From the NCBI RefSeq assembly GCF_023518235.1, contig NZ_CP090423.1, positions 3,799,001 through 3,863,000 on the forward strand: a DNA stretch of 64,000 nt, in the 5' to 3' direction. The position numbers were made by a program, and so were the translations under genes. This DNA is from Stenotrophomonas maltophilia. GTDB taxonomy: Bacteria > Pseudomonadota > Gammaproteobacteria > Xanthomonadales > Xanthomonadaceae. The notes below the pieces were generated by a model that ran no database searches, was not told where the DNA came from, and saw only the letters and a program-made list of their open reading frames with translations. Below, piece after piece: positions 1-64,000 of the stretch; positions within the stretch are counted from its first letter, which is position 1, and every line of letters begins with the position of its first letter.

Positions 1-1
1 C

Positions 2-439
2 ATGAGCGCGACGCCTGACATTGCGGCCATGCAGCTGCTGCTGCGGCTGGGGCGTTGGCCGGCAAGCCTGTCGCAGGGGCTGCTGCTGGCGGCATTGCTG
101 CTGCTCGGCATCGAGCCGGGGCTGGCGATGCTTGCCGCCGGCCTGTTGCTGCTCAGCGTGGTGGCAGGAATCGCCCAGGCCTATCACGCGTGGCGGGTGG
201 CGCTGGATGCCAGCCTGCTGCGGTTGCTGCGCGATGAAGGCTTGAAGGATGAGGCCGCGGCGCAACGCATCGACCGGCTGCTGCATGACACTGGACTGCG
301 CCGCGCACCGGACGCGGAACCGCCGCGGGGCTGGGATCTGCGCTGGGCCGGCATGCGCCGCCTGCTGCTGCGCCAGTACCTGCTGACGGCGGTGCAGTTG
401 GTGCTGGTACTGCTGGCTGTGCTGTGGCCGCAGACGTGA
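2..439 (+). CDS. small integral membrane protein, unknown function
   Basis: I do not recognise this 145-residue protein. It shows two closely spaced hydrophobic stretches in the first 60 residues (rich in Leu-Ala), a charged cytosolic-looking segment around residues 70-115 containing many Arg and Asp, and a final hydrophobic helix ending at the C-terminus, so it is probably an inner-membrane protein with about three spanning segments. The ATG lies at the very edge of the window, so an earlier start cannot be excluded. It ends 13 bases before the acyltransferase gene on the same strand and may be cotranscribed with it and cdsA, suggesting a membrane-related role. That role is inference only. 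Confidence 0.7.
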   Translation: MSATPDIAAMQLLLRLGRWPASLSQGLLLAALLLLGIEPGLAMLAAGLLLLSVVAGIAQAYHAWRVALDASLLRLLRDEGLKDEAAAQRIDRLLHDTGLRRAPDAEPPRGWDLRWAGMRRLLLRQYLLTAVQLVLVLLAVLWPQT

Positions 440-452
440 ACGGGAGGGATGG

Positions 453-1082
453 ATGTTCGCCGAACTGATTGCGCGCGCCTGCAGTGGTGCGATCCACGTG
501 GTGACCGGCGCGCGTGCGCTGTGGATCGGCTGCGCGCCGTCCAGCGAGCACCGCGTCTACTACGGCAACCACGCCAGCCACGGTGACTTCGTGCTGATCT
601 GGTCGTCGATGCCACCGGCCCTGCGCCGCCAGGTGCGTCCGGTGGCGGCGGCCGAGTACTGGCAGCGCGATGGCCTGCGCCGCTACCTGATCGATGCGGT
701 GTTCAACGGCGTGCTGGTCGAGCGCGAGGCCGGGCATCGCCAGCAGGACCCGTTGCAGGCGCTGCGCGAAGCGGTCGATGAAGGCTGTTCGCTGATCCTG
801 TTCCCGGAAGGCACGCGCAACGTGGGCGATGAACCCCTGCTGCCGTTCAAGAGCGGCATCTACCACCTGGCCCGGCAACGGCCGGAACTGGAGTTCGTGC
901 CGGTGTGGATCGACAACCTGAAGCGGGTGATGCCCAAGGGCCGCTTCCTGCCACTGCCGCTGCTGTGCACGGCCACCTTCGGTACGCCGTTGCGCCTGCA
1001 GGCCGATGAGGACAAGGCCGCGTTCCTGGCGCGCAGCCGCCAGGCGCTGCTGGATCTGGCGCCGAATGGGGGGCGTGCATGA
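453..1082 (+). CDS. 1-acyl-sn-glycerol-3-phosphate acyltransferase family protein (PlsC-like)
   Basis: This 209-residue protein belongs to the PlsC/LPLAT acyltransferase superfamily. The catalytic NHxxxxD box is present as NHASHGD (residues 39-45) and the glycerol-phosphate-binding box as FPEGTR (117-122). Family members transfer an acyl chain from acyl-ACP or acyl-CoA to lysophosphatidic acid or a related lysolipid at the inner membrane. It overlaps cdsA by four bases (ATGA), so the two are translationally coupled, and the downstream enzyme would use phosphatidic acid made by this kind of enzyme. The protein is shorter than typical PlsC, and the exact acceptor cannot be read from sequence. 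Confidence 0.88.
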   Translation: MFAELIARACSGAIHVVTGARALWIGCAPSSEHRVYYGNHASHGDFVLIWSSMPPALRRQVRPVAAAEYWQRDGLRRYLIDAVFNGVLVEREAGHRQQDPLQALREAVDEGCSLILFPEGTRNVGDEPLLPFKSGIYHLARQRPELEFVPVWIDNLKRVMPKGRFLPLPLLCTATFGTPLRLQADEDKAAFLARSRQALLDLAPNGGRA

Positions 1083-2074
1083 GTTTCCTGATCGATGTTT
1101 CCAGCGACCTGGCAACCCAGAGCGTGGGCCAGCAGACCGGCCTGCTGTTCGCCGGTGTCGGCGCGGTGCTGGTGCTGGCCACGCTGGTGGCCGAGACCCT
1201 GCGCTGGCGCCAGCGCGGGCAGCCCAGCGCGGTCATCGCCAACCTGGTGTCACGCATCCGCGCGTGGTGGGTGATGGCGATCGTGGTCGGGCTGGCGCTG
1301 TTCTTCGGCCGTGCCGGCGTGATCGTGCTGTTCGCGATCATCTCGCTGTTCGCGCTGCGCGAGTTCATCACCCTGGCGCCGACCCGCTCGGGCGACTACT
1401 ACGCGCTGCTGGCCGCGTTCTACATCGTGCTGCCGTGGCAGTACTACCTGGTCTGGATCGACTGGTATGGCATGTACACGCTGCTGATTCCGGTCTATGC
1501 GTTCCTGTTCCTGCCGATCCTGTCCACCATTGGTGGCGATACCACGCACTACCTGGAGCGTACGGCCAAGGTGCAATGGGGGCTGATGATCTGCGTGTTC
1601 TGCATTTCGCATGTGCCGCTGCTGCTGAACCTGCATGTGCCCGGCCACGACCCGGCGCGCAACGTGCTGCTGTTCGCCTTCCTGGTGATCGTGGTGCAGT
1701 CCTCGGACGTGCTGCAGTACATCTGGGGCAAGCTGCTGGGCCGGCACCTGATCGCACCGAAGCTGTCGCCGTCGAAGACGGTGGAGGGGTTCGTGGGCGG
1801 GGTGCTGAGTGCCAGTGCGCTGGGCGCGGCGTTGTGGTGGATCACCCCGTTCACGCCGCTGCAGGCGTTCGGCCTGTCGCTGCTGATCAACCTGATGGGA
1901 TTCTGGGGCGGCCTGGTGATGTCGGCCATCAAGCGCGACCGTGGCATCAAGGACTGGGGCCACATGATCGAGGGCCACGGCGGCATGCTCGACCGGCTGG
2001 ATTCGGTGTGCTTCGCCGCGCCGGTGTTCTTCCATGTGGTGCGGTATTACTGGAAGGCGGGCGGCGGCGGGTGA
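1079..2074 (+). CDS. cdsA: phosphatidate cytidylyltransferase
   Basis: CdsA condenses phosphatidic acid with CTP to CDP-diacylglycerol, the branch-point precursor of bacterial phospholipids, in the inner membrane. The 331-residue protein is strongly hydrophobic with about eight spanning segments, and carries the CDS signature near residues 230-245 (PKLSPSKTVEGFVGG). The start ATG overlaps the stop of the upstream acyltransferase. The family's usual length is about 270-310 residues; the extra length here is mostly N-terminal. Many Xanthomonadaceae carry a second cdsA next to uppS and dxr, so this could be the additional copy associated with the PlsC-like protein. Confidence 0.93.
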   Translation: MSFLIDVSSDLATQSVGQQTGLLFAGVGAVLVLATLVAETLRWRQRGQPSAVIANLVSRIRAWWVMAIVVGLALFFGRAGVIVLFAIISLFALREFITLAPTRSGDYYALLAAFYIVLPWQYYLVWIDWYGMYTLLIPVYAFLFLPILSTIGGDTTHYLERTAKVQWGLMICVFCISHVPLLLNLHVPGHDPARNVLLFAFLVIVVQSSDVLQYIWGKLLGRHLIAPKLSPSKTVEGFVGGVLSASALGAALWWITPFTPLQAFGLSLLINLMGFWGGLVMSAIKRDRGIKDWGHMIEGHGGMLDRLDSVCFAAPVFFHVVRYYWKAGGGG

Positions 2075-2089
2075 TTCGGCCGGGCTTCC

Positions 2090-2160
2090 ATCCACGCATG
2101 GCGTGGATCTACCGGAACCCGGTGGACCCGGCATCGCTTGCGCCGGGCCATGCCCGGCGG
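2090..2160 (-). repeat. SMAG REP element plus degenerate second palindrome
   Basis: A short palindrome (ATCCACGC/GCGTGGAT arms) closed by CTAC on this strand, i.e. a GTAG-headed REP in minus orientation, occupies 2090-2112. A second, degenerate GGGCATGGCCCGG-type palindrome lies at 2146-2160. It sits between the convergent ends of cdsA and fis, a typical REP position where it may also help stop transcription. Confidence 0.8.
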
Positions 2161-2167
2161 GCGGCGC

Positions 2168-2557
<390 letters not shown>

Positions 2558-3322
2558 TCACAGGAAGTCGAAGGTGAATGCGACGGTGGATGCTGCCGGC
2601 TCCTGCACGCGGAAGGCGATGCGTGCGCTCTGGCCGGGTTCCAACAGGGCCGCGCCTGGGCTCTCGCCCAGATACTGCGCCGGTGCGAATACGCCACTGC
2701 CGATCACCCGACCATCGGCGTCGGACAGCGACAGGCGCAGGTCCGGCCACGCCTGTGCCCAGCGTGCATCGTTGCGGATGCTGGCCTGCACCTGCAGCAC
2801 GCCGGGCTGCCCGGGCAGCGGGCGGATCTCGCGACTGGTCATGGTGAACGCGGCAGGCTCGTGCCAGGCCGGCAGGTCACAACGCAGCACACCACACAAC
2901 GCGCTCAACCAGCCGCGGTTGCCGGCGTCGGCGGCCAGCCGCGCGCGATCGGCCAGTACGCTCTGCAGCAACAGCAGCAGCGCCAGACCGGCCACCAGTG
3001 CCCAGTGCCAGCGCGGCGTCGGCAGAGTACGGGGGCGCGCGGTGCCGAGGAAGCTCGGGGTGTCGCGCACGACTGCCGGTACCGGTGTCGGCGCGACATC
3101 GGGCGGGCCCAGCGCCGTATCGTCTTCGATGACCGCCGCATCGGCGTGCAGCGCGTCGGCCACCTGCAGCGACGCCCCAGGCGACGCCTCAGGGGTGCTG
3201 GCCGGCGTGTCATTCGCCACCGGGTCCGGTGCGTGTGCATCACCGGCAGGTGCGGCGGTACGCTCCGGCGTGGCGTGCAGGAACGTGGCCAGGGGGCGGC
3301 GCGGCGGGTTCGGCTCGGACAT
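2558..3322 (-). CDS. DUF3426 domain-containing membrane protein
   Basis: The 254-residue protein has an N-terminal Pro/Ala/Thr/Asp-rich cytosolic region of about 145 residues, one transmembrane helix (HWALVAGLALLLLLQSVLA), and a C-terminal domain of about 100 residues resembling DUF3426, likely periplasmic. Homologues elsewhere often begin with a zinc-ribbon (MJ0042 type) that binds metal with CxxC pairs; no such cysteines are visible here. I chose the ATG at 3322 over the TTG at 3358 because the former gives a normal start and avoids crowding the prmA stop. Function is unknown; its fixed place between prmA and fis is conserved in the family. Confidence 0.83.
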   Translation of the reverse strand: MSEPNPPRRPLATFLHATPERTAAPAGDAHAPDPVANDTPASTPEASPGASLQVADALHADAAVIEDDTALGPPDVAPTPVPAVVRDTPSFLGTARPRTLPTPRWHWALVAGLALLLLLQSVLADRARLAADAGNRGWLSALCGVLRCDLPAWHEPAAFTMTSREIRPLPGQPGVLQVQASIRNDARWAQAWPDLRLSLSDADGRVIGSGVFAPAQYLGESPGAALLEPGQSARIAFRVQEPAASTVAFTFDFL

Positions 3323-3364
3323 GCTCAGGGCGCGGGCTCGGATCCAGCGGTCATTCAACCACGA

Positions 3365-4285
3365 TCAGGCGCGGCGCACGCCGGTGATACGCATCCAGTC
3401 GCCATCCTGGGTGGCCTGCAGGTCGTCGAACCAGGCGGCATACCGCTGCAGCAGCTCGCCTTCCTGGCCGTGCAGGATGCCGGACAGCGCGATGCGGCCT
3501 GCCGGGGCCACGCGCGCGGCCAGCAGTTCGGCCAGTGCGTCCAGGGCCGAGGCGAGGATGTTGGCAACCACGATCGGATAGGTGGTGACCGGTTCGTCCT
3601 GCGGCAGGTAGACGTGCATGCGTGCCTGCTCGCCGTTGCGTTCGGCATTGTCGGCGGTGGCGACCAGGGCCTGCGGATCGTTGTCCACGCCGATCGCTTC
3701 GGCCGCGCCCAGCTTCAGCGCGGCCAGCGCCAGGATGCCCGAGCCACAGCCGAAGTCGAGCACGCGCTGGCCCTGCAGCAGGCCGTCCACGGCCAGCTGG
3801 TCCAGCCAGCGCAGGCACAGCGCGGTGGTGGGGTGGGTGCCCGAGCCGAAGGCCAGGCCCGGATCCAGCCGTACCACGGCGGCGTCGGCGGTCTGCGCGG
3901 CGTCCGGCAGGTCATGGTTCCACGGCACGATCCAGGTACGGCTGCCGAAATCCATCGGCTGGAACTGGTCCAGCCAGGCGCGTTCCCAGTCTTCGTCCTC
4001 GACGGCACGGAAGCTGCCGCCGCTCCAGTCCAGCTCCGGGTCGAACGCTTCCAGCGCGGCCAGCAGCAGCAGCGCGTTGCTGTCGGCGGGGAACAGTGCG
4101 CTCAGCACCAGAGTGTCCCACAGCGGCGTCTCACCCACGCCCGGCTCGAGGATGGCCTGTTCGTTGCTGGTGTCCGCTTCGGCATCGAGCAGCGTGACCG
4201 CCAGTGCGCCCACGTCCTCCAGCGCGTTCTCATAGCGGGGCTGGGTGGCTTCGGTGCAACGCAGGGTCAGTTCCAGGAACGGCAT
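3365..4285 (-). CDS. prmA: ribosomal protein L11 methyltransferase
   Basis: PrmA trimethylates ribosomal protein L11 at several amino groups using S-adenosylmethionine. The 306-residue length matches the family (about 293-300). The N-terminal substrate-recognition domain spans about residues 1-90. The catalytic Rossmann domain shows the PrmA signature [14 protein letters not shown] (141-154) and SAM motif [11 protein letters not shown] (175-184). A NILASAL stretch matches the conserved motif IV region. The gene is read towards the DUF3426 gene and fis. Confidence 0.96.
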
Positions 4286-4448
4286 GGCGGTGGGGGCAAT
4301 GGCGGAAAGGGGGCCATGCTAGACCATCGGGGCGTCTCCGTATTGCCTGAGATGCTGCTGCCCGATGAACGGGGCCGGTTCAGACAGGCCTGCCGGGCCT
4401 TGCTAAACTCGGCGCTTTCCTGTGCGCCGTGAACGATCACCGCTGCTG

Positions 4449-5414
4449 ATGGCCTTGGCTCCGACCCTCAAAACCTGGTTGCTCGTGCTGCCGGCGGTGG
4501 CCGTGCTGGGCGTGGCCGGGTATCGGGCCAGCGGCCACGCGGTGGCGCCGTCCGCCGTGCGGTCGGATGCGCCGGGTGTGGTTTCGGCGGTGGACCACAC
4601 CGCTGCGTTGCCGGTGGTGCCCGAGGCGCTGGCGCGCCGGCTGGCCACCTTCGAGCGCAGCGATGCGTTGCCGTCGGGCCTGCCGCTGGACCTGCGCGCC
4701 GACATCGAAGACGCCAACGACCTGTACGCCTACGCGCAGCGCCTGCGTGCCCAGGCCGATGGCGGCAATCACGAGGCGCGCTGGATGCTCAGCCGGGTGT
4801 ACGACTACTGCGCGCAGTACGCACTGGACCCCGGCGGCTACCGCCTGGACAACAACGTGTTGAGTGGACTGGGGTTGACCGCCGCGCCGGCCATGGTCGA
4901 GGCACGCGAGCGCGTCGCGCAGCGATGCGCTGGCTTCGTGCCGGGCGACAAGCTGGGGGCGGCGCTGGTGTTGTCCGAACGTCGCAAGGCCGCCGCACAG
5001 GGCAACCTGGCTGCCGAGGCGTCGCTGTTCGCAGAAGGCGAACCGCTGCATGACTCTCCCGAATACCGTCGTGACCTGGTCGAGCGCGTGCGTACTTCGC
5101 GTGACCCGGAGGCCTACATGGCCATCGCGCCGGGCATGGGCGTGCGTGCGGCCGGCGACAGCGCACTGGAGGGCCTGGTGGCCGGCGAGCAGCTGAGCGA
5201 ACTGGCCTGGCGGCTTGCGGCCTGCGAACTCGGTCTACCGTGTGGGGCCGACAGTGTGCTGGTCAACAGTTTTTGTGCGAACGGAGGGATCTGTTCGCAG
5301 GATGGGACGCAGGATTTCCGCGATTTCGTATATGACGCTGCGGTATCACCGCAAGGTGCTGGGAAGATGAAGGAATGGATCAAGCGATTGATTGGAAAGA
5401 GGGACGGGCGATGA
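4449..5414 (+). CDS. hypothetical protein with N-terminal signal anchor
   Basis: A 321-residue protein I cannot assign. It starts with a hydrophobic helix (residues about 6-25), likely a signal anchor or uncleaved signal peptide, followed by an Ala/Arg/Asp-rich, mostly helical body containing several cysteines (a CAQ near the middle and CELGLPCG, CANGGICSQDG in the last third) that could form disulphides in the periplasm. The helical repeats with acidic and Arg patches resemble Sel1-like or uncharacterised Xanthomonadaceae proteins, but no motif is decisive. An alternative GTG start exists at 4422. Its stop overlaps the next gene's start (ATGA), so the two are probably a coupled pair of secreted/membrane proteins. 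Confidence 0.72.
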   Translation: MALAPTLKTWLLVLPAVAVLGVAGYRASGHAVAPSAVRSDAPGVVSAVDHTAALPVVPEALARRLATFERSDALPSGLPLDLRADIEDANDLYAYAQRLRAQADGGNHEARWMLSRVYDYCAQYALDPGGYRLDNNVLSGLGLTAAPAMVEARERVAQRCAGFVPGDKLGAALVLSERRKAAAQGNLAAEASLFAEGEPLHDSPEYRRDLVERVRTSRDPEAYMAIAPGMGVRAAGDSALEGLVAGEQLSELAWRLAACELGLPCGADSVLVNSFCANGGICSQDGTQDFRDFVYDAAVSPQGAGKMKEWIKRLIGKRDGR

Positions 5415-5785
5415 ACTACCGTCGATTCCTGCACGGGGCCAAGTTCTGGTTCTGGGTGGCGCTGTTTGTGGCCTACTCGGCCGGTGCTGTTGGCCTGTTG
5501 ATGATCGATACCTATGAGGACCGCTACCGGCATCTGTCGAAGGTGGAACTGACCACGGTCAAGACGCCAGAAGACGTACGCCGCGCCGGTGCCAGCCAGG
5601 TGGCCGCGGTCTATCGTGCGCAGACCGGCATGCCGTTCACCTCGCTCCCGGCGGGCAGCACCTTCCAGGTGGTGTGGCCGGATGGCTCGACCGAGACCAT
5701 GGTGATCGTCGATCCGAGCTCACCCAACGGCGTACGCCCGCTGGCGAAGTCGCAGATTCCGGCGACGGCGGCCGACAAGCGCTGA
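5411..5785 (+). CDS. small membrane-anchored hypothetical protein
   Basis: A 124-residue protein with a single N-terminal membrane helix (FWFWVALFVAYSAGAVGLLM) and a soluble domain of about 90 residues predicted outside the cytoplasm. No family is recognised. The start ATG at 5411 is preceded by a purine-rich GAGGGACGGG ribosome-binding region and overlaps the stop of the preceding gene by four bases, the best evidence that both are real and translated together. The pair lies on the strand opposite to its neighbours prmA and accC, interrupting what is otherwise a one-directional housekeeping cluster. Confidence 0.72.
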   Translation: MNYRRFLHGAKFWFWVALFVAYSAGAVGLLMIDTYEDRYRHLSKVELTTVKTPEDVRRAGASQVAAVYRAQTGMPFTSLPAGSTFQVVWPDGSTETMVIVDPSSPNGVRPLAKSQIPATAADKR

Positions 5786-5795
5786 CGCGCCTGCT

Positions 5796-5855
5796 GTAGA
5801 GCCGAGCCATGCTCGGCTGTGCTTTCGGTAAGGCCGAGCATGGGCTCGGCGCTAC
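5796..5855 (+). repeat. SMAG REP inverted pair
   Basis: Two GTAG-headed palindromes (GAGCCGAGC/GCTCGGC arms) in opposite orientation, separated by about a dozen bases, directly behind the stop at 5785 and before a rho-independent terminator. Confidence 0.88.
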
Positions 5856-5863
5856 AGCAACAG

Positions 5864-5891
5864 AAAAGGGCGGGGAAATCCCCGCCCTTTT
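5864..5891. terminator. bidirectional rho-independent terminator
   Basis: A 12-bp perfect stem (AAAAGGGCGGGG with CCCCGCCCTTTT) around a 4-base loop gives a T tract on both strands. It would stop both the small membrane protein gene from the left and accC from the right, which converge here. Confidence 0.88.
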
Positions 5892-5913
5892 CATGTCCTG
5901 CGTCTGCTGCCGA

Positions 5914-7281
5914 TCAGGTCAGCGCGATCGGCTTGTTCTTTCGTTCGGCCAGGCGCTTTTCCAGGTAGTGGATGTTCTGGCCACCGGCCTGGAAGCCCTT
6001 GTCACGCATGATCCGCTGCTGCAGGGCGATGTTGGTCTTGATGCCGTCGACCACCATCTCGCTCAGCGCCACCCGCATCCGGGCGATGGCGGTTTCGCGG
6101 TCCGGGCCGTGCACGATCAGCTTGCCGATCATCGAGTCGTAGTTCGACGGCACGCGGTAGCCACTGTAGATGTGGGTGTCCACGCGCACGCCGGGGCCGC
6201 CCGGCGGATGGAAGCCGGTGATGGTGCCCGGGCTCGGCACGAAGGTTTCAGCGTCTTCGGCATTGATGCGGCACTCGATGGCATGGCCGGTGAGCACCAC
6301 GTCGCTCTGCTTGATCGACAGCTTCTGGCCGGCGGCGATCTTCAGCTGCTCGGCCACCAGGTCGATGCCGGTGACCATTTCGGTGACCGGATGTTCCACC
6401 TGGATGCGGGTGTTCATTTCGATGAAGTAGAAGCGGCCGTCCTCGTACAGGAATTCGAACGTGCCGGCGCCGCGGTAGCCGATGCGGATGCAGGCTTCCA
6501 CGCACACCTTGCCGATCTGCTCGCGCTGTTCGGCGGTGATGCCCGGCGCCGGCGCTTCTTCCACCACCTTCTGGTGGCGGCGCTGCATGGAGCAGTCGCG
6601 CTCACCCAGGTGGATGGCGTTGCCCTGGCCATCGGCCAGCACCTGGATCTCCACATGGCGCGGATTTTCCAGGAACTTCTCCATGTAGACCTCGCCATTG
6701 CCGAAAGCGGCCTTGGCCTCGCTCTTGGTGGTTTCGATCGAGGTCTTCAGCGAGGCTTCGGCGTGCACCACGCGCATGCCGCGGCCGCCACCGCCGCCAG
6801 CCGCCTTGATGATGACCGGGTAGCCGATCTCACGGGCAATCTTGGTGTTGGCCACGATGTCATCGCCCAGCGGGCCGCCGGAACCGGGCACGCACGGCAC
6901 GCCGGCGGACTTCATCGCGCGGATGGCTTCGACCTTGTCGCCCATCATGCGGATGGTGTCGGCCTTGGGGCCGATGAAGATGAAGCCGGATTCTTCCACG
7001 CGCTCGGCGAAATCGGCGTTTTCCGACAGGAAGCCGTAGCCCGGGTGGATCGCCTGCGCGTCGGTGACTTCAGCGGCGGCGATCAGCGCCGGAATGTTGA
7101 GGTAGCTCTGCGGCGACGGTGCCGGGCCGATGCAGACCGACTCGTCGGCCATGGCCACGTGCTTGAGGTTGCGGTCGACCGTGGAATGCACGGCCACCGT
7201 GCGGATGCCCAGGGTGTGGCACGCGCGCAGGATGCGCAGCGCGATCTCCCCTCGGTTGGCAATGACGACTTTGTCGAGCAT
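5914..7281 (-). CDS. accC: acetyl-CoA carboxylase, biotin carboxylase subunit
   Basis: AccC carboxylates the biotin on AccB using ATP and bicarbonate, the first half-reaction of malonyl-CoA synthesis for fatty acids. The 455-residue length matches the family (about 447-450). Visible landmarks are the N-terminal [11 protein letters not shown], the ATP-grasp glycine loop AGGGGGRGM (161-169) and the catalytic [10 protein letters not shown] region. It lies 12 bases downstream of accB and is surely cotranscribed; transcription ends at the hairpin at 5864-5891. Confidence 0.98.
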
Positions 7282-7293
7282 GGCGTCCGCCCC

Positions 7294-7773
7294 TTAGCCG
7301 ATCACGAACAGCGGCTGGTCGAACTCCACCGGCTGGCCGTTCTCGCCGAGGATGGCGACGATGGTGCCGGACTTGTCGGCTTCGATCGGGTTGAACATCT
7401 TCATCGCTTCGATGATGGCCAGGGTCTCGCCTTCCTTGACCTGCTGGCCAACGCTGACGAACGCCGGCTTGTCCGGAGCGGACGAGGCATAGAAGGTGCC
7501 GACCATCGGCGAGCGCAGCACGTGGCCTTCCGGCAGCGCCGGGCCCGGCTTGGCGGTGCCGCCGGTGGAGGCTTCGGTCGGCGACTGCATCGGCATCGCC
7601 TGCGGCGCCGGGGCGGCCGGAGCGGCATACACCGGCGCGGCGACCGGGGCGGCATAGCCGGCCACCGGGGCGCGCGACAGGCGCACCGACTCTTCGCCTT
7701 CCTTGATTTCGATTTCCGCCAGGTTCGACTCTTCCAGCAGGTCGATCAGCTTCTTGATTTTGCGCAGATCCAT
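7294..7773 (-). CDS. accB: acetyl-CoA carboxylase, biotin carboxyl carrier protein
   Basis: AccB carries the biotin shuttled between the biotin carboxylase and the carboxyltransferase. The 159-residue protein has a helical N-terminus, an Ala/Pro-rich linker at about 36-65 and the C-terminal biotinyl domain with EAMKM at 122-126, so Lys125 is the expected biotinylation site. The FYASSAP segment near 94-100 corresponds to the protruding thumb region typical of bacterial BCCP. It is 60 bases downstream of aroQ and immediately upstream of accC. Confidence 0.97.
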
Positions 7774-7833
7774 GAGGGCCTCTTTGATATCTATCTAGGT
7801 GAGGAGAGCGCCGTGTGGCGCCCGGGTCGACAA

Positions 7834-8277
7834 TCAGTTGACGGACACCCGCAGCAGCGCCGCATCCATTGCGTAGCGGTAGCTGTCGGCACCGAAGCCG
7901 CAGACCACGCCCACCGCCTTGTCACTGAAGTAGCTGTGCTGGCGGAAGGGTTCGCGGGTATGCGGGTTGGACAGGTGGATCTCGATGAACGGCACCGCCA
8001 CCGCCGCCAGCGCATCGCGCAGGGCGACCGAGGTGTGGGTGAAGGCGGCGGGGTTGATCAGGATGAAAGCGGTTCCGTCGTTGCGCGCGGCCTGCACGCG
8101 GTCCACCAGCACATGCTCGGCGTTGGACTGCAGGCTTTCGACGGCATGCCCGGCGGCCGATGCCTGGGCAGCCAGGGCCTGGTCGATGTCGGCCAGCGTG
8201 GTGTGGCCGTAGACCTCCGGCTCGCGGGTGCCGAGCAGGTTGAGGTTGGGGCCGTGCAGGACCAGCAGCTTCGCCAT
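7834..8277 (-). CDS. aroQ: type II 3-dehydroquinate dehydratase
   Basis: AroQ converts 3-dehydroquinate to 3-dehydroshikimate in the shikimate pathway. The 147-residue protein has the type II signature: [17 protein letters not shown] at the N-terminus including the catalytic Tyr23 and flexible-loop Arg, NPAAFTHTS (75-83), and the catalytic His101 in EIHLSN. Type II enzymes form dodecamers of this size. The aroQ-accB-accC order is common in gammaproteobacteria. Note that the first shikimate enzyme (DAHP synthase) is elsewhere in the window, behind an aromatic leader peptide. Confidence 0.97.
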
Positions 8278-8569
8278 GGGATCCGGAAGACGGGAAAGGG
8301 CGGCAGTCTGGCGGAAGCGGTGGATGCTGTCCAGTTCGGCGAAGTTTGGCGCGTTTCAATCGTTCGTTTGAAATTCGCCGAAGCGCTTGTGGCCGTATGC
8401 GGCGCGCCGGATCAAGGCGCGCTGAACGTCGTGTGGGCGGGGGATATGTGCACGTAGACCGATGATGGCGGCAGGTCGGTGGATCTGCGCCATGCGTGGA
8501 TGAAGGAGTTCGGTGCGCAGCAAGCTACGCACCCACCAGGAGGGCGCATGCACCCACCAGAAGGGCGGG
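8278..8569. other. gene-free spacer with short direct repeat
   Basis: About 290 bases without a credible gene between aroQ and the DOPA-dioxygenase-like gene. It probably holds the aroQ promoter. At 8470-8505 there is a worn palindrome (GGATCTGCGCCATGCGTGGAT-like, with mismatches) resembling a decayed SMAG element. At 8530-8546 and 8551-8567 a 17-base sequence beginning CACCCACCAG is repeated with one mismatch, right at the stop codon of the next gene. Confidence 0.5.
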
Positions 8570-9310
8570 TCAGGTCTCCAGCGGCAGCGTGGGCACCACG
8601 TTCGGGAACACCTCTTCCAGCAGCTCCCGCTCGCCCGGCGCCGGCGCCGGCCAGCTGTAGGCGTTCACCGGCTGGGTCCGGTTGACCCACAACGCGTAGT
8701 ACAGGTGATCGGCGCGGCCATCACCGGTGTTCGGGTGGATCAGGATGGTCAACCCCAGGCTGTTGAGCTGCAGCCACGGCACCAGCACCGGCAGCAGATC
8801 GTTGGTGAAGCCGAAGTAGAACGAGGGGGTGACGTGCGGCCCGCGCGGTTCGAGGTTCCAGTTGCCCAGCTCCACCGGGAAGCGCTCGGCCGCCCAGCGC
8901 CGCAGCAGCGCGGCCTTCTCGAAGCTGTCCTCATCGAAGTAGATGTGCGCGTGATAGCTCTTGATGTCGGTGTAGGGGCGCGGCGTGCGGGGCAACGTGG
9001 CTTCGCCGGGGCGCACACTGGCCGGGCGCGGGGTGGGTTCGCCCGCGGTCGCCTCGCCCCAGGGGCTGCGGCCCTTGGGCGCCGGCGGCACGATGGCGCG
9101 GAAGCCGGGACGGCCCGGCTCGGTGGTGTTCACGGTGGCGTCGCCAGGGGGCGTTGCCGCCGCCGTTGATGCACTGGCCAGGCCGCCGGCCGCCAACCCG
9201 GCCGAGGCGATCAGGCGCCGCCGACTGGGCGAAAGCAGGTCGGCCCACTGGGCGTCGTCGTCGTCAGCGTCGATGGCGACGTTGGTCGGGGCAGGCAGGT
9301 CAGGGTGCAT
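8570..9310 (-). CDS. DOPA 4,5-dioxygenase family protein with Tat-like leader
   Basis: The C-terminal 110 residues match the DOPA 4,5-dioxygenase family (aromatic ring-cleaving or structurally related ferredoxin-fold proteins): SYHAHIYFDEDSFEKAALL, RGPHVTPSFYF with the conserved His, and LIHPNTGD. The N-terminal 110 residues are different: an acidic stretch followed by SRRRLIASAGLAAGG, which looks like a twin-arginine signal, then an Ala/Thr/Pro-rich linker. Typical family members are only about 110-120 residues and cytoplasmic, so an apparently exported version of 246 residues is unusual. I chose the ATG at 9310 since it gives a leader of plausible length; an in-frame start at 9379 adds 23 unremarkable residues. 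Confidence 0.78.
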   Translation of the reverse strand: MHPDLPAPTNVAIDADDDDAQWADLLSPSRRRLIASAGLAAGGLASASTAAATPPGDATVNTTEPGRPGFRAIVPPAPKGRSPWGEATAGEPTPRPASVRPGEATLPRTPRPYTDIKSYHAHIYFDEDSFEKAALLRRWAAERFPVELGNWNLEPRGPHVTPSFYFGFTNDLLPVLVPWLQLNSLGLTILIHPNTGDGRADHLYYALWVNRTQPVNAYSWPAPAPGERELLEEVFPNVVPTLPLET

Positions 9311-9476
9311 GAGCGGTTCCGTGGCGGCAGCGCGGGGGGCGACAAGGCACGCTCGGGCAGGCCGGCCGGTGGCGTCCAATAAGCAGGCGGCATCACCTCA
9401 TGCAGGTTCCCGCCGATGCCATTGAGCCTGGGCACGGGCCGGGCTAGGGTGCAGGGATACCGCCCCGGAGCCCGCC

Positions 9477-10304
9477 ATGTCCCTGTCCGATGCCGACACC
9501 CGGCGCAAGCGCGCGACCTTCCGCCAGCTGCACGCCGAAGGCTGCTTCGTGCTGCCCAATCCCTGGGACGTTGGCAGTGCGCGCTATCTGCAGCGGCAGG
9601 GCTTCCTGGCCCTGGCCACCACCAGCGCCGGCTGCGCCTGGAGCGAAGGCCGGCCCGATGGCGCGGTTTCGCTGCAGGCCACGCTGGAGCACCTGCGGCT
9701 GATGGCCGCGGCCACGCCGCTGCCCTTGAACGCCGATTTCGGAGATGGCTTCGGTGCGTCCCCGTCCCAGGTGGCCGAGGCGGTGGCGGCGGCCATCGAC
9801 ACCGGCATCGCCGCGCTGTCGATCGAGGACGCCAGCGGCGTGGCCGACGCGCCGCTGCGCCCGATCGATGACGCGGTGGCGCGCCTGCGTGCGGCGCGCG
9901 CCGCCATTGATCAGGCGGGGGGCGAGGTGCTGCTGGTGGGACGTGCCGAGAACTTCTTCGTCGGCGTACCGGATCTGCGCGACACGCTGCGGCGCCTGCG
10001 CGCCTATGCCGAGGCCGGTGCCGATGTGCTGTATGCGCCGGGCATCAGTACGCCGGAACAGATCCGCGCGGTGGTTGCCGCGGCAGGATCCACACCGGTG
10101 AACCTGCTGGTCGGTGGGCCCACGCCGCTCAACCTGAAGGACATCGCCGCACTCGGGGTGCGCCGGGTCAGCCTGGGCGGTGCACTGGCCCGCGCCGCGT
10201 GGGGAGGCTTGATACAGGCCACCCGGCCGATCGTGCAGGACGGTCGCTTCGACGGACTGCAACAGGCGGCCCCGGGCGCGACGTTGAACGCGCTGTTCCA
10301 GTAG
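9477..10304 (+). CDS. isocitrate lyase/phosphoenolpyruvate mutase family protein
   Basis: This 275-residue protein belongs to the ICL/PEPM superfamily of TIM-barrel enzymes that make or break C-C or P-C bonds next to a carboxylate with Mg2+. Visible are the N-terminal FVLPNPWDVGSAR (substrate-loop region of the carboxyvinyl-carboxyphosphonate phosphorylmutase-like subgroup), the metal-binding NADFGDGFG, and SIEDASG. The subgroup has no settled physiological substrate; oxaloacetate hydrolase, 2-methylisocitrate lyase and PEP mutase activities occur in relatives. It is divergent from the DOPA-dioxygenase-like gene and converges with the next gene; GTAGG...CCTAC bases around its stop codon may form a terminator. 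Confidence 0.86.
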   Translation: MSLSDADTRRKRATFRQLHAEGCFVLPNPWDVGSARYLQRQGFLALATTSAGCAWSEGRPDGAVSLQATLEHLRLMAAATPLPLNADFGDGFGASPSQVAEAVAAAIDTGIAALSIEDASGVADAPLRPIDDAVARLRAARAAIDQAGGEVLLVGRAENFFVGVPDLRDTLRRLRAYAEAGADVLYAPGISTPEQIRAVVAAAGSTPVNLLVGGPTPLNLKDIAALGVRRVSLGGALARAAWGGLIQATRPIVQDGRFDGLQQAAPGATLNALFQ

Positions 10305-10334
10305 GTCCCCCTGCGCGGAGGGATCGGCTGGCGC

Positions 10335-10865
10335 CTACAACGCTTCGATCTGCCGCTTGGGCAGCGGGACACCGGCCTCGAGTGCGGGCAGCAGCTGGCG
10401 CAGCAGGCCCGGGTTGTCCTGCAACCCGGAACCATCCAGATAGGTCCAGCCCGGATGACCAACGCGGCGCACCGCCACCATGAAGGTGGTGCTGCGGATC
10501 GCCGTTCCGCGCACCCGCATCAGTGAGTGCCGCGGCACGAAACACACTTCCTCCTCGCCGGCGGCGTAGGTCCGGCCGGGGATGCCGACGTCCTCGCTGA
10601 CGATCTCCACGCCCGCACTGCGCAGCTGGGCCGCCGCATCACCGGCGATCCGCGCGAAGGCTTCGTCGCCGCCGGCCAGCCGTTTCAGGCTGGGGTGCGT
10701 GCGCGCGATCAGGAACGCCGCATCGCCACGGCTGAAGGCCGCCACCATCGCGCGCACCTCCGCGCGCAGGGCTGCCGCATCATCGGGGCTGAGCTCGCCT
10801 GCGGTGGCGGGGGCGCCCGCGCACAGCAACACGGCCAGCAGAGGGGCAAACAGGCGTCGGCGCAT
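10335..10865 (-). CDS. secreted hypothetical protein
   Basis: A 176-residue protein with a clear Sec signal peptide (MRRRLFAPLLAVLLCAGAPATAGE, cleavage probably after ATA). The mature part has a helical region with SRGDAAFLIARTHPSL, reminiscent of NTF2-like/SnoaL folds used as small periplasmic domains, but I see no diagnostic motif. Start at ATG 10865 is chosen because the signal peptide begins there; upstream in-frame ATG at 10925 adds 20 residues without leader character. Function unknown. Confidence 0.72.
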   Translation of the reverse strand: MRRRLFAPLLAVLLCAGAPATAGELSPDDAAALRAEVRAMVAAFSRGDAAFLIARTHPSLKRLAGGDEAFARIAGDAAAQLRSAGVEIVSEDVGIPGRTYAAGEEEVCFVPRHSLMRVRGTAIRSTTFMVAVRRVGHPGWTYLDGSGLQDNPGLLRQLLPALEAGVPLPKRQIEAL

Positions 10866-10956
10866 CGTCGGCGATCTCCACGGGATGGGGCGCACTATAC
10901 GGTGAAGGCAAAAACAGCGTCCCATCGATGGTGCTGGTGATCCGGATATTGCTACT

Positions 10957-10967
10957 TACTATTAGTA
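10957..10967. promoter_or_regulatory. candidate operator for the downstream TetR regulator
   Basis: An inverted repeat TACTA-T-TAGTA lies within an AT-rich 30-base patch (unlike the surrounding GC-rich DNA) just upstream of the NAD(P)H oxidoreductase start. The next gene but one encodes a TetR regulator cotranscribed with the oxidoreductase, so autoregulation through this site is likely. This is inference from position and symmetry. Confidence 0.45.
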
Positions 10968-10992
10968 GTTAATGATTCCTGGAGATTCACCC

Positions 10993-11589
10993 GTGCACAG
11001 CCTCATCGTCACCACCCATCCGGAAACCGGATCGCTCACCCATGCCATCGCCCAGCGCATCGGCGACGCCATCCGGGCCACCGACGCTGGCAACACCGTC
11101 ACCCATGCCGACCTGGTTGCCGAAGGCTTCGATCCGCGCTTCAACCGCGAAGACCAGGCGCTGTTCCGCGGCACCGGTGCGGTACCGGCCGATGTTGCCG
11201 CCGAGCACGCACGGCTGGACCTGGCCGATACGCTGGTGCTGGTCTATCCGCTGTACTGGTGGTCGTTCCCCGCCTTGTTGAAAGGGTGGATCGACCGCGT
11301 GTTCACCCAGGGCTGGGCCTACCAGGACGGCGCCGACGGCAAGGTACAGAAGAAGCTGCAGCGCCTGCGCGTGCATCTGGTCGGCGTCGGCGGGGCCGGC
11401 GCGGCGATGATCGAGCGGCGCGGCTATGGCGCGGCGATGAAGACCCAGATCGACATGGGCATCTTCGACTACTGCGGCGCGCGCGTGTTGTCGTCCGAAC
11501 TGCTGCTCGATGCCGATAGCGGTGCGGCCGCCGCGCATCTGCAGACCGTAGTGGAAATCGGCCGTAAAATCGGTACTCCGATGCACTGA
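10993..11589 (+). CDS. NAD(P)H-dependent oxidoreductase (flavodoxin-like fold)
   Basis: A 198-residue quinone or nitro-compound reductase of the NQO1/KefF/MdaB-like flavodoxin-fold group: N-terminal SLIVTTHPETGSL phosphate-binding loop for FMN/FAD, YPLYWWSFPALLKGWIDRV, which is the classic signature of the family, and a conserved GGAGAAM-type loop. I prefer the GTG start at 10993, with GGAGA seven bases upstream, over the ATG at 10972 whose translation would place the ribosome on a weak site. The following TetR gene is 16 bases away, a common pairing in which a quinone or electrophile releases the repressor. Confidence 0.87.
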   Translation: MHSLIVTTHPETGSLTHAIAQRIGDAIRATDAGNTVTHADLVAEGFDPRFNREDQALFRGTGAVPADVAAEHARLDLADTLVLVYPLYWWSFPALLKGWIDRVFTQGWAYQDGADGKVQKKLQRLRVHLVGVGGAGAAMIERRGYGAAMKTQIDMGIFDYCGARVLSSELLLDADSGAAAAHLQTVVEIGRKIGTPMH

Positions 11590-11605
11590 TCGCCGTGTTC
11601 CGCCA

Positions 11606-12199
11606 ATGCCTGCCAACGCCGCCCCCACGCGCCGCCGCCTGACCCGCGAGCAACGTGCCCGCCAGCTGCTGGATGTGGCCTGGGCGCTGGTCGGTGAGGA
11701 AGGCACCGACGCGTTGACGCTGGGGAGGCTGGCCGAAGCGGCGGGCGTGACCAAGCCGGTGGCCTACGATCACTTCGTGACCCGTCATGGCCTGCTGGCG
11801 GCGCTGTACCACGACTACGACGCGCGGCAGACGCAGGTATTCCACGAGCGCATCGATCGCGCCCGGGCGCGGCTGGGCGATCGCGCCGCTGCCATCGCCT
11901 CGGGCTACATCGACTGCATCCTCAGCCAGGGCAGCGAGGTGCAGGGCATCCTGTCGGCACTGGTCGGCGCGCCGGAACTGCAGGAGGTGCGGCGCTGCTA
12001 CCAGCAGGACTTCATCGACAACTGCGAGGTGTGGCTGGGCCGGTTTGCTGCGGACGGCACGGTGCCGCTGGCCGGCCGCTGGGCCATCCTGGGCGCGGCC
12101 GAAAGCCTGTCCGAGGCCGTGGCCGCCGGCGCACTGGGCCAGGCCGTAGCTGAAGCCGAGCTGCAACGCCTGATCGTGGCGACGGTCAAACGACGCTGA
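11606..12199 (+). CDS. TetR/AcrR family transcriptional regulator
   Basis: The 197-residue protein has the TetR N-terminal helix-turn-helix: RREQRARQLLD-like helix 1, TLGRLAEAAGVTKPVAYDHF as helices 2-3 (about residues 35-57). The C-terminal ligand-binding and dimerisation domain is divergent, as usual. It is 16 bases downstream of the NAD(P)H oxidoreductase and in the same operon, so it probably represses both genes and itself via a site near 10957-10967. The inducer cannot be inferred beyond an electrophile or quinone guess. Confidence 0.88.
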   Translation: MPANAAPTRRRLTREQRARQLLDVAWALVGEEGTDALTLGRLAEAAGVTKPVAYDHFVTRHGLLAALYHDYDARQTQVFHERIDRARARLGDRAAAIASGYIDCILSQGSEVQGILSALVGAPELQEVRRCYQQDFIDNCEVWLGRFAADGTVPLAGRWAILGAAESLSEAVAAGALGQAVAEAELQRLIVATVKRR

Positions 12200-12205
12200 C
12201 CGGGC

Positions 12206-13081
12206 TCAGGCCTCGATGACGGCGCCGGCCAGCGTTGCAAAGCCGGTGGCCAACTGTTCGCGCACCCGCGCGTCGCGCGCCTGGCGGCTGTCCGAACCGA
12301 GCACGACCGTGATCAGGCGCACCGGCTGCGCCTGCCCGGGTAGCCCCCGGCAGGCGGTGGCGGCCAGGCAGAAGCCGGCCGCCTGGGTGTAGCCGGTCTT
12401 CAATCCATCCACGCCTTCATCGCCCAGCAGTGCATTCTGGTTGGTTCGGCTGAAGCGGCCATGCGCGAACGCACGCTGCGCGGTAATGGCCAGGATCTGT
12501 GGATGGTCGGCCAGCAGATGGGCCGCCAGCACCGCCATGTCGCGCGCGCTGGATGCATGATGTGGCGTGGTGATGCCCGATACGCTGGCGAACCCGGTAT
12601 CGCGCAGGCCAAGCTGGCGTGCGTGGTGGTTCATGCGCTGCAGAAACGCGCCCTGCGATCCATCCAGGTGGCGCGCGATCGCCAGCGCGGCGTCATTGCC
12701 GGAGACGATCATCATTCCTTCCAGCAGGCGCGCCAGGGGGACCGTTTCGCCGGGCAGCAGGCCCATCCGCGTTTCATCAGCGGCGACCGCGTGCACGTCG
12801 TCGCCGGCGATGGTGACCGTTTCGTCCCACGAACGCCCGGTCTCTGCGATGCACGCATACGCCGCGTAGGCAGTCATCAGCTTGGTCAGCGATGCCGGTG
12901 GCCGTACGGTGTCGGCGTTGTGCTGGTGGATCACCGCGCGGCTTGCAGCGTCAATGGTGATCGCAGAGAGCGGCGCGCGCGCCGGAGAGGAAGTCGGCAT
13001 GGGTGCAGCGATGGCAACGGTAGCTGCGCAGGGTAGCGCGCAGCGACTGCATGAAGCTGCAACATTGAAACTATATAACAT
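12206..13081 (-). CDS. D-alanyl-D-alanine carboxypeptidase family serine hydrolase
   Basis: A peptidase S11 penicillin-binding protein-like enzyme that trims the terminal D-Ala of peptidoglycan pentapeptides. All three active-site motifs are present: SLTK (64-67), SGN (127-129) and KTG (228-230). The 291-residue protein lacks the C-terminal beta-domain and amphipathic anchor of DacA/DacC, so it is a short, probably soluble periplasmic form. The first 26 residues are hydrophobic enough for a signal sequence but contain three Cys. Start ATG 13081 is chosen over longer frames because it gives this leader; it lies just 37 bases from the divergent phosphatase start. Confidence 0.85.
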   Translation of the reverse strand: MLYSFNVAASCSRCALPCAATVAIAAPMPTSSPARAPLSAITIDAASRAVIHQHNADTVRPPASLTKLMTAYAAYACIAETGRSWDETVTIAGDDVHAVAADETRMGLLPGETVPLARLLEGMMIVSGNDAALAIARHLDGSQGAFLQRMNHHARQLGLRDTGFASVSGITTPHHASSARDMAVLAAHLLADHPQILAITAQRAFAHGRFSRTNQNALLGDEGVDGLKTGYTQAAGFCLAATACRGLPGQAQPVRLITVVLGSDSRQARDARVREQLATGFATLAGAVIEA

Positions 13082-13118
13082 GTGGTCATCAGCCGCAGGT
13101 GGCCCGACAGGACCCACG

Positions 13119-14666
13119 ATGAGTTCATTCCTTCCACGTCGCGGGCGCCATGCCCTGCTGCTGGCTGCACTGGCTGCAGTCGGCGGCTGCCAGCCGAACC
13201 TGCGCGCCGGTCCATCGGCGCCGGCTGCGGTCCAACCGTACAACGTGATCGTGATGATCAACGACGGTGCCGGTTGGGGCACCTGGGATGCGGCCGCCTA
13301 CTGGCAGTACGGCAGCCGCGAGGGTGCACCCTATGCGGCGTTCCCGCAGCGCCTGGCCGTGACCACCTTCCCTCTGAATTCCAGCAGCCAGCCGACCGGC
13401 GACACTGCGCAGACCCTCGGCTACGACGCGGCCAGGGCGTGGGACACCGAGGCGGTTCCCGCGCTGGACCTGCCGTTCGCTGGTTACCAGTACCTGGCCG
13501 CAGTGGCGACCGACAGCGCGGCGGCAGGTACCGCGTTGTCTGCGGGCATCAAGACCTACAACAACGCCATCAACGTGGACAACGATGGCAGGGCGGTTGA
13601 CTTCAACACCCTGCGCGCCAAGCGCCTGGGCATGGCCACCGGCGTGGTCACCTCAGTGCCGTTCGCGCACGCCACCCCGGCCGCGTTCGCTGCGCAGAAC
13701 GCCTCGCGCAACAACTATCACGCGATCGCGCACCAGATGCTGGCGCAGGGGCATATGGACCTGGTGATGGGCACCGGCGGCCCGGGTTACAGCGTGGATG
13801 GACGCGCCTGTGGCCAGGGCACGGCGGCTGCGCCGGCCGAAGGCTGCGCCAATCCGTGGGAGTGGGTCTCGCAGCAGGACTGGCAGCAGCTGGAAGCGGG
13901 CAGCACCATCGGCGGCAACCCGGCCGGGCCGTGGCGCCTGATCCGCAGCAAGGAGGACTTCCTTGCGCTGGCGGAGGGCCGGCTGCCGACCGACCGTCCG
14001 TTGATCGGCGTGCCGCGCGTGGCCAATACGCTGCAGCAGGCACGCCAGCTGCCGGTGCTGGGCCAGGATGCGAGCACGCCTTCGGGCGTGCGCAGGATCG
14101 ACAGCGTGCCCGATCTGGCGACCATGACCCGTGGCGCCCTGCGGTTCCTGCAGCAGCGTTCGGCCAAGGGCCTGTTCCTGATGGTGGAAGGCGGCGCCAC
14201 CGACTGGGCCGCGCACACCAGCGCCTGTGGCACCGAATGGCACTACGGCTCATGCAGCGACCAGCCGCAGTACGGGCGGCTGATCGAGGAAACGGTGGAG
14301 TTCAACGACGCGGTGGCGGCGGTGGTCGAATGGATCGAGCACAACGGCGGTTGGGAACGCAGCCTGCTGATCGTCACCACCGACCATGACAACAGCATGC
14401 CGATGGGGCCGGATGCGCAGAACATCGCGTTCGAACCGGTGCGCAACAACGGCCGTGGCCGCATGCCGGGGATGAGCTTCCGCCCCACCGGCAACCACTC
14501 CAACGCGCTGGTGCCGCTGTGGGCCAAGGGCGCCGGCGCTGAGCTGCTGGGCCAGCGCGTGCGGGGTGTTGATGCCGGCTACCGCCAGCATGTGCGCTGG
14601 AACGACGGCCGCTACATCGACAACACCGATGTGGCAGCCGCCGTGCAGCAAGCGCTGCAACGCTAG
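13119..14666 (+). CDS. alkaline phosphatase family protein (PhoA type), probable lipoprotein
   Basis: A 515-residue metal-dependent phosphomonoesterase of the PhoA family, acting outside the cytoplasm. The N-terminus is a signal peptide ending at a possible lipobox VGGC (Cys24). The metal-binding start VIVMINDGAGWG and the nucleophile loop ATDSAAAGTAL (the Ser is the catalytic nucleophile) are visible, with VEGGATDWAAH and VTTDHDNS further down for the zinc site. It diverges from the carboxypeptidase with only 37 bases between the start codons, so promoters overlap coding sequence. A Pho regulon box was not seen. Confidence 0.9.
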   Translation: MSSFLPRRGRHALLLAALAAVGGCQPNLRAGPSAPAAVQPYNVIVMINDGAGWGTWDAAAYWQYGSREGAPYAAFPQRLAVTTFPLNSSSQPTGDTAQTLGYDAARAWDTEAVPALDLPFAGYQYLAAVATDSAAAGTALSAGIKTYNNAINVDNDGRAVDFNTLRAKRLGMATGVVTSVPFAHATPAAFAAQNASRNNYHAIAHQMLAQGHMDLVMGTGGPGYSVDGRACGQGTAAAPAEGCANPWEWVSQQDWQQLEAGSTIGGNPAGPWRLIRSKEDFLALAEGRLPTDRPLIGVPRVANTLQQARQLPVLGQDASTPSGVRRIDSVPDLATMTRGALRFLQQRSAKGLFLMVEGGATDWAAHTSACGTEWHYGSCSDQPQYGRLIEETVEFNDAVAAVVEWIEHNGGWERSLLIVTTDHDNSMPMGPDAQNIAFEPVRNNGRGRMPGMSFRPTGNHSNALVPLWAKGAGAELLGQRVRGVDAGYRQHVRWNDGRYIDNTDVAAAVQQALQR

Positions 14667-14848
14667 GGGAGTGCCGGCCGCTGGCCGGCAGCTGCGGGGT
14701 GCCCGATCGGTGAGGTTGCCGGCCAGCGGCCGGCACTACCAGGGGTGCCGCTTGGCGGCGGAGCCGGGGAGGGGCTGGCCAGCTGCCGCGCCAGCTCGGC
14801 GCTGGCGATGTGGCCATGCAGGAACAACAGGCTGCCGAAGATGTTCAT
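14663..14848 (-). CDS. small hypothetical protein running into a REP element
   Basis: A 61-codon frame whose N-terminus (MNIFGSLLFLHGHIASAELA) is protein-like and preceded by an excellent Shine-Dalgarno sequence, GGAGG seven bases before the ATG. From about codon 36 onward the frame is made of the SMAG repeat pair and ends on bases shared with the phosphatase stop. The first 35 residues could be a short membrane-associated peptide, with the tail acquired when the repeat inserted. It is divergent from the LysR gene 98 bases away and may be its target. Confidence is moderate because of the size. Confidence 0.5.
   Translation of the reverse strand: MNIFGSLLFLHGHIASAELARQLASPSPAPPPSGTPGSAGRWPATSPIGHPAAAGQRPALP
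14671..14739. repeat. SMAG REP inverted pair (GCCGGCC type)
   Basis: Two copies of a palindrome with TGCCGGCC/GGCCGGCA arms facing each other, the second ending in CTAC. The pair follows the phosphatase gene and overlaps the 3' end of the small minus-strand frame. Confidence 0.85.
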
Positions 14849-14946
14849 GAGCGTGCCTCCACTTGAGTGGATTGCACGATACGGGCAGCATGGAGGGGCA
14901 AAAAGCGACATTTCCGCAAGCCTGACTTGAAAGAGGTTCAAGCCTT

Positions 14947-15846
14947 GTGACCCGCCCACCCTTGCATGCCCTGCAGGGCTTCGTCGCTGCCGCCCGGCTC
15001 GGCAACCTGTCGCGCGCGGCGGCGTCGATGAACCTCACGGTCAGCGCGCTCAGCCACCAGATGCGGCAGCTGGAAGAGCGCCTGGGCCAGCCGCTGCTGG
15101 TCCGCCAGGCGCGCGGCGTCGCCCTCACCCTGGAAGGTCAGCGCCTGCTGGACCAGGTCGGCCCGCATCTGGATGCGATCAACGAAGCCTTCCAGCCGTA
15201 TGCGGCGCGTGCCGAGCACGTGCTGACGATCAGCGCGGTGCCGTCGATGGCCAGTGCGTGGCTGGTGCCACGACTGGGGCACTTCGTGGCCGCCCATCCG
15301 CAGATCGAGATCAATCTGCAGTCCAGCGAACGGCTGGTGGATTTCGAACGCCAGCGCCAGTTCGACGCCGCGCTGCGGCTGGGCAGTGGCAACTGGCCAG
15401 GGCTTGTGGTGGAGCCGCTGTTCGATGAGTGGCTGCTGCCGATGGCCAGCCCGGCACTGATCGAGCGCATGGGCGGCATCGACCGTGTCCCGCTCACGCA
15501 ATGGCCATTGCTGGGTGATCCCGACGGTGCGTGGGGCGCGTGGTTCGCCTTGAGTGGGCAGAGCCCGCCGCCCCGCTTCGTGGCGGTGCTGGATGATTCC
15601 GAAGCGCATCATCGGGCCGCGCTGGACGGTGTGGGCGTCGCCCTGGGCCGGGTCACGCGTGCGCGCCTGCTGCTCGACTCCGGCCAGCTGGTCGCGCTGT
15701 CCCAGCAGCGTTTGAAGACCGACTGGCCGCACTGGCTGGTGTACCCGCCACGCTCGGCCCATCACCGTGGTTTCCTTGCCTTCCGCGACTGGCTGCACGC
15801 GCAGGCGGCCGAGCATGTGCGGCATATGGCCGGCGTGCATCTGTAG
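14947..15846 (+). CDS. LysR family transcriptional regulator
   Basis: The 299-residue protein has the LysR N-terminal winged helix-turn-helix (LHALQGFVAAARLGNLSRAA, then SALSHQMRQLEERLG) within residues 5-65, and the C-terminal type 2 periplasmic-binding fold for the effector. The layout and phrase ALSHQMRQLE resemble the GcvA/AmpR-like subgroup. It starts with GTG at 14947. The divergent small frame at 14663-14848 is its nearest potential target. Effector unknown. Confidence 0.93.
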   Translation: MTRPPLHALQGFVAAARLGNLSRAAASMNLTVSALSHQMRQLEERLGQPLLVRQARGVALTLEGQRLLDQVGPHLDAINEAFQPYAARAEHVLTISAVPSMASAWLVPRLGHFVAAHPQIEINLQSSERLVDFERQRQFDAALRLGSGNWPGLVVEPLFDEWLLPMASPALIERMGGIDRVPLTQWPLLGDPDGAWGAWFALSGQSPPPRFVAVLDDSEAHHRAALDGVGVALGRVTRARLLLDSGQLVALSQQRLKTDWPHWLVYPPRSAHHRGFLAFRDWLHAQAAEHVRHMAGVHL

Positions 15847-15926
15847 CGTCGAGCGTGCTCGACTTTCTTCGTGCACAGCAGTCGAGCACGCTCGACTCTA
15901 CGCACGGGCAGTCGAGCACGCCCGAC
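15843..15926. repeat. SMAG REP inverted pair plus a third half-element
   Basis: GTAG-headed palindrome with GTCGAGC/GCTCGAC arms, then its inverted partner ending CTAC at 15901, then a third GTCGAGCACGCCCGAC half at 15910-15926. It lies between the convergent ends of the LysR and solute-binding genes. Confidence 0.85.
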
Positions 15927-15935
15927 GCCACGGAT

Positions 15936-16652
15936 TCACCGTACCAGGGTGACCGCCTGTCCCGCACGCGCGAACGCTTCGCCCAGCAACGGACCGGCCT
16001 TGATCGCTTCCACCTCGTCGAACAAGGCGCGCAATGCCTCGGCCGGGCGTGAGGCCGGTGCCGCGACCGCCTGCTGGATCGCGGTGAAACGATCGGCCAG
16101 CACGCGGTGGCCGGGATGCGCCTGCGCCCAGGCTGCCAGCGGCTGGCGCACCCCGGCGGCGGCATCCAGGTGCTGCTGGTCGAACAGGGTGATGGCCGCA
16201 GCCGAAGTCTCCGCGCGCTCGATCGCGGCATGGCGCAGCTCGCGGCTGAGGAACAGATCGTAGGCCGCGCCGCGGCCGACTGCGATGCGCAGGCCGTCGC
16301 GGTCAAGATCGGTCACCTGCTGTGCCGGGCTGTGCTCGCGCACCAGGTAGGTGCCTTCAATCTCCACATACGGTGCACTGAAGGCGATGTGGTCGGCGCG
16401 TGCCGGATCGATGGCCAGGAAGGCCAGATCCCAGGCATCTTCGGCAGCCGCGGCAACCACCGAAGCCGCCGCATCGTGGCAGGTGAAGCGGGCCTGCACA
16501 CCCATCCGTTGCGCCAACGCGGTGGCCAGTTCCAGTGACGGCCCGCGCGGTGAGCGTGCATCGCCCTGTGCCAGCACGGGATTACCGAGATTGATCGCCA
16601 CGCGCAGGAATCCCTGCGGCGCCAGCGCGCTTCGATGGTCGGCCAGGGACAT
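15936..16652 (-). CDS. transporter substrate-binding domain-containing protein (SBP family 3-like)
   Basis: A 238-residue type 2 periplasmic-binding fold protein like those that bind amino acids: FLRVAINLGNPVL, a central DLAFLAIDPARADHIAFSAPYVEIEGTYLV and a C-terminal half of the second lobe. Unlike classical ABC-transporter binding proteins no signal peptide is present from this start (MSLADHRSALAP), and no permease or ATPase neighbours it. It may be a cytosolic sensor or a stand-alone binding protein with an unusual route. An in-frame start at 16790 gives a longer but not leader-like N-terminus. Confidence 0.8.
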   Translation of the reverse strand: MSLADHRSALAPQGFLRVAINLGNPVLAQGDARSPRGPSLELATALAQRMGVQARFTCHDAAASVVAAAAEDAWDLAFLAIDPARADHIAFSAPYVEIEGTYLVREHSPAQQVTDLDRDGLRIAVGRGAAYDLFLSRELRHAAIERAETSAAAITLFDQQHLDAAAGVRQPLAAWAQAHPGHRVLADRFTAIQQAVAAPASRPAEALRALFDEVEAIKAGPLLGEAFARAGQAVTLVR

Positions 16653-16713
16653 GCAGGGCTCCGCGGGAAGGGGAGCTCCAGCATGCCAGCGTGGACGTCC
16701 GCGCCGCGTGGAC

Positions 16714-18237
16714 TCAGCCGTGTGCAGCGAACGTACCGTGGAAGCCCAATGGCACCGCGTAGGGCAGCCATGCCTGTGCCAGGGGGCCATCGTCCAGGTG
16801 GCGCGCGTCGAGTACCGCCAGACCGCTGCGCTGGTTCACCGGATCGAGCAGGGTGCCGATCAACCAGCCGTCGTCGGCGTTGCGGCTGCCCGGGCGCGGC
16901 ACGAACACATGTTCCTCGGCCATGATGTCCGGCCCGTAGTGCCACAGCTGGCGGCGTCCACGCTCGATGTCGAACGCCGCCACCGCGTTGAAGTACGGTG
17001 CGGTGGCCGGGCCGTCGATGGTGGGTGCGTACAGCCGCGCCCCCCGCGTGTCGGCCGAACGCCGGTCGAACAGCGGAAACTCCACCGCGCGGATGTCCAA
17101 TGACTCCCAGCGTGCCTGGCCACGGCGCAGGTCCAGATGCAGTTCGACCAGGCCGGCGCCGCTGTTCGCGGCGTGCGCGCCATCGCCCGCCATCGCCTCC
17201 TTCATCGGCGAGCGCGCTTCGTTGATGTCATTGTGGCGCACCGCGCGCAGCACGATGCCACCCTCGCGGGTGAAGGCATCGCCGAAGTGATAGATCGCGG
17301 CGAACGGCGCCTCGAACCACTGCGCCTTGTCCGGCGCATCCTTGGCCACCACCGCGATGCGTGCCGGACGCTGCGGCGCGAACTGCATGCGCTCGAAGAA
17401 GCTGCCGCCGGTGCCGGTGAAGTCGAACGGCATCAGCACGAACACCAGGTGCTGCCCGGTCATCGCAAAGGCATGCAGGTAGCCATGCTCCGGCGTTTCA
17501 ATCACATTGGCACTGCGCAGCTGGCCGTCCTTGCCGATGTGCCAGACCAGCAGGCCGTGACCCCCCATCAGGCTGATCGAACCGAAGTTCCACACGCTGC
17601 CATCGCGGTCCGGCAGCGGATGGGCCGAGAATGGCAACGCCGCCAGATCCGGGCGCCAGGTGACCGGGCCAAGGGTCTGCAGCGAATCGGGATCCACTTC
17701 GAACGCCGAGCCGGATTCGCACAGTGCGAACAGGCGGCCGTTGATCATTGTCACCGAGGTGTTGGCCACGTTGGCGTCATCGTTGTTGCGCACGGGCAGC
17801 GCAGCGGGAACGTGGGTGCCGGCCGCCGGATACTGGAAGCGGCCGGCCTTCTGTTCACGGCTGAACTTCGGCGTGGCCACCATGCGCCCGTGGTGGGTCA
17901 GGCTGCCATCGCCGTTGAAGCGCCAGCCATGCACCATGCCGTCGCCGTCGAACCAGTGGTCATAGCGGAAGCCATCGCGCTCGGTCCAGGCCGGACCGTT
18001 GCGGTACAGCGTGCCGGCCAGGCCGACCGGCAGCCGCCCCTGCAGCTGTACCGTTGCAGGGCCAAGGCATTCGCTGCTGACGCTGCGCCAGCCGAGCAGC
18101 CACGGATGCGCCTGCAGGCCCTGCGCGAAACGCGCCGGGTCACCGGCGAAGGCCGGTGCGCTGCGCAGTGCGGTGGCGCCCAGGGCCAGGCAGGCGCTGC
18201 TGCTGAGCAGGGTACGGAGGAAGCGGCGACGGTCCAT
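16714..18237 (-). CDS. carotenoid oxygenase family protein with twin-arginine leader
   Basis: A 507-residue seven-bladed beta-propeller non-haem iron enzyme family, members of which cleave carotenoids, apocarotenoids, stilbenes or lignin-derived isoeugenol at a C=C bond. The N-terminus MDRRRFLRTLLSSSACLALG is a strong twin-arginine leader with a hydrophobic core, so the enzyme is predicted to be exported folded with its iron. Family landmarks include LYRNGPAW, FDGDGMVHGWRF with an iron-ligand His, THVPAALPVRNNDDANVANTS-like region, and the GFHGTFAAHG C-terminus with the final His. Four His ligands are expected; I can match three or four by eye. It precedes the divergent strand's DUF2141 gene on the same strand by about 30 bases. 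Confidence 0.88.
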   Translation of the reverse strand: MDRRRFLRTLLSSSACLALGATALRSAPAFAGDPARFAQGLQAHPWLLGWRSVSSECLGPATVQLQGRLPVGLAGTLYRNGPAWTERDGFRYDHWFDGDGMVHGWRFNGDGSLTHHGRMVATPKFSREQKAGRFQYPAAGTHVPAALPVRNNDDANVANTSVTMINGRLFALCESGSAFEVDPDSLQTLGPVTWRPDLAALPFSAHPLPDRDGSVWNFGSISLMGGHGLLVWHIGKDGQLRSANVIETPEHGYLHAFAMTGQHLVFVLMPFDFTGTGGSFFERMQFAPQRPARIAVVAKDAPDKAQWFEAPFAAIYHFGDAFTREGGIVLRAVRHNDINEARSPMKEAMAGDGAHAANSGAGLVELHLDLRRGQARWESLDIRAVEFPLFDRRSADTRGARLYAPTIDGPATAPYFNAVAAFDIERGRRQLWHYGPDIMAEEHVFVPRPGSRNADDGWLIGTLLDPVNQRSGLAVLDARHLDDGPLAQAWLPYAVPLGFHGTFAAHG

Positions 18238-18263
18238 GGTGGCCTCGGGTCTGGATGCAGGAA

Positions 18264-18686
18264 TCAGCGCAGGGTGATGTCGATGGCAGTGCCGGCAGCC
18301 GGCACGGTGACGCGCGCTTCGTCGAAGGTGGGCTTGCGCATCACCTGCGGATTGTTGCTGAAGCCATAGCCTTCCACCGGCATGCCGACCAGGTTGGTGT
18401 CGAGCTTGCCGTTGTCGTTCTCGTCGTGGGTGAGCAGCACCGCGTAGCTGCCGGCCGGCAGATTCTTGAACACGAAGTGGGCGCTGTCGCCGCTGGGCCT
18501 GGCCTGCTGCGCCTGCACCGGTGCGGCCTTGCCGTCCCAGGCGCTGGCGCTGTCGACCAGGGCGACGCGCAGGGTGCCGGTCTGCGCGCGGACATCATGC
18601 ACGGTCACTGCCAGATCGGCGGCATGGGCACTGCCGGCCAGGGCCAGGGCAGTCAGGGCGGTGCTGAGCAGGGCGGTGCGGATCAT
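18264..18686 (-). CDS. DUF2141 domain-containing secreted protein
   Basis: A 140-residue protein with a Sec signal peptide (LSTALTALALAGSAHA) and a DUF2141 domain, a small beta-sandwich of about 110 residues with phrases characteristic of the family: GTLRVALVDSASAW, LPAGSYAVLLTHDENDNGKLD and GYGFSNNP. Function is unknown. It is the first gene of a probable two-gene operon with the carotenoid oxygenase 26 bases downstream. In other genomes DUF2141 proteins also sit next to carotenoid or lipid enzymes, which suggests a periplasmic carrier or partner role; that is inference. Confidence 0.9.
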   Translation of the reverse strand: MIRTALLSTALTALALAGSAHAADLAVTVHDVRAQTGTLRVALVDSASAWDGKAAPVQAQQARPSGDSAHFVFKNLPAGSYAVLLTHDENDNGKLDTNLVGMPVEGYGFSNNPQVMRKPTFDEARVTVPAAGTAIDITLR

Positions 18687-18847
18687 GGCGGTGGCTCCGG
18701 AAGTGGGTGGTGTGCTGTGGTGTGGGGCCAGTCTGCGCGGGGCGTAGTGCCGGGTTCAGGGCCAGTGGTCATCGATTCGACGTGCCAGAAGTCACTTTCT
18801 GCGCCGGACCCATTGCCGGTTGCGGGCGCGCCCGTCAGCATCTGGCC

Positions 18848-19948
18848 ATGCCCAGCCTGTTCCGCCACCTGTTGCGTCCGCTCAGCCTCGCCGGTCTGGT
18901 CACCGTGCTGGTGGTGGGCCTGTCGTTCGGCGCGCAGGGCCCCGCCGCCGGCTTCAGCCAGGCGTTGCTTGCCGCGTTCCTGCTGCTGTTCGTGGTGCAT
19001 GGCTGGGCCGCCATGCCGACCGGTGCGCGTGCGTTCGCCGCGCTGCTGCAGGCCGTACTGGCGGTCGCCCTGGTCGCCCTGCAGCCGCGTACCGGCACGG
19101 CACCGGTGCTGCTGGTGGTGCTGGTCGCGCAGCTGGCCGAGCATTGGCCGGCGCGCTTCATGCTGGTTGTTGCGGTGCTGGCCAACCTGGCGTTGTACGC
19201 GGTGCTTCGCCGCAGCGGCTTCATCCAGCCGCTGCTGGTGGTGCTGCTGTATGCGGGCTTCCAGGCCTTTGCCGCGTTGACCGCCCACTACGCGCGTCGT
19301 AGCGCACTGGCCCGCGACGCGCTGGCCCGGGTCAACGCCGATCTGCTGGCGACCCGCGCGCTGCTGGCCGACAGTGCACGCGATGCAGAGCGCCTGCGTC
19401 TGGCGCGTGAACTGCACGATGTGGCCGGCCACAAGCTCACCGCGATGCGCTTGAACCTGCGCGCGCTGGCGGCGGATCCGGCGCTGGCCGGGCGCGAAGG
19501 ATTGGTGCTGGCCGAGCAGCTGTCGGGCGAGCTGCTCGACGATATCCGCCAGGTGGTGCAATCGATGCGCGATGATCGCGGCCTCGACCTGGCCACCGCA
19601 CTGCATGCGCTGGCCGCGCCCTTCCCACGCCCTGCGCTGCAACTGCACATCGGCGAGGGTGTGCGCGTGACCGACCCGCTGACCGCCGAGACCGTGCTGC
19701 GGCTGGCGCAGGAAGCGCTGACCAATGCCGCCCGGCATGGCAACGCAGGCACGGTATGGCTGACGATCAACCAGGAGAACGCGCAGTTGCGTATCGATAT
19801 CCGTGATGATGGCCAACGCGCCGAGCGTATCCGTGAAGGCAACGGCATCGCCGGCATGCGCGAGCGTCTGGCCGCGGTGCGCGGCCAACTGGAACTGGCC
19901 CGCACCGCGCAGGGCGGCATGCACCTGACCGCGTGGTTGCCGGCATGA
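18848..19948 (+). CDS. two-component sensor histidine kinase (HisKA_3 type)
   Basis: A 366-residue kinase with five or six N-terminal membrane helices (about residues 10-140), a short coiled linker, the HisKA_3 phosphoacceptor ARELHDVAGHKLTAMRLNL (His in RELHD) and the GHKL ATPase with N box EALTNAARHG and G box GNGIAGMRERL. It resembles DesK/LiaS-type kinases that sense membrane state. It overlaps the response regulator by four bases. I chose the ATG at 18848 since the upstream GTG frame contains no leader-like sequence. Signal unknown. Confidence 0.91.
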   Translation: MPSLFRHLLRPLSLAGLVTVLVVGLSFGAQGPAAGFSQALLAAFLLLFVVHGWAAMPTGARAFAALLQAVLAVALVALQPRTGTAPVLLVVLVAQLAEHWPARFMLVVAVLANLALYAVLRRSGFIQPLLVVLLYAGFQAFAALTAHYARRSALARDALARVNADLLATRALLADSARDAERLRLARELHDVAGHKLTAMRLNLRALAADPALAGREGLVLAEQLSGELLDDIRQVVQSMRDDRGLDLATALHALAAPFPRPALQLHIGEGVRVTDPLTAETVLRLAQEALTNAARHGNAGTVWLTINQENAQLRIDIRDDGQRAERIREGNGIAGMRERLAAVRGQLELARTAQGGMHLTAWLPA

Positions 19949-20583
19949 GCGGCGCGGCGATCCGTGTTGCCCTGGCCGATGACCAGGCGCTGGTCCGCGC
20001 CGGCCTGCGCGCGTTGTTGCAGGGATTGGGTGTGCAGGTGGTGCTGGAGGCTGAAGACGGCCAAGCGCTGCTCGATGCACTGGCCGCGCAGCCGGTTGAT
20101 GTGGTGCTCAGCGACATCCGCATGCCTGGCCTGGATGGCATCCAGGCCCTGCGCCAACTGCGTGCGCGCGGTGACACCACGCCGTTGCTGCTGTTGACCA
20201 CCTTTGACGAAAGCGATCTGCTGCTGCGGGCCAGCGAAGCCGGTGCGCAGGGATTCCTGCTCAAGGACGCGGCTCCGGCCGACCTGCGTGAGGCGATCGA
20301 GCGCGTCGCCGCCGGTGAGACACTGCTGCTGCCGGTCAGCACCGAGCCGATACGCGCCCGCTATCGTTTCCACGATGAAGCGCCGCCCACCGATACCTTT
20401 GGCGAGCGCGAAGTGGCGATCCTGCGGCTGCTGGCCGGGGGCTACAGCAACAAGGAGATCGCGCGCAGCCTGTTCCTGGCCGAGGGCACAGTGAAGAACT
20501 ATGTCTCGGCCATCCTCGACAAGCTGGGCACCCGCGACCGCACCCGCGCGGTACTGAAGGCGATTACCCTGCGCATCATCTGA
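19945..20583 (+). CDS. two-component response regulator, LuxR/NarL family
   Basis: The 212-residue protein pairs with the kinase just upstream (ATGA overlap). Receiver domain: acidic pocket DDQALVRAG, phosphoacceptor Asp in VVLSDIRMPGLDG, Thr/Lys switch residues in LLLTTFDES and FLLKDAAP. The C-terminal GerE-type helix-turn-helix is FGEREVAILRLLAGGYSNKE, then IARSLFLAEGTVKNYVS. DNA targets are unknown, but the divergent DUF2141-carotenoid oxygenase pair begins 160 bases away and is an obvious candidate. Confidence 0.93.
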   Translation: MSGAAIRVALADDQALVRAGLRALLQGLGVQVVLEAEDGQALLDALAAQPVDVVLSDIRMPGLDGIQALRQLRARGDTTPLLLLTTFDESDLLLRASEAGAQGFLLKDAAPADLREAIERVAAGETLLLPVSTEPIRARYRFHDEAPPTDTFGEREVAILRLLAGGYSNKEIARSLFLAEGTVKNYVSAILDKLGTRDRTRAVLKAITLRII

Positions 20584-20604
20584 GTGGAAGGCAGAAGGCG
20601 ACGC

Positions 20605-20976
20605 ATGAACCCGATCCTGCACGTTGAAATACCCACTACTGACCTGGAACGGGCCATCGCGTTCTACCAGCGATGGCTGCGGGTGGACGTGGATGCGCCG
20701 ATCCTGCTGCATGACTGCCGCATGGCGTACCTGCCGTTTTCGGATGACGCAGCGGGTGCCAGCATGGCGCTGGTACAGGGCGCGGACTACCGGCCCTCCG
20801 AGCAGGGCGCGCGCATCTACATTGGCGTGGGCGATGTGGAGGCCAGCCTTGAGCGCGCATTGCTGGCCGGCGCCGAACTGCGCTTCGGCCCGGCCGACGC
20901 CGGCGACTGGCGCGTGGCCGAGATCCGCGACAGCGAAGGCAACCGCATCGCGCTGCAGTCGCCCGCCGTTCCGTAG
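20605..20976 (+). CDS. VOC family protein (glyoxalase/bleomycin resistance-like)
   Basis: A 123-residue vicinal oxygen chelate fold protein. It starts with ILHVEIPTTDLERAIAFYQ, the typical first beta-alpha motif, and ends with WRVAEIRDSEGNRIAL, the typical last strand with its Glu or aromatic metal-ligand region. Activities of such short stand-alone proteins range from antibiotic binding to isomerases and none can be chosen here. It follows the response regulator by 21 bases on the same strand and could be cotranscribed. The start ATG 20605 is preferred over GTG 20584. Confidence 0.85.
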   Translation: MNPILHVEIPTTDLERAIAFYQRWLRVDVDAPILLHDCRMAYLPFSDDAAGASMALVQGADYRPSEQGARIYIGVGDVEASLERALLAGAELRFGPADAGDWRVAEIRDSEGNRIALQSPAVP

Positions 20977-21042
20977 CGTCGAGCGTGCTCGACTGCAATT
21001 GATTCCGCTACCAATTCCCCAGGCGAGCAAGCTGGACGCTAC
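20973..21042. repeat. SMAG REP inverted pair
   Basis: GTAGCGTCGAGC palindrome followed about 40 bases later by a weakened inverted partner ending GCTAC. It covers the stop codon of the VOC gene and the last codons of the convergent acetyltransferase gene. Confidence 0.75.
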
Positions 21043-21878
21043 AACAGCGTGGCGCGCGAGCGCTGCAGCCAGTCGTTGATCGCCGGGTCCAGCCGCGGGT
21101 CGTCCGGCAGCTGCACGCCGAAGCGCTGCTGCAGCACGTCGCGCACGTCACCGACATCGTGCAGTGGGCGCTTGTCCGGCGCCTGCCCGGGCCGGTATTC
21201 GGTGTAGTTGCCGCTGCCGATGGTGCGGCGCCAGTCCGGCCCGGTCAGTGACGCACGCAGCTGGCCCGGAAAGCTGGAATCAGGATGGGTGCACACGTAC
21301 CAGTTGCCCACCACGTTGTCGATCGGCGCAGGCACCTGCAGGTCGAACCGGTACATCGCCCGCCACTCGTTGCTCGATTCGACCGACAGCACGAAGTCGC
21401 CGTCGTCCGGCAGGCGCTGCAGCCGGTAGCGCTCGTGCGGAGTGGACTGGGGCTGCGCATCATGCAGGCGCAGCGGCACGGTGGGGGTCAGGCTGCCGAA
21501 CCCGGCATCCACCAGCCAGTCATCACCGTCCACCCGCACGCGCAACAGCAGGTGGGTGCGCGCGGTCAGCTCGCCGCCCTGCGCGGCCAGCAGCACGCGT
21601 GCGCTCAACGGCTGCGCATCAAAGCCCAGCGCCTGCAACAGGGCCAGCAGGCCGCCATTGAGCTCGAAGCAGTAGCCACCCCGGCGCGCGTCGAGCAGCT
21701 TGCGTTGCACGCTGTCCAGGTCGATCGGTACCGCATCGCGCAGCAGGCAGCTGAGGGTCTCGAACGGCAGCAGTGCGTTGTGGCGCTGCTGCAGCAGGGT
21801 CAGCCCGGCCAGCGTCGCTGGTGGCGGCGCATCCAGCTGCAGGCGTTGCAGGTAATGGGGGACATCGAGCATGGCCAT
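21039..21878 (-). CDS. arylamine N-acetyltransferase
   Basis: NAT enzymes move acetyl groups from acetyl-CoA to arylamines, arylhydroxylamines or arylhydrazines. The 279-residue length fits. The Cys-His-Asp catalytic triad is visible: Cys70 in RRGGYCFELN, His109 in ARTHLLLR, and Asp124 in WLVDAGFG. The neighbouring genes offer no pathway context, as is common for stand-alone xenobiotic-modifying NATs. Starts at ATG 21878 or 21872 are both plausible; an earlier in-frame ATG at 21908 adds a proline-rich stretch. Confidence 0.93.
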   Translation of the reverse strand: MAMLDVPHYLQRLQLDAPPPATLAGLTLLQQRHNALLPFETLSCLLRDAVPIDLDSVQRKLLDARRGGYCFELNGGLLALLQALGFDAQPLSARVLLAAQGGELTARTHLLLRVRVDGDDWLVDAGFGSLTPTVPLRLHDAQPQSTPHERYRLQRLPDDGDFVLSVESSNEWRAMYRFDLQVPAPIDNVVGNWYVCTHPDSSFPGQLRASLTGPDWRRTIGSGNYTEYRPGQAPDKRPLHDVGDVRDVLQQRFGVQLPDDPRLDPAINDWLQRSRATLL

Positions 21879-22026
21879 GGCGGCACCGGGCGGGGGAGGG
21901 AGGTCCACTGTGCTCCCCCAACCGGGGTTGAGGTCAAGCGCGGCCGCGGTGTCATCCCGCCGTCGCCTGCACCCGGTACAAAGGCCGTGTGCGCTGGCAA
22001 GCGCGGGCAGACATGGAACACAGCCC

Positions 22027-22053
22027 TAAAGATGCATCGATTCCGGCCGATAC
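22027..22053 (+). promoter_or_regulatory. sigma-28 (FliA) promoter of the chemoreceptor gene
   Basis: TAAAGATG, an 11-base spacer, then GCCGATAC. The consensus of flagellar sigma-28 is TAAAGTTT-N11-GCCGATAA, so the spacing is exact and 12 of 16 positions match, including TAAAG and GCCGATA. It lies about 30 bases before the methyl-accepting chemotaxis gene start, as expected for the motility regulon. Confidence 0.8.
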
Positions 22054-22081
22054 AGGTGCGTCCTTCTGCCTGGAGCCTGTC

Positions 22082-24622
22082 ATGTCGGCCGTCGTTCCCC
22101 ACCTCCGGTCCCTGCGCACGCGTCTTGCCACATGGCGCAGGGTGCTCCCCGACCTGTTGCGCTGGTTGCAGCCGCATCGGCTCAGCGTGGCCAACAGGCT
22201 CAAGGCCACCCTGTGGGTCTGCGGCCTGGGCCTGGTGGCGATCGCCGCCGTCTACGCCTGGACCGGACACACCAGCGCGCAGGCCGCGTGCAACCAGGCC
22301 AGCTACCAGCATGGCAGTGATCTGGCTGCCCGCCTGGCCACGCAGGTGGCCGAAGCCCGCCGCCTGCAGACCCAGTATGCGCGGAGTTTCGATGACGCGG
22401 ACCGCGATCAGCTGCTGGCCACGCAGAAGGCACTGCAGGCGGACCTGCGGGCATTGCGGGCGATGCCGATGGACGCCGGCCGGCGCAAGGCACTCCAGGC
22501 GCTGGCTGAAGCCGTGGACGCCTTCTCGCAGGGTGTGGCTGCACTGTTCGAGCGCGTGGATGAGATGGGACGGGGTGACGCCGGGCTTGCCGCGCAGCTG
22601 CAGCAGGCCGCTGATACGTTGCAGACCCGGGTGGATGCGCTGCAGCGACCAGCACTGGCGCTGACGATGCAGAAGATGCGCCGCCAGGAGGCGCTGTTGT
22701 TGCTCGACGGCGACGCAGCCCATGCCGACCGTGCCAGCGAGGAAAAGCTGCCGTTCGACCTGGGGCTGGCCGGACTGCCGGCCGATGTGCAGGACACCCT
22801 GCGCAGCGAAATGGAAGGCTACCAGGGCGCGTTGCTGGCCTATACCGCCGCCCGCGTGGGCCTGGATGTGGAGACGCAGTCGCTGCTGGACACCGCCGCC
22901 GGCGTTGCTCCCGCGCTGGCCGCGTTCCAGCAGGCCCAGGTATCGGCGCTGGCCACCGCACAGTCACGCCAGCAGACGGGCGCGCGCACCATGAGCGTAC
23001 TGTTCGCGTTGACCCTGCTGCTGGTGGCCGGCGTGCTGATCACCAGCCTGGTACTGGTGCTGCGCGCGGTACGCCAGCCGATCCAGGACACGCTGCGCTT
23101 TGCCAGTGACATCGCCGACGATCGCCTCGACACCACCCTGCGCGTGTACAACGCCAACGATGAGATCGGCCAGCTGGCGCAACGCCTGGTCGACATGCAG
23201 CAGCGCCTGCGCGCACGTATCGATACCGAGCGTGCGGTGGCCCGCGGCAATACCCGTGTGCGCCAGGCGTTGGACAGCGCGCAGACCGGGCTGATGGTGA
23301 TCGATGCCGAGGGCCAGCTGGCCTACGCCAACCCGGCATTGCAGCAGCAGCTGGCGCTGCCGGCCGATGAGCTGGTGGGCCGCGAGGCGGTACGGCTGCA
23401 CCCGGCACTGGCCAACCTGGTCGGCGTGCGCCAGCGTGAGGAACGCGAGATCGGCCATGCCGGCGTGCGCTACCAGCTGATCGCCAACGCCATCATCGAT
23501 GACGGGCACTACCTCGGCGTGGCGGTGGAATGGCGCAGCCGCGCGCTGGAAACCCTGCTGGAAACCGAAGTGGCCGCGCTGGTCGATGCGGCCGCGCAGG
23601 GCGATCTGCATGGGCGTATCGAACTGGACGGCAAGCAGGGCTTCGTGCGCACGCTGTCAACCAGCATCAACCGTCTGCTGGCCACCTTCGAAGCCAATCT
23701 CGGCGATCTGCAGGCGCTGCTGGCGGCACTGGCCAGCGGCGATCTCAGTGTGCGCATGGGCGGTGATCTGCAGGGCGTGTTCGCGCGCATGCGCGATGAT
23801 GCCAACGCCACCGTGGCGCAGCTGGGGCGTATCGTCACCCGCATCCAGCAAGCCACGTCGCATCTGGATACCGGCGTGGGCGAGATCGTCGCCGGCCATC
23901 ACGACCTGTCGCAGCGCACCGAGCAGCAGGCGGCCAACCTGGAAGAGACGGCGGCCTCCATGCACGAGCTGACCGATACGGTGGGCCGCAACGCCGACGC
24001 GGCAGGGCGTGCCGATGCGCTGGTACAGGGCGCGGCGGCAGTGGCGCAGCGCGGCGGGCAGGCCGTCGGTCAGGTGGTGGCGACCATGCAGGGCATCAGC
24101 GAGGCATCGCGCCGCATCGGCGACATTACCCAGCTGATCGATGGCATCGCCTTCCAGACCAACATCCTTGCGCTCAACGCGGCCGTGGAGGCCGCACGCG
24201 CCGGCGAGCAGGGCCGCAGCTTCGCCGTGGTGGCCGCCGAAGTACGGTTGCTGGCCCAGCGCAGTGCCGAGGCCGCCAAGCAGATCAAGGGATTGATCGA
24301 GGATTCGGTGGCGCGGGTCGGCCAAGGCAACCAGCAGGCCGAGCAGGCCGGCACCACAATGGGGGAGATCGTTGGCAGCGTGCAGCAGCTGGCGGACCTG
24401 CTGGCCGGTATCCGCAGCGCCTCGCATGAGCAGCATGCTGGCATCGCGCAGGTGAACCAGACCATCGTGCAGATGGAAGCCAGCACTCAACGCAACGCCA
24501 GTCTGGTGGAAGAGGCCGGTGCCTCCACTGCACAGATGCAGGCGCAGGTGCAGGCTCTGGCAGAGGCCGTGGGCGCGTTCCGGCTGCAGCCGGCGCAGCC
24601 GACGGCACGCGCAGCGGCCTGA
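22082..24622 (+). CDS. methyl-accepting chemotaxis protein
   Basis: An 846-residue transmembrane chemoreceptor. TM1 is at about 42-60, then a long helical periplasmic domain (about 250 residues) and TM2 (LFALTLLLVAGVLITSLVLV) near 305-325, a HAMP linker, a PAS-like domain (LDSAQTGLMVIDAEGQLAYA), a second HAMP-like segment, and the MCP signalling hairpin whose tip is IDGIAFQTNILALNAAVEAA. It sends methylated or unmethylated signals to CheA/CheW. Start ATG 22082 has a GGAG site seven bases upstream and lies just after the sigma-28 promoter; in-frame ATG at 22013 would lie before it. No che gene neighbours it, an orphan receptor. Confidence 0.93.
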   Translation: MSAVVPHLRSLRTRLATWRRVLPDLLRWLQPHRLSVANRLKATLWVCGLGLVAIAAVYAWTGHTSAQAACNQASYQHGSDLAARLATQVAEARRLQTQYARSFDDADRDQLLATQKALQADLRALRAMPMDAGRRKALQALAEAVDAFSQGVAALFERVDEMGRGDAGLAAQLQQAADTLQTRVDALQRPALALTMQKMRRQEALLLLDGDAAHADRASEEKLPFDLGLAGLPADVQDTLRSEMEGYQGALLAYTAARVGLDVETQSLLDTAAGVAPALAAFQQAQVSALATAQSRQQTGARTMSVLFALTLLLVAGVLITSLVLVLRAVRQPIQDTLRFASDIADDRLDTTLRVYNANDEIGQLAQRLVDMQQRLRARIDTERAVARGNTRVRQALDSAQTGLMVIDAEGQLAYANPALQQQLALPADELVGREAVRLHPALANLVGVRQREEREIGHAGVRYQLIANAIIDDGHYLGVAVEWRSRALETLLETEVAALVDAAAQGDLHGRIELDGKQGFVRTLSTSINRLLATFEANLGDLQALLAALASGDLSVRMGGDLQGVFARMRDDANATVAQLGRIVTRIQQATSHLDTGVGEIVAGHHDLSQRTEQQAANLEETAASMHELTDTVGRNADAAGRADALVQGAAAVAQRGGQAVGQVVATMQGISEASRRIGDITQLIDGIAFQTNILALNAAVEAARAGEQGRSFAVVAAEVRLLAQRSAEAAKQIKGLIEDSVARVGQGNQQAEQAGTTMGEIVGSVQQLADLLAGIRSASHEQHAGIAQVNQTIVQMEASTQRNASLVEEAGASTAQMQAQVQALAEAVGAFRLQPAQPTARAAA

Positions 24623-24666
24623 ACCTGCCCTGGTGGTGCCGGTCGTTGACCGGGACGATCATCGGA

Positions 24667-24690
24667 ATGCCGGCCAGCGGCCGGCACTAC
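24667..24690 (-). repeat. SMAG REP element, single
   Basis: One GCCGGCC/GGCCGGC palindrome ending in CACTAC, between the convergent ends of the chemoreceptor and the reductase genes. Confidence 0.75.
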
Positions 24691-24698
24691 CGATGGGC

Positions 24699-27221
24699 TC
24701 AATACACGTCGCGGCGGTAGCGGCCGTTCTCCAGCAGCGTTTCCACCGCCTCATCACCCAGGGCTTCACGCAGCACCTGGTCCACGCCTTCGGCCATGCC
24801 CTGCAACGAACCGCAGACGTGGATCACCGCGCCGCGCTGCATCCAGTCGCGCAGTACATCGCAGGCCGCGCGCAGCCGATCCTGCACGTAGCCACCGTCA
24901 CCATCGCGCGAGAACGCCAGGTCCACCCGCTGCAGATGGCCCTCGGCCTGCCAGGCTTCGATCTCTTCGCCGAACAGGAAGTCGTGCGCACGCTGGCGTT
25001 CGCCGAACAGCAGCCAGTGCCCGTGCGCGCCGGCATGTGCAGCTTCGCGCAGCAGGCTGCGCAGGCCGGCGATGCCGGTGCCATTGCCGATCAGCACCAT
25101 CGGCGCTGCGGCTACGCGATGGAAACCCGGGTTGCGGTGCACGCGGGCAACGATGCCAGCGCCCACCGGGGCATGCAGCGACAGCCAACCCGAGCCCAGC
25201 CCGGGGCGACCGGCCGGGTCGTGCGTCAGCCGCACCACCAGTTCCACTGCGCCATCCTGCGCAGCGGAGGCAATCGAGTATTCGCGTCCGGGCAGCACGG
25301 GCAGGCCGGCCAACCACAGGCAGGCGTCCTGCACCACCAGCGCGGCATCGGCATCGGGCAGTTCGCGTTCGCTGGCCAGTGCCAGCAGCGTGCGTGGTTG
25401 ACCCTCCACCAGCAGGGGTTGCAGCGGATCCAGCCCGTGCGCCTTCAGTACCGCGCTGGCATGTCGTGCGCTGTGGCGGGGCGATACATGCAGGATGTCA
25501 CCGGCCTGCCACTGCACCTGCGCCGGGGCTGCCAGGCGGATGCGCCAGATCGCACCGCCGACGCTGCCGGGATTGAGCCGCTCGCGGCCAAGCAATCGCC
25601 AGTCGTGCATCACCGTGGCCGATGGCAGCACGCTGTCATCGGTGGCGATTCCGGTCAGGGTTGCCAGTTGCAGCTGCCATTGGCGCAGGGCCGGTAGCGC
25701 TGCGGCATCCACATCGATGCGTTCGAACAGCGGGCGTGCGCCATTGTCGATCAGCCAGCTGTCGACCTGGCGGCCAAAGCCACAGAAATGCGGATACTGG
25801 CGATCACCCAGCGCCAGCAGACCGAATTCCAGGCCCGACAGGTCCGGCCGTTGTGCAAGCAGCTGTCGCGCGGCGCGTCGTGCCGCATCCGGTGGCTCGC
25901 CATCGCCGAAGGTACTGAGCACCAGCAGCGCGTGCGTGCTGCGCTGTAGTTCGGCCGCATCGACGCGGGCCAGCGGCAGCACCCGCACCGCATGGCCGGC
26001 GGCCTGCACCTGCGCCGCTGCGCGCCAGGCCAGCTGCTCGCCCAGCCCGCTCTGGCTGGCGTGCACCACCAGCCACGGCGCAGCGCCGTCATCGGCGGCG
26101 GCGACCGGCAGCGACCGGCGCAGGCCGCGCGCCGCGCGCTGGCTGCGCCGGCGATCGAGGTACAGCATCCAGCCGGTGATGAAGAACAGGCTCATGCCCA
26201 GGCTGCTGAGCATCACCACCACACGCCCCGGCACACCGAAGTAACTGCCCGAGTGCAATGCGAACACGCTGGTGGCCAGCTGTCCGCCAGCGCCCTGGCG
26301 CGCATAGGGGCGCGCATCGAGGACCGCACCACTGGCCGGGTCCAGCTGCAGCAGATCATGGGCGCGATCATGGTGGCCACCGCGCTGCGACCGATCGCCG
26401 GCCATCACCCGGATGTTCAGAGGCTGGCCTGGCTTTTCCGGCAGGCGCAGGTCGATGAAGCCGGTGCGCACGCCGGGCAACGCATACAGCGTGGCTTCGA
26501 CGCGCTGCAGGTCCAGCGTCGCATCGACGGGCACCTTGTGCTTGGCCGCAGGTGCGACGCCGAGCAGGGTATTGGCGGCGCTGCGGTACCAGTCGAACGA
26601 CCACCACAGGCCGGTCAGCGCGCTCATCAGGTAGATCAGCAGCACCCAGGTGCCGACCACCGAATGCAGGCTCCACAGGAAGCCACGGCCGCTGCGCTTC
26701 CATTCCACCGCCAGCCAGCTGCGCCAGTGCCACCAGCGCCGTGGCCAGCGCAGGTACAGGCCGGACAGGGTGAAGAACAACAGGGCGATCGCGCAGCTGC
26801 CGGTGATCCATTTGCCGCGTTCACCGGCAGCGAGGTGGCGGTGCAGGTCTTCGACGAAATCAAAGAATGCCTGCCCGCGCAGCGCGCTGAAGCGTTCGCC
26901 GCTGTAGGGGTCGAAGTACACCCAGTGTTCTTTGCCACCGGCAAAACGCGCCACCGAGGGACGTTGCCCGGTCGCATCCACGCGCAGGCGCTGCAGGGGA
27001 CGCTCGCTGCCGGCCTGCAGCAGCGGCACCAGTTCGCTGAGCGCAAGCGGGTGCTGGCCGTCGGCATGGTGTTCGGCGATCTCGGCGAAACCGGGATTGC
27101 CCGCGCGCAGCAGTTCGTCCTCGAAGGACAGCGCCGCGCCACTGAGGCCCATGACGGCCAGGACGGCACCGGCGGTGATGCCCAGCAGCCAGTGCAGTTG
27201 GAACAGGACGTTCTTGAACAT
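24699..27221 (-). CDS. PepSY-associated membrane flavoprotein reductase (flavodoxin and sulfite-reductase-like domains)
   Basis: An 840-residue fusion. The N-terminal 390 residues are a PepSY-TM module with four membrane helices (start LHWLLGITAGAVLAVMGLSG). The middle is a flavodoxin domain (VVHASQSGLGEQLAWRAA, STFGDGEPPDAA). The C-terminal part is a ferredoxin-NADP reductase-like unit with the FAD site and an NADP site (GNGTGIAGLRSLL), ending in VCGSLQGMAEGVDQVL. Such proteins carry electrons from NADPH across or to the membrane, and are often tied to ferric-siderophore reduction. A possible Fur site near the start supports iron control. No siderophore receptor gene is adjacent, so the substrate is inference. 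Confidence 0.88.
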   Translation of the reverse strand: MFKNVLFQLHWLLGITAGAVLAVMGLSGAALSFEDELLRAGNPGFAEIAEHHADGQHPLALSELVPLLQAGSERPLQRLRVDATGQRPSVARFAGGKEHWVYFDPYSGERFSALRGQAFFDFVEDLHRHLAAGERGKWITGSCAIALLFFTLSGLYLRWPRRWWHWRSWLAVEWKRSGRGFLWSLHSVVGTWVLLIYLMSALTGLWWSFDWYRSAANTLLGVAPAAKHKVPVDATLDLQRVEATLYALPGVRTGFIDLRLPEKPGQPLNIRVMAGDRSQRGGHHDRAHDLLQLDPASGAVLDARPYARQGAGGQLATSVFALHSGSYFGVPGRVVVMLSSLGMSLFFITGWMLYLDRRRSQRAARGLRRSLPVAAADDGAAPWLVVHASQSGLGEQLAWRAAAQVQAAGHAVRVLPLARVDAAELQRSTHALLVLSTFGDGEPPDAARRAARQLLAQRPDLSGLEFGLLALGDRQYPHFCGFGRQVDSWLIDNGARPLFERIDVDAAALPALRQWQLQLATLTGIATDDSVLPSATVMHDWRLLGRERLNPGSVGGAIWRIRLAAPAQVQWQAGDILHVSPRHSARHASAVLKAHGLDPLQPLLVEGQPRTLLALASERELPDADAALVVQDACLWLAGLPVLPGREYSIASAAQDGAVELVVRLTHDPAGRPGLGSGWLSLHAPVGAGIVARVHRNPGFHRVAAAPMVLIGNGTGIAGLRSLLREAAHAGAHGHWLLFGERQRAHDFLFGEEIEAWQAEGHLQRVDLAFSRDGDGGYVQDRLRAACDVLRDWMQRGAVIHVCGSLQGMAEGVDQVLREALGDEAVETLLENGRYRRDVY

Positions 27222-27267
27222 CGAAGGAGAGGGGCCCGGGAGGCTGCCGCCCGCATCCTGCGCAACA

Positions 27268-27286
27268 GCAAATGAGAATTAGTCGC
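27268..27286. promoter_or_regulatory. candidate Fur box before the membrane reductase
   Basis: GCAAATGAGAATTAG is a partial match to the Fur consensus (GATAATGATAATCATTATC), with the AATGAGAAT core typical of Xanthomonadaceae and Pseudomonas Fur sites. It lies about 50-65 bases upstream of the reductase start codon in a plausible operator position. The right half is weak. Confidence 0.4.
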
Positions 27287-27352
27287 GGAATTCTCCCGGG
27301 CGCCCTGCCTGCGGTCAAGCAGGGGTATCGGCCGGGCGGCGCCCGGCACCCG

Positions 27353-27791
27353 CCGAGGCAACGTCAACGTCAAAAGCGGGTTTCCGGTGGGAGGCGGAAT
27401 GGGTCCGGTGGCGGGGGACGCCGTAAACCCTTCCTTGGGGGCTTGGCCGCGGCATCCATGCCGCGGACACCCCCGCCACCGGACCCACCCCGCCTTCGAC
27501 AGATCTCCGCGGTCTGTAGATCCACGCCATGCGTGGATGCTCTTCGTTCAACTGTCGGAATACTCGATTTCGATGGAGATCCATCCACGCATGGCGTGGA
27601 TCTACCGTGTCGACCAAGGTCGACATCTACCAACAGCCATCGGAATCTGTCAGAGGTGGGGCGGTGTCGGAGCGCGGGGTGTCAGCCGCATGGATGCGGC
27701 TGCCAAGCTTACAGGGACGTACTTGCAGCGTCCCCGCACTCCGACATCGCCCCGCCATCCCACGGAAAGCCCGCTGTAGCTGTTGCTTCGG
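27353..27791. repeat. composite nested palindromic element with embedded SMAG pair
   Basis: The outer ends (about 27353-27392 and 27751-27791) are an imperfect inverted repeat: CCGAGGCAAC...AGCGGGTTTCCGGTGGGA against TCCCACGGAAAGCCCGCT...GTTGCTTCGG. Inside are a 17-bp perfect stem (27401-27417 with 27470-27486) enclosing a CCGCGGCAT palindrome, a SMAG inverted pair (27516-27605), a GTCGAC palindrome (27608-27630) and an imperfect stem (about 27655-27765) holding two further hairpins. The element fills almost all of the 27222-27839 gap. No transposase is present, so it is a non-autonomous repeat. Confidence 0.72.
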
Positions 27792-27839
27792 CTGTTGCTC
27801 TGGCCTGAAGCGGGTGCAGGGTGCAGCCCTGCCGAACCC

Positions 27840-28403
27840 TCACTTCACCCAGCGGTCGATCTCGCCGTGCGCGAACGGTCCCAGCTTCGCCTTCACCATG
27901 CGGCCCTGCGCATCGAACAGCACGCTGTAGGGCAGCAGGCCCTGGGTATTGCCCAGCTGCACACTGGCATCGCGCGGGCCTGGCGTCTCGATCACAATCG
28001 GGTAGTCCACCGGCACCCGTTGCAGGAAGCGGCGCACGTCCTCCGGCGTATCCAGGGCCAGACCCAGCACCTGCACCCCGTCGTCGCCCTGGGCATGGGC
28101 GAAACGGGCCAGTTCAGGCATCTCCTCCACGCACGGCGCGCACCAGCTGGCCCAGACGTTGACCAGCAACGGGCGACCGCTGAAGCGCTGCTGCAGGTCC
28201 AATGGCCGGCCATCGAGGTCGGGCAGCGACAGGGCCGGCATCCAGTCTCCGGCCTGCAGTGGGGGCGGTGCAGGCACGGCCGCAGGTGCAGGCGTTGCGG
28301 CAACCGGGGCCGCCGGGGTGGGGCCCAGCCGGTGCCCGGCCCACAGGCCCAGGCCGGCGGCCAGTACCGCTGTCCACAGCAGCGCTGGCCGTTGCCACTT
28401 CAT
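27840..28403 (-). CDS. TlpA family thiol-disulfide oxidoreductase
   Basis: A 187-residue thioredoxin-fold protein with an N-terminal membrane anchor (LLWTAVLAAGLGLWAG), an Ala/Pro-rich linker and a redoxin domain carrying the CxxC motif in WASWCAPCVEEMP. TlpA-like proteins reduce disulphides in the periplasm, often for cytochrome c maturation, drawing electrons from DsbD. Its ATG overlaps the dsbD stop by four bases, a direct coupling to its likely electron donor. Confidence 0.92.
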   Translation of the reverse strand: MKWQRPALLWTAVLAAGLGLWAGHRLGPTPAAPVAATPAPAAVPAPPPLQAGDWMPALSLPDLDGRPLDLQQRFSGRPLLVNVWASWCAPCVEEMPELARFAHAQGDDGVQVLGLALDTPEDVRRFLQRVPVDYPIVIETPGPRDASVQLGNTQGLLPYSVLFDAQGRMVKAKLGPFAHGEIDRWVK

Positions 28404-30790
28404 CGTGCGGTGCGCAGCAGCGCTTCCTCCACCACCGCCTGGGTCAGCAGGGTCGGCAGCACGGTCGGCGGTGCGCCGGGGCCGTACACCACGTACAGCG
28501 GCACACCCACCGCCTTGTGCTCTTCCAGGAACGTGGTGATCTGCGGGTCGACATTGGTGTAGTCACCGCGCATGTATACCGCGTTGGTGCGCTTGAGCAG
28601 CTCCTTGAACTCCGGGCGCGACAGCACCGCACGCTCGTTGGCCTTGCAGCTGACGCACCAGTCGGCGGTCATGTTGACGAACACCACGCGGTTGTCGGCG
28701 CGCAGGCGGTCCAGCAGTTGCGGGGAGTATTCGACCACGTTGTCGCTGGCCGCCTGCGCCGCCCGCGCCGGTGGTTCCAGCTGGGTCACGCTCCATGCCG
28801 GCACCAGTGCGCCGATCGCCAGCAGCACGCCCAGCAGGGTCACCGCCCGCGACCCGGTCCAGCGGTTGCGTTCGAACAGCCACAGGCCGAAGGCGAACAG
28901 CAGCAGGCCGCCCAGCACCAGCGCCATGCCGTCCACGCCGCGCTGCTTGCCCAGCACCCACAGCAGCCACAGCGCGGTGGCATACATCGGGAAGGCCAGC
29001 ACATGCTTGAGCGTTTCCATCCACGGGCCCGGCTTGGGCAGGCGGCGCGCCAATGCGGGCACGAAGCCGACCAGCAGGAACGGCAACGCCAGGCCCAGGC
29101 CGAGGAACAGGAAGACCGTCATCGCCTTCAGCGGCGGGGCGATGAAAGCGTAGGCAATCGCCCCGCCCATGAACGGGCCGACGCAGGCGCTGCCGACCAC
29201 ACAGGCCAGCGCGCCGGTGAAGAAGTCGCCGGCGGGACCGCTGCGGCTGGCCAGCGACTGGCCCAGATTGCCGATGCCGCCACCGAGGGTGAACACGCCG
29301 GACAGGCTCAGGCCCACCGCGAACATGATGTAGGCCAGCGTGGCCACCACGCCCGGATGCTGCAGCTGGAAGCCGATACCGACCGCGTTGCCGATCGCGC
29401 GCAGGCCAACCATCAACGCGCCGATCACCGCGAACGCGACCAGCACGCCCAGCGTGTACCAGAGCGCGTGGCTGCGTGCGCGCTGCGGGCTTTCGCCGCT
29501 CTGCGCCAGGCTCAGCACCTTCAGCGACAGGATCGGCAGTACGCACGGCATCAGGTTCAGCACCAGGCCACCGGCCAGCGCCAGCAACAGCACCCACACG
29601 AACGAGCGGTCCGGATTCGGCGTGCTCGCCGGTGGGCGCGTGCGCAGGGCGTTGTCACCGCGGGCATCGGCGGCGAACTCATTGCCGGTGCTGGCCCCCG
29701 CAGCGCCGGCGGCAAGCGGAGCGCCGGCATCGGTGTTGGGTACGGTCGGCAGCAGGCGCAGCGTGGTGCCATTGGTGCCTTCGCGCGCCGCTCCGGTGGC
29801 GGCGGGCAACGGGCTGATCACCTCGGTGCGTGGCGGTGCCTGGTCGGCGCTGGCATTGATCTTTCCCGCCGGGATCGGCAGCTTCACCCGCCGCGTCATC
29901 GGCGGATAGCAGATGCCATCGGTCTGGCAGCCCTGGAAGGTCACCACCAGGGTGCTGTCGACCGCCTCGGATACCGTGCGGCGCAGTGGCAGCGGCACTT
30001 CCACCTGGTTGAAATACACCGAGACATCGCCGAAGTGCTCATCGCGATGCGACTGCGCGGCCGGCCAGCGCGGCTTGTCGGCCAGTACGCCGGCGCTGCC
30101 TTCCAGCTTCAGCGAGGTGCGGTCGCGATACAGGTAGTAGCCCGGCGCGGGGCTGAAGCGCAGCAGCAGGGTGTTGCCATCACTGGCGATGGCATCGAAG
30201 CCGAACGCCTGTTCCGACGGCAGCGGCAACGCCTGGCTGTTGCTGGCGGCGCCCGGCAGGCGCAGGCCGCCGCCGTTGCCGGCACCGGCCAGTGGGTTGT
30301 TGAACGGGCTGGCGGCACCGGTACGCGCGGCGGGTGCGGCAGCCTGGGCACCGCCACCGGGCAGGGTGACCTGCACCACGCGCTTCTGCGGTGGGTAACA
30401 GACCCCCGCATCGGCGCAGCCCTGGTAGCGCACTTCCAGGCTGATGGTGCCGGCCGCGTCGGTCGGCGCGCCGGGCAGGGTGGCCAGCAGGCGCTCGCGA
30501 TAGGTTTCAACTTCGCCGAAGAAGTCGTCGTGGTGCTTGTCGCCCTTCGGCATCTGCAACGCGCCGGCGTTGAACGCCGGGTCGGCCTTGACGCTGGTGC
30601 GGTGGCGATACAGGTAGTAGCCCGGTGCGATCTTGAACTGCAGTTGCACCTGGCCGCGCTCGGGGGCGGTGGCGGTCAGCGCGAACGCCTGGTCCACCGG
30701 CAGCAGGTCCTTCTCATCCAGCGCGAACGCCGGCAGCGAGAGCCACAACAGGGCGCACAAGGCAGCGCCACGCGCAAACAGAGTCTTCAA
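28400..30790 (-). CDS. dsbD: protein-disulfide reductase DsbD with duplicated alpha domain
   Basis: DsbD passes electrons from cytosolic thioredoxin to periplasmic thiol proteins. After a signal peptide (1-23), this 796-residue protein has two DsbD-alpha domains: first at about 30-145 with Cys125 and Cys131 (CADAGVCYPP), second at about 190-305 with Cys288 and Cys294 (CQTDGICYPP). Both keep the GYYLYRxRTS phrase. An Ala/Thr linker leads to the eight-helix beta domain (397-660; Cys416 in NLMPCVLP and Cys536 in SACVGP) and the C-terminal thioredoxin-like gamma domain with WCVSC (711-715). E. coli DsbD is about 565 residues with one alpha domain. The gene lies between cutA and tlpA, with four-base overlaps at both ends. 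Confidence 0.96.
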   Translation of the reverse strand: MKTLFARGAALCALLWLSLPAFALDEKDLLPVDQAFALTATAPERGQVQLQFKIAPGYYLYRHRTSVKADPAFNAGALQMPKGDKHHDDFFGEVETYRERLLATLPGAPTDAAGTISLEVRYQGCADAGVCYPPQKRVVQVTLPGGGAQAAAPAARTGAASPFNNPLAGAGNGGGLRLPGAASNSQALPLPSEQAFGFDAIASDGNTLLLRFSPAPGYYLYRDRTSLKLEGSAGVLADKPRWPAAQSHRDEHFGDVSVYFNQVEVPLPLRRTVSEAVDSTLVVTFQGCQTDGICYPPMTRRVKLPIPAGKINASADQAPPRTEVISPLPAATGAAREGTNGTTLRLLPTVPNTDAGAPLAAGAAGASTGNEFAADARGDNALRTRPPASTPNPDRSFVWVLLLALAGGLVLNLMPCVLPILSLKVLSLAQSGESPQRARSHALWYTLGVLVAFAVIGALMVGLRAIGNAVGIGFQLQHPGVVATLAYIMFAVGLSLSGVFTLGGGIGNLGQSLASRSGPAGDFFTGALACVVGSACVGPFMGGAIAYAFIAPPLKAMTVFLFLGLGLALPFLLVGFVPALARRLPKPGPWMETLKHVLAFPMYATALWLLWVLGKQRGVDGMALVLGGLLLFAFGLWLFERNRWTGSRAVTLLGVLLAIGALVPAWSVTQLEPPARAAQAASDNVVEYSPQLLDRLRADNRVVFVNMTADWCVSCKANERAVLSRPEFKELLKRTNAVYMRGDYTNVDPQITTFLEEHKAVGVPLYVVYGPGAPPTVLPTLLTQAVVEEALLRTAR

Positions 30791-31125
30791 TCAGTGTCCT
30801 CCCGGGTCTGTGCCCGGATCCAATCCAGATACGCCGGCAGACCGGCCCGGGTTTCGACCGCGATGCACTCCGGGAGTTCATACGGATGCAGTTCGACGAT
30901 CCGGGCGATTGCGTCATCGACGCGGCTCGCGGTGGTCTTTACCAGCAGCTGCAGCTCGGCGTCGGTGGTGACCTCGCCCTGCCAGCGGTAGGTCGACTGC
31001 GCCCCCTCGAGCCGGGTCACGCATGCGGCCAGGCGCTCGCCGACCAGCGCGTGCGCGATGCGCTCGGCACTGGCCCGGTCCGGGCAGGTGGTCAACAGCA
31101 GCAGGACAGGTTCGACGGTCGACAT
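30787..31125 (-). CDS. cutA: divalent-cation tolerance protein CutA
   Basis: A 112-residue trimeric ferredoxin-like protein. Typical features are LLTTCPDRASAERIAHALVGERLAACV near the N-terminus, STYRWQGEVTTDAELQLLVKT in the middle and ELHPYELPECIA at the end. The name comes from copper sensitivity of E. coli mutants; the biochemical role is unsettled. It is the first gene of the cutA-dsbD-tlpA operon and shares ATGA with dsbD, an association seen in many proteobacteria. Confidence 0.96.
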   Translation of the reverse strand: MSTVEPVLLLLTTCPDRASAERIAHALVGERLAACVTRLEGAQSTYRWQGEVTTDAELQLLVKTTASRVDDAIARIVELHPYELPECIAVETRAGLPAYLDWIRAQTREDTD

Positions 31126-31200
31126 GACCGTCGAGTATAGGGCCCCTGTCCGGCCGGGTCAGGACCGGACAGGGGCGATTGCAACTTCTTGGAGGCGGAC

Positions 31201-32997
31201 TCAGTTGGCCAGCTGGCAGGTGGCCGGCTTGGCCGAAGTGAACAGGCCCGGGGTCGCCCACTCGGGGTGGTCGATGAACGGGTTGCGGTTGCCCTGGAAG
31301 CTGTAGACCACGTCGTTGCGGGCGCGCTCGGCATCATCCGGCGGATCGGACAGGTGCCAATCGATCAGCGTCGACAGCAGGCCCATGTAGGCCGGCGAGC
31401 TGCTGGTCTTGACGATCTTGCTGCGGTCGTCGGTCAGCTCCAGGTCCGGCTCGGATTGGCCGGTTGCCGCGTCCTTGCCGCCCTCATAGCGGATCGCCAT
31501 GTACATCACCGCACGCGCCATATCGCCCTTGCGCTTGCCCCACACCTCGAAGGTGCCGGTGTTGCCGTCCGGCGTGCGCACCCAGTTGGAATTGCCCGGG
31601 TAGCCGCCGCTGCCGCCGCCCTGGCCGTTGTTGGCCTCGGTGGCACGCTCGCCGCAGCCGGCGTCGCACTTGGCGAACGGCTTGTTGCCACGGTCGGCGT
31701 TCCACTGCGCATCGGTCAGGTACAGCATGTGGGTGTCGGTATACGGCGCGTACGGCAGGCCCTTGTCACCGGTGGTGCTGGCAAAGCCCAGCGAGTTCGG
31801 CCAGGTGTGCTCGCGGTTGTACTTCAGGCCACTGCCGCTGCCGGCGCGATCGGTCACCTTGGCGTAGCTGCGGTTGCGGTACGCATCGAGGATCCTGCCA
31901 CTGTTGTTCGGGTCCTCGTCGGCGATCTCCAGGATGGTCCAGGTGCTGGTGCCCGAACCGCTGTACGGGTAGGCGGTGTGGCCCTTGATGGTGGCGTGCA
32001 GCGAGCAGCGCAGCTGGCTCGGGCTGGAGGTGTTCACCTTCGAGTAGTAGCCGGCCGGTACGCCCGGATTGCCAGGGTCGGGGTTGCCGCCGGTGCTGGC
32101 CACGGTGAAGGCGATGCGGCTGTCGGCGGCCGGGTGCGCGCCCTGCAGGTCGCTGATGCGCGCGGCGCGGATGTCGAAGCGGCAGGCTTCACCGGCCACC
32201 AGCGCGGTATTCGTGGACAGCTTCACGCTGCGGCCGCTGGCCGGGAAGGTCAGCGGCACGCTGCCGGAGGTGCCGCAGCTCAGCGCGAAGGCGCCACTGG
32301 CCAGGTTCACCGTCTCGCTGAACACCACTTCCAGATCGGCCGCGGCCGGGAAGGTGCTGCTGCCCTGCGCCGGGGTGGTGGTTGACACCGACGGCGGCGT
32401 GTTCGGGCCCGGGGTGCCGCCGCCGCTGAAGGTCTGGCCGTTGTTGCAGCTGCCGAAGGTCTGCCTGGCCGACTCGGCCCAGGTGAAGTGGGCGTACTGG
32501 CTGCCGCTGCCCGTCAGCTGCAGCGAGGTGCCCGGCGCGGTGCTGTTGGTCTCGGCCACCGGAATGTTCTGGCTGGTCATGCCGGCGGCAGGGCCACCGG
32601 AGGCGGTGATGGCGCCCTCGTAGCTGAGGAACTGGACCACCTTGCCGCTGGCATCGACCAGGGCGATGCCGTCGTTCGGGCCGTTCTGCAGGCCGTTGGT
32701 CGGGTAGCTGACCACGGCGATGCTGGCGCTGCCGCAGCCGGCGGCGCTGCCGGCCGGGACCGGGTTGTTGGCGTAGACCGTGGCGGCCGACGGATTGCTG
32801 CCGTTGTACAGGTACAGGCGGTAGCCGGACAGATCCTCACCGGCGGTGGCCACCACCTCGATCGCTTCGCCGACGTCACCGGCGGCGGTGCTGTCGTCGT
32901 AGTGCAGTTCGTTGATGAAGACCTCGGCCTGGGCCGGCGCGGCGGCCAGCGCCAGCAGGCAGGCGGCGGCAAGCGGGGACAGCAATCGCATCGACAA
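31201..32997 (-). CDS. secreted endonuclease I family protein with lamin-tail and Ig-like domains
   Basis: A 598-residue extracellular nuclease. Signal peptide residues 1-25 (LLALAAAPAQA), a lamin-tail-like domain (EVFINELHYDDSTAAGDVGE), an SbsA-like Ig domain (VSTTTPAQGSSTFPAAADLEV) and then the endonuclease I domain of about 250 residues with its conserved core REHTWPNSLGF, followed by DTHMLYLTDAQWNADRGN. EndA-type enzymes are Mg-dependent DNases, used to digest DNA outside the cell; Cys pairs in the domain fit an oxidised protein. Its promoter must lie in the 350-base gap shared with groES. MSMR allows a second start at the third codon. Confidence 0.93.
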   Translation of the reverse strand: MSMRLLSPLAAACLLALAAAPAQAEVFINELHYDDSTAAGDVGEAIEVVATAGEDLSGYRLYLYNGSNPSAATVYANNPVPAGSAAGCGSASIAVVSYPTNGLQNGPNDGIALVDASGKVVQFLSYEGAITASGGPAAGMTSQNIPVAETNSTAPGTSLQLTGSGSQYAHFTWAESARQTFGSCNNGQTFSGGGTPGPNTPPSVSTTTPAQGSSTFPAAADLEVVFSETVNLASGAFALSCGTSGSVPLTFPASGRSVKLSTNTALVAGEACRFDIRAARISDLQGAHPAADSRIAFTVASTGGNPDPGNPGVPAGYYSKVNTSSPSQLRCSLHATIKGHTAYPYSGSGTSTWTILEIADEDPNNSGRILDAYRNRSYAKVTDRAGSGSGLKYNREHTWPNSLGFASTTGDKGLPYAPYTDTHMLYLTDAQWNADRGNKPFAKCDAGCGERATEANNGQGGGSGGYPGNSNWVRTPDGNTGTFEVWGKRKGDMARAVMYMAIRYEGGKDAATGQSEPDLELTDDRSKIVKTSSSPAYMGLLSTLIDWHLSDPPDDAERARNDVVYSFQGNRNPFIDHPEWATPGLFTSAKPATCQLAN

Positions 32998-33207
32998 CTC
33001 CTTGTGATTGGGAATGCGCGGCCGAGCCTAAGGCCGATCTGGTGACACTTTGTCGTAAATGAACGTCAGATATCTGACAGTGCGACGCTGATCACCAAAA
33101 GTCGAGGGTGTCAGCGCGCGATTCGACGCGCTTCACCGGGCTGAACGTCTTCATGCAGGGCCGCACCGGGCAAGCCTGGCCGCGACGAAATTTTTTCCAG
33201 GATCGCC

Positions 33208-33235
33208 CTTGAAAGGTCCGGGGCCAGCTCCATCT
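33208..33235 (+). promoter_or_regulatory. sigma-32 heat-shock promoter of groESL
   Basis: CTTGAAA, a 13-base spacer and CTCCATCT match the RpoH consensus (CTTGAAA-N11-16-CCCCATNT) at nearly every position. Transcription would begin about seven bases after the -10, giving a 5' leader of roughly 105 bases before groES. Confidence 0.85.
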
Positions 33236-33276
33236 CTGTCCTGCTCCCGATTCGTCGGGCTTTTTCGCGAGCAATG

Positions 33277-33303
33277 CTGGCAGTCACCTGGGGTGAGTGC
33301 TAA
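33277..33303 (+). promoter_or_regulatory. degenerate CIRCE (HrcA operator) in the groESL leader
   Basis: The right half GAGTGCTAA is a perfect CIRCE half-site, and nine bases to its left is CTGGCAGTC, matching TTAGCACTC at six of nine positions, exactly at the canonical N9 spacing. It lies between the sigma-32 promoter and the groES start. HrcA control of groESL is known in Xanthomonas alongside sigma-32; the weak left arm suggests reduced repression here. Confidence 0.65.
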
Positions 33304-33349
33304 CATCGCCAGACTTTTTCAGACCAATCAATAACTTAAGAGGTCTCTC

Positions 33350-33637
33350 ATGAGCATCAAGCCGCTGCACGACCGCGTTGTGGTCAAGCCGATCGAAGCC
33401 GACGAAATCTCCGCCGGCGGCATCGTGATCCCGGATTCGGCCAAGGAAAAGTCCACCAAGGGTGAAGTCGTGGCCGTCGGCCCGGGCAAGCCGCTGGACA
33501 ACGGCAGCGTGCGCGCGCCGTCGCTGAAGGTCGGCGACAAGGTCATCTACGGCCAGTACGCCGGCAGCTCGTACAAGAGCGAAGGCGTCGAGTACAAGGT
33601 CCTGCGCGAAGACGACGTGCTCGCCATCATCGGCTGA
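33350..33637 (+). CDS. groES: co-chaperonin GroES
   Basis: The 95-residue GroES heptamer caps the GroEL folding chamber. It has the mobile loop region [15 protein letters not shown] (20-34) and the characteristic N-terminus [13 protein letters not shown]. The Shine-Dalgarno GAGG precedes the ATG by about 6 bases. Upstream sequences show both sigma-32 and CIRCE control, and groEL follows 83 bases downstream. Confidence 0.99.
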
Positions 33638-33666
33638 GCCTCGGCGCGACCTGCTTCATCCCCTGA

Positions 33667-35370
<1,704 letters not shown>

Positions 35371-35394
35371 GTTCCCGCGTTGCCGATGCACCAG

Positions 35395-35422
35395 AAACCC
35401 CGCCGCAAGGCGGGGTTTTTTT
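35395..35422 (+). terminator. rho-independent terminator of groESL
   Basis: A GC-rich stem (AAACCCCGCC against GGCGGGGTTT) with a GCAA loop and seven or more T residues, 24 bases after the groEL stop. Confidence 0.92.
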
Positions 35423-35444
35423 GTAGGCGCGCTGGGCAATGCGG

Positions 35445-36608
35445 TCAGCGCACGAACGGCTTGTTCGCCCCGTACTCCCATTCCCACGGCACGCCGGTTT
35501 CACCCAGCACGAAGCGCACCAAGGCCGGGAACGCCGCCTCGGCGCGGACATCGTTGCCCAGGATCACCACGCAGCGCTGGCCCTGTTCGATGCACACCAG
35601 CGTATTGCCCACCGCATCATCATGGCCGCCCTTGTAGAAGCCGGCCCCCTGCGGGCCCTGGAACGTCACCACGCCCAGCCCCGCCGCCAGGTTCCGGTGC
35701 CGTTGTGCAGGCGGCAGCTCTGGCTGCAGGGTGGGGAACTGGCTGGCGGTGGTGATCGGCAGCTGCGGCCGCACCAGCTCCCGGCGCATCGATGCGGACA
35801 GCCCGTCGCCACGCACGTAGCCGGCGGCGAAGCGGGCCATGTCGGCGATGGTGGTATCCATGGACCCTGCCGCACGTACGCGGCTGCGCTCATCGTGCGG
35901 TTCGGTCGCGCCTTCTGCCGTCCAGCCATCGGCCAGGTTGGCGGCGAAATCCTCACGCCACATCATGCTGGTGCGGGTCATGCCGAAGCGGTCGAACACC
36001 TGCCGCTGCATCAATGTGCCGACGTCCTGGCCCAGCCGCCCACGCTCGATCACGAACTGCAACAGGATCAGCCCTTCGCCGGAATAGCCGTAGCGGCTGC
36101 CCGGATCGAAGTGGAACTTCAGGCGGCCATCGGGTTCCAGGAAGCCGAAGTTGGCAAAGCCACTGGAATGGTTGAGCAGCAGGCGCGGGGTGAGCTGGCG
36201 CCAGCGCGCATCATCGGCCAGCACGCGGTAGTCGGCGTACTTCTTCGGCTCGGGCGCATAGTCCGGCAGGGGCTTGTCCAGCGCCGCAGCGATGCTGGCA
36301 TCCAGCTCGATCTTCCTGTTCTGCGCCAGCTGTGCGACCAGGTGGCCGAACGCCATCTTGGTCAGCGACGCGGCATACATCACGGTGTCGGTGCGCAGCG
36401 GCTCGCCTGCGGCATTGCGCTCGCCGTAGGCGGCCACGTGCGCCACCTTGCCGCCATCGATCACCGCCAGCGCCATGCCGCGCGCGTGCGCGGCCCGCAT
36501 CAGCCGCTGAGCTTCGGTGTCGATGCGGGCCGGCGTGGGTACCGGAGGTGGGGCGGCCAGCACGGCCAGCGGGAACAGCGTCAGCAACAACAGGGCAGCA
36601 CGGCGCAT
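35445..36608 (-). CDS. beta-lactamase-related serine hydrolase
   Basis: A 387-residue class C beta-lactamase/DD-peptidase-like serine hydrolase with a Sec signal peptide (MRRAALLLLTLFPLAVLAA). SLTK supplies the nucleophile Ser and general-base Lys; the second conserved element is YSG at GYSGEGLILLQ (a Tyr-x-Asn motif variant, with Gly replacing Asn), and a KGGH motif near the end replaces KTG. Esterase, peptidase and lactamase activities occur in this family; nothing points to resistance specifically. Starts at 36608, since the extension to 36731 lacks leader character. Confidence 0.87.
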   Translation of the reverse strand: MRRAALLLLTLFPLAVLAAPPPVPTPARIDTEAQRLMRAAHARGMALAVIDGGKVAHVAAYGERNAAGEPLRTDTVMYAASLTKMAFGHLVAQLAQNRKIELDASIAAALDKPLPDYAPEPKKYADYRVLADDARWRQLTPRLLLNHSSGFANFGFLEPDGRLKFHFDPGSRYGYSGEGLILLQFVIERGRLGQDVGTLMQRQVFDRFGMTRTSMMWREDFAANLADGWTAEGATEPHDERSRVRAAGSMDTTIADMARFAAGYVRGDGLSASMRRELVRPQLPITTASQFPTLQPELPPAQRHRNLAAGLGVVTFQGPQGAGFYKGGHDDAVGNTLVCIEQGQRCVVILGNDVRAEAAFPALVRFVLGETGVPWEWEYGANKPFVR

Positions 36609-36720
36609 GCGTGGACCTCCTGGCGGGACGTGGCGCGATGCTACCGCAGCTTCGGCTGCGTCCAGACCCTGCGCCAGGTGGGGGCGCCCAGCACGGGCCG
36701 GCGGCAGGCCCCCGCCAGTC

Positions 36721-36759
36721 TTGCCTTCCATCCTGGAATGAATATAATTAGGCGCCTAA
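36721..36759 (+). promoter_or_regulatory. marR promoter with overlapping palindromic operator
   Basis: TTGCCT at 36721-36726 and TATAAT at 36743-36748, 16 bases apart, form a good sigma-70 promoter. A perfect 12-bp palindrome TTAGGCGCCTAA (36748-36759) overlaps the last base of the -10, so a bound dimer would block RNA polymerase. The MarR family gene starts 15 bases later, consistent with autorepression. Confidence 0.65.
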
Positions 36760-36773
36760 GCATAGTGAAAATA

Positions 36774-37277
36774 ATGATGCTTGAAGCAAAACATGGAGCT
36801 CTTCTGGACGAGGCCCGGCGGCGTGGCCACGCCAATGTCGCCCAGCTGCGCCTGTGCTTCCAGCTGCTGTCGCTGTCCTCGGCGATCGATCGCGACTGCG
36901 CCAGCCGGCTCGCGCCGCACGGGCTCAGTGAAGGCCGCTTCATCGTGCTGTTCCTGCTGCACGGTGCCGGTGGCACGCTGCCGCCGCATGAACTGGCCGA
37001 GCGCGCAGGCGTCACCCGCGCCACCATCAGCGGCCTGCTCGATGGCCTGCAGCGCGAAGGGCTGCTGCAACGGCGCAGCGATGCGGAAGATGGCCGTCGC
37101 CTGCAGATCGTGCTGACTGCGCAAGGCCAGCGCCTGGCCGAACGCCTGTTCGAACAGCACAGCAACTGGATCGGTGGCCTGTTCGACGGGCTGGATGCTG
37201 GCGAACAGCAGCAGCTTTCGCAGCTGCTGCACAAGGTCTGGCAGCACACCGATGCGGGTCGGGAGCCGGCAGCATGA
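36774..37277 (+). CDS. MarR family transcriptional regulator
   Basis: A 167-residue winged helix-turn-helix protein with the MarR layout: N-terminal dimerisation helix, LPPHELAERAGVTRATISG as helices 3 and 4 contacting DNA, wing QRRSDAEDGRRLQIVL with the characteristic DxRR of MarR proteins, and C-terminal dimerisation helices. Two successive ATG codons (36774 and 36777) could start it. It overlaps the next gene by four bases and probably controls itself through the palindrome in its promoter. Its inducer is unknown, though phenolic acids are typical for the family. Confidence 0.91.
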   Translation: MMLEAKHGALLDEARRRGHANVAQLRLCFQLLSLSSAIDRDCASRLAPHGLSEGRFIVLFLLHGAGGTLPPHELAERAGVTRATISGLLDGLQREGLLQRRSDAEDGRRLQIVLTAQGQRLAERLFEQHSNWIGGLFDGLDAGEQQQLSQLLHKVWQHTDAGREPAA

Positions 37278-38014
37278 GCGCCGCGATCCCGGCAGAGCGC
37301 CTTCGTGCGCTCAACACCGGCAGCACCGCCGCCACCCATCTGGCCGAATGCCTGGCAATGGACTTCGGTGCACTGCTGCCTGCGGTGGTGCCCATGCTGC
37401 AGGCGGCCGCCGTGCAACGCATGCGTGATGCAGCAGGCAAAGGCATCACCGTGCGCATGGCGTTGGCCGCGACGCTGCTGCGCGAAGCCGGGCAGGGTGA
37501 TCCGCTGCAGTGGCAAGCGCACCCTTCCGACACCGTGCGTGGCTGGGCCTGCCATCTGATCGGCGGCGACAGTGCTGCATCCCTTGCGGCGAAGCTGCAG
37601 GCGATGCGTCCACTCGCCGATGACCCGCATTTCGGCGTGCGCGAATGGGCGTGGCTGGCACTGCGCATGGACATCGTGGCGGCACCGCTGCAGGCGCTTG
37701 AGCTGCTGCTGCCGTGGACAGATGAAGCATCGCCCTATCTGCGTCGCTTCGCCTGTGAAGCCCTGCGCCCGCGAGGCGTGTGGGCCACGCATATCGCGCT
37801 GTTCAAGCAGCATCCAGAACATGCATTGCCGATGCTTGAAGCCCTGGCCAACGACCCCGAGCGCTACGTGCAGGATTCGGTCGGCAATTGGCTCAACGAT
37901 GCCGGCAAGACCCAGCCGCGCTGGCTGAGCGATCTGTGCACGCGCTGGCAGCGCGAACACCACAGCAGCGCCAACGCCTACATCCGCAATCGCGCACTAC
38001 GTTCGCTGCGGTAG
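37274..38014 (+). CDS. DNA alkylation repair-like HEAT-repeat protein
   Basis: A 246-residue all-alpha protein of the AlkD-like superfamily: tandem helical repeats with WQAHPSDTVRGWACHLIG, HFGVREWAWLALR and PYLRRFACEALRPRG. AlkD glycosylases remove positively charged alkyl purines without base flipping using Trp, Trp and Asp; I see Trp and Asp residues near the expected places but cannot align the catalytic set confidently. It shares ATGA with the MarR gene, so the two form an operon in which the regulator may sense the damaging agent. Confidence 0.82.
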   Translation: MSAAIPAERLRALNTGSTAATHLAECLAMDFGALLPAVVPMLQAAAVQRMRDAAGKGITVRMALAATLLREAGQGDPLQWQAHPSDTVRGWACHLIGGDSAASLAAKLQAMRPLADDPHFGVREWAWLALRMDIVAAPLQALELLLPWTDEASPYLRRFACEALRPRGVWATHIALFKQHPEHALPMLEALANDPERYVQDSVGNWLNDAGKTQPRWLSDLCTRWQREHHSSANAYIRNRALRSLR

Positions 38015-38034
38015 TGCCGGCCGCTGGCCGGCAA
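38011..38034 (+). repeat. SMAG REP element, single
   Basis: GTAGTGCCGGCC palindrome starting at the stop of the AlkD-like gene. Confidence 0.8.
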
Positions 38035-38060
38035 CCCTCAAACCCTCAAGGAAGAACGCC

Positions 38061-38399
38061 ATGTCGCACACGCTCATCGAGCTCTACACCGCCACGCCCG
38101 CCTGGGCCGCACTGCCGCCCGAGCAACGCACCGCCTTCTTCGACCGCATCGGTGCCGGCATGCAGCATTTCGACCCGGCCCGCATCACGGCGGTGGCAAT
38201 GGGCCGCGTTCTCTCCGGCGTAGCGCACGGTAGCAGCGAGCAGTTCTATGCTGTCTGGAGGTGCGAGAGCCGGGAAGACGCCGACGCCCTGGTCGAAGGC
38301 ATTGCTGCCACCGGCTGGCATCGGTACTTCACCACCACCAACGCACTGGGTGCCGACGATGGCATGGCACAGCACCTGACCGATCTGGCCGCGTTGTAG
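38061..38399 (+). CDS. small conserved hypothetical protein (DUF6616-like)
   Basis: A 112-residue protein starting SHTLIELYTATPAWAALP, the pattern of a small ferredoxin-like family that I believe is DUF6616. It is followed by FFDRIGAGM and AVWRCESREDADALVEG, and ends with DLAAL. The size and mixed alpha-beta pattern resemble stress-responsive dimeric alpha-beta barrel domains, a fold seen in many small enzymes. No catalytic residue can be named. It begins 46 bases after the preceding gene. Confidence 0.75.
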   Translation: MSHTLIELYTATPAWAALPPEQRTAFFDRIGAGMQHFDPARITAVAMGRVLSGVAHGSSEQFYAVWRCESREDADALVEGIAATGWHRYFTTTNALGADDGMAQHLTDLAAL

Positions 38400-38488
38400 C
38401 AGCGCCTGCGGATGCCCACGGCACATGCGCCTGTCACCCGGACGCGGTAAACAGTGCATTGCCCCTGTCATCCGCACGGAAGTCGATC

Positions 38489-38746
38489 ATGCAGAGCACG
38501 CTCCAGGTAACGCTGTACGGCCCGCAAGGCGATACGCCCGCGCTGCAGCTGCCGCAGGTGGAAGGACCGTCGGTGGCGATCCGGGAACCGGTCCTGCGCC
38601 GGCTGGTGTCCGATCTCTACACCGCCCGTTCCCTGCTCAATCCCGAGCAGCTGGATGAGGCGCGGCAGGAGCTGGGGCGCGTGCTGGAGCGCTGGGCCGA
38701 CATCCATGAGGGGTTGCTGCTGGATGTGGAAGTGCATGGCAAATGA
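38489..38746 (+). CDS. small hypothetical protein
   Basis: An 85-residue protein beginning QSTLQVTLYGPQGDTPALQL. The second half is helical, with amphipathic heptads (LVSDLYTARSLLNPEQLDEARQ). I recognise no family. The ATG at 38489 is chosen since the frame upstream has no initiation signal. It ends 118 bases before the aromatic leader peptide and is probably an independent unit. Confidence 0.62.
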   Translation: MQSTLQVTLYGPQGDTPALQLPQVEGPSVAIREPVLRRLVSDLYTARSLLNPEQLDEARQELGRVLERWADIHEGLLLDVEVHGK

Positions 38747-38828
38747 GCGGTTTCGCGTGCCTGCGCGCCGATAGGCGGTGCGGGTGCGCACATCGCTGAA
38801 CCGCTTCCCCAGTTGCGGATGAAACATT

Positions 38829-38856
38829 TTGCACTGCGCAAAAGCTGTGCTATCAA
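38829..38856 (+). promoter_or_regulatory. promoter of the aromatic leader and DAHP synthase gene
   Basis: TTGCAC at 38829-38834 and TATCAA at 38851-38856, 16 bases apart. A start seven or so bases later would fall just before the leader ATG at 38865, so the leader peptide may be almost leaderless. The -10 is weaker than consensus. Confidence 0.5.
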
Positions 38857-38864
38857 TACACCCC

Positions 38865-38945
38865 ATGAACGCAGCCCGCGCCAGCTTTTACTTTTGGTAT
38901 TACTTTCCGAAGCCTCTGGCGGAGGAAGGATTGCGCTCACCCTGA
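38865..38945 (+). CDS. aromatic amino acid leader peptide (attenuator peptide)
   Basis: A 26-codon frame, MNAARAS then FYFWYYF then PKPLAEEGLRSP and a TGA stop. Residues 8-14 are seven successive aromatic residues: three Phe, three Tyr, one Trp. A random 26-codon frame almost never gives this. Downstream sequences form an intrinsic terminator and an alternative pairing, so ribosome stalling at uncharged Phe, Tyr or Trp tRNA should prevent termination and raise DAHP synthase expression. The layout is that of pheL, trpL and hisL attenuators, but reading all three products. Basis: codons are seen, mechanism is inferred. Confidence 0.85.
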   Translation: MNAARASFYFWYYFPKPLAEEGLRSP

Positions 38946-38979
38946 AGAAAGCTTCAGACGCATTCCCGAAAGCCGCCAG
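38916..38979 (+). promoter_or_regulatory. predicted antiterminator pairing
   Basis: CTGGCGG at 38916-38922, inside leader codons 18-20, is the exact complement of CCGCCAG at 38973-38979, the 5' arm of the terminator. A ribosome stalled in the first part of the aromatic run (38886-38903) would leave the first segment free to pair with the second and block the terminator, whereas a ribosome reaching the stop at 38945 covers it. An extra small hairpin CTGAAG-AAAG-CTTCAG lies at 38942-38957 between them. Confidence 0.65.
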
Positions 38980-38998
38980 CGAACCTGGCGGCTTTTTT
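38971..38998 (+). terminator. attenuator terminator before the DAHP synthase gene
   Basis: AGCCGCCAG and CTGGCGGCT, nine perfect base pairs around a five-base CGAAC loop, followed by a T tract, 47 bases before the structural gene. A terminator located between a promoter and the gene it serves is the hallmark of attenuation. Confidence 0.88.
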
Positions 38999-39044
38999 CA
39001 TGCCGCCACGCTGGGGACCCCCAACGTTCCGGAGAACCCCCGCA

Positions 39045-40118
39045 ATGCCCCCGCACACCGACGACCTGCGTATCCGCACCATCGAACCGCTGACACCGCC
39101 CGCCCAGCTGCTGGCGATGCTGCCGTGTGACGATGAAGCTTCCGACACTGTCAGCGCCTCGCGCGCGGCCCTGCACCAGATCCTGCAAGGCCGTGACGAC
39201 CGCCTGGCCGTGGTGGTCGGCCCGTGCTCGATCCACGACCCGAGTGCCGCCATCGAGTACGCCCAGCGCCTGAAGCCATTGCGCGATGCGCTGGCCGGTG
39301 AACTGGAAATCATCATGCGCGTGTACTTCGAGAAGCCGCGCACCACGGTGGGCTGGAAGGGCCTGATCAACGATCCGGACCTGGATGGCAGCTTCAGGAT
39401 CGACAAGGGCCTGCGCATCGCACGTGGCCTGCTGCGCGACATCAACAAGCTCGGCCTGCCGGCCGGTGTCGAATTCCTCGACGTGATCTCGCCGCAGTAC
39501 ATCGCCGATCTGGTGGCATGGGGCGCCATTGGTGCACGCACCACTGAAAGCCAGGTGCACCGCGAACTGGCGTCGGGGCTGTCGTGCCCGGTCGGTTTCA
39601 AGAATGGCACCGACGGCAACGTCAAGATCGCCGCCGATGCCGTGGGTGCTGCTTCGAATCCGCATCACTTCCTGTCGGTCACCAAGCAGGGCGGCACCGC
39701 CATCGTGTCAACCACCGGCAACCCGGATTGCCACGTGATCCTGCGCGGCGGCAAGCAGCCGAACTACGACGCAGCCAGTGTGGCTGATGCCTGTCAGGCG
39801 CTGGCCAAGGCCAAGCTGCCGACACGCCTGATGATCGACGCCAGCCATGCCAACAGCCTGAAGAACCCGGAGAACCAGCCGAAGGTGATCGAGGACATCG
39901 CCGTTCAGTTGGAAGACGGTGAACAGCGCATCGTCGGTGTGATGATCGAGAGCCATCTGGTCGGTGGCCGCCAGGAACTGGTCGAAGGCCAGCCGCTGGT
40001 CTACGGCCAGAGCATCACCGATGGCTGCATCGACTGGGACACCACCGTGACGGTGCTGGAGCGACTGGCTGCGGCCGTGCGCGCCCGTCGCGGAGTGAAG
40101 GTGTCCGAAGCCGCCTGA
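39045..40118 (+). CDS. aroG: 3-deoxy-7-phosphoheptulonate synthase, class I (AroFGH type)
   Basis: DAHP synthase condenses PEP with erythrose-4-phosphate, the committed first step of the shikimate pathway to Phe, Tyr and Trp. The 357-residue length matches E. coli AroF/G/H. Markers seen: VVVGPCSIHDPSAAIEYA, EKPRTTVGWKGLINDP, GARTTESQVHRE and GFKNGTDGNV, with DASHANS near the metal site. The paralogue type (Phe-, Tyr- or Trp-sensitive) cannot be assigned from sequence alone. The start ATG 39045 follows GGAGA; an in-frame ATG at 39000 lies inside the attenuator. Expression is predicted to be controlled by the aromatic leader upstream. Confidence 0.96.
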   Translation: MPPHTDDLRIRTIEPLTPPAQLLAMLPCDDEASDTVSASRAALHQILQGRDDRLAVVVGPCSIHDPSAAIEYAQRLKPLRDALAGELEIIMRVYFEKPRTTVGWKGLINDPDLDGSFRIDKGLRIARGLLRDINKLGLPAGVEFLDVISPQYIADLVAWGAIGARTTESQVHRELASGLSCPVGFKNGTDGNVKIAADAVGAASNPHHFLSVTKQGGTAIVSTTGNPDCHVILRGGKQPNYDAASVADACQALAKAKLPTRLMIDASHANSLKNPENQPKVIEDIAVQLEDGEQRIVGVMIESHLVGGRQELVEGQPLVYGQSITDGCIDWDTTVTVLERLAAAVRARRGVKVSEAA

Positions 40119-40329
40119 TGGGAGCCGCCTGAGTGCGGCATGTGTGTGGATGGCGGCCAGCGCCTGCGGGGGTGCGGCCGCGATCAGGGCCGGTCGGAGT
40201 TGGAGACCGGCCCGTCCGCACCGGCGATGCGCCTGGCGCTGCGTATGTGCGACAGCGCCAGGTACATCGCCGGGGTGGTGCAGGGCTCGAAGGGTGGCGC
40301 CGGGCCATGCCCGGCGAACACGCCATCGT
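40119..40329. other. spacer between convergent genes
   Basis: About 210 bases between the stops of the DAHP synthase and the UPF0126 gene. A TGGCGCTG...CAGCGCCA stem near 40231-40262 and a GCCGGGC/GCCCGGC partial REP around 40300-40318 are the only structures seen; no gene. Confidence 0.5.
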
Positions 40330-40947
40330 TCAATGCACTTCGTCGTGATACACGAACTTCGGCATTTCCCAGCGGTAGTGGATCGCCAGCAGGCGCATCG
40401 CGAAGCCGCCGCCCAGGCAGCACAGGATGGCAGTGGCGTCGGCTACGCCCCAGTGCAGCAGCAGGAGATACGCCGCGCCGGTCAGCAGCGCGATGATTGC
40501 GTACAGCTCCTTCTGGAAGATCAGCGGCACCTCGTTGCAGAGGATGTCGCGCAGCACGCCGCCGAACGCACCGGTCAGCATGCCGGCAATCAACACGATG
40601 GGCGTGGCATGGCCCGCCTCACGCGCGATCGAGCAGCCGATCAGGGTGAAGGCGATCAGACCCAGGCCATCGAGCACCAGGAAGGTGCGGCGGAAGTGGT
40701 GCATCCAGCGCGCCACCCAGGTGGCGATCAGCGCCGCGCACACGGTGAAGCCCAGGTACTCGGGATGCTTCACCCAGCCCAGCGGGTAGTGGCCGAGCAG
40801 GATGTCGCGCAGCGAACCGCCGCCGAGGGCGGTGACGCAGGCGATCATGACCACGCCGAAGAGGTCCATGCGGCGGCGGCCGGCGGACAGCGCGCCGGTC
40901 ATGGCTTCGGCGGAAATGGCGATCAGGTAGATGATGGAAAGCAGCAT
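40330..40947 (-). CDS. trimeric intracellular cation channel / UPF0126 family membrane protein (probable glycine-related transporter)
   Basis: A 205-residue inner-membrane protein with about six or seven helices arranged as two similar halves, GGGSLRDILLG and GGVLRDIL being the repeated motif of the family (one in each half). In several bacteria the family is assigned as Gly_transporter/UPF0126 because its genes carry glycine riboswitches; that association is present here. Start ATG 40947 is the first sensible one after the riboswitch, with GGAGCC upstream. Transport direction and substrate remain inference. Confidence 0.88.
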   Translation of the reverse strand: MLLSIIYLIAISAEAMTGALSAGRRRMDLFGVVMIACVTALGGGSLRDILLGHYPLGWVKHPEYLGFTVCAALIATWVARWMHHFRRTFLVLDGLGLIAFTLIGCSIAREAGHATPIVLIAGMLTGAFGGVLRDILCNEVPLIFQKELYAIIALLTGAAYLLLLHWGVADATAILCCLGGGFAMRLLAIHYRWEMPKFVYHDEVH

Positions 40948-41038
40948 GGGGCAGGCTCCGGGCGCGGTGGGGCCGGCCATGCGCGTATACCGCCACTGCC
41001 TGCGCAATGACGTGATGACGATGACCGGTGCCGCTCCC

Positions 41039-41235
41039 GCTGTCCTTTTGCCTGAGAGTTCAGCGGCGTAGGCCGCGTGCCCCTTCGGCGGATCGTCCCG
41101 GGCATGCCCGGTGACCTCTCTCCAGCTCGGCGAGTCGAATGCATGGTTGGTGGGATTCCAGCCCACCGGCCTGAGCGATCATGGGAGCCTGCGCCTTCGG
41201 CGGGCGCCAGCGCGGCGCCTCTCTCCTGCATTCGG
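41039..41235 (-). promoter_or_regulatory. tandem glycine riboswitch
   Basis: On the minus strand two glycine aptamers follow each other. The first (about 41149-41235) shows GGAGAGAGGC, GCCGAAGGCGCAGG and CGCTCAGGC; the second (about 41039-41125) shows GGAGAGAGG, GCCGAAGGGGCA and GAACTCTCAGGC followed by AAAAGGACAG. These GCCGAAGG and CTCAGGC elements are diagnostic of the class. The pair lies upstream of the UPF0126 gene by about 90 bases; the linker of about 25 bases is short as required for cooperative binding. No terminator was seen, so control may act on translation initiation. Confidence 0.93.
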
Positions 41236-41278
41236 GCGCCAGTATATCCGCTGCAGTGCAGCACGGCATAATCCGGCC

Positions 41279-41554
41279 ATGGCCCCGTCCCTCCGCCCCT
41301 GGTTCCTGTACCTGCTCGAATGCCGCGATGGAAGCTTCTACGCCGGCATCAGCACTGACGTGGACGCGCGTTTCGCTGCCCACCAGGCCGGCAAGGGTGC
41401 CCGCTACACCCGCGCCCGGCCGCCGCTGCGCATCCTGGCCGTGCGCGAATACCCGGACCGCGCCGCCGCCTCGCGCGCCGAATGGCAGCTCAAGCAGCAG
41501 CCGCGCGAACGCAAGCTGGCCTGGCTGCAGGCGCCTGCCGAGGCTGTTCTGTAG
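41279..41554 (+). CDS. GIY-YIG nuclease family protein
   Basis: A small 91-residue protein that is essentially the GIY-YIG core: [19 protein letters not shown] (the GIY-YIG pattern with Tyr of the first and Tyr-Ala-Gly of the second half), Arg in [19 protein letters not shown], and a Glu in [11 protein letters not shown]. Stand-alone proteins of this size (UPF0213/YhbQ type) are widespread and their DNA targets are mostly unknown. It is divergent from the riboswitch; promoter sequences for both lie in 41240-41278. Confidence 0.93.
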
Positions 41555-41643
41555 AGCCGAGCCCATGCTCGGCTGCTGGAGTGGCGACGAGGATCAGCCG
41601 AGCATGGGCTCGGCTCTACAGTAGATCCACGCCATGCGTGGAT
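41551..41643. repeat. SMAG REP inverted pair followed by a third element
   Basis: GTAGAGCCGAGC palindrome, its inverted copy ending CTCTAC at 41619, then one more GTAG-headed ATCCACGC palindrome (41621-41643) of another subtype. Confidence 0.88.
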
Positions 41644-41695
41644 GGGCGCGTGCGCCCATGCCATGATCGCCCAGCCCTCAGCGCTGGAGACCCGG

Positions 41696-42127
41696 ATGTC
41701 CGCCGTTGCCCTGTTGTTCGCTCTCTCCGCATCAACCAGCCCCGCCGCCGACCCGGCCACCCTCGCGGCCATCGAAGCGACCTGCCACGACTACGTGGAC
41801 GGCCAGCTGGAAGCCGACCCGCAGCGCGTCGCCCGTTCCCTGCATCCGGACCTGGCCAAGCGCGCTGTGCTCGGCGATACACCCGACGAGCGCCTGGGCC
41901 TGCGCCGGATGTCGAAGGAAGAGCTGGTCTCGTCGACGAAACAGGGCGCGCTGAAGACCCCGAAGGATCAATGGGATCGCCGCTGCACGGTGCTGGACGT
42001 GACCGGCAACGCGGCCTCGGTGCGGCTGGAAACCCCGTGGTTCGTCGACTACTTCCACATGGGGCGTTTCGACCAGCGCTGGGTCATCGTCAACGCACTG
42101 TGGTACCCGAAGCCGAAGGCGCCGTAG
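41696..42127 (+). CDS. nuclear transport factor 2-like / putative lumazine-binding family protein
   Basis: A 143-residue secreted protein. The leader SAVALLFALSASTSPAA is a short signal peptide, followed by ATLAAIEATCHDYVDGQLEAD, RVARSLHPDLAKRAV and a C-terminal strand region VRLETPWFVDYFHMGRF typical of NTF2-like folds (the nuclear transport factor 2 / Lumazine_bd_2 group). The conserved H-D-Y-F-H-M pattern near the end recurs in homologues. Function is unknown, perhaps small-molecule binding. Start 41696 has GGAGA upstream; an earlier frame start inside the REP is unlikely. Confidence 0.82.
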   Translation: MSAVALLFALSASTSPAADPATLAAIEATCHDYVDGQLEADPQRVARSLHPDLAKRAVLGDTPDERLGLRRMSKEELVSSTKQGALKTPKDQWDRRCTVLDVTGNAASVRLETPWFVDYFHMGRFDQRWVIVNALWYPKPKAP

Positions 42128-42192
42128 AGCCGAGCCCATGCTCGGCTTCTGCAGTCCGCACGAGGTGCAGCCGAGCATGGGCTCGGCTCTAC
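42124..42192. repeat. SMAG REP inverted pair
   Basis: GTAGAGCCGAGC palindrome plus inverted partner ending CTCTAC, immediately at the stop of the NTF2-like gene and before the convergent NDH-2 gene. Confidence 0.88.
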
Positions 42193-42209
42193 AGGAACAG
42201 GCTGCGGCT

Positions 42210-43490
42210 CTACCGCTTCGGCCGTCGGTCGTCCTGGTCATCACCGAAGATGATGCGCGCGCTGCGCTGGTAGCTCCAGTACGCCACCGCCCAGTTCAGC
42301 AGCACCACGATGCGGTTGCGGAAGCCGATCAGGAAGAACACGTGCGCGGCCAGCCAGAACCACCAGGCCAGCACACCGGACAGCTGCAGGCGGCCCAGAT
42401 GAACGATCGCGGCCATGCGGCCGATGGTGGCCAGGTTGCCGTAGTCGGCATACGTGAACGGACCGGGTTCGGGCTTGCCGTGCAGGCGCGCGCCGATCAC
42501 CTCGGCCACGTACTTGCCCATCTGCTTGGCGGCCGGTGCCACGCCGGGTACAGGCTTGCCGTCGGCCTGGCTCAGTGCGGCCAGGTCACCGGCCACGAAC
42601 AGCTCCGGGTGACCGGGCAGGGTCAGGTCCGGCTGCACCTGCACGCGCCCGGCGCGGTCCAGCGGCACCTCCAGCGTGCGCGCCAGCGGTGAGGCGGCCA
42701 CGCCGGCGGCCCACACCACGGTGCGTGCCGGCACGAACTGATCGCCCAGCTTGAAGCCCTGGCTGTCGATGTCGCTTACCGGGGTGCCGGTCAGCACTTC
42801 CACGCCCAGCTTTTCCAGCTGCCGGCGCGCCTTCAGCGAAAGCACTTCCGGGAAGGAGGACAGCACGCGAGGCCCGGCTTCGACCAACCGCACCTTGGCG
42901 CTGGCCGGGTCGATGTGGCGGAATTCGTTGCGCAGCGTGTGCCGTGCGATCTCGGCCAGGGTGCCGGCCAGTTCAACGCCGGTGGGGCCGCCGCCGACGA
43001 TGGCGAAACTCAACCACGCCGCCTTCTTGGTCGGGTCCGGCTCGGCCTCGGCGCGTTCGAAGGCCAGCAGCAGCTTGCGGCGCAGCGCGATGGCGTCGTC
43101 CAGGGTCTTCAGGCCGGGCGCATCATCGGCCCACTGATCGTTGCCGAAGTAAGCGTGGGTAGCACCGGTGGCCAGCAGCAGGCTGTCGTAGTCCAGCGTG
43201 CTGCCATCGGCCATGCGGATCTGCCGGGCCTGTTTGTCGATGGCCACCACTTCGCCCAGCCGGACTTCCACATTGCGCTGGTGGCCGAGGATGTGGCGCA
43301 GCGGTGCGGCGATATCCGGCGCGGACAGGCCGGCGGTGGCCACCTGGTACAGCAGCGGCTGGAACAGGTGATGGTTGCGGCGGTCGACCAGGGTGATGCG
43401 TATGCGCTCGCGGGCCAGGGCACGGGTGGCCCAGAGACCGGCAAAACCGCCGCCGACAACGACCAGGTGGGGAACGCGCTCACGACTCAT
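42210..43490 (-). CDS. type II NADH:quinone oxidoreductase-like FAD-dependent oxidoreductase
   Basis: A 426-residue two-dinucleotide-binding-domain flavoprotein. The N-terminal FAD site is VVVGGGFAGLWATRALA, the NAD site GGGPTGVELAGTLAE, and the second FAD contact FVAGDLA. NDH-2 feeds electrons from NADH to quinone without proton pumping. A C-terminal hydrophobic stretch (LAWWFWLAAHVFFLIGF) anchors it to the inner membrane, as in typical bacterial NDH-2. It diverges from the NYN gene. Confidence 0.95.
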   Translation of the reverse strand: MSRERVPHLVVVGGGFAGLWATRALARERIRITLVDRRNHHLFQPLLYQVATAGLSAPDIAAPLRHILGHQRNVEVRLGEVVAIDKQARQIRMADGSTLDYDSLLLATGATHAYFGNDQWADDAPGLKTLDDAIALRRKLLLAFERAEAEPDPTKKAAWLSFAIVGGGPTGVELAGTLAEIARHTLRNEFRHIDPASAKVRLVEAGPRVLSSFPEVLSLKARRQLEKLGVEVLTGTPVSDIDSQGFKLGDQFVPARTVVWAAGVAASPLARTLEVPLDRAGRVQVQPDLTLPGHPELFVAGDLAALSQADGKPVPGVAPAAKQMGKYVAEVIGARLHGKPEPGPFTYADYGNLATIGRMAAIVHLGRLQLSGVLAWWFWLAAHVFFLIGFRNRIVVLLNWAVAYWSYQRSARIIFGDDQDDRRPKR

Positions 43491-43613
43491 CGACTCACTC
43501 CAGTGGGGGCATTGGGGGAAGCGCCTGGCATCTTCGCACGCCGGCCGCCTGTCACGTCAGCGCCTGCAAGGATCGGCGATACTCGGGTTCAGGCACATGC
43601 CCCTGAGGAGCCC

Positions 43614-44393
43614 ATGAGCGAACCGGAAAAGCGCATCGCCCTGTTGATCGACGCCGACAATGCGCCGGCCTCGAAGATCGACGAAGTCCTGGCCGAAGTG
43701 GCGCGCTATGGCGTGGCCAACGTGCGTCGCGCCTATGGCAACTGGAAGAGCCCGCGATTGAAGGGCTGGGAAGCGGTGCTGCACGAGTATGCGATCCGCC
43801 CGATCCAGCAGTTCGCTTACAGCAAGGGCAAGAATGCCTCGGACATGGCGATGGTGATCGATGCCATGGACCTGCTGTACGCGCGCAACCTGGATGGATT
43901 TGCCATCGTTTCCAGCGATGCCGATTTCACTCCGATGGTGATGCGCCTGCTTACCGACGGCGTGAAGGTGTATGGCTTCGGCGAAAAGAAAACACCGGAA
44001 CCGTTCGTCAACGCGTGTTCGAAGTTCACCTACCTGGAAGCGTTGGGCCAGACCCATGCCAGTGTGCCGGATGTCGAGCAGGCGCCGAGTGAGCAGACAT
44101 CGAACGAGCCGCTGCCCAGCGACGATGCGCGCCCGCGCAAGAGCGGCGCGGAAATGCGCAGCGACACCCGGCTGGTGAAGATGCTGAGGCGCGCGGTGTC
44201 GGCGGCCGAAGGCGAGGACGGCTGGTCGCATCTGGGGCCGGTCGGCAGCCAGATCGGCAACCAGGCCTCGTTCGATTCGCGCAATTACGGCTACGGCAAA
44301 CTCAGTGACCTGCTGGCGGCCATTGGCCTGTTCGAGCTGAAGAAGGACGGCAAATCCTCCTACGTGCGCGCGCTGCCGAAAAAGAACCGGTAG
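43614..44393 (+). CDS. NYN domain protein with C-terminal OST-HTH/LOTUS domain
   Basis: A 259-residue protein. The N-terminal NYN (PIN-like) nuclease domain has the acidic residues of the active site in LLIDADNAPASK, SDMAMVIDAMDL and SSDADFTPM. The linker is acidic and flexible (about 160-185), and the C-terminal part (VSAAEGEDGWSHLGPVGS, then YGKLSDLLAAIGLFELK) is the OST-HTH/LOTUS RNA-binding module. The combination suggests RNA processing or turnover. A GAGG site precedes the ATG at 43614. The longer upstream frame is the shadow of NDH-2. Confidence 0.93.
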   Translation: MSEPEKRIALLIDADNAPASKIDEVLAEVARYGVANVRRAYGNWKSPRLKGWEAVLHEYAIRPIQQFAYSKGKNASDMAMVIDAMDLLYARNLDGFAIVSSDADFTPMVMRLLTDGVKVYGFGEKKTPEPFVNACSKFTYLEALGQTHASVPDVEQAPSEQTSNEPLPSDDARPRKSGAEMRSDTRLVKMLRRAVSAAEGEDGWSHLGPVGSQIGNQASFDSRNYGYGKLSDLLAAIGLFELKKDGKSSYVRALPKKNR

Positions 44394-44413
44394 TACCGGC
44401 CGCTGGCCGGCAA
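44390..44413 (+). repeat. SMAG REP element, single
   Basis: GTAGTACCGGCC/GGCCGG palindrome overlapping the stop of the NYN gene. Confidence 0.78.
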
Positions 44414-44504
44414 TGCCCGGCCACCAGATCCAGCATCCAGCACGCACACACCCGCGCGGATCAGGCGTATCGTTGCCGCTCGCATTGCCAGCAAGGAAAC
44501 CTGC

Positions 44505-45125
44505 ATGTTGAAGATCTGGGGACGTCACAATTCCAGCAACGTCCGCAAGGTGTTGTGGTGTGCCGAGGAGATCGGCCTGCCCTACCAGTCCATCGAGGTG
44601 GGCGGCAGCCATGGCGGCACGCAGTCAGCCGAGTACGTGGCGATGAATCCGAACGGACTGGTGCCGGTGATCGAGGACCACGGCCTTCCGCTGTGGGAAT
44701 CGAACACCATCGTGCGCTACCTGAGCGCACGCTATGCGCTGGGCACGTTGTATGCCGAAGACCCGATGGAGCGTGCGCAGGCCGAGAAGTGGATGGACTG
44801 GAGCACTTCGCGGATGGCGCCGCTGTACTCCGAACTGATCTGGGGCATCATGCGCACCGCCCCGGCCGACCGTGACGAGGCGCGCATCAATGCCGCCATC
44901 GTGCGTGCCGGAGACTATCTCGCCATGGCCAATGCCACGCTGGCCACCCAGCCGTGGCTGTCGGGCGCGAAGTTCGCGATGGGCGACATTCCGCTCGGTG
45001 CGCTGGTCTATGCCTGGTTCGAACTGCCGATCCAGCGCCCGGAACTACCGCATCTGGCCGAGTGGTACGCCCGCCTGCGTGAGCGACCGGCGTACCAGCG
45101 TGGCGTGATGTCACCGATGACGTAA
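44505..45125 (+). CDS. glutathione S-transferase family protein
   Basis: A 206-residue dimeric detoxification enzyme. The N-terminal thioredoxin-like domain contains GRHNSSNVRKVLW (Ser/Asn region that activates the glutathione thiol) and NGLVPVIEDHGLPLWESNTIVRYL (cis-Pro loop and gamma-glutamyl-binding ES). The C-terminal all-helical domain holds the second substrate. The subclass resembles GstN/yfcG-like bacterial enzymes; substrate unknown. Confidence 0.93.
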   Translation: MLKIWGRHNSSNVRKVLWCAEEIGLPYQSIEVGGSHGGTQSAEYVAMNPNGLVPVIEDHGLPLWESNTIVRYLSARYALGTLYAEDPMERAQAEKWMDWSTSRMAPLYSELIWGIMRTAPADRDEARINAAIVRAGDYLAMANATLATQPWLSGAKFAMGDIPLGALVYAWFELPIQRPELPHLAEWYARLRERPAYQRGVMSPMT

Positions 45126-45158
45126 GCGCCGGCGTTCCGGATCGCGGTGACCCCGCGG

Positions 45159-45223
45159 GTAGCGCCGGGCCATGCCCGGCGAACGCGGTGTACGAAGGTC
45201 CGCCGGGCACGGCCCGGCGCTAC
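45159..45223. repeat. SMAG REP inverted pair
   Basis: GTAGCGCCGGGC palindrome and inverted partner ending GCGCTAC, between the convergent ends of the GST gene and priA. Confidence 0.85.
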
Positions 45224-45236
45224 GGTGCGAGGGGCC

Positions 45237-47414
45237 TCAATAAAGATCCGTTGGATCCACATCCAGCGACCAGCGCACCTTGCGTGCTTCCGGCAGCGCA
45301 TACAGCTGCGGCACCAGCTGCGCCAGCACGCCATGCAGCGGGGGGCGCTGCGACGCCGACAACAACAACTGTGTGCGCTGGTAGCCGGCGCGGCGCGGCA
45401 TCGGTGCCGGCATGGGGCCGTACGCGTCCACCACCGCCTGTTCGCCCAGCAGCTGCCGTGCCGCCAGCAGGAAGGCATTGGCATGTTCGACCTGCTGCGC
45501 TTCGGCGCGCATCAGCGCCAGATGCGCGAACGGTGGGAAACCCGCAGCCTGGCGCTGGTTCAACTCAGCCTGCGCGAACGGGTGGTAGCCACCGCTGACC
45601 AGCGTTTCCAGCAGCGGGTGCCCTGGGTGGTGGGTCTGCAGCCAGACCTCGCCGGGATCACGTGCGCGGCCTGCACGGCCTGCAACCTGGATCAGCTGCT
45701 GGGCCAGTTTCTCGCTGGCGCGGAAGTCGGCCGAGAACAGCCCCTCGTCGATACCGACCACCACCACCAGAGTCAGCTTGGGCAGGTCGTGGCCCTTGGC
45801 CAGGATCTGCGTGCCGACCAGGATGCCGGGTTGGTCGCCCAGTTTCGCCAGCTGCTGCTCCAGCGCATCACGGCGTGAGGTGGTGCCGCGATCGATGCGG
45901 ACCACCGGGAAATCGGCGAATGCGGCAGTGAGGTGCTCTTCCAGGCGTTCGGTGCCGATGCCCTGCGGTTGCAAGGCCAGGCTGCCGCAGGCCGGGCACG
46001 CCAGCGGTGCCGGCTGTCGCGCGCCACAGTGATGGCACTGCAGGCGACGGCCAGCGCCGTGCACGGTCATCGGCGCATCGCAGCGCTGGCACGGCGCAGT
46101 CCAGCCGCAGTCGTGGCACAGCAGCACCGGTGCGTAGCCACGGCGGTTCTTGAACACCAGCACCTGCTGGCCGCGCTGCAGGTGTTCGCCGATGCCGGCC
46201 AGCACATCGGCCGAGAGGCCGTCATGCAGTGGCCGCTTGCGCACATCCAGAATGCGCACGCGCGGTGGTCGTGCATCACCGGCGCGCTGCTTCAGGCGCA
46301 GGTGGGTGTAACGCCCGGCATAGGCGTTGTGCAGCGTTTCCAGCGAAGGGGTGGCGCTGCCCAGCAGCACCGGGATGCCCAGTGCCTTGGCCCGCACCAG
46401 GGCGAAATCGCGCGCGTGGTAGCGGATGCCGTCCTGCTGCTTGTAGCTGCCGTCGTGTTCTTCATCGACGATCAACAGGCCGGCCTGCGGCAACGGCGTG
46501 AACACTGCCGAACGCGTACCGACAATCACCCGTGCCTCGCCGCGCGAAGCCGCCGCCCAGACCCGCGCGCGCTCGTTGTCGTTCAGGCCCGAATGCAGCG
46601 CATGCACCGCGATGCCGAGGCGACCGCGGAAGCGCGCCAGGGTCTGCGGGGTGAGGCCGATTTCCGGCACCAGCACCAGCGCCTGCCGGCCTTGCGCCAG
46701 GCAGTGGATGATCGCCTGCAGGTAGACCTCGGTCTTGCCGCTGCCGGTCACGCCATCGAGCAGGAACGGCTGGAAACCTTCAGCAGCGTTGATCGACGCC
46801 ACCGCCTCGGCCTGGTCGGGGTTGAGGGTGGGGCCGGGCAGCGGTTGCGCATGCTGCGGTGCCACGCTGAGCGCGACACGCTCGGCCAGTTCACGCTTGG
46901 CCAGGCTGCGCGCGGCGGTGCGCCAGTCCTGCATGCGTTCGCCCAGCACGTCTTCATCGACGATGGCCTCGGCCAGCAGTTCGGCCAATTGGCGGGGGCG
47001 GCTGCCGGCACGCAGCTTGTCGCGCTGTGCGCGGCCCTCGGCGGTCAGCTGCCAGCCCCAGTGATGGGTGTCGGGCAGCGGTTCGCCATGGCGCAGCGGG
47101 CCGGGCAGGGCGGTATTCACCACTTCGCCCAGCGGTGCGTGGGTATAGCGTGCCAGCCACTGCAGGCTCTGCCACAGTTCGCCCTGCAGCAGCGGCTGGC
47201 CGTCGCACCAGGCCAGCGCCTGGCGCAGCCCCTGGCCGTCTTCGCTGTGGCTGTGCCCGGCGACCACACCCACCAGTTCACGGTTGCCGAATGGCACCTT
47301 CAGGCGGCAGCCGACGGCCACCTCCGGGTCACCGCCCTGCGGCGACAGGTAGTCGAACAGGCGGGGCAGCGGGACGGGCAGGGCGACCTGCAGAGTCGGA
47401 ATGGGGGCAAACAT
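45237..47414 (-). CDS. priA: primosomal protein N' (replication restart helicase PriA)
   Basis: PriA recognises stalled forks and reloads DnaB. The 725-residue protein has the N-terminal DNA-binding domain, Walker A VTGSGKTEVYL, the DEEH box (VDEEHDGSY), and eight zinc-binding Cys in the insertion (CHDCGWTAPCQRC..., then CHHC and CPAC). It ends in helicase motif V and VI regions (ILVGTQILAKGHD, VAGRAGR). ATG 47414 was chosen; ATG 47441 adds nine residues. Its upstream region contains an inverted pair of DnaA boxes. Confidence 0.96.
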   Translation of the reverse strand: MFAPIPTLQVALPVPLPRLFDYLSPQGGDPEVAVGCRLKVPFGNRELVGVVAGHSHSEDGQGLRQALAWCDGQPLLQGELWQSLQWLARYTHAPLGEVVNTALPGPLRHGEPLPDTHHWGWQLTAEGRAQRDKLRAGSRPRQLAELLAEAIVDEDVLGERMQDWRTAARSLAKRELAERVALSVAPQHAQPLPGPTLNPDQAEAVASINAAEGFQPFLLDGVTGSGKTEVYLQAIIHCLAQGRQALVLVPEIGLTPQTLARFRGRLGIAVHALHSGLNDNERARVWAAASRGEARVIVGTRSAVFTPLPQAGLLIVDEEHDGSYKQQDGIRYHARDFALVRAKALGIPVLLGSATPSLETLHNAYAGRYTHLRLKQRAGDARPPRVRILDVRKRPLHDGLSADVLAGIGEHLQRGQQVLVFKNRRGYAPVLLCHDCGWTAPCQRCDAPMTVHGAGRRLQCHHCGARQPAPLACPACGSLALQPQGIGTERLEEHLTAAFADFPVVRIDRGTTSRRDALEQQLAKLGDQPGILVGTQILAKGHDLPKLTLVVVVGIDEGLFSADFRASEKLAQQLIQVAGRAGRARDPGEVWLQTHHPGHPLLETLVSGGYHPFAQAELNQRQAAGFPPFAHLALMRAEAQQVEHANAFLLAARQLLGEQAVVDAYGPMPAPMPRRAGYQRTQLLLSASQRPPLHGVLAQLVPQLYALPEARKVRWSLDVDPTDLY

Positions 47415-47441
47415 CGGGCCAGTGTAACGGGCCATGCGCAC

Positions 47442-47828
47442 GCGGATGGTAGGCGCCGGAGGCGGTCGAGCGACGCCCCGGGAATCATAAATGTCACCTA
47501 AATATCGGTGTCCATTGGAGATTCAGTCTTATCCACACATTCTGTGGATAACGTTGTGCGTTACCGGTCGACGGGCGCGTGTGAGGCTGATGGCGACAGC
47601 CTTGCCCTCGGGTTGGTCAAAAAATCGCCACACATTAAAAGCCTTTGAAAACAGCAACTTGGGTGTGAAACATTGCTGAAACAGAGTGAATTCAGCTGGA
47701 TGCCCCAGTTTTCCCCGCAGGGGGCGTGGTGCTGTGCACAACCTGCAGCACGAAGCAGCGGTTGGCGCAAGTCCTGCCGGGCGCCAATGGGCTGCCGCTA
47801 TCATGCCGGCAGACCTTTGGAGTGACCG
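47442..47828. other. AT-rich divergent intergenic region upstream of priA
   Basis: 387 bases without a gene between priA and the following divergent gene, markedly less GC-rich than the rest, with runs such as AAAAAATCG and ACATTAAAAG. It contains the two DnaA boxes listed separately and a GTGCACAAC motif at about 47731-47741. No REP is present. The two promoters and probably regulatory sites are here. Confidence 0.6.
47529..47551. promoter_or_regulatory. inverted pair of perfect DnaA boxes
   Basis: TTATCCACA at 47529-47537 and its reverse complement TGTGGATAA at 47543-47551, five bases apart. Each is an exact match to the strongest E. coli DnaA box consensus. A chance match of both with this symmetry in GC-rich DNA is unlikely. 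Confidence 0.75.
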
Positions 47829-48833
47829 ATGACGGCTGTGCCCGCCCCTGTTTCCTCGACCGCGGCCGGCGCGCTGGCGGCGTTCCTGCGCGGCGTCGAG
47901 CGCCGTGCCTTGGTGGTGGCCGAGCTGCAGTGCGGCGATGCCGCGCGTGCCGAGCAGACCCTGGTGGCCGTGATGCGTGCCTTCGCCGCTGTGGCCAGTG
48001 ATCTGCCGATGGCGCAGTGGCCGACCCGGTTCTGGACCCTGTTGGGCCAGCGCCAGGCGCTGCGTGAGCCGGTGGGCGGGCAATGGCAGCCGCCGTTGGC
48101 GGCGCTGGGCGAGATGGCGCCCCTGCCGCGCCTGGCTCTGCTGCTGCGGGTGGGCGGCAGCCTGGACGAGGGCATTGCCATGCGCGTACTCGACCAGGAC
48201 GAGGCGGGTTACCAGCATCTGTTGGCCGATGCCTGCCCGCGTGATGTGCATGGCCAGCCCGATGCCTCGGCCTGGCGCCAGTTGGCCGAACAGGTACAGG
48301 GGCGGATCCGTGACCTGCCGGCCAAGCGCCTGCAGCAGCTGCAGCAGCCGGCTGCAGCGGTGGCCAGCACTGAAGCCCCCACCACCAGTTGGCGCGCACC
48401 ACAGCGCGACGAACGTGCGCCTGCCCATGGCAAGCGGCGGCGTCCGAATGCCAAGCCGCGCTGGCGCGGCCCACTGATCCTGCTGGTGACTGTGGCCGTG
48501 CTGCTGGTCGCCGCCCTCGGCTGGCGCCACTGGCAGGGCCATTCGTTCGGCAGTGATGCGCCGCTGCCCGAAGGCGTGGTGGGCGAGGCCGGTCCGGTCA
48601 CAGTGGAAGCGCTGCCGCCGAGCACCGTCAACGTCCCGCCGGTGGCGACCCCGGTCCAGGCCACGGATGACGCCACGATGCTGGGCGACCGCGACTATCC
48701 GCTGGTCGCCGACGCCGATCTGTATGCGTGGACGGCCGCCGGCGGACCGCTGCCGGTGGACGAGTCGCAATCCAAGCCGAGCCGGCCGGAGCCGGCCAGC
48801 ACCACGCTGGAAACCACCGCCGCCGATGAATAA
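47829..48833 (+). CDS. hypothetical protein with single transmembrane helix
   Basis: A 334-residue protein. The N-terminal 165 residues are helical and Ala/Arg/Leu-rich (FLRGVERRALVVAELQCGDAA, with VAVMRAFAAVASDLP), then a Pro/Arg-rich linker, a basic KRRRPNAKPRWRGP stretch followed by a transmembrane helix (LILLVTVAVLLVAALGW) and a C-terminal Pro/Thr-rich periplasmic tail. It looks like an inner-membrane protein of unknown role. It overlaps the next gene by eight bases (ATGAATAA), so the two are coupled. Confidence 0.78.
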   Translation: MTAVPAPVSSTAAGALAAFLRGVERRALVVAELQCGDAARAEQTLVAVMRAFAAVASDLPMAQWPTRFWTLLGQRQALREPVGGQWQPPLAALGEMAPLPRLALLLRVGGSLDEGIAMRVLDQDEAGYQHLLADACPRDVHGQPDASAWRQLAEQVQGRIRDLPAKRLQQLQQPAAAVASTEAPTTSWRAPQRDERAPAHGKRRRPNAKPRWRGPLILLVTVAVLLVAALGWRHWQGHSFGSDAPLPEGVVGEAGPVTVEALPPSTVNVPPVATPVQATDDATMLGDRDYPLVADADLYAWTAAGGPLPVDESQSKPSRPEPASTTLETTAADE

Positions 48834-49401
48834 GACCGTGTTCGCCAGCCTGCTGCTGGCCTTGCCGTTGTCGCTTTCGGCCGCGCCGCAGACCTTGAAT
48901 GTGCCGTTGCCGGCACCGTCGCCGGCCGCACCGGCCGCGCTGCCGGCATCGACCGCTGCGCCGTCGGCCTTTGTCCAACTCGATGCGCAGCAGCAGCGCC
49001 AGCGCCGCGCCGATTACGCCGCCTGGCGCGCGTTGCCGGAAGGCGAGCGCGAGCGCATCCGCCAAGCGGCTGCGCGTTTCAATGCGCTGCCGGCCGACCA
49101 GCAGCAACGCCTGCGCCAACAGTTCCAGGCGCAGGACCAGGCCTTCCGTGAAGGCTGGCGGCTGGGCCCGCAGCTGGGTCTGGAGTTTCCCAAGCTGCAT
49201 GGGCTGTTCGGGTTCGTGCCGCCGGAGCAGCGGGAGACCGCACTGGCCGTGCTGCGCCAGCTCAGCCCGGCGCAGCTGGCCCAGCTGACCCTGGTCGCGC
49301 AGCGCACGCCGCCGCAGGAGCGCGACGCCGTACGCAGCGCCTTCCTCGCCGTGCCCGCCGCCGAGCGCGACGCCTGGCTCAAGCGCCAGGCCGGCCAGTA
49401 A
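48826..49401 (+). CDS. DUF3106 domain-containing secreted protein
   Basis: A 191-residue protein with signal peptide (FASLLLALPLSLSAAP) and the DUF3106 region: RRADYAAWRALPEGERERIRQAA, FNALPADQQQRLRQQF, LSPAQLAQLTLVAQR and PPQERDAVRSAFLAVP. These amphipathic helices with R/Q/E-rich blocks recur two or three times, a feature of DUF3106. Function is unknown but periplasmic. It overlaps the previous gene and ends on a large hairpin. Confidence 0.88.
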   Translation: MNKTVFASLLLALPLSLSAAPQTLNVPLPAPSPAAPAALPASTAAPSAFVQLDAQQQRQRRADYAAWRALPEGERERIRQAAARFNALPADQQQRLRQQFQAQDQAFREGWRLGPQLGLEFPKLHGLFGFVPPEQRETALAVLRQLSPAQLAQLTLVAQRTPPQERDAVRSAFLAVPAAERDAWLKRQAGQ

Positions 49402-49477
49402 AAAAGGGGACGGAGGGGATTAAGTCGCATCCGGCACTAATGGGCCTGAAACGACTTAATCCCCTCCGTCCCCTTTT
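49402..49477. repeat. long perfect inverted repeat (26-bp arms), possible terminator and MITE end
   Basis: 26 bases beginning AAAAGGGGACGGAGGGG at 49402-49427 are perfectly mirrored at 49452-49477, with a 24-base loop. The stem ends in A4/T4 tracts on both strands, so it can terminate transcription from either side. The sequence resembles the family of AAAAGGGGAC-type ends found beside REP-associated transposases in gammaproteobacteria; that family identity is from memory. Confidence 0.8.
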
Positions 49478-49606
49478 GTGCGGGGCTGCTGAAGCCCGGC
49501 ATTCACGCCATGTCATGGGAATGCGCGCGCGGCGCGCGTAAGATGACCGGCCGCAACCCGGTGCCTGTGCCCTTCGCGCGCAACCGTAGTTCGCGTCAAG
49601 CACCTT

Positions 49607-50971
49607 ATGTCTACTGCAACCTCCACGCCGCGCTTCAGCAAGGAAGTCGGCGCCACCGGTCTGCTCGCCCTGCCGCTCGTGCTGGGCCACGTATCCACCG
49701 GTCTGATCTCCTTCGTCGACAACGTGATTGCCGGCCACCACGCCACGGCGACCCTGGCCGCGGTGACCATCGGTACCGCACTGTTGTGGCTGCCGATGCT
49801 GATCCCGATCGGCACGCTCATCTCGCTTACCGCCTCGGTCTCGCAGCTGCATGGCGCCGGCCGCGAGCGCGAGATCGGCCCGCTGTTCCGCCAGGCGTTG
49901 TGGCTGGCGCTGGGCCTGGGCCTGATCATGTTCACCTTCCTCACCGTGGTGCCGCCGCTGCTGCCGGCGTTCGGCATCGCGCCGGACATCGTGCCGGGAG
50001 CGACCGCGTTCCTGCATGCGGTGCGCTGGGGCGGTCCGGCGCTCACCCTGTACTTCTGCATGCGCTACCTCAGTGAAGGCATGCACTGGACGCTGCCGAC
50101 CATGCTGCTCGGTTTCGGTGGCCTGCTGGTACTGGCGCCAATGGGCTATGTGCTGGCCAACGGCAAGCTTGGTTTCCCGGAAATGGGCGCCGAAGGGCTC
50201 GGTATCGCCTCGGCGGTGATGATGTGGCTGCAGGCCATCGCCTTCGCCACCTACCTGTGGTTCACCAAGCGCTTTGCTCACCTGCAGCTGTTCTCGCATT
50301 TCGAAGGCCCGCGCTGGAAGGCGATCTGGGACCTGCTGCGTACCGGCCTGCCGATCGGCATCACCGTGCTGATGGAAGGCGGTCTGTTCATCGTCACCGC
50401 GCTGCTGATCGGCCGCCTCGGTGCCAACGAGGCGGCCGCACACCAGATCGCGATCAACGTCGCGCAGCTGTGCTTCATGATCCCGATGGGGGTGGCCGAG
50501 GCCACCACCGTGCGCGTGGGCCATGCGGTCGGCCGTGGCGATGGCTTCGGCGTGCGCCGTGCGGCGTGGGCCGGCTACGCGATCATCATGGGCACGCAGA
50601 CCTTGTCGGCGGCGGTGCTGCTGTTCGGCCACGACGCCATCGTCGGCGTCTACACCAACGATCTGGCGGTGGCCGGGCTGGCCTCGACCCTGCTGCTGTA
50701 TGCGGCGACCTTCCAGTTCCCCGATGGCATCCAGGTGCTGTCGGCCGGCGCGTTGCGCGGCCTGAAGGACACCCGCGTGCCGATGTTCATCGCCATGTTC
50801 GCGTACTGGGGTCTGGGCATGCCGCTCGGTGCCGGGCTCGGCCTGGGCCTGGGCATGGGGCCGCAGGGCATGTGGATCGGCCTGATCGTCGGCCTGACCG
50901 CCGCCGCCATCCTGATGGGCTGGCGCCTGCGCCGCAGCAGCCTGCGCATCGGCCAGTCGATGCTGTCCTGA
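49607..50971 (+). CDS. MATE family multidrug exporter
   Basis: A 454-residue membrane protein with twelve helices arranged in two similar halves, typical of MATE/NorM transporters which expel cationic drugs or metabolites using Na+ or H+. Features: LALPLVLGHVSTGLISFVDN in helix 1, FLHAVRWGGPAL in helix 5, and LPIGITVLMEGGLFIVTALL in helix 7, each with family-type residues. Start ATG 49607 is taken; no strong ribosome-binding site is visible. Function as drug exporter is inferred from family. Confidence 0.92.
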   Translation: MSTATSTPRFSKEVGATGLLALPLVLGHVSTGLISFVDNVIAGHHATATLAAVTIGTALLWLPMLIPIGTLISLTASVSQLHGAGREREIGPLFRQALWLALGLGLIMFTFLTVVPPLLPAFGIAPDIVPGATAFLHAVRWGGPALTLYFCMRYLSEGMHWTLPTMLLGFGGLLVLAPMGYVLANGKLGFPEMGAEGLGIASAVMMWLQAIAFATYLWFTKRFAHLQLFSHFEGPRWKAIWDLLRTGLPIGITVLMEGGLFIVTALLIGRLGANEAAAHQIAINVAQLCFMIPMGVAEATTVRVGHAVGRGDGFGVRRAAWAGYAIIMGTQTLSAAVLLFGHDAIVGVYTNDLAVAGLASTLLLYAATFQFPDGIQVLSAGALRGLKDTRVPMFIAMFAYWGLGMPLGAGLGLGLGMGPQGMWIGLIVGLTAAAILMGWRLRRSSLRIGQSMLS

Positions 50972-51087
50972 CCTTCCGCGCCCGCCATATTCACCCCTGG
51001 CGGGCGATCCCCTGACTTGTGTCCGATGCTGCATCACGCGGCAGCGGCTATGCTGGTACCACGGCAAGAAGCCATCCGGAGCGTTCC

Positions 51088-53010
51088 ATGAATCAACCCG
51101 TGCCCCCGCTGCCCCCGGCGCGTCGCAACCCCGTCGCCAGTTTCTTCATCGGGCTGTGGGACGTCATGAACTTCACCCGCCGGTTGATCCTCAACCTGCT
51201 GTTCTTCGGCCTGCTGTTCCTGCTGCTGGTGATGTTCATCGTCGCTGCCGGCATGGGCGCCGGTGCCAGCAAATCGCTGCAGGACCGGACCACCCTGGTG
51301 ATCGCGCCGGAAGGCCGCCTGGTCGAGCAGTTCAGCGCTGATCCAGTCAGCCGCGCGCTGGCCAAGGCAGTGGGCGACAACAGTGCCGAAGAGATCCAGC
51401 TGCGCGACCTGCTGCGGGTGATCGAGTCGGCCAAGGAAGACAAGAAGATCGAGCGGGTAGTGCTGGAGCTGGACAAGCTGCAGCCATCCGGCTTTGCCTC
51501 GCTGCGTGAAGTCGCCGCCGCGCTGCAGGACCTGCGCGCCTCGGGCAAGCAGCTGGTGGCCTACAGCGAGAGCATGGGCCAGTCGCAGTACCTGCTGGCC
51601 GCACAGGCCGATGAGGTCTATCTGGACCCGATGGGCTCGGTGGTGCTGGAAGGCCTGGGCCGTTACCGCCAGTACTTCCGCACCGGCCTGCAGGACAAGC
51701 TGGGCGTGGACGTACACCTGTTCAAGGTGGGCGAGTACAAGTCCGCGGCCGAGCCGTATGTGCTCGACGCCGCCTCGCCGGCCTCCAAGGAAGCCGACCT
51801 GTTCTGGATGAACGATGTGTGGCAGCGCTACCTGGGTGATATCGCCAAGGCGCGCCGCCTGGACCCGGCACAGCTGGCTGCGGGCATCGATACGCTGCCC
51901 GAAGGCGTCGCCGCCGCCGGTGGCGATCTGGCCAAGTTCGCCCTGCAGCAGAAGCTGGTGACGGCGCTGAAGACCCGCGAGGAATTCGAGGATCTGATGA
52001 TCGAGCGCGGCGTGGCCGATGACGATGCCGACGGCGGTTTCCGCAATGTCGATTTCGGCGGCTACCTGGCCCTGCTCGACGCACGTCGCAACCCGGTGGA
52101 CTCGCGTCCGCAGGTGGCCGTGGTGGTCGCCGCCGGCGAAATCAGCGGCGGTGACCTGCCTGCCGGTCGCATCGGTGGCGAATCGACCTCGGCGCTGCTG
52201 CGTGCTGCGCGCGATGACGAGAACGTCAAGGCGGTGGTGCTGCGCGTGAGCTCTCCAGGGGGCGAAGTCTTCGCCTCCGAGCAGATCCGTCGTGAAGTGG
52301 TGGCCCTGCAGGCTGCCGGCAAGCCGGTGGTGGTATCGATGGGCGACCTGGCCGCATCGGGGGGTTACTGGATCAGCATGAATGCCGACCGCATCTATGC
52401 CGATCCGTCGACCATCACCGGATCGATCGGCATCTTCGGCATGATTCCCAACTTCAGCCGCGCGCTGGACAAGATCGGCGTGCATACCGACGGTGTCGGC
52501 ACCACCCGCTTTGCCGGTGCGTTCGATGTGACCCGCCCGATGGACCCGGCCGTTGGCCAGGTCATCCAGTCGGTGATCAACAAGGGCTACGCCGATTTCA
52601 CCGGCCGTGTCGCCGAGGCCCGCAAGAAGCCGGTCGAGGCCATCGATGAAGTGGCCCGTGGTCGCGTGTGGAGCGGTGCCCAGGCCAAGGAGCGCGGTCT
52701 GGTTGACGCCTTCGGTGGTTTGAAGGATGCCGTGGCCGATGCGGCCGGCCGCGCCAAGCTCGGCAAGACCGACGCCTACCGCGTGCGCTACATCGAGAAG
52801 GCGGCCACGCCGTTCGCGCAGTTCGTCAGCGGTTTCGCCGGCAGCCGTGCCGGTGCGTGGATGCTGTCCGACTCGGGCATGGCGCGGATGATGCTGGCCC
52901 GCACGATGCCGGAAGTGGACACGCAGCTGCGTTTCGTCGAGAACGCGGCCCGCGAGAAGGGCAACGGCGCGCCGGTGAAGGCGCTGGCGTACTGCTTCTG
53001 CGGGTTCTGA
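51088..53010 (+). CDS. sppA: signal peptide peptidase SppA, 67K type
   Basis: SppA degrades signal peptides left in the inner membrane. The 640-residue long form has two copies of the S49 fold: N-terminal transmembrane anchor (LILNLLFFGLLFLLLVMFIV), a first domain (residues about 90-320) containing the catalytic Lys in FKVGEYKSAAEPYVL, and a second domain with the nucleophilic Ser in MGDLAASGGYWIS. The enzyme is a tetramer as in E. coli. The start ATG 51088 has GGAG upstream. Confidence 0.95.
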   Translation: MNQPVPPLPPARRNPVASFFIGLWDVMNFTRRLILNLLFFGLLFLLLVMFIVAAGMGAGASKSLQDRTTLVIAPEGRLVEQFSADPVSRALAKAVGDNSAEEIQLRDLLRVIESAKEDKKIERVVLELDKLQPSGFASLREVAAALQDLRASGKQLVAYSESMGQSQYLLAAQADEVYLDPMGSVVLEGLGRYRQYFRTGLQDKLGVDVHLFKVGEYKSAAEPYVLDAASPASKEADLFWMNDVWQRYLGDIAKARRLDPAQLAAGIDTLPEGVAAAGGDLAKFALQQKLVTALKTREEFEDLMIERGVADDDADGGFRNVDFGGYLALLDARRNPVDSRPQVAVVVAAGEISGGDLPAGRIGGESTSALLRAARDDENVKAVVLRVSSPGGEVFASEQIRREVVALQAAGKPVVVSMGDLAASGGYWISMNADRIYADPSTITGSIGIFGMIPNFSRALDKIGVHTDGVGTTRFAGAFDVTRPMDPAVGQVIQSVINKGYADFTGRVAEARKKPVEAIDEVARGRVWSGAQAKERGLVDAFGGLKDAVADAAGRAKLGKTDAYRVRYIEKAATPFAQFVSGFAGSRAGAWMLSDSGMARMMLARTMPEVDTQLRFVENAAREKGNGAPVKALAYCFCGF

Positions 53011-53031
53011 CCAGCAACGGTATCGAATGAG

Positions 53032-53058
53032 AACGCCCGGCCCAGGCCGGGCGTTTTC
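53032..53058 (+). terminator. rho-independent terminator of sppA
   Basis: AACGCCCGGCC paired with GGCCGGGCGTT (11 base pairs, two-base loop) and a run of T, 22 bases after the sppA stop. Confidence 0.9.
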
Positions 53059-53064
53059 ATTCAT

Positions 53065-53103
53065 GGGGTCGGATCCCTTTGCGGCGCAAAGAGCTCTGAC
53101 CCC
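53065..53103. repeat. imperfect inverted repeat (GGGGTCGGATCCC type)
   Basis: GGGGTCGGATCCCTTT (53065-53080) and AAAGAGCTCTGACCCC (53088-53103) are imperfect reverse complements around a seven-base loop, downstream of the sppA terminator. A related GGGGTCAGAGC-type stem is widespread in Xanthomonadaceae intergenic DNA (from memory); origin and role unknown. Confidence 0.6.
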
Positions 53104-53108
53104 ACCGG

Positions 53109-53321
53109 TCACTGCGTCGCGTCGGCCTCGGCCTTGCGCTCGCGCGTGTCGCTATCGTCCAGGGTCTTCTGCACCCCCTTGGCGCGGTCCAGTGGTTCGT
53201 TGATCGCGCGCGACATCGCTTTCGGCACCGGCGGCTGTTCCGGGTTCGGTGCGGGCGGGCGCTGGCAGGCACACAGCAGCACGGCAGCCAGCAGGGGCGT
53301 GGACAGGTTCAGGATGCGCAT
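53109..53321 (-). CDS. small lipoprotein, hypothetical
   Basis: A 70-residue protein with a lipoprotein signal peptide: LLAAVLLCAC, whose first Cys is a good lipobox position. The mature part is Pro-rich (RPPAPNPEQPPVPKAM) and ends in an acidic helix. No family is recognised. It lies on the strand opposite to sppA and the SDR gene, and its promoter shares the 110-base gap before the SDR gene. Confidence 0.72.
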   Translation of the reverse strand: MRILNLSTPLLAAVLLCACQRPPAPNPEQPPVPKAMSRAINEPLDRAKGVQKTLDDSDTRERKAEADATQ

Positions 53322-53432
53322 GGCGGCACTCCATGACGGGCGTGCCCGCAGTGTCGCATCCCCGGCAGGGGGCCGCCGTGAGCGCGTATCCTTGCCGCAT
53401 CGGAACACAGCGGGCGCGGCCCGGGAGAACAC

Positions 53433-54209
53433 ATGACCCAGCAACGGTGGCGCCTGGATGGCCAGACGGCCCTGATCACTGGCGCCAGCGCCGGCATCGG
53501 CCTGGCCATCGCGCACGAACTGGCCGGCTTTGGCGCCGACCTGATGATCGTCGGGCGCGATATCGACATGCTGGAGACCGCACGCGACGAACTGCTGGAC
53601 GTGCATCCGCAGATGCAGGTGCATGCGCTGGCCGCCGATGTCTCCGATGACGAAGACCGCCGGCAGATCCTCGACTGGGTGGAAGACCACAGCGATGGCC
53701 TGCACATCCTGGTCAACAACGCCGGCGGCAACATCACCCGGCCCGCGACCGAATACACCGAGGACGAATGGCGCAACATCTTCGAGACCAACCTGTTCTC
53801 GGCGTTCGAACTGTCGCGCTACGCGCATCCGCTGCTGGCGCGCCACGCCGCGTCGTCCATCGTCAACGTCGGCAGCGTGTCCGGCCTGACCCACGTGCGC
53901 AGTGGCGTGGTTTATGGCATGACCAAGGCGGCCATGCACCAGATGACCCGCAACCTGGCCGTGGAATGGGCCGAGGACGGTATCCGGGTCAATGCCGTGG
54001 CGCCGTGGTACATCCGCACGCGGCGAACCTCCGGCCCACTGTCGGACCCGGACTACTACGAGGAGGTGATCGACCGCACGCCGATGCGTCGCATCGGTGA
54101 GCCGGAGGAAGTGGCGGCGGCCGTGGGCTTCCTGTGCCTGCCGGCAGCCAGCTATGTCACCGGCGAATGCATCGCCGTGGATGGTGGATTCCTGCGTTAC
54201 GGGTTCTGA
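53433..54209 (+). CDS. SDR family oxidoreductase (tropinone reductase-like)
   Basis: A 258-residue classical short-chain dehydrogenase with the NAD(P) motif TGASAGIGLA, the NNAGG element, catalytic Ser in NVGSVSGL and YGMTKAA (Tyr-x-x-x-Lys), and C-terminal GGFLRYG. The pattern NPAxxA and RPATEYTEDEW resembles plant-type tropinone reductase-like oxidoreductases. Substrate unknown. Confidence 0.94.
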   Translation: MTQQRWRLDGQTALITGASAGIGLAIAHELAGFGADLMIVGRDIDMLETARDELLDVHPQMQVHALAADVSDDEDRRQILDWVEDHSDGLHILVNNAGGNITRPATEYTEDEWRNIFETNLFSAFELSRYAHPLLARHAASSIVNVGSVSGLTHVRSGVVYGMTKAAMHQMTRNLAVEWAEDGIRVNAVAPWYIRTRRTSGPLSDPDYYEEVIDRTPMRRIGEPEEVAAAVGFLCLPAASYVTGECIAVDGGFLRYGF

Positions 54210-54228
54210 TCGCGGGTCTCGGGTCTCG

Positions 54229-54301
54229 GTAGTGCCGGCCGCCGGCCGGCAACTGCAATCCTCTGAACATCATGTGGCTGCCGGCCAGCGGCCGGCCCTA
54301 C
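54229..54301. repeat. SMAG REP inverted pair
   Basis: GTAGTGCCGGCC palindrome with inverted copy ending CCCTAC, between the convergent SDR and DUF4124-like genes. Confidence 0.85.
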
Positions 54302-54311
54302 CGGGTGGCGG

Positions 54312-55046
54312 TCATCCCGGCACCGGGCAATGGCTGGCCTCCAGCACACCCTGCAACCGCTCGCGCTCGCCCTGGGCATGTTCGCGGTTCTCCGGCGCGG
54401 CAAAGCGCTCGCGGCCGCGTGCGTCGCGGAAGCGCTGCTGCCAGCTGCCACAGCGCTGTGCCTCGGGCAGCTCCTCGCAGGTGTCGCGCACCACTTCGCA
54501 GCTGGCCGCATTGACCGGCGTTGCACCGCCCAGGCCCTGCACGGTCATCAGTTCGCAGCGTGCCGGCGAGGCCTCGTATTCGTGCAGGTAGCCGCCGCCC
54601 TGGCTGTCGGTGCACTGGAAGATCGGGGGCAGCGGCGGCCTCGGCGGCCCGTCGCTGGCGGCACGCGCCTCGGCATCGTGGTGCAGCGCTGCGCTGTCCA
54701 GGATCTGATCGCCGCCTTCGGCTTCCACCATGCCCGCTTCCATGATCGTGCGCCCTTCGTCCGCGCGCCGTGGCGCCGTCGGGGGCGCAGCCGGTGCAGC
54801 CGCTCCGCTGGCCCCGGAAACGGCGGCCGCGGCGGGATCCTGTACCGGTGAGGGTTCGGTCACGGCCGGTTCGGCATTGGCCGGCGCCGGTACGCGAAGG
54901 ACCTGCTGCTGGCTGCCGGCCGGGCAGGGCGTACGTTGCAGGGTCGGAACGTCGCTGCTGCCGGAGGTGCAGCGGTAGATCACGCCTTCTTCGGCCATTG
55001 CAGCGCCGGGCAACACGGCCAGGGCCAGCCAGATCAGTCTGTTCAT
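54312..55046 (-). CDS. DUF4124-like secreted protein, copy A
   Basis: A 244-residue secreted protein: signal peptide (LIWLALAVLPGAAMA), an N-terminal DUF4124-like segment (GVIYRCTSGSSDVPTLQRTPCPAGSQQQV, with the conserved Tyr-Arg-Cys and a second Cys), a long Ala/Pro linker, and a Cys-rich C-terminal half with CTDSQGGGYLHEY, CELMTVQG and RDTCEELPEAQRCG. DUF4124 domains bind an unknown ligand in the periplasm. The gene upstream is a shorter paralogue with the same C-terminal themes, 22 bases away, so this is a tandem pair. Confidence 0.8.
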   Translation of the reverse strand: MNRLIWLALAVLPGAAMAEEGVIYRCTSGSSDVPTLQRTPCPAGSQQQVLRVPAPANAEPAVTEPSPVQDPAAAAVSGASGAAAPAAPPTAPRRADEGRTIMEAGMVEAEGGDQILDSAALHHDAEARAASDGPPRPPLPPIFQCTDSQGGGYLHEYEASPARCELMTVQGLGGATPVNAASCEVVRDTCEELPEAQRCGSWQQRFRDARGRERFAAPENREHAQGERERLQGVLEASHCPVPG

Positions 55047-55068
55047 GCGCACAGCGTACAGGCTGCGC

Positions 55069-55761
55069 TCAGCGCTCGCAGTCCTGCGACAGGCGTGCGT
55101 CGATGCCGCGCTGTTCGGTGCTGATGGTGGTGCGTTCGCTCTGCAGCGCACTGTTGTAGCGGCGGTCCAGTTCCCAGCGGCGGTCACGCAGGCGTGCGCA
55201 CACTTCCTGCTGCGGCAGGGCGTGGCAGGTGTCGCGCACCAGCACGCTGCCGGCCGGTATCTCCACGCCGACACCGACCGTGGGCGGACGATACCCGGCG
55301 CCTCCGCCGATGGGCCGACCCACCGGCCCACCGATGGACGGGCGCGGACCGGGATGGCCGCCGCCGGGGTACCCGTGCGGCAACCAGATGCTGGTCCACA
55401 ACGGGACCCAGCGCGGATTGCCCTCGTTGCTGTCGCTGGTGTAGCGCCGGCCGTCGTCGCTCACGCATTCGTACATCGGCTGCGGCGGCTGGATGTAGAC
55501 GTGGCGCACTTCGCGCCCGCCGATGGCCGGCGTGGCGCTGGGCGGTGGTGGCGGGGTGTCGCTGCTGACCACTCTCGGCGGCGGATCGCGCGGGCGCTGC
55601 AGGTCGCGGACTTCCTGCCGCCCATTGCTGCAGGGTTTGTCCTGCAGGGCCACGGCACCGTTGCTGGCCACGCAGCGGTACACGCGCACGTCGTCGGCGG
55701 CCGGCGCTGCGCCCCACGGCAGCAGCAGGCACAGACCCAGGGCGGTGCGTGTCAGGTTCAT
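55069..55761 (-). CDS. DUF4124-like secreted protein, copy B
   Basis: A 230-residue protein with a signal peptide (LGLCLLLPWGAAPA), an N-terminal DUF4124 segment (VRVYRCVASNGAVALQDKPC), Pro-rich linker, then YECVSDDGRRYTSDSNEGNPRWVPL, a Gly/Pro-rich stretch around residues 130-165, and a C-terminal CHALPQQEVCARLRDRRWELDRRY. It shares with copy A the VRVYRC-DKPC opening and the final Cys-rich helical region, so the pair arose by duplication and diverged. Function unknown. Confidence 0.8.
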   Translation of the reverse strand: MNLTRTALGLCLLLPWGAAPAADDVRVYRCVASNGAVALQDKPCSNGRQEVRDLQRPRDPPPRVVSSDTPPPPPSATPAIGGREVRHVYIQPPQPMYECVSDDGRRYTSDSNEGNPRWVPLWTSIWLPHGYPGGGHPGPRPSIGGPVGRPIGGGAGYRPPTVGVGVEIPAGSVLVRDTCHALPQQEVCARLRDRRWELDRRYNSALQSERTTISTEQRGIDARLSQDCER

Positions 55762-55804
55762 GGCAGCAGGGTGCGGGATTGTCCGGAACCGTGCAATCGT
55801 CGGC

Positions 55805-56365
55805 TCACGAGCGCAGCACGTTGCCGCTGAGCGCATCGCGGATCGGCGTCGGCTGGGCCAGGCCGCCGGTCTGGCCATCAAGCACGCCATCAAGCAGGCG
55901 CAGCAGGCGTGGATCCAGCTCTTCGCGGCGGCGCGCCGGCGGTTCACCGGCCAGGTTGGCGCTGGTCGACACAAGCGGGCCGCCCCAGGCATTGCACAGG
56001 GCGGCCACCAGCGGATGCGCGCTGATGCGCACGGCGATGCCGCTGTGCTCGCCGGTGACCCAGGGCTGCGCCCGAGGACCGGCCGGCAGGATCCAGGTGT
56101 TGGCACCGGGCCAGCTGGCCAGCACGGCACGTTGGCGGGCGTCGGGCAGCGCCTGCAGGCGCACCCAGCCTTCCAGCTGCGGCAGGTCGGCGGCGACCAG
56201 GATCATGCCTTTCTCGATGGGGCGTTGTTTCAGCCGCAGCACCATGTGCACCGCCGCTTCGTGCGAGGGATCGCAGCCCAGGCCCCAGACCGCTTCGGTC
56301 GGGTAGGCGATCACGCCGCCGGCGCGGAGCGTGGCGACAGCGGAGTCCAGGGTGAGTTCTTTCAT
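55805..56365 (-). CDS. Sua5/YciO/YrdC family protein (TsaC-like threonylcarbamoyl-AMP synthase)
   Basis: A 186-residue protein of the family that makes threonylcarbamoyl-AMP for the t6A37 modification of tRNA. The family features GGVIAYPTEAVWGLGCDPS, KQRPIEKGMILVAADLPQL and PLVSTSANLAGEPP are all present. A gene of this size next to topA and smf/dprA is usual and corresponds to E. coli rimN/tsaC. Because a longer Sua5 could exist elsewhere, the gene symbol is left open. Confidence 0.9.
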   Translation of the reverse strand: MKELTLDSAVATLRAGGVIAYPTEAVWGLGCDPSHEAAVHMVLRLKQRPIEKGMILVAADLPQLEGWVRLQALPDARQRAVLASWPGANTWILPAGPRAQPWVTGEHSGIAVRISAHPLVAALCNAWGGPLVSTSANLAGEPPARRREELDPRLLRLLDGVLDGQTGGLAQPTPIRDALSGNVLRS

Positions 56366-56461
56366 GACGGCAACCAGGCCCGACGTGGGCCTTCATTATC
56401 CCCCTGCGGCGTGCAGATGGGGTGGTGGGTGCGGACCGTTGGTCCGCACGCCTTGACCTTC

Positions 56462-56483
56462 ATCCACGCATAGCGTGGATCTA
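56462..56483 (-). repeat. degenerate SMAG REP element
   Basis: ATCCACGC/GCGTGGAT palindrome ending CTA at the stop codon of topA, with one mismatch in the arms. Confidence 0.6.
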
Positions 56484-58952
56484 TTTTGCGGCTTTTTTCA
56501 CCGCTTTCTTGGCCGCCTTCTTCACGGCCTTCTTCACCGCCTTCTTGGCCGGCGCCTTCTTGGCTGCCGCCTTCTTCGGTGCCGCTTCCTTCTTCACCGC
56601 CGCCTTCTTGGCCGGGGCCTTCTTCGCCGCGGCCTTCTTGGCGCCGAAGCCCTTGCGCACCGGCTTGCCGGTTTCTTCCATCAGCTGCTGCACCTCAGCC
56701 AGGGTCAGCGATGCCGGCTCGCGATCCTTGGGGATCTTGCCGTTCATTTTCCCGTCGCTGATGTACGGGCCGAAGCGGCCGTTCAGCACCTGGATGTCGC
56801 TGCCTTCGAATTCCTTGATGATCCGGTTACGCGCGATCTCTTCCTTCTCTTCCACCAGGAACACGGCGCGGGCCAGGTCGATGGTGTACGGGTCGTCTTC
56901 CTTCTTCAGCGAGGCATAGGTGCTGCCACGCTTGGCGAACGGCCCGAAGCGGCCGATGCCGACACTGACCGGTTCGCCCTTGTCCTCACCCAGCGCGCGC
57001 GGCATCAGGAACAGTTCCAGCGCGTCTTCCAGGGAAATGGTGTGCATCGACTGGCCGGGGCGCAGCGAGGCGAACTTGGGCTTTTCCTCGGCGTCCTCGG
57101 CGGTGCTGCCGATGGCCGCGTACGGTCCGAAACGGCCCAGGCGCACGCTCACCGGCTTGCCGGTCTTGGGATCGGTGCCGAGCTCGCGCGCGCCACTGGC
57201 CTCGGCGCGGTCGACCGATTCCTTCTTGTCTTCCACCAGCTCCTTGAACGGCTCCCAGAAGCGGGCCATCAGCGGAATCCACTCTTCTTCGCCACGCGAG
57301 ACGGCGTCGAGCTCGTCTTCAAGCTTGGCGGTGAAGTCGTAGTCCACGTACTGGGTGAAGTGGCTGGACAGGAACTTGGACACCGCACGGCCGACGTCGG
57401 ACGGGCGGAAGCTGCGGCCTTCCATTTCCACGTACTTGCGGAACAGCAGGGTCTGGATGATCGAGGCGTAGGTCGAGGGACGGCCGATGCCATACTCTTC
57501 CAGCGCCTTCACCAGTGCCGCTTCGGTGTAGCGCGGCGGCGGCTGGGTGAAATGCTGTTCGGCCAGGATGCGTTCCAGCGGGATGCGGTCGCCGGGCTTC
57601 ATCGCCGGCAGCTTGCGGCCTTCGTCCTCGTCTTCGGCGCTCTTGCTGTCCTTGCCTTCCTCGTACACGGCCAGGAAGCCGGGCACCACCACGGTGGTGC
57701 CGCTGGCGCGGAACACGTGCTCGCTGCCGGCGGACAGATCGACGCTGACGGTGTTGAGCGTGGCCGGAATCATCTGGCAGGCCACCGCGCGCTTCCAGAT
57801 CAGTTCGTACAGGCGGCGCTCGTCGTCGGTCAGGAAGCGGGCAACCTGGGCCGGGGTGCGCAGGGCGGAGGTCGGGCGCACCGCTTCGTGCGCTTCCTGG
57901 GCGTTCTTCGACTTGGTCTGGTAGGTGTTGGGCTGGTCCGGCAGCGAGGCGATGCCGTAGTCGCGGGCGATCACGTCGCGGATCTCGGCCAGCGCATCCT
58001 GCGACAGGTTCACCGAGTCGGTACGCATGTACGAGATCAGGCCGACCGTGCCTTCGTCACCGATCGCCACGCCTTCGTACAACTTCTGCGCCACCTGCAT
58101 GGTCTTGCGGGTGGTGAAGCCGAGCTTGCGCGAGGCTTCCTGCTGCAGGGTGGAGGTGGTGAACGGCGGCGCCGGGCGGCGCTTGCGCTCCTTGCTGGCC
58201 ACATCGGTGACATGCAGCGAGCCCTGCGCGGCCTGCTGGATGCGCAGGCGGGCAGCCTCGGCGGTGTCGCCGTCGGTGATGGTGAACTGCTCGAACTTCT
58301 GCCCGTCCAGCTTGATCAGCTTGGCATTGAAGTGCTGCGACGGGTGCGCGCACTCGGCGCCGATGGACCAGTATTCGCGGGCGATGAAGGCTTCGATCTC
58401 CTCCTCGCGCTCGACGATCATGCGCAGTGCCGGGCTCTGCACGCGGCCCGCGGACAGGCCACGCTGCACCTTGCGCCACAGCACCGGCGACAGGTTGAAA
58501 CCGACCAGGTAGTCCAGCGCGCGGCGCGCCTGCTGGGCATCGACCAGGTCGCTGGCGATGGCGCGCGGCTGGCTGATCGCTTCCTTGATGGCGCGCGGGG
58601 TGATCTCGGTGAACACCACCCGCTGCATCGGCTTGTCCTTGACCAGCCCGCGCTCCTTCAGGATCTCGGCGATGTGCCAGCTGATCGCCTCACCCTCGCG
58701 GTCCGGGTCGGTCGCCAGCAGGATGTCATCGGCGCCCTTGGCGGCCTTGGCGATCGCATCGACGTGCTTCTCGTTCTTGTCGATGACGTCGTAGTGCATG
58801 GCGAACCCGTTGTCCGGGTCGACCGCGCCTTCCTTCGGAATCAGGTCACGCACGTGCCCATACGAGGCCAGGACGGTGTAATCCTTGCCGAGGTATTTGT
58901 TGATCGTCTTGGCCTTGGCCGGCGATTCGACGATGAGCAGGTGCTTGGGCAT
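56481..58952 (-). CDS. topA: DNA topoisomerase I
   Basis: The 823-residue enzyme relaxes negative supercoils by single-strand passage. Seen: N-terminal TOPRIM domain (LLIVESPAKAKTI), the active-site tyrosine region YMRTDSVNL, and the C-terminal repeats seen in Xanthomonadaceae. The last about 60 residues are a Lys/Ala-rich tail (repeats of AAKKAPAKK-like) that can bind DNA non-specifically; E. coli TopA has zinc fingers there instead, and no Cys clusters are seen here. I chose ATG 58952, because the frame to 59006 continues into non-coding DNA. Confidence 0.96.
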   Translation of the reverse strand: MPKHLLIVESPAKAKTINKYLGKDYTVLASYGHVRDLIPKEGAVDPDNGFAMHYDVIDKNEKHVDAIAKAAKGADDILLATDPDREGEAISWHIAEILKERGLVKDKPMQRVVFTEITPRAIKEAISQPRAIASDLVDAQQARRALDYLVGFNLSPVLWRKVQRGLSAGRVQSPALRMIVEREEEIEAFIAREYWSIGAECAHPSQHFNAKLIKLDGQKFEQFTITDGDTAEAARLRIQQAAQGSLHVTDVASKERKRRPAPPFTTSTLQQEASRKLGFTTRKTMQVAQKLYEGVAIGDEGTVGLISYMRTDSVNLSQDALAEIRDVIARDYGIASLPDQPNTYQTKSKNAQEAHEAVRPTSALRTPAQVARFLTDDERRLYELIWKRAVACQMIPATLNTVSVDLSAGSEHVFRASGTTVVVPGFLAVYEEGKDSKSAEDEDEGRKLPAMKPGDRIPLERILAEQHFTQPPPRYTEAALVKALEEYGIGRPSTYASIIQTLLFRKYVEMEGRSFRPSDVGRAVSKFLSSHFTQYVDYDFTAKLEDELDAVSRGEEEWIPLMARFWEPFKELVEDKKESVDRAEASGARELGTDPKTGKPVSVRLGRFGPYAAIGSTAEDAEEKPKFASLRPGQSMHTISLEDALELFLMPRALGEDKGEPVSVGIGRFGPFAKRGSTYASLKKEDDPYTIDLARAVFLVEEKEEIARNRIIKEFEGSDIQVLNGRFGPYISDGKMNGKIPKDREPASLTLAEVQQLMEETGKPVRKGFGAKKAAAKKAPAKKAAVKKEAAPKKAAAKKAPAKKAVKKAVKKAAKKAVKKAAK

Positions 58953-59145
58953 GGCAGCAGGGTCTGTGGGGCGAACCGTGGGGAAGGGGCCGCTAGGGTG
59001 GAGCAAACGGCCGCATTAGTGAAGCGGCCACGGGCAAATCCATAAACTGAACGCCCGGTACTGTGCCGGGCGTTCAGGTTTCACCTTGTTAGAGGAATCA
59101 CGCCCGGGCGGCCCCTGTCAAGCAGCCAGGCGTGAGGATGGCCGT

Positions 59146-60078
59146 TCAGGAGGCCATCTTGGCGATGAAGCCGACCGCGAACACCAGCAGGGCCAGGCCG
59201 GCCAGCGTCAGCAGGCCGGTCACCACCAGGATCGCGATGGTGACCGCGCCCAGTTCGCGCCGTTGCAGGTGCGGCTGGTCGGTGAAGGCCCAGCGATCCA
59301 CCACCAGGGTGTCGCAGATCATGTCGTGCAGGCCCTGCTTGCGCTCGGTGAAGGCGGCCATCAGGAAGCCGATGCCCAGGGTCACGCTGCTCAGCATCGC
59401 CGCCCAGTAGCGACCAAAGGCGCGGCCCTTGGTCAGGCGCTCGCCGTTGCTGCGCACCACCTTGATGCCGACCGCCATCTTGCCCAGCGTGGCGCCGCCC
59501 TGCGAGGCATGGAACCAGGTGTAATACGCCATGCCGATGCCGAGGTTGATCAGCGCGCTGGCCAGCTGCGCGACGATTTCGATGGCGGTATCACCACCGC
59601 CGAACGCACCCATGCTGGCGCCCAGCACGACACCGATGATGGCGCCGATGATGCCGCCGGGAATGGCCAGCACGAAGTAGTCGATCATGTAGGCGGCCAC
59701 ACGCTTCCAGAAGCCCGCGTAGACCACTTCGCCACCGGCGATCGGTTGGCCATGGCTGCTGTCGCCGGCGGCCGCAGGGGCGCTGTAGGGCGAGCTGCTG
59801 AGGGCGCCGGTGCCGGGCAGGGGCGCGCTGCCGTTGTCGATCGCGGCGTAGTCGCCGCGCAGGTCGAAGCCGCCACTGGCGGCGGTCGTGCTGGCATCGG
59901 CCAGCGTCTGCAGGCCGAGCTCGTCGACCACCTGGCGCAGCGCGGCCCATTGCGCCATGCCCTCTCGCCAGACCAGGGTGTCCAGATTCAATTGGCCGCG
60001 CTGGAAGCGCTGGCGGATCTCCTGGACCGGCAGCGGGCCCTGGCGTTGCTGTCCTTCGGCGTAGTACCACTCGGTCAT
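59146..60078 (-). CDS. GYF_2 plus RDD family membrane protein
   Basis: A 310-residue protein. The N-terminal GYF_2 domain (EWYYAEGQQRQGPLPVQE, then LDTLVWREGMAQW, residues about 3-50) is a putative peptide-binding fold. A flexible linker leads to the RDD domain with three or four membrane helices (AGFWKRVAAYMIDYFVL, the RDD motif in RVAAYMIDYF; LGKMAVGIKVV), and the C-terminus is one more helix. RDD proteins are of unknown function, possibly transport-related. It is 49 bases downstream of a second GYF_2 gene whose N-terminal domain is very similar. Confidence 0.9.
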   Translation of the reverse strand: MTEWYYAEGQQRQGPLPVQEIRQRFQRGQLNLDTLVWREGMAQWAALRQVVDELGLQTLADASTTAASGGFDLRGDYAAIDNGSAPLPGTGALSSSPYSAPAAAGDSSHGQPIAGGEVVYAGFWKRVAAYMIDYFVLAIPGGIIGAIIGVVLGASMGAFGGGDTAIEIVAQLASALINLGIGMAYYTWFHASQGGATLGKMAVGIKVVRSNGERLTKGRAFGRYWAAMLSSVTLGIGFLMAAFTERKQGLHDMICDTLVVDRWAFTDQPHLQRRELGAVTIAILVVTGLLTLAGLALLVFAVGFIAKMAS

Positions 60079-60127
60079 TGCATGTTCCCTGTAGGATCGT
60101 CCTTGGAAGCGCGGTCGTGCATGCGGC

Positions 60128-60880
60128 TCAGCCGCGGCACGACGGCGGCAGGTACTTGTTGTCGCTCTCGCCGCTGCATTCCCAGCGGCCGCTGTCGCGG
60201 TCGTATTCCAGCCACAGCAGGTCGCCGTCGATCTGCTTGCCCGGCGCGGCCAGTGTGGCTTCGATGCCGCAATGGCCGTTGTTGAAGCGGCCGATGTGCA
60301 CGGCCGACAGGCCCACCTGGGTGAAGTCGCCCGGGGCCGGGAAACCGGCGTCGTTGGCGCCGGGGCAACGGCCTTCCTCATCGGCGAAATGCTGCACCTG
60401 GTCCTGCAACGGGTGCAGGGCATCGGCCGCGGCGGCGACCTTGGCACGCACGGTGTACTCGTTGTAGGCCGGCAACGCGATCGCCGCCAGAATGGCCATG
60501 ATCGGCACCAGCACCAGCAGCAACCCACCACCGATGATCGCGGTGAGGGCGCAGCCGGAGAGCTTCTTCTTCGGTGGCGGCAACACGCCGGCGGCGGCGG
60601 CCGTGGCGGTATAGGGGGTGGAGGGCGGCAGCACCGGTGGCTGCGGCGGCGCGGGTTCCGGCGTGGGGTCAGGCGTCAGCGGCGGTGTTGCCGCGTCCAG
60701 TGCCGGCACGATCAGGCCCAGCTCGTCCACGACGCTGCGCAACGGCTGCCATTGCGGCAGGCCGTCGCGCCACACCAGGGTGTCCAGGGTGATCTGGTTG
60801 TTGCGGAACAACTCCACCACCTGTTCCGCCGGCAGCGGACCCTGCTGCCGGTTGCCTTCTGCATGGAACCACTCGCTCAC
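60128..60880 (-). CDS. GYF_2 domain fused to a type IV pilin-like stem
   Basis: A 250-residue protein. Residues 3-56 are a GYF_2 domain, nearly identical in pattern to that in the next gene (TLDTLVWRDGLPQWQPLRSVVDELG). A Pro/Thr-rich linker follows. Then a hydrophobic helix (110-137) runs straight into LAAIALPAYNEYTVRAKV (131-148), the sequence hallmark of type IV pilin alpha-1 helices. The C-terminal head has a Cys pair (Cys235 and Cys248) that can form the D-loop disulphide. No prepilin peptidase site (Gly-Phe before the helix) is present; the GYF domain replaces the prepilin leader. Function unknown. Confidence 0.85.
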   Translation of the reverse strand: MSEWFHAEGNRQQGPLPAEQVVELFRNNQITLDTLVWRDGLPQWQPLRSVVDELGLIVPALDAATPPLTPDPTPEPAPPQPPVLPPSTPYTATAAAAGVLPPPKKKLSGCALTAIIGGGLLLVLVPIMAILAAIALPAYNEYTVRAKVAAAADALHPLQDQVQHFADEEGRCPGANDAGFPAPGDFTQVGLSAVHIGRFNNGHCGIEATLAAPGKQIDGDLLWLEYDRDSGRWECSGESDNKYLPPSCRG

Positions 60881-60919
60881 GGGGACGCTCCTGAATGCGC
60901 TATGCCCCCAAGTGTACGG

Positions 60920-61393
60920 TCAGTGCAGGGGTTCTGGCTCGTCCATGAACATCTGCGTTTCCATCCAGGCGTAGGCTGCCTCGGAGCCGGGCTGGTTGAA
61001 CAGCACCATCAGCACGACCCATTTCAGGTCGTCCAGGTCCAGTTCGTCCTGGTCCAGGGCCATCGCCCGGTCCAGCACCAGCTCGCGCTGGTCGGCGTCG
61101 AGGATGCCGTGCTGTTCCAGATACAGCAGGAAACCGCGGCATTCCACGTCCAGCTTGTCCAGCTCGGGGCCGTGGTAGACGCGCACAGGACCGTCGACCC
61201 GTGCCTGGGCCATGCTCGGTCGCTGCGCGGCCAGGGCGTCGAGCCAGTCGAACGCCTTGTTGATCTCGGTTGGGCTGAAACCGGCCTGGATCAGGCCGTT
61301 CTGGAGCGAATCGCGGTCACGGATCAGGTCCGCATCTTCGCTGAAATAGTGTTCAAACAGGTACAGCAGTACGTCCAGGATGCTCTCTTTCAT
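60920..61393 (-). CDS. smg: DUF494 family protein Smg
   Basis: A 157-residue all-alpha protein of the Smg/DUF494 family, functionally uncharacterised, encoded next to dprA (smf) in most gammaproteobacteria. Visible conserved phrases: [15 protein letters not shown] at the start, [17 protein letters not shown] in the middle and [16 protein letters not shown] near the end. dprA lies 43 bases upstream on the same strand, so the two are likely cotranscribed. Confidence 0.94.
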
Positions 61394-61436
61394 TGCCCCT
61401 CGGCCTGCGTCGCGCGACGCTGTGGAGGTGAAGAAA

Positions 61437-62564
61437 CTAGGGAGTTCGACAGTAGCGGCCGTGTACGCACACCACGATTCCCGCCAGTTCCATGGCCAGC
61501 AGCATGGAGGACACCTGTGGCGCCGTCAATCCACAGCGCGTGATCAGTGAATCCATACCGCTTGGGTTGTGGTCCAGGGCCCGCCACAAGCACTGGTAGT
61601 CAGGGTCGTTCGCCCAGCGCGCCGGCAGGAGCGCCGGCAGTGCCTGTTCAGTGGGGGTGGCCAGCCGCGATTGCAAGCCCGGCAGCTGCTGGCGCAGGGC
61701 GGGGGCCAGCAGCTCCAGTACGTCCTCGGGACGCTCGACCAGCGCCGCGCCCTCGCGGATCAGGCGGTGGCAGCCCGCCGCCCGCGGGTTGAGCACCGAG
61801 CCGGGCAGTGCGCAGACCTCGCGGCCGGCCTCGGCGGCCAGCCGTGCGGTGATCAGCGCGCCCGAGCGCTGTGCAGCTTCGACCACCACCGTGGCCAGTG
61901 CCAGCCCGGCCACCAGCCGGTTGCGCGCCGGGAAATGGCCGGGGCGCGCGGGCGTGCCGGGCAGGTACTCGCTGAGCACCACGCCGTCGGCGGCGATCCG
62001 CGCCTGCAGCCGTGCATGGCTGTCCGGATAGGCCCGGTCCGGGCCGGTGCCAATCACCGCCACGGTGCAGCCACCGGCGTCCAGTGTGGCCTGGTGGGCC
62101 GCGGCGTCGATGCCGGCCGCCAATCCACTGGTCACGGCCAGGCCGGCCTCGACGAAGCACCCGGCAAAGCGGGCCGCCAGCGCGCGGCCGCCCGGTGTTG
62201 GCGAGCGGCTGCCGACCAGGGCCACCGATGGGCGCCAGGCCAGGCTGGGGTCGCCGGCCGTGAACAGGGCCAGCGGTGGGTTGGGCACCTCCAGCAGCGA
62301 CGGTGGGAAGGCGGGGTCGGTGCAGGCCAGCAGGTGATGGTGGTCGTCCTGCAGCCAGCGCAGCGTGCTTGCCCACGCCTTCGGCTCGGGGCGCTCCAGT
62401 GCCGCGCACTGCTCCGGCGTGCAGCCGTGTTCACGCCATCCGGCGACGCCGCGTGCGATGGCCGCCGTGGCGTCCTCGGCCCCTTGCAGCAGTGCCCGCC
62501 GTGGCGCCAATGCGCCGCCCGCCATCACCAGGCGCAGCAGCGCCTCATCCATCTGTCTGGTCAT
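61437..62564 (-). CDS. dprA: DNA-processing protein DprA
   Basis: DprA loads RecA on incoming single-stranded DNA in natural transformation, and its presence is general in bacteria. The 375-residue protein has the SAM-like N-terminal part, then the Rossmann-like core with [20 protein letters not shown] and the conserved [14 protein letters not shown], plus [11 protein letters not shown] and [20 protein letters not shown], ending with a DML1-like winged helix ([21 protein letters not shown]). ATG 62564 is chosen; ATG 62588 adds eight residues. The def gene lies a short distance away, the same grouping as in E. coli. Confidence 0.94.
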
Positions 62565-62590
62565 TGCCCCACTATCGGCCGGATGCAACG

Positions 62591-62610
62591 AAGGCGCCCT
62601 AGGGCGCCTT
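62591..62610. terminator. perfect 20-bp palindrome, possible terminator
   Basis: AAGGCGCCCT and AGGGCGCCTT are exact reverse complements with no loop, in the 105-base gap between the start of dprA and the end of the LysM gene. The palindrome is self-dyadic, so as RNA it needs a few bases to open as a loop; it may act as a terminator for the LysM gene, or as a protein site. Confidence 0.5.
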
Positions 62611-62646
62611 CGCGTGTGACCGTCAGGGTTTGCCGGAGACCGCCCC

Positions 62647-62672
62647 TGCAGAGCCGAGCTTGCTCGACGCTA
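62647..62672 (-). repeat. degenerate SMAG REP element
   Basis: GAGCCGAGC...GCTCGACGCTAC with two arms that no longer match fully, ending in CTAC at the stop of the LysM gene. Confidence 0.55.
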
Positions 62673-63803
62673 CTTCGCGTCCGGGTGCAGCGCGTTGTAG
62701 CCCACCCGCACCGGCTTCACGCCCTGCATCACCAGCGCGTAGCTGACGTTGTCGAAGGTGCGGAACACCATCGCGTGCGCGGCATACTCATCCGGCAGCG
62801 AGACGCGGCCGGCGCCGGTGCCCAGCGCGTCGTCCATGCGCGAGGAGGTCGGGTACTTCATGCGGTGCGCGACATGACGGCCCGGACGCCACAGCGAGAA
62901 CACCGTTCCGTTGTCCACGCCCTGCGCGCGGCCTGCCGAGATCGCGATCACGTCGCGCGGGCCACCGGCGGTGAACATGTCGGTCACTGCCAGCACGCGC
63001 ACATCCACGCCTTCGACCCCGGCTGCCGGTACGTGCGGCACGAACTGCAGGTCGTACGGGCGGGCCTCGATCGGCACCAGACGGTCGCCGGAACGCACTT
63101 CACGGCCGCCGACGTTCTTGTCCAGGACCAGAGTGGACGCTTCGACCTTGCCGCCGGCGATCTGGGTGATGGTGCCGGTAGCGACCTGGGCCAGCTCGTA
63201 GCCCAGCACGCCACGGCGCGCGTTGGGGGCGTTGTAGGCCTTCCACAGGTTGCCGCTGCCGGGGGTGACATCGCCATTGGCGGTCAGATCCTCGGTCGGC
63301 TTGGGCTGGGCGTAGCGCACAGTCGGGCGGACCACGGCCCAGCGCTGGCCGACCTGGGCATCGGCCAGGCGGACATAGACGGTATCGCCGCCGGAGACGC
63401 GCAGCCGGTTGTCTTCCAGGCCGACCACGTAGGGCAGCTGCTTGACACTGTCGACCACGCTCAGCTGCTTCAGGAACGGCTCGACCTGGGCCAGCGGAAT
63501 GGCATCGATCGGGGCCTCCTGGCGCGGGCCGGGCTGCGCGGCCACGGTCACCCGGTCCAGATAGGCCAGGCTCAGCACGTCACCGGGATAGATAAGGTGC
63601 GGGTTGGCGATCTGCGGATTGGCCTGCCAGATCTCCGGCCACAGCCAGGGCTTCTGCAGGAAACGCGCGGCGATATCCCACAGCGTGTCCCCTTTTCGGA
63701 CCACATAGGTGTCCGGGTGCCCGCCATTCACTTCCACGGCGGTAGCATAGGCAGCCACGGTCAGCATCGCCGCGGCGACGACCGTACGAAAACGAAGCAA
63801 CAT
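62670..63803 (-). CDS. LysM peptidoglycan-binding domain-containing protein
   Basis: A 377-residue secreted protein with signal peptide (FRTVVAAAMLTVAAYATA) and one LysM domain at about 30-80 (YVVRKGDTLWDIAARFL, then NPHLIYPGDVLSL). The long C-terminal part (about 290 residues) is a conserved domain of unknown function found in gammaproteobacterial homologues adjacent to def and dprA. It binds peptidoglycan through LysM. Start ATG 63803 is used; a second possible start at 63827 adds eight residues. Confidence 0.92.
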   Translation of the reverse strand: MLLRFRTVVAAAMLTVAAYATAVEVNGGHPDTYVVRKGDTLWDIAARFLQKPWLWPEIWQANPQIANPHLIYPGDVLSLAYLDRVTVAAQPGPRQEAPIDAIPLAQVEPFLKQLSVVDSVKQLPYVVGLEDNRLRVSGGDTVYVRLADAQVGQRWAVVRPTVRYAQPKPTEDLTANGDVTPGSGNLWKAYNAPNARRGVLGYELAQVATGTITQIAGGKVEASTLVLDKNVGGREVRSGDRLVPIEARPYDLQFVPHVPAAGVEGVDVRVLAVTDMFTAGGPRDVIAISAGRAQGVDNGTVFSLWRPGRHVAHRMKYPTSSRMDDALGTGAGRVSLPDEYAAHAMVFRTFDNVSYALVMQGVKPVRVGYNALHPDAK

Positions 63804-63930
63804 AGGTGTGAAGCCCTGATTCCCCAACAGGTTCGCGCACTATAGTCCAGAAACCGGGGCGCAAGGCAAGCGTTGGAGCTAGAATCTGCGACGTATGCCG
63901 GCGTGCCGGCCCTTATATCCGGAAACAGCC

Positions 63931-64000
63931 ATGGCCCTTCTCCCCATTCTCGAGTTCCCCGATCCGCGCCTGCGTACCAAGGCCGCGTTGATCGACGCCG
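63931..64000 (+). CDS. def: peptide deformylase, N-terminal fragment
   Basis: The final 70 bases encode ALLPILEFPDPRLRTKAALI, typical of peptide deformylase, which removes the formyl group from the first Met of nascent proteins. GGAAA precedes the ATG by about 9 bases. The gene runs off the end of the window, so the metal-binding EGCLS and HEIDHL motifs are not visible. It diverges from the LysM gene by 127 bases. Confidence 0.9.
   Translation, partial: MALLPILEFPDPRLRTKAALIDA

Follow-up and report, generated by a model that had tools for sequence, protein, structure and literature searches.

A probable transcription attenuator with codons for phenylalanine, tyrosine and tryptophan precedes the class I DAHP synthase gene of Stenotrophomonas and its relatives

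The class I DAHP synthase gene (aroG) of Stenotrophomonas maltophilia is preceded by an RNA element that is very probably a ribosome-mediated transcription attenuator, in which the supply of the three charged aromatic tRNAs would set readthrough into the gene. The element lies in a stretch of 64,000 nucleotides (the window), and its most likely role is that of an RNA switch turning the gene on when phenylalanine, tyrosine or tryptophan runs short. An attenuator is recognized by a short ORF with codons for the end products of the pathway, an intrinsic terminator between this ORF and the gene, and an antiterminator that excludes the terminator. We found an ORF of this kind upstream of the gene (with all three codons in 215/216 leaders; its translation is predicted), an intrinsic terminator in the expected place, and a mutually exclusive antiterminator whose pairing is supported by covariation (Table 1). 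These sequence features support the attenuator interpretation put forward in the original prediction.

Table 1. Features of the leader region and the adjoining gene, in window coordinates
Feature	Position	Strand	Basis
Dyad-like element GTTGC-N4-GAAAC upstream of the -35, possible operator	38812..38825	+	Conservation
Predicted extended -10 promoter: TTTGCA, 17-nt spacer ending TGC, TATCAA	38828..38856	+	Conserved spacing, 216 leaders
Leader peptide ORF MNAARASFYFWYYFPKPLAEEGLRSP, 26 codons, probably leaderless	ATG 38865 to TGA 38943-38945	+	Sequence
Candidate protector (segment 1), potential partner 38916-38921	38879..38884	+	No covariation support
Seven aromatic control codons, F Y F W Y Y F	38886..38906	+	Phe, Tyr and Trp in 215/216 leaders
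Segment 2, antiterminator 5' strand (core 38916-38922; upper helices 38928-38930, 38932-38935)	38916..38935	+	Inside leader ORF
Apical hairpin of antiterminator, stop codon TGA in 5' arm	38942..38957	+	Swap test
Segment 3, antiterminator 3' strand; 38968-38979 doubles as terminator 5' arm	38959..38979	+	Fold, covariation
Intrinsic terminator: 38968-38979 paired with 38985-38996 (12 pairs), CGAAC loop, T tract ending at 38998	38968..38998	+	Predicted fold
Class I DAHP synthase (aroFGH family), SD-like GGAG 39031-39034	39045..40118	+	TIGR00034 E 3.2e-161

The 26-codon frame with seven consecutive aromatic codons (TTT TAC TTT TGG TAT TAC TTT) is present as originally predicted. Of the 770 ORFs of 10-45 amino acids in the window, it was the only one with more than five aromatic residues in eight; because no other ORF matched it, and because the element is kept in relatives, we regard the run as more than a product of chance. 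As a bare 12-base DNA pattern, aromatic-aromatic-Trp-aromatic matched 11 times in the genome versus 12 times for a reversed control, and the rarity of the run as a DNA word was dropped as evidence. The product of the downstream gene scored 535.8 bits with TIGR00034 (cut-off 173.2), which places it in class I and bears out the expected aroG-type enzyme; with the AroG equivalog model it scored 559.5 bits, slightly below the cut-off of 568.

Class I AroG was matched in 90 of the 91 genus genomes and in 99 of 297 genomes sampled from the family; the other 198 family genomes gave no match. Usable upstream regions came from 158 genomes (79 belonging to the genus and 79 not); outside this sample were 11 genus genomes with AroG, the fragmented G348 and G366, and L145 (3 bases). 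All 158 regions contain, shortly upstream of aroG, an ORF with at least four aromatics in eight residues, and 155 match the terminator pattern, with variant terminators visible by eye in L105, L135 and L138. Loss of the aromatic run or the terminator in close relatives had been named as evidence that would speak against an attenuator; both were kept across the relatives fetched from genus, family and order.

A covariance model built from 47 diverse leaders (R1) gave the leader as its sole hit in the window (155 bits), with one further match at E 0.14, and hit 99 of 297 family genomes. When R1 hits and AroG matches were compared by eye, 98 of the 99 family genomes positive for class I AroG had the leader, the exception being G357, where the contig breaks off at the gene; a hit was also recorded in one of the 198 genomes without AroG. 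This weak hit (G237, 8.7e-4) has neither an aromatic ORF nor AroG and was rejected as a false positive. Family hits are expected from the way the model was built; what is informative is that the leader is missing from 197 of the 198 AroG-negative genomes. Across the order, R1 hit 142 of 398 genomes, 70 of them in two other families (f12 and f3), and an aromatic leader adjoins AroG in all 59 of these 70 that were fetched. Across the class, 5 of 369 genomes were hit, one of them outside the order; its family yielded hits in 28 of 150 genomes, and all 20 that were inspected carry an aromatic leader together with AroG. Read by eye, 19 of these 20 leaders contain all three aromatics, and one (L381) is without Trp. 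A peptide-level DNA pattern searched in named genomes returned 97 stretches, from genera that include Xanthomonas, Pseudoxanthomonas, Stenotrophomonas, Rhodanobacter, Dyella and Fulvimonas; AroG adjoins 94 of them, two (L282 and L325) end too early, and one (L331) is apparently a chance match. Leader and AroG also occur together in L275 (Kaistia dalseonensis), L284 (a Phenylobacterium MAG) and L320 (an Eremiobacteraeota MAG), which belong to other classes or phyla; either the unit was transferred horizontally as a whole, or these records are contaminated.

The composition of the leaders was compared in a set of 216 (156 from the family, 59 from f12 and f3, and 1 from the family outside the order), from which L105 and L138, both missed by the T-tract rule and both with all three aromatics, were left out. 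Codons for Phe, Tyr and Trp all lie upstream of segment 2 in 215 of the 216, the exception (L142) being without Trp. Tyr and Phe are both present in every leader and swap positions between lineages; 203 leaders have a single Trp codon, 12 have two and 1 has none. The order of residues changes by lineage (FYFWYYF, FYWYYF, SYFWYYF, FWFWYYRD, FFYWYAF, YYFWFYGY) and the aromatic character is constant. Phe is encoded by TTT in 372 of 441 cases (84%; TTC 69) in 179 distinct leaders, versus 41 of 453 (9%; TTC 412) in 34 window ORFs chosen on length alone, and the TTT:TTC ratio is 1:111 in AroG genes (those recognised by script among 39 loci). Tyr is written as TAT in 215 of 530 cases in leaders, compared to 37 of 212 in window ORFs. 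Rare codons at the control positions fit a translation-speed sensor; selection for unstructured RNA across the aromatic stretch would yield the same bias.

These patterns bear on how many amino acids are sensed. The attenuator might effectively respond to one or two of them, for example to Phe via the rare TTT or to Trp via the single TGG, with the other codons passive. The strong TTT bias and the lone Trp codon in most leaders point in this direction, as does the Phe-Tyr-Phe leader of Corynebacterium glutamicum aroR, which is reported in a review to respond to Phe limitation only (PMC11802643); since Tyr is without effect there despite its codon, the presence of a codon need not mean a response. 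Passive codons, however, would be expected to drift, and Trp, for which no synonymous codon exists, is retained in 215/216 leaders and, by eye, in 19/20 outside the order, while Tyr and Phe change places by lineage and yet both persist in all 216. We consider sensing of fewer than three amino acids unlikely, though far from negligible, and continue with a sensor of all three.

The terminator folds at -20.3 kcal/mol (z -5.94), and 99.6% of cells were paired over 11 pairs in 47 sequences. The original prediction had rightly placed a terminator with a T tract before the gene, but gave it nine pairs, against the 12 of the predicted fold. From segment 2 to segment 3 the RNA folds into one long hairpin (-27.3 kcal/mol, z -2.93): above the core come an internal loop rich in purines, then short upper helices, and at the apex a stem containing the stop codon. 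The core (CTGGCGG 38916-38922 with CCGCCAG 38973-38979) is the perfect 7-bp pairing that had been pointed out, and it is exact; the antiterminator is much longer and takes in the stop codon. Individual loci depart from this layout in several ways. L135 carries a triple compensatory change (segments 2, 3 and 4 read CCGGCGG, CCGCCGG and CCGGCGG), L033 and L077 have, by eye, extra hairpin-like sequence and a T run between attenuator and aroG, and L105, a natural variant, has its leader stop codon within segment 2 and a break in the T tract of the terminator.

Alignment of relatives had been suggested as a check for co-varying pairing, and the antiterminator does covary. In an alignment of 47 diverse leaders (A1), 78.8% of antiterminator cells were paired; slid controls gave 28.7-42.1% and shuffles 76.4% (0/500 as high). 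Both sides had changed at 9 pairs (4/500 shuffles as high). In a second alignment (A2: 77 model-aligned rows, leaning towards structure, with five weak antisense false rows of E 0.003-0.009 included in the counts), 73.3% of cells were paired versus 24.2-44.9% in slid controls, and 119 cells were doubly changed versus a shuffle mean of 55.3. Helix 2 is not part of the terminator; both its pairs (38928-38929 with 38966-38967) were doubly changed in A1, at 97.9% pairing. Against the antiterminator counts that further pair types in A1 showed no excess over shuffles (248/500) and that helices 3 and 4 were paired in 68.1 and 65.4% of A1 cells (54-68% over both alignments). The apical hairpin was paired in 65.4% of cells in A1 and 54.3% in A2, and the second core pair was unpaired in 23 of 47 A1 sequences.

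A swap test, which needs no column alignment, was run on 53 representatives with 5000 permutations. Native antiterminator halves paired at -23.8 kcal/mol versus -20.9 kcal/mol for swapped halves, and 0/5000 permutations were as good, these figures, like those for covariation, being approximate because the sequences are related. The mid helix alone and the stop-codon hairpin alone each gave 0/5000; counting against the antiterminator, 31% of single swaps were more stable than the native halves. The covariation and swap tests support pairings 2:3 and 3:4 and give no support to 1:2. The protector helix 1:2 is predicted in the S. maltophilia sequence itself at -14.3 kcal/mol, and native segment 1 paired with segment 2 at -11.0 kcal/mol versus -9.5 for shuffles (lower in 36/53). 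Its pair counts equalled those of shuffles, swapped partners reached -11.5 kcal/mol, and 4832/5000 permutations were as good or better, and we rejected it. A protector or pause hairpin is usual in attenuators of the classical type, not obligatory, and covariation gave no support for one at 1:2.

The C-terminal part of the peptide, PxPLAEEGxRSP, is common to many leaders, as might be expected of a nascent-chain arrest peptide, in which peptide sequence and a small molecule, not uncharged tRNA, would stop the ribosome. TnaC, which arrests together with a free amino acid, is a precedent. The aromatic residues, however, are permuted between lineages, and RNA pairing accounts for the conserved C-terminal codons: the PLAEEG end is kept because segment 2 encodes it, with GGCGG showing little or no base variation among the 47 diverse leaders and its flanks changing with segment 3. 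An arrest peptide is, on this evidence, very improbable, and codon reading by the ribosome is the account we retain.

Promoter position was surveyed by taking the best TATCAAT match within 14 positions upstream of the start codon in the 216 leaders. TG precedes this match in 205 of them, the hexamer ends 7-9 nt upstream of the start codon in 205, and the match is poor in 15. An SD-like 4-mer was found between -16 and -5 of the leader start in none of the 216 leaders, and at 98 of 149 aroG starts. Given the promoter spacing and the missing Shine-Dalgarno sequence, the transcript would begin no more than about 2 nt from the leader AUG, which suggests that the leader mRNA is leaderless. A strict consensus scan of the region listed neither promoter nor terminator; we judge these misses to be limits of the scan, since the terminator stem uses part of the T tract and TATCAA is without the required last T. 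The promoter miss, along with the 11 occurrences of short aromatic DNA words in the genome, would suit a different reading, in which the ORF arose by chance and the hairpins only end transcription, either for a transcript from upstream or prematurely and without regulation. It is scarcely credible, as ORF, frame, promoter spacing, antiterminator and terminator are all kept across four families, upstream of AroG in the inspected leaders.

The dyad-like element upstream of the promoter may represent a second control layer acting via some regulator. GTTGCN3TGNAAC is present in 130 of 215 upstream regions, and GTTGC-N4-GAAAC has 12 matches at 10 places in the S. maltophilia genome versus 3 for a reversed control pattern. 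An aromatic regulon sharing the element was not seen at the five inspected of the nine other places; all five overlap a stop-to-stop frame of at least 110 codons, which has little meaning in GC-rich DNA. One copy (L394) lies about 120 nt upstream of a frame that looks gltB-like by eye.

These parts suggest a mechanism for the proposed attenuator. Transcription would start at or beside the leader AUG, allowing a ribosome to load straight onto the 5' end. If Phe-, Tyr- or Trp-tRNA were short, the ribosome would halt on an aromatic codon and leave segment 2 free, since the gap from the end of the last aromatic codon to the GGCGG of segment 2 (median 11 nt, range -2 to 20) is close to the distance between the A site and the front edge of the ribosome. 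Free segment 2 would then pair with segment 3 as the long antiterminator, the terminator would be blocked, and aroG would be transcribed. Conversely, with all three tRNAs plentiful, the ribosome would reach the stop codon inside the apical hairpin and occupy the upper antiterminator (covering roughly 38925-38956, judging from known footprints); segment 3 would pair with segment 4 and transcription would end. On and off states could thus arise without a protector helix. We infer that the element acts as an OR gate, shortage of each of Phe, Tyr and Trp raising readthrough. On balance, and with modest confidence, we lean towards an old, widespread and unnamed family of RNA regulators, in which a leaderless peptide would integrate the charging of tRNA-Phe, tRNA-Tyr and tRNA-Trp where the shikimate pathway begins and the off state would come from the ribosome opening the stop-codon hairpin, with no protector involved.

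The leader precedes the class I gene; to the original prediction it has to be added that the genome also encodes a class II DAHP synthase (C1:2461218-2462522, L162). No matching leader was found there, the 500 bases searched containing no short ORF with at least three aromatics in eight residues. A second PF00793 protein in the genome is possibly KdsA. A search for the TyrR domain gave no match in this genome (E. coli, as a control, was positive), which counts in favour of the attenuator; a Trp-repressor family protein is encoded. E. coli, according to a regulon survey, has three DAHP synthase isozymes under TyrR and TrpR. Elsewhere in the window, tandem glycine riboswitch aptamers (RF00504, 47.1 and 40.1 bits) at 41030-41238 on the minus strand precede a minus-strand ORF queried as 40330-41013, which has a weak NF007874 match.

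If the model holds, a genome without a TyrR match would combine its response to three end products in a single RNA element, and a testable model of aromatic control would be at hand for Xanthomonas, Stenotrophomonas, Rhodanobacter and Dyella. The element would also be an RNA family unmatched by Rfam 15 and a natural system for studying the reading of several amino acids by one ribosome over a short stretch of codons, and attenuation from a leaderless start.

No Rfam 15 family reached its gathering threshold at the leader, either in the window or in 13 loci, and the leader scored 22.9 bits with Phe_leader (RF01859; cut-off 55), which leaves it outside that family; Trp_leader is the Rfam counterpart for trp attenuators. 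We found no description of the element in Xanthomonadales in the open-access literature, which omits most subscription papers. The main text of two attenuator surveys contains no aroG, aroF or DAHP, 'Xanthomonad' is absent from the main text of a survey of proteobacterial TyrR and TrpR regulons, and a term search of a Xanthomonas sRNA screen gave nothing.

An aromatic attenuator at a DAHP synthase gene is not without precedent, C. glutamicum aroR being one. The aroR attenuator before aroF was reportedly described by Neshat et al. in 2014, and attenuators of C. glutamicum are leaderless. According to a review, aroR is a Phe-Tyr-Phe leader peptide before the DAHP synthase gene aroF, Phe limitation raises transcription, and Tyr availability is without effect on it (PMC11802643). 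Thus described, aroR resembles the Stenotrophomonas leader in placing an aromatic-codon leader peptide before a DAHP synthase gene, and differs in being actinobacterial, in a described motif without Trp, and in the missing effect of Tyr. Another paper proposes the uORFC-13-1 motif before aroF, with 24 unique sequences from Acholeplasma and unknown organisms (PMC8632094). It likewise combines a short uORF and an apparent terminator upstream of a DAHP synthase gene; it differs in having its own ribosome binding site and a U run coding for at least one Phe, Trp and Tyr going unmentioned in that text (PMC8632094). Putative attenuators at tyrA operons are also among the nearest cases that we found in the literature. 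For the start-codon transcript start predicted here, two papers (PMC7298713, PMC8079986) report that the S. meliloti trpL leader mRNA and most described leader peptide mRNAs of S. lividans begin at the start codon; in these sources each concerns one amino acid and other genes. Attenuation at DAHP synthase genes therefore has precedents, of which the Stenotrophomonas element is a variant that we did not find described. Like the E. coli pheA (pheL) and trp (trpL) attenuators, it would use the ribosome to choose between antiterminator and terminator. Unlike them, it is without a supported protector helix and has its stop codon within the antiterminator; and whereas pheL and trpL each read one amino acid, the Stenotrophomonas leader carries codons for three.
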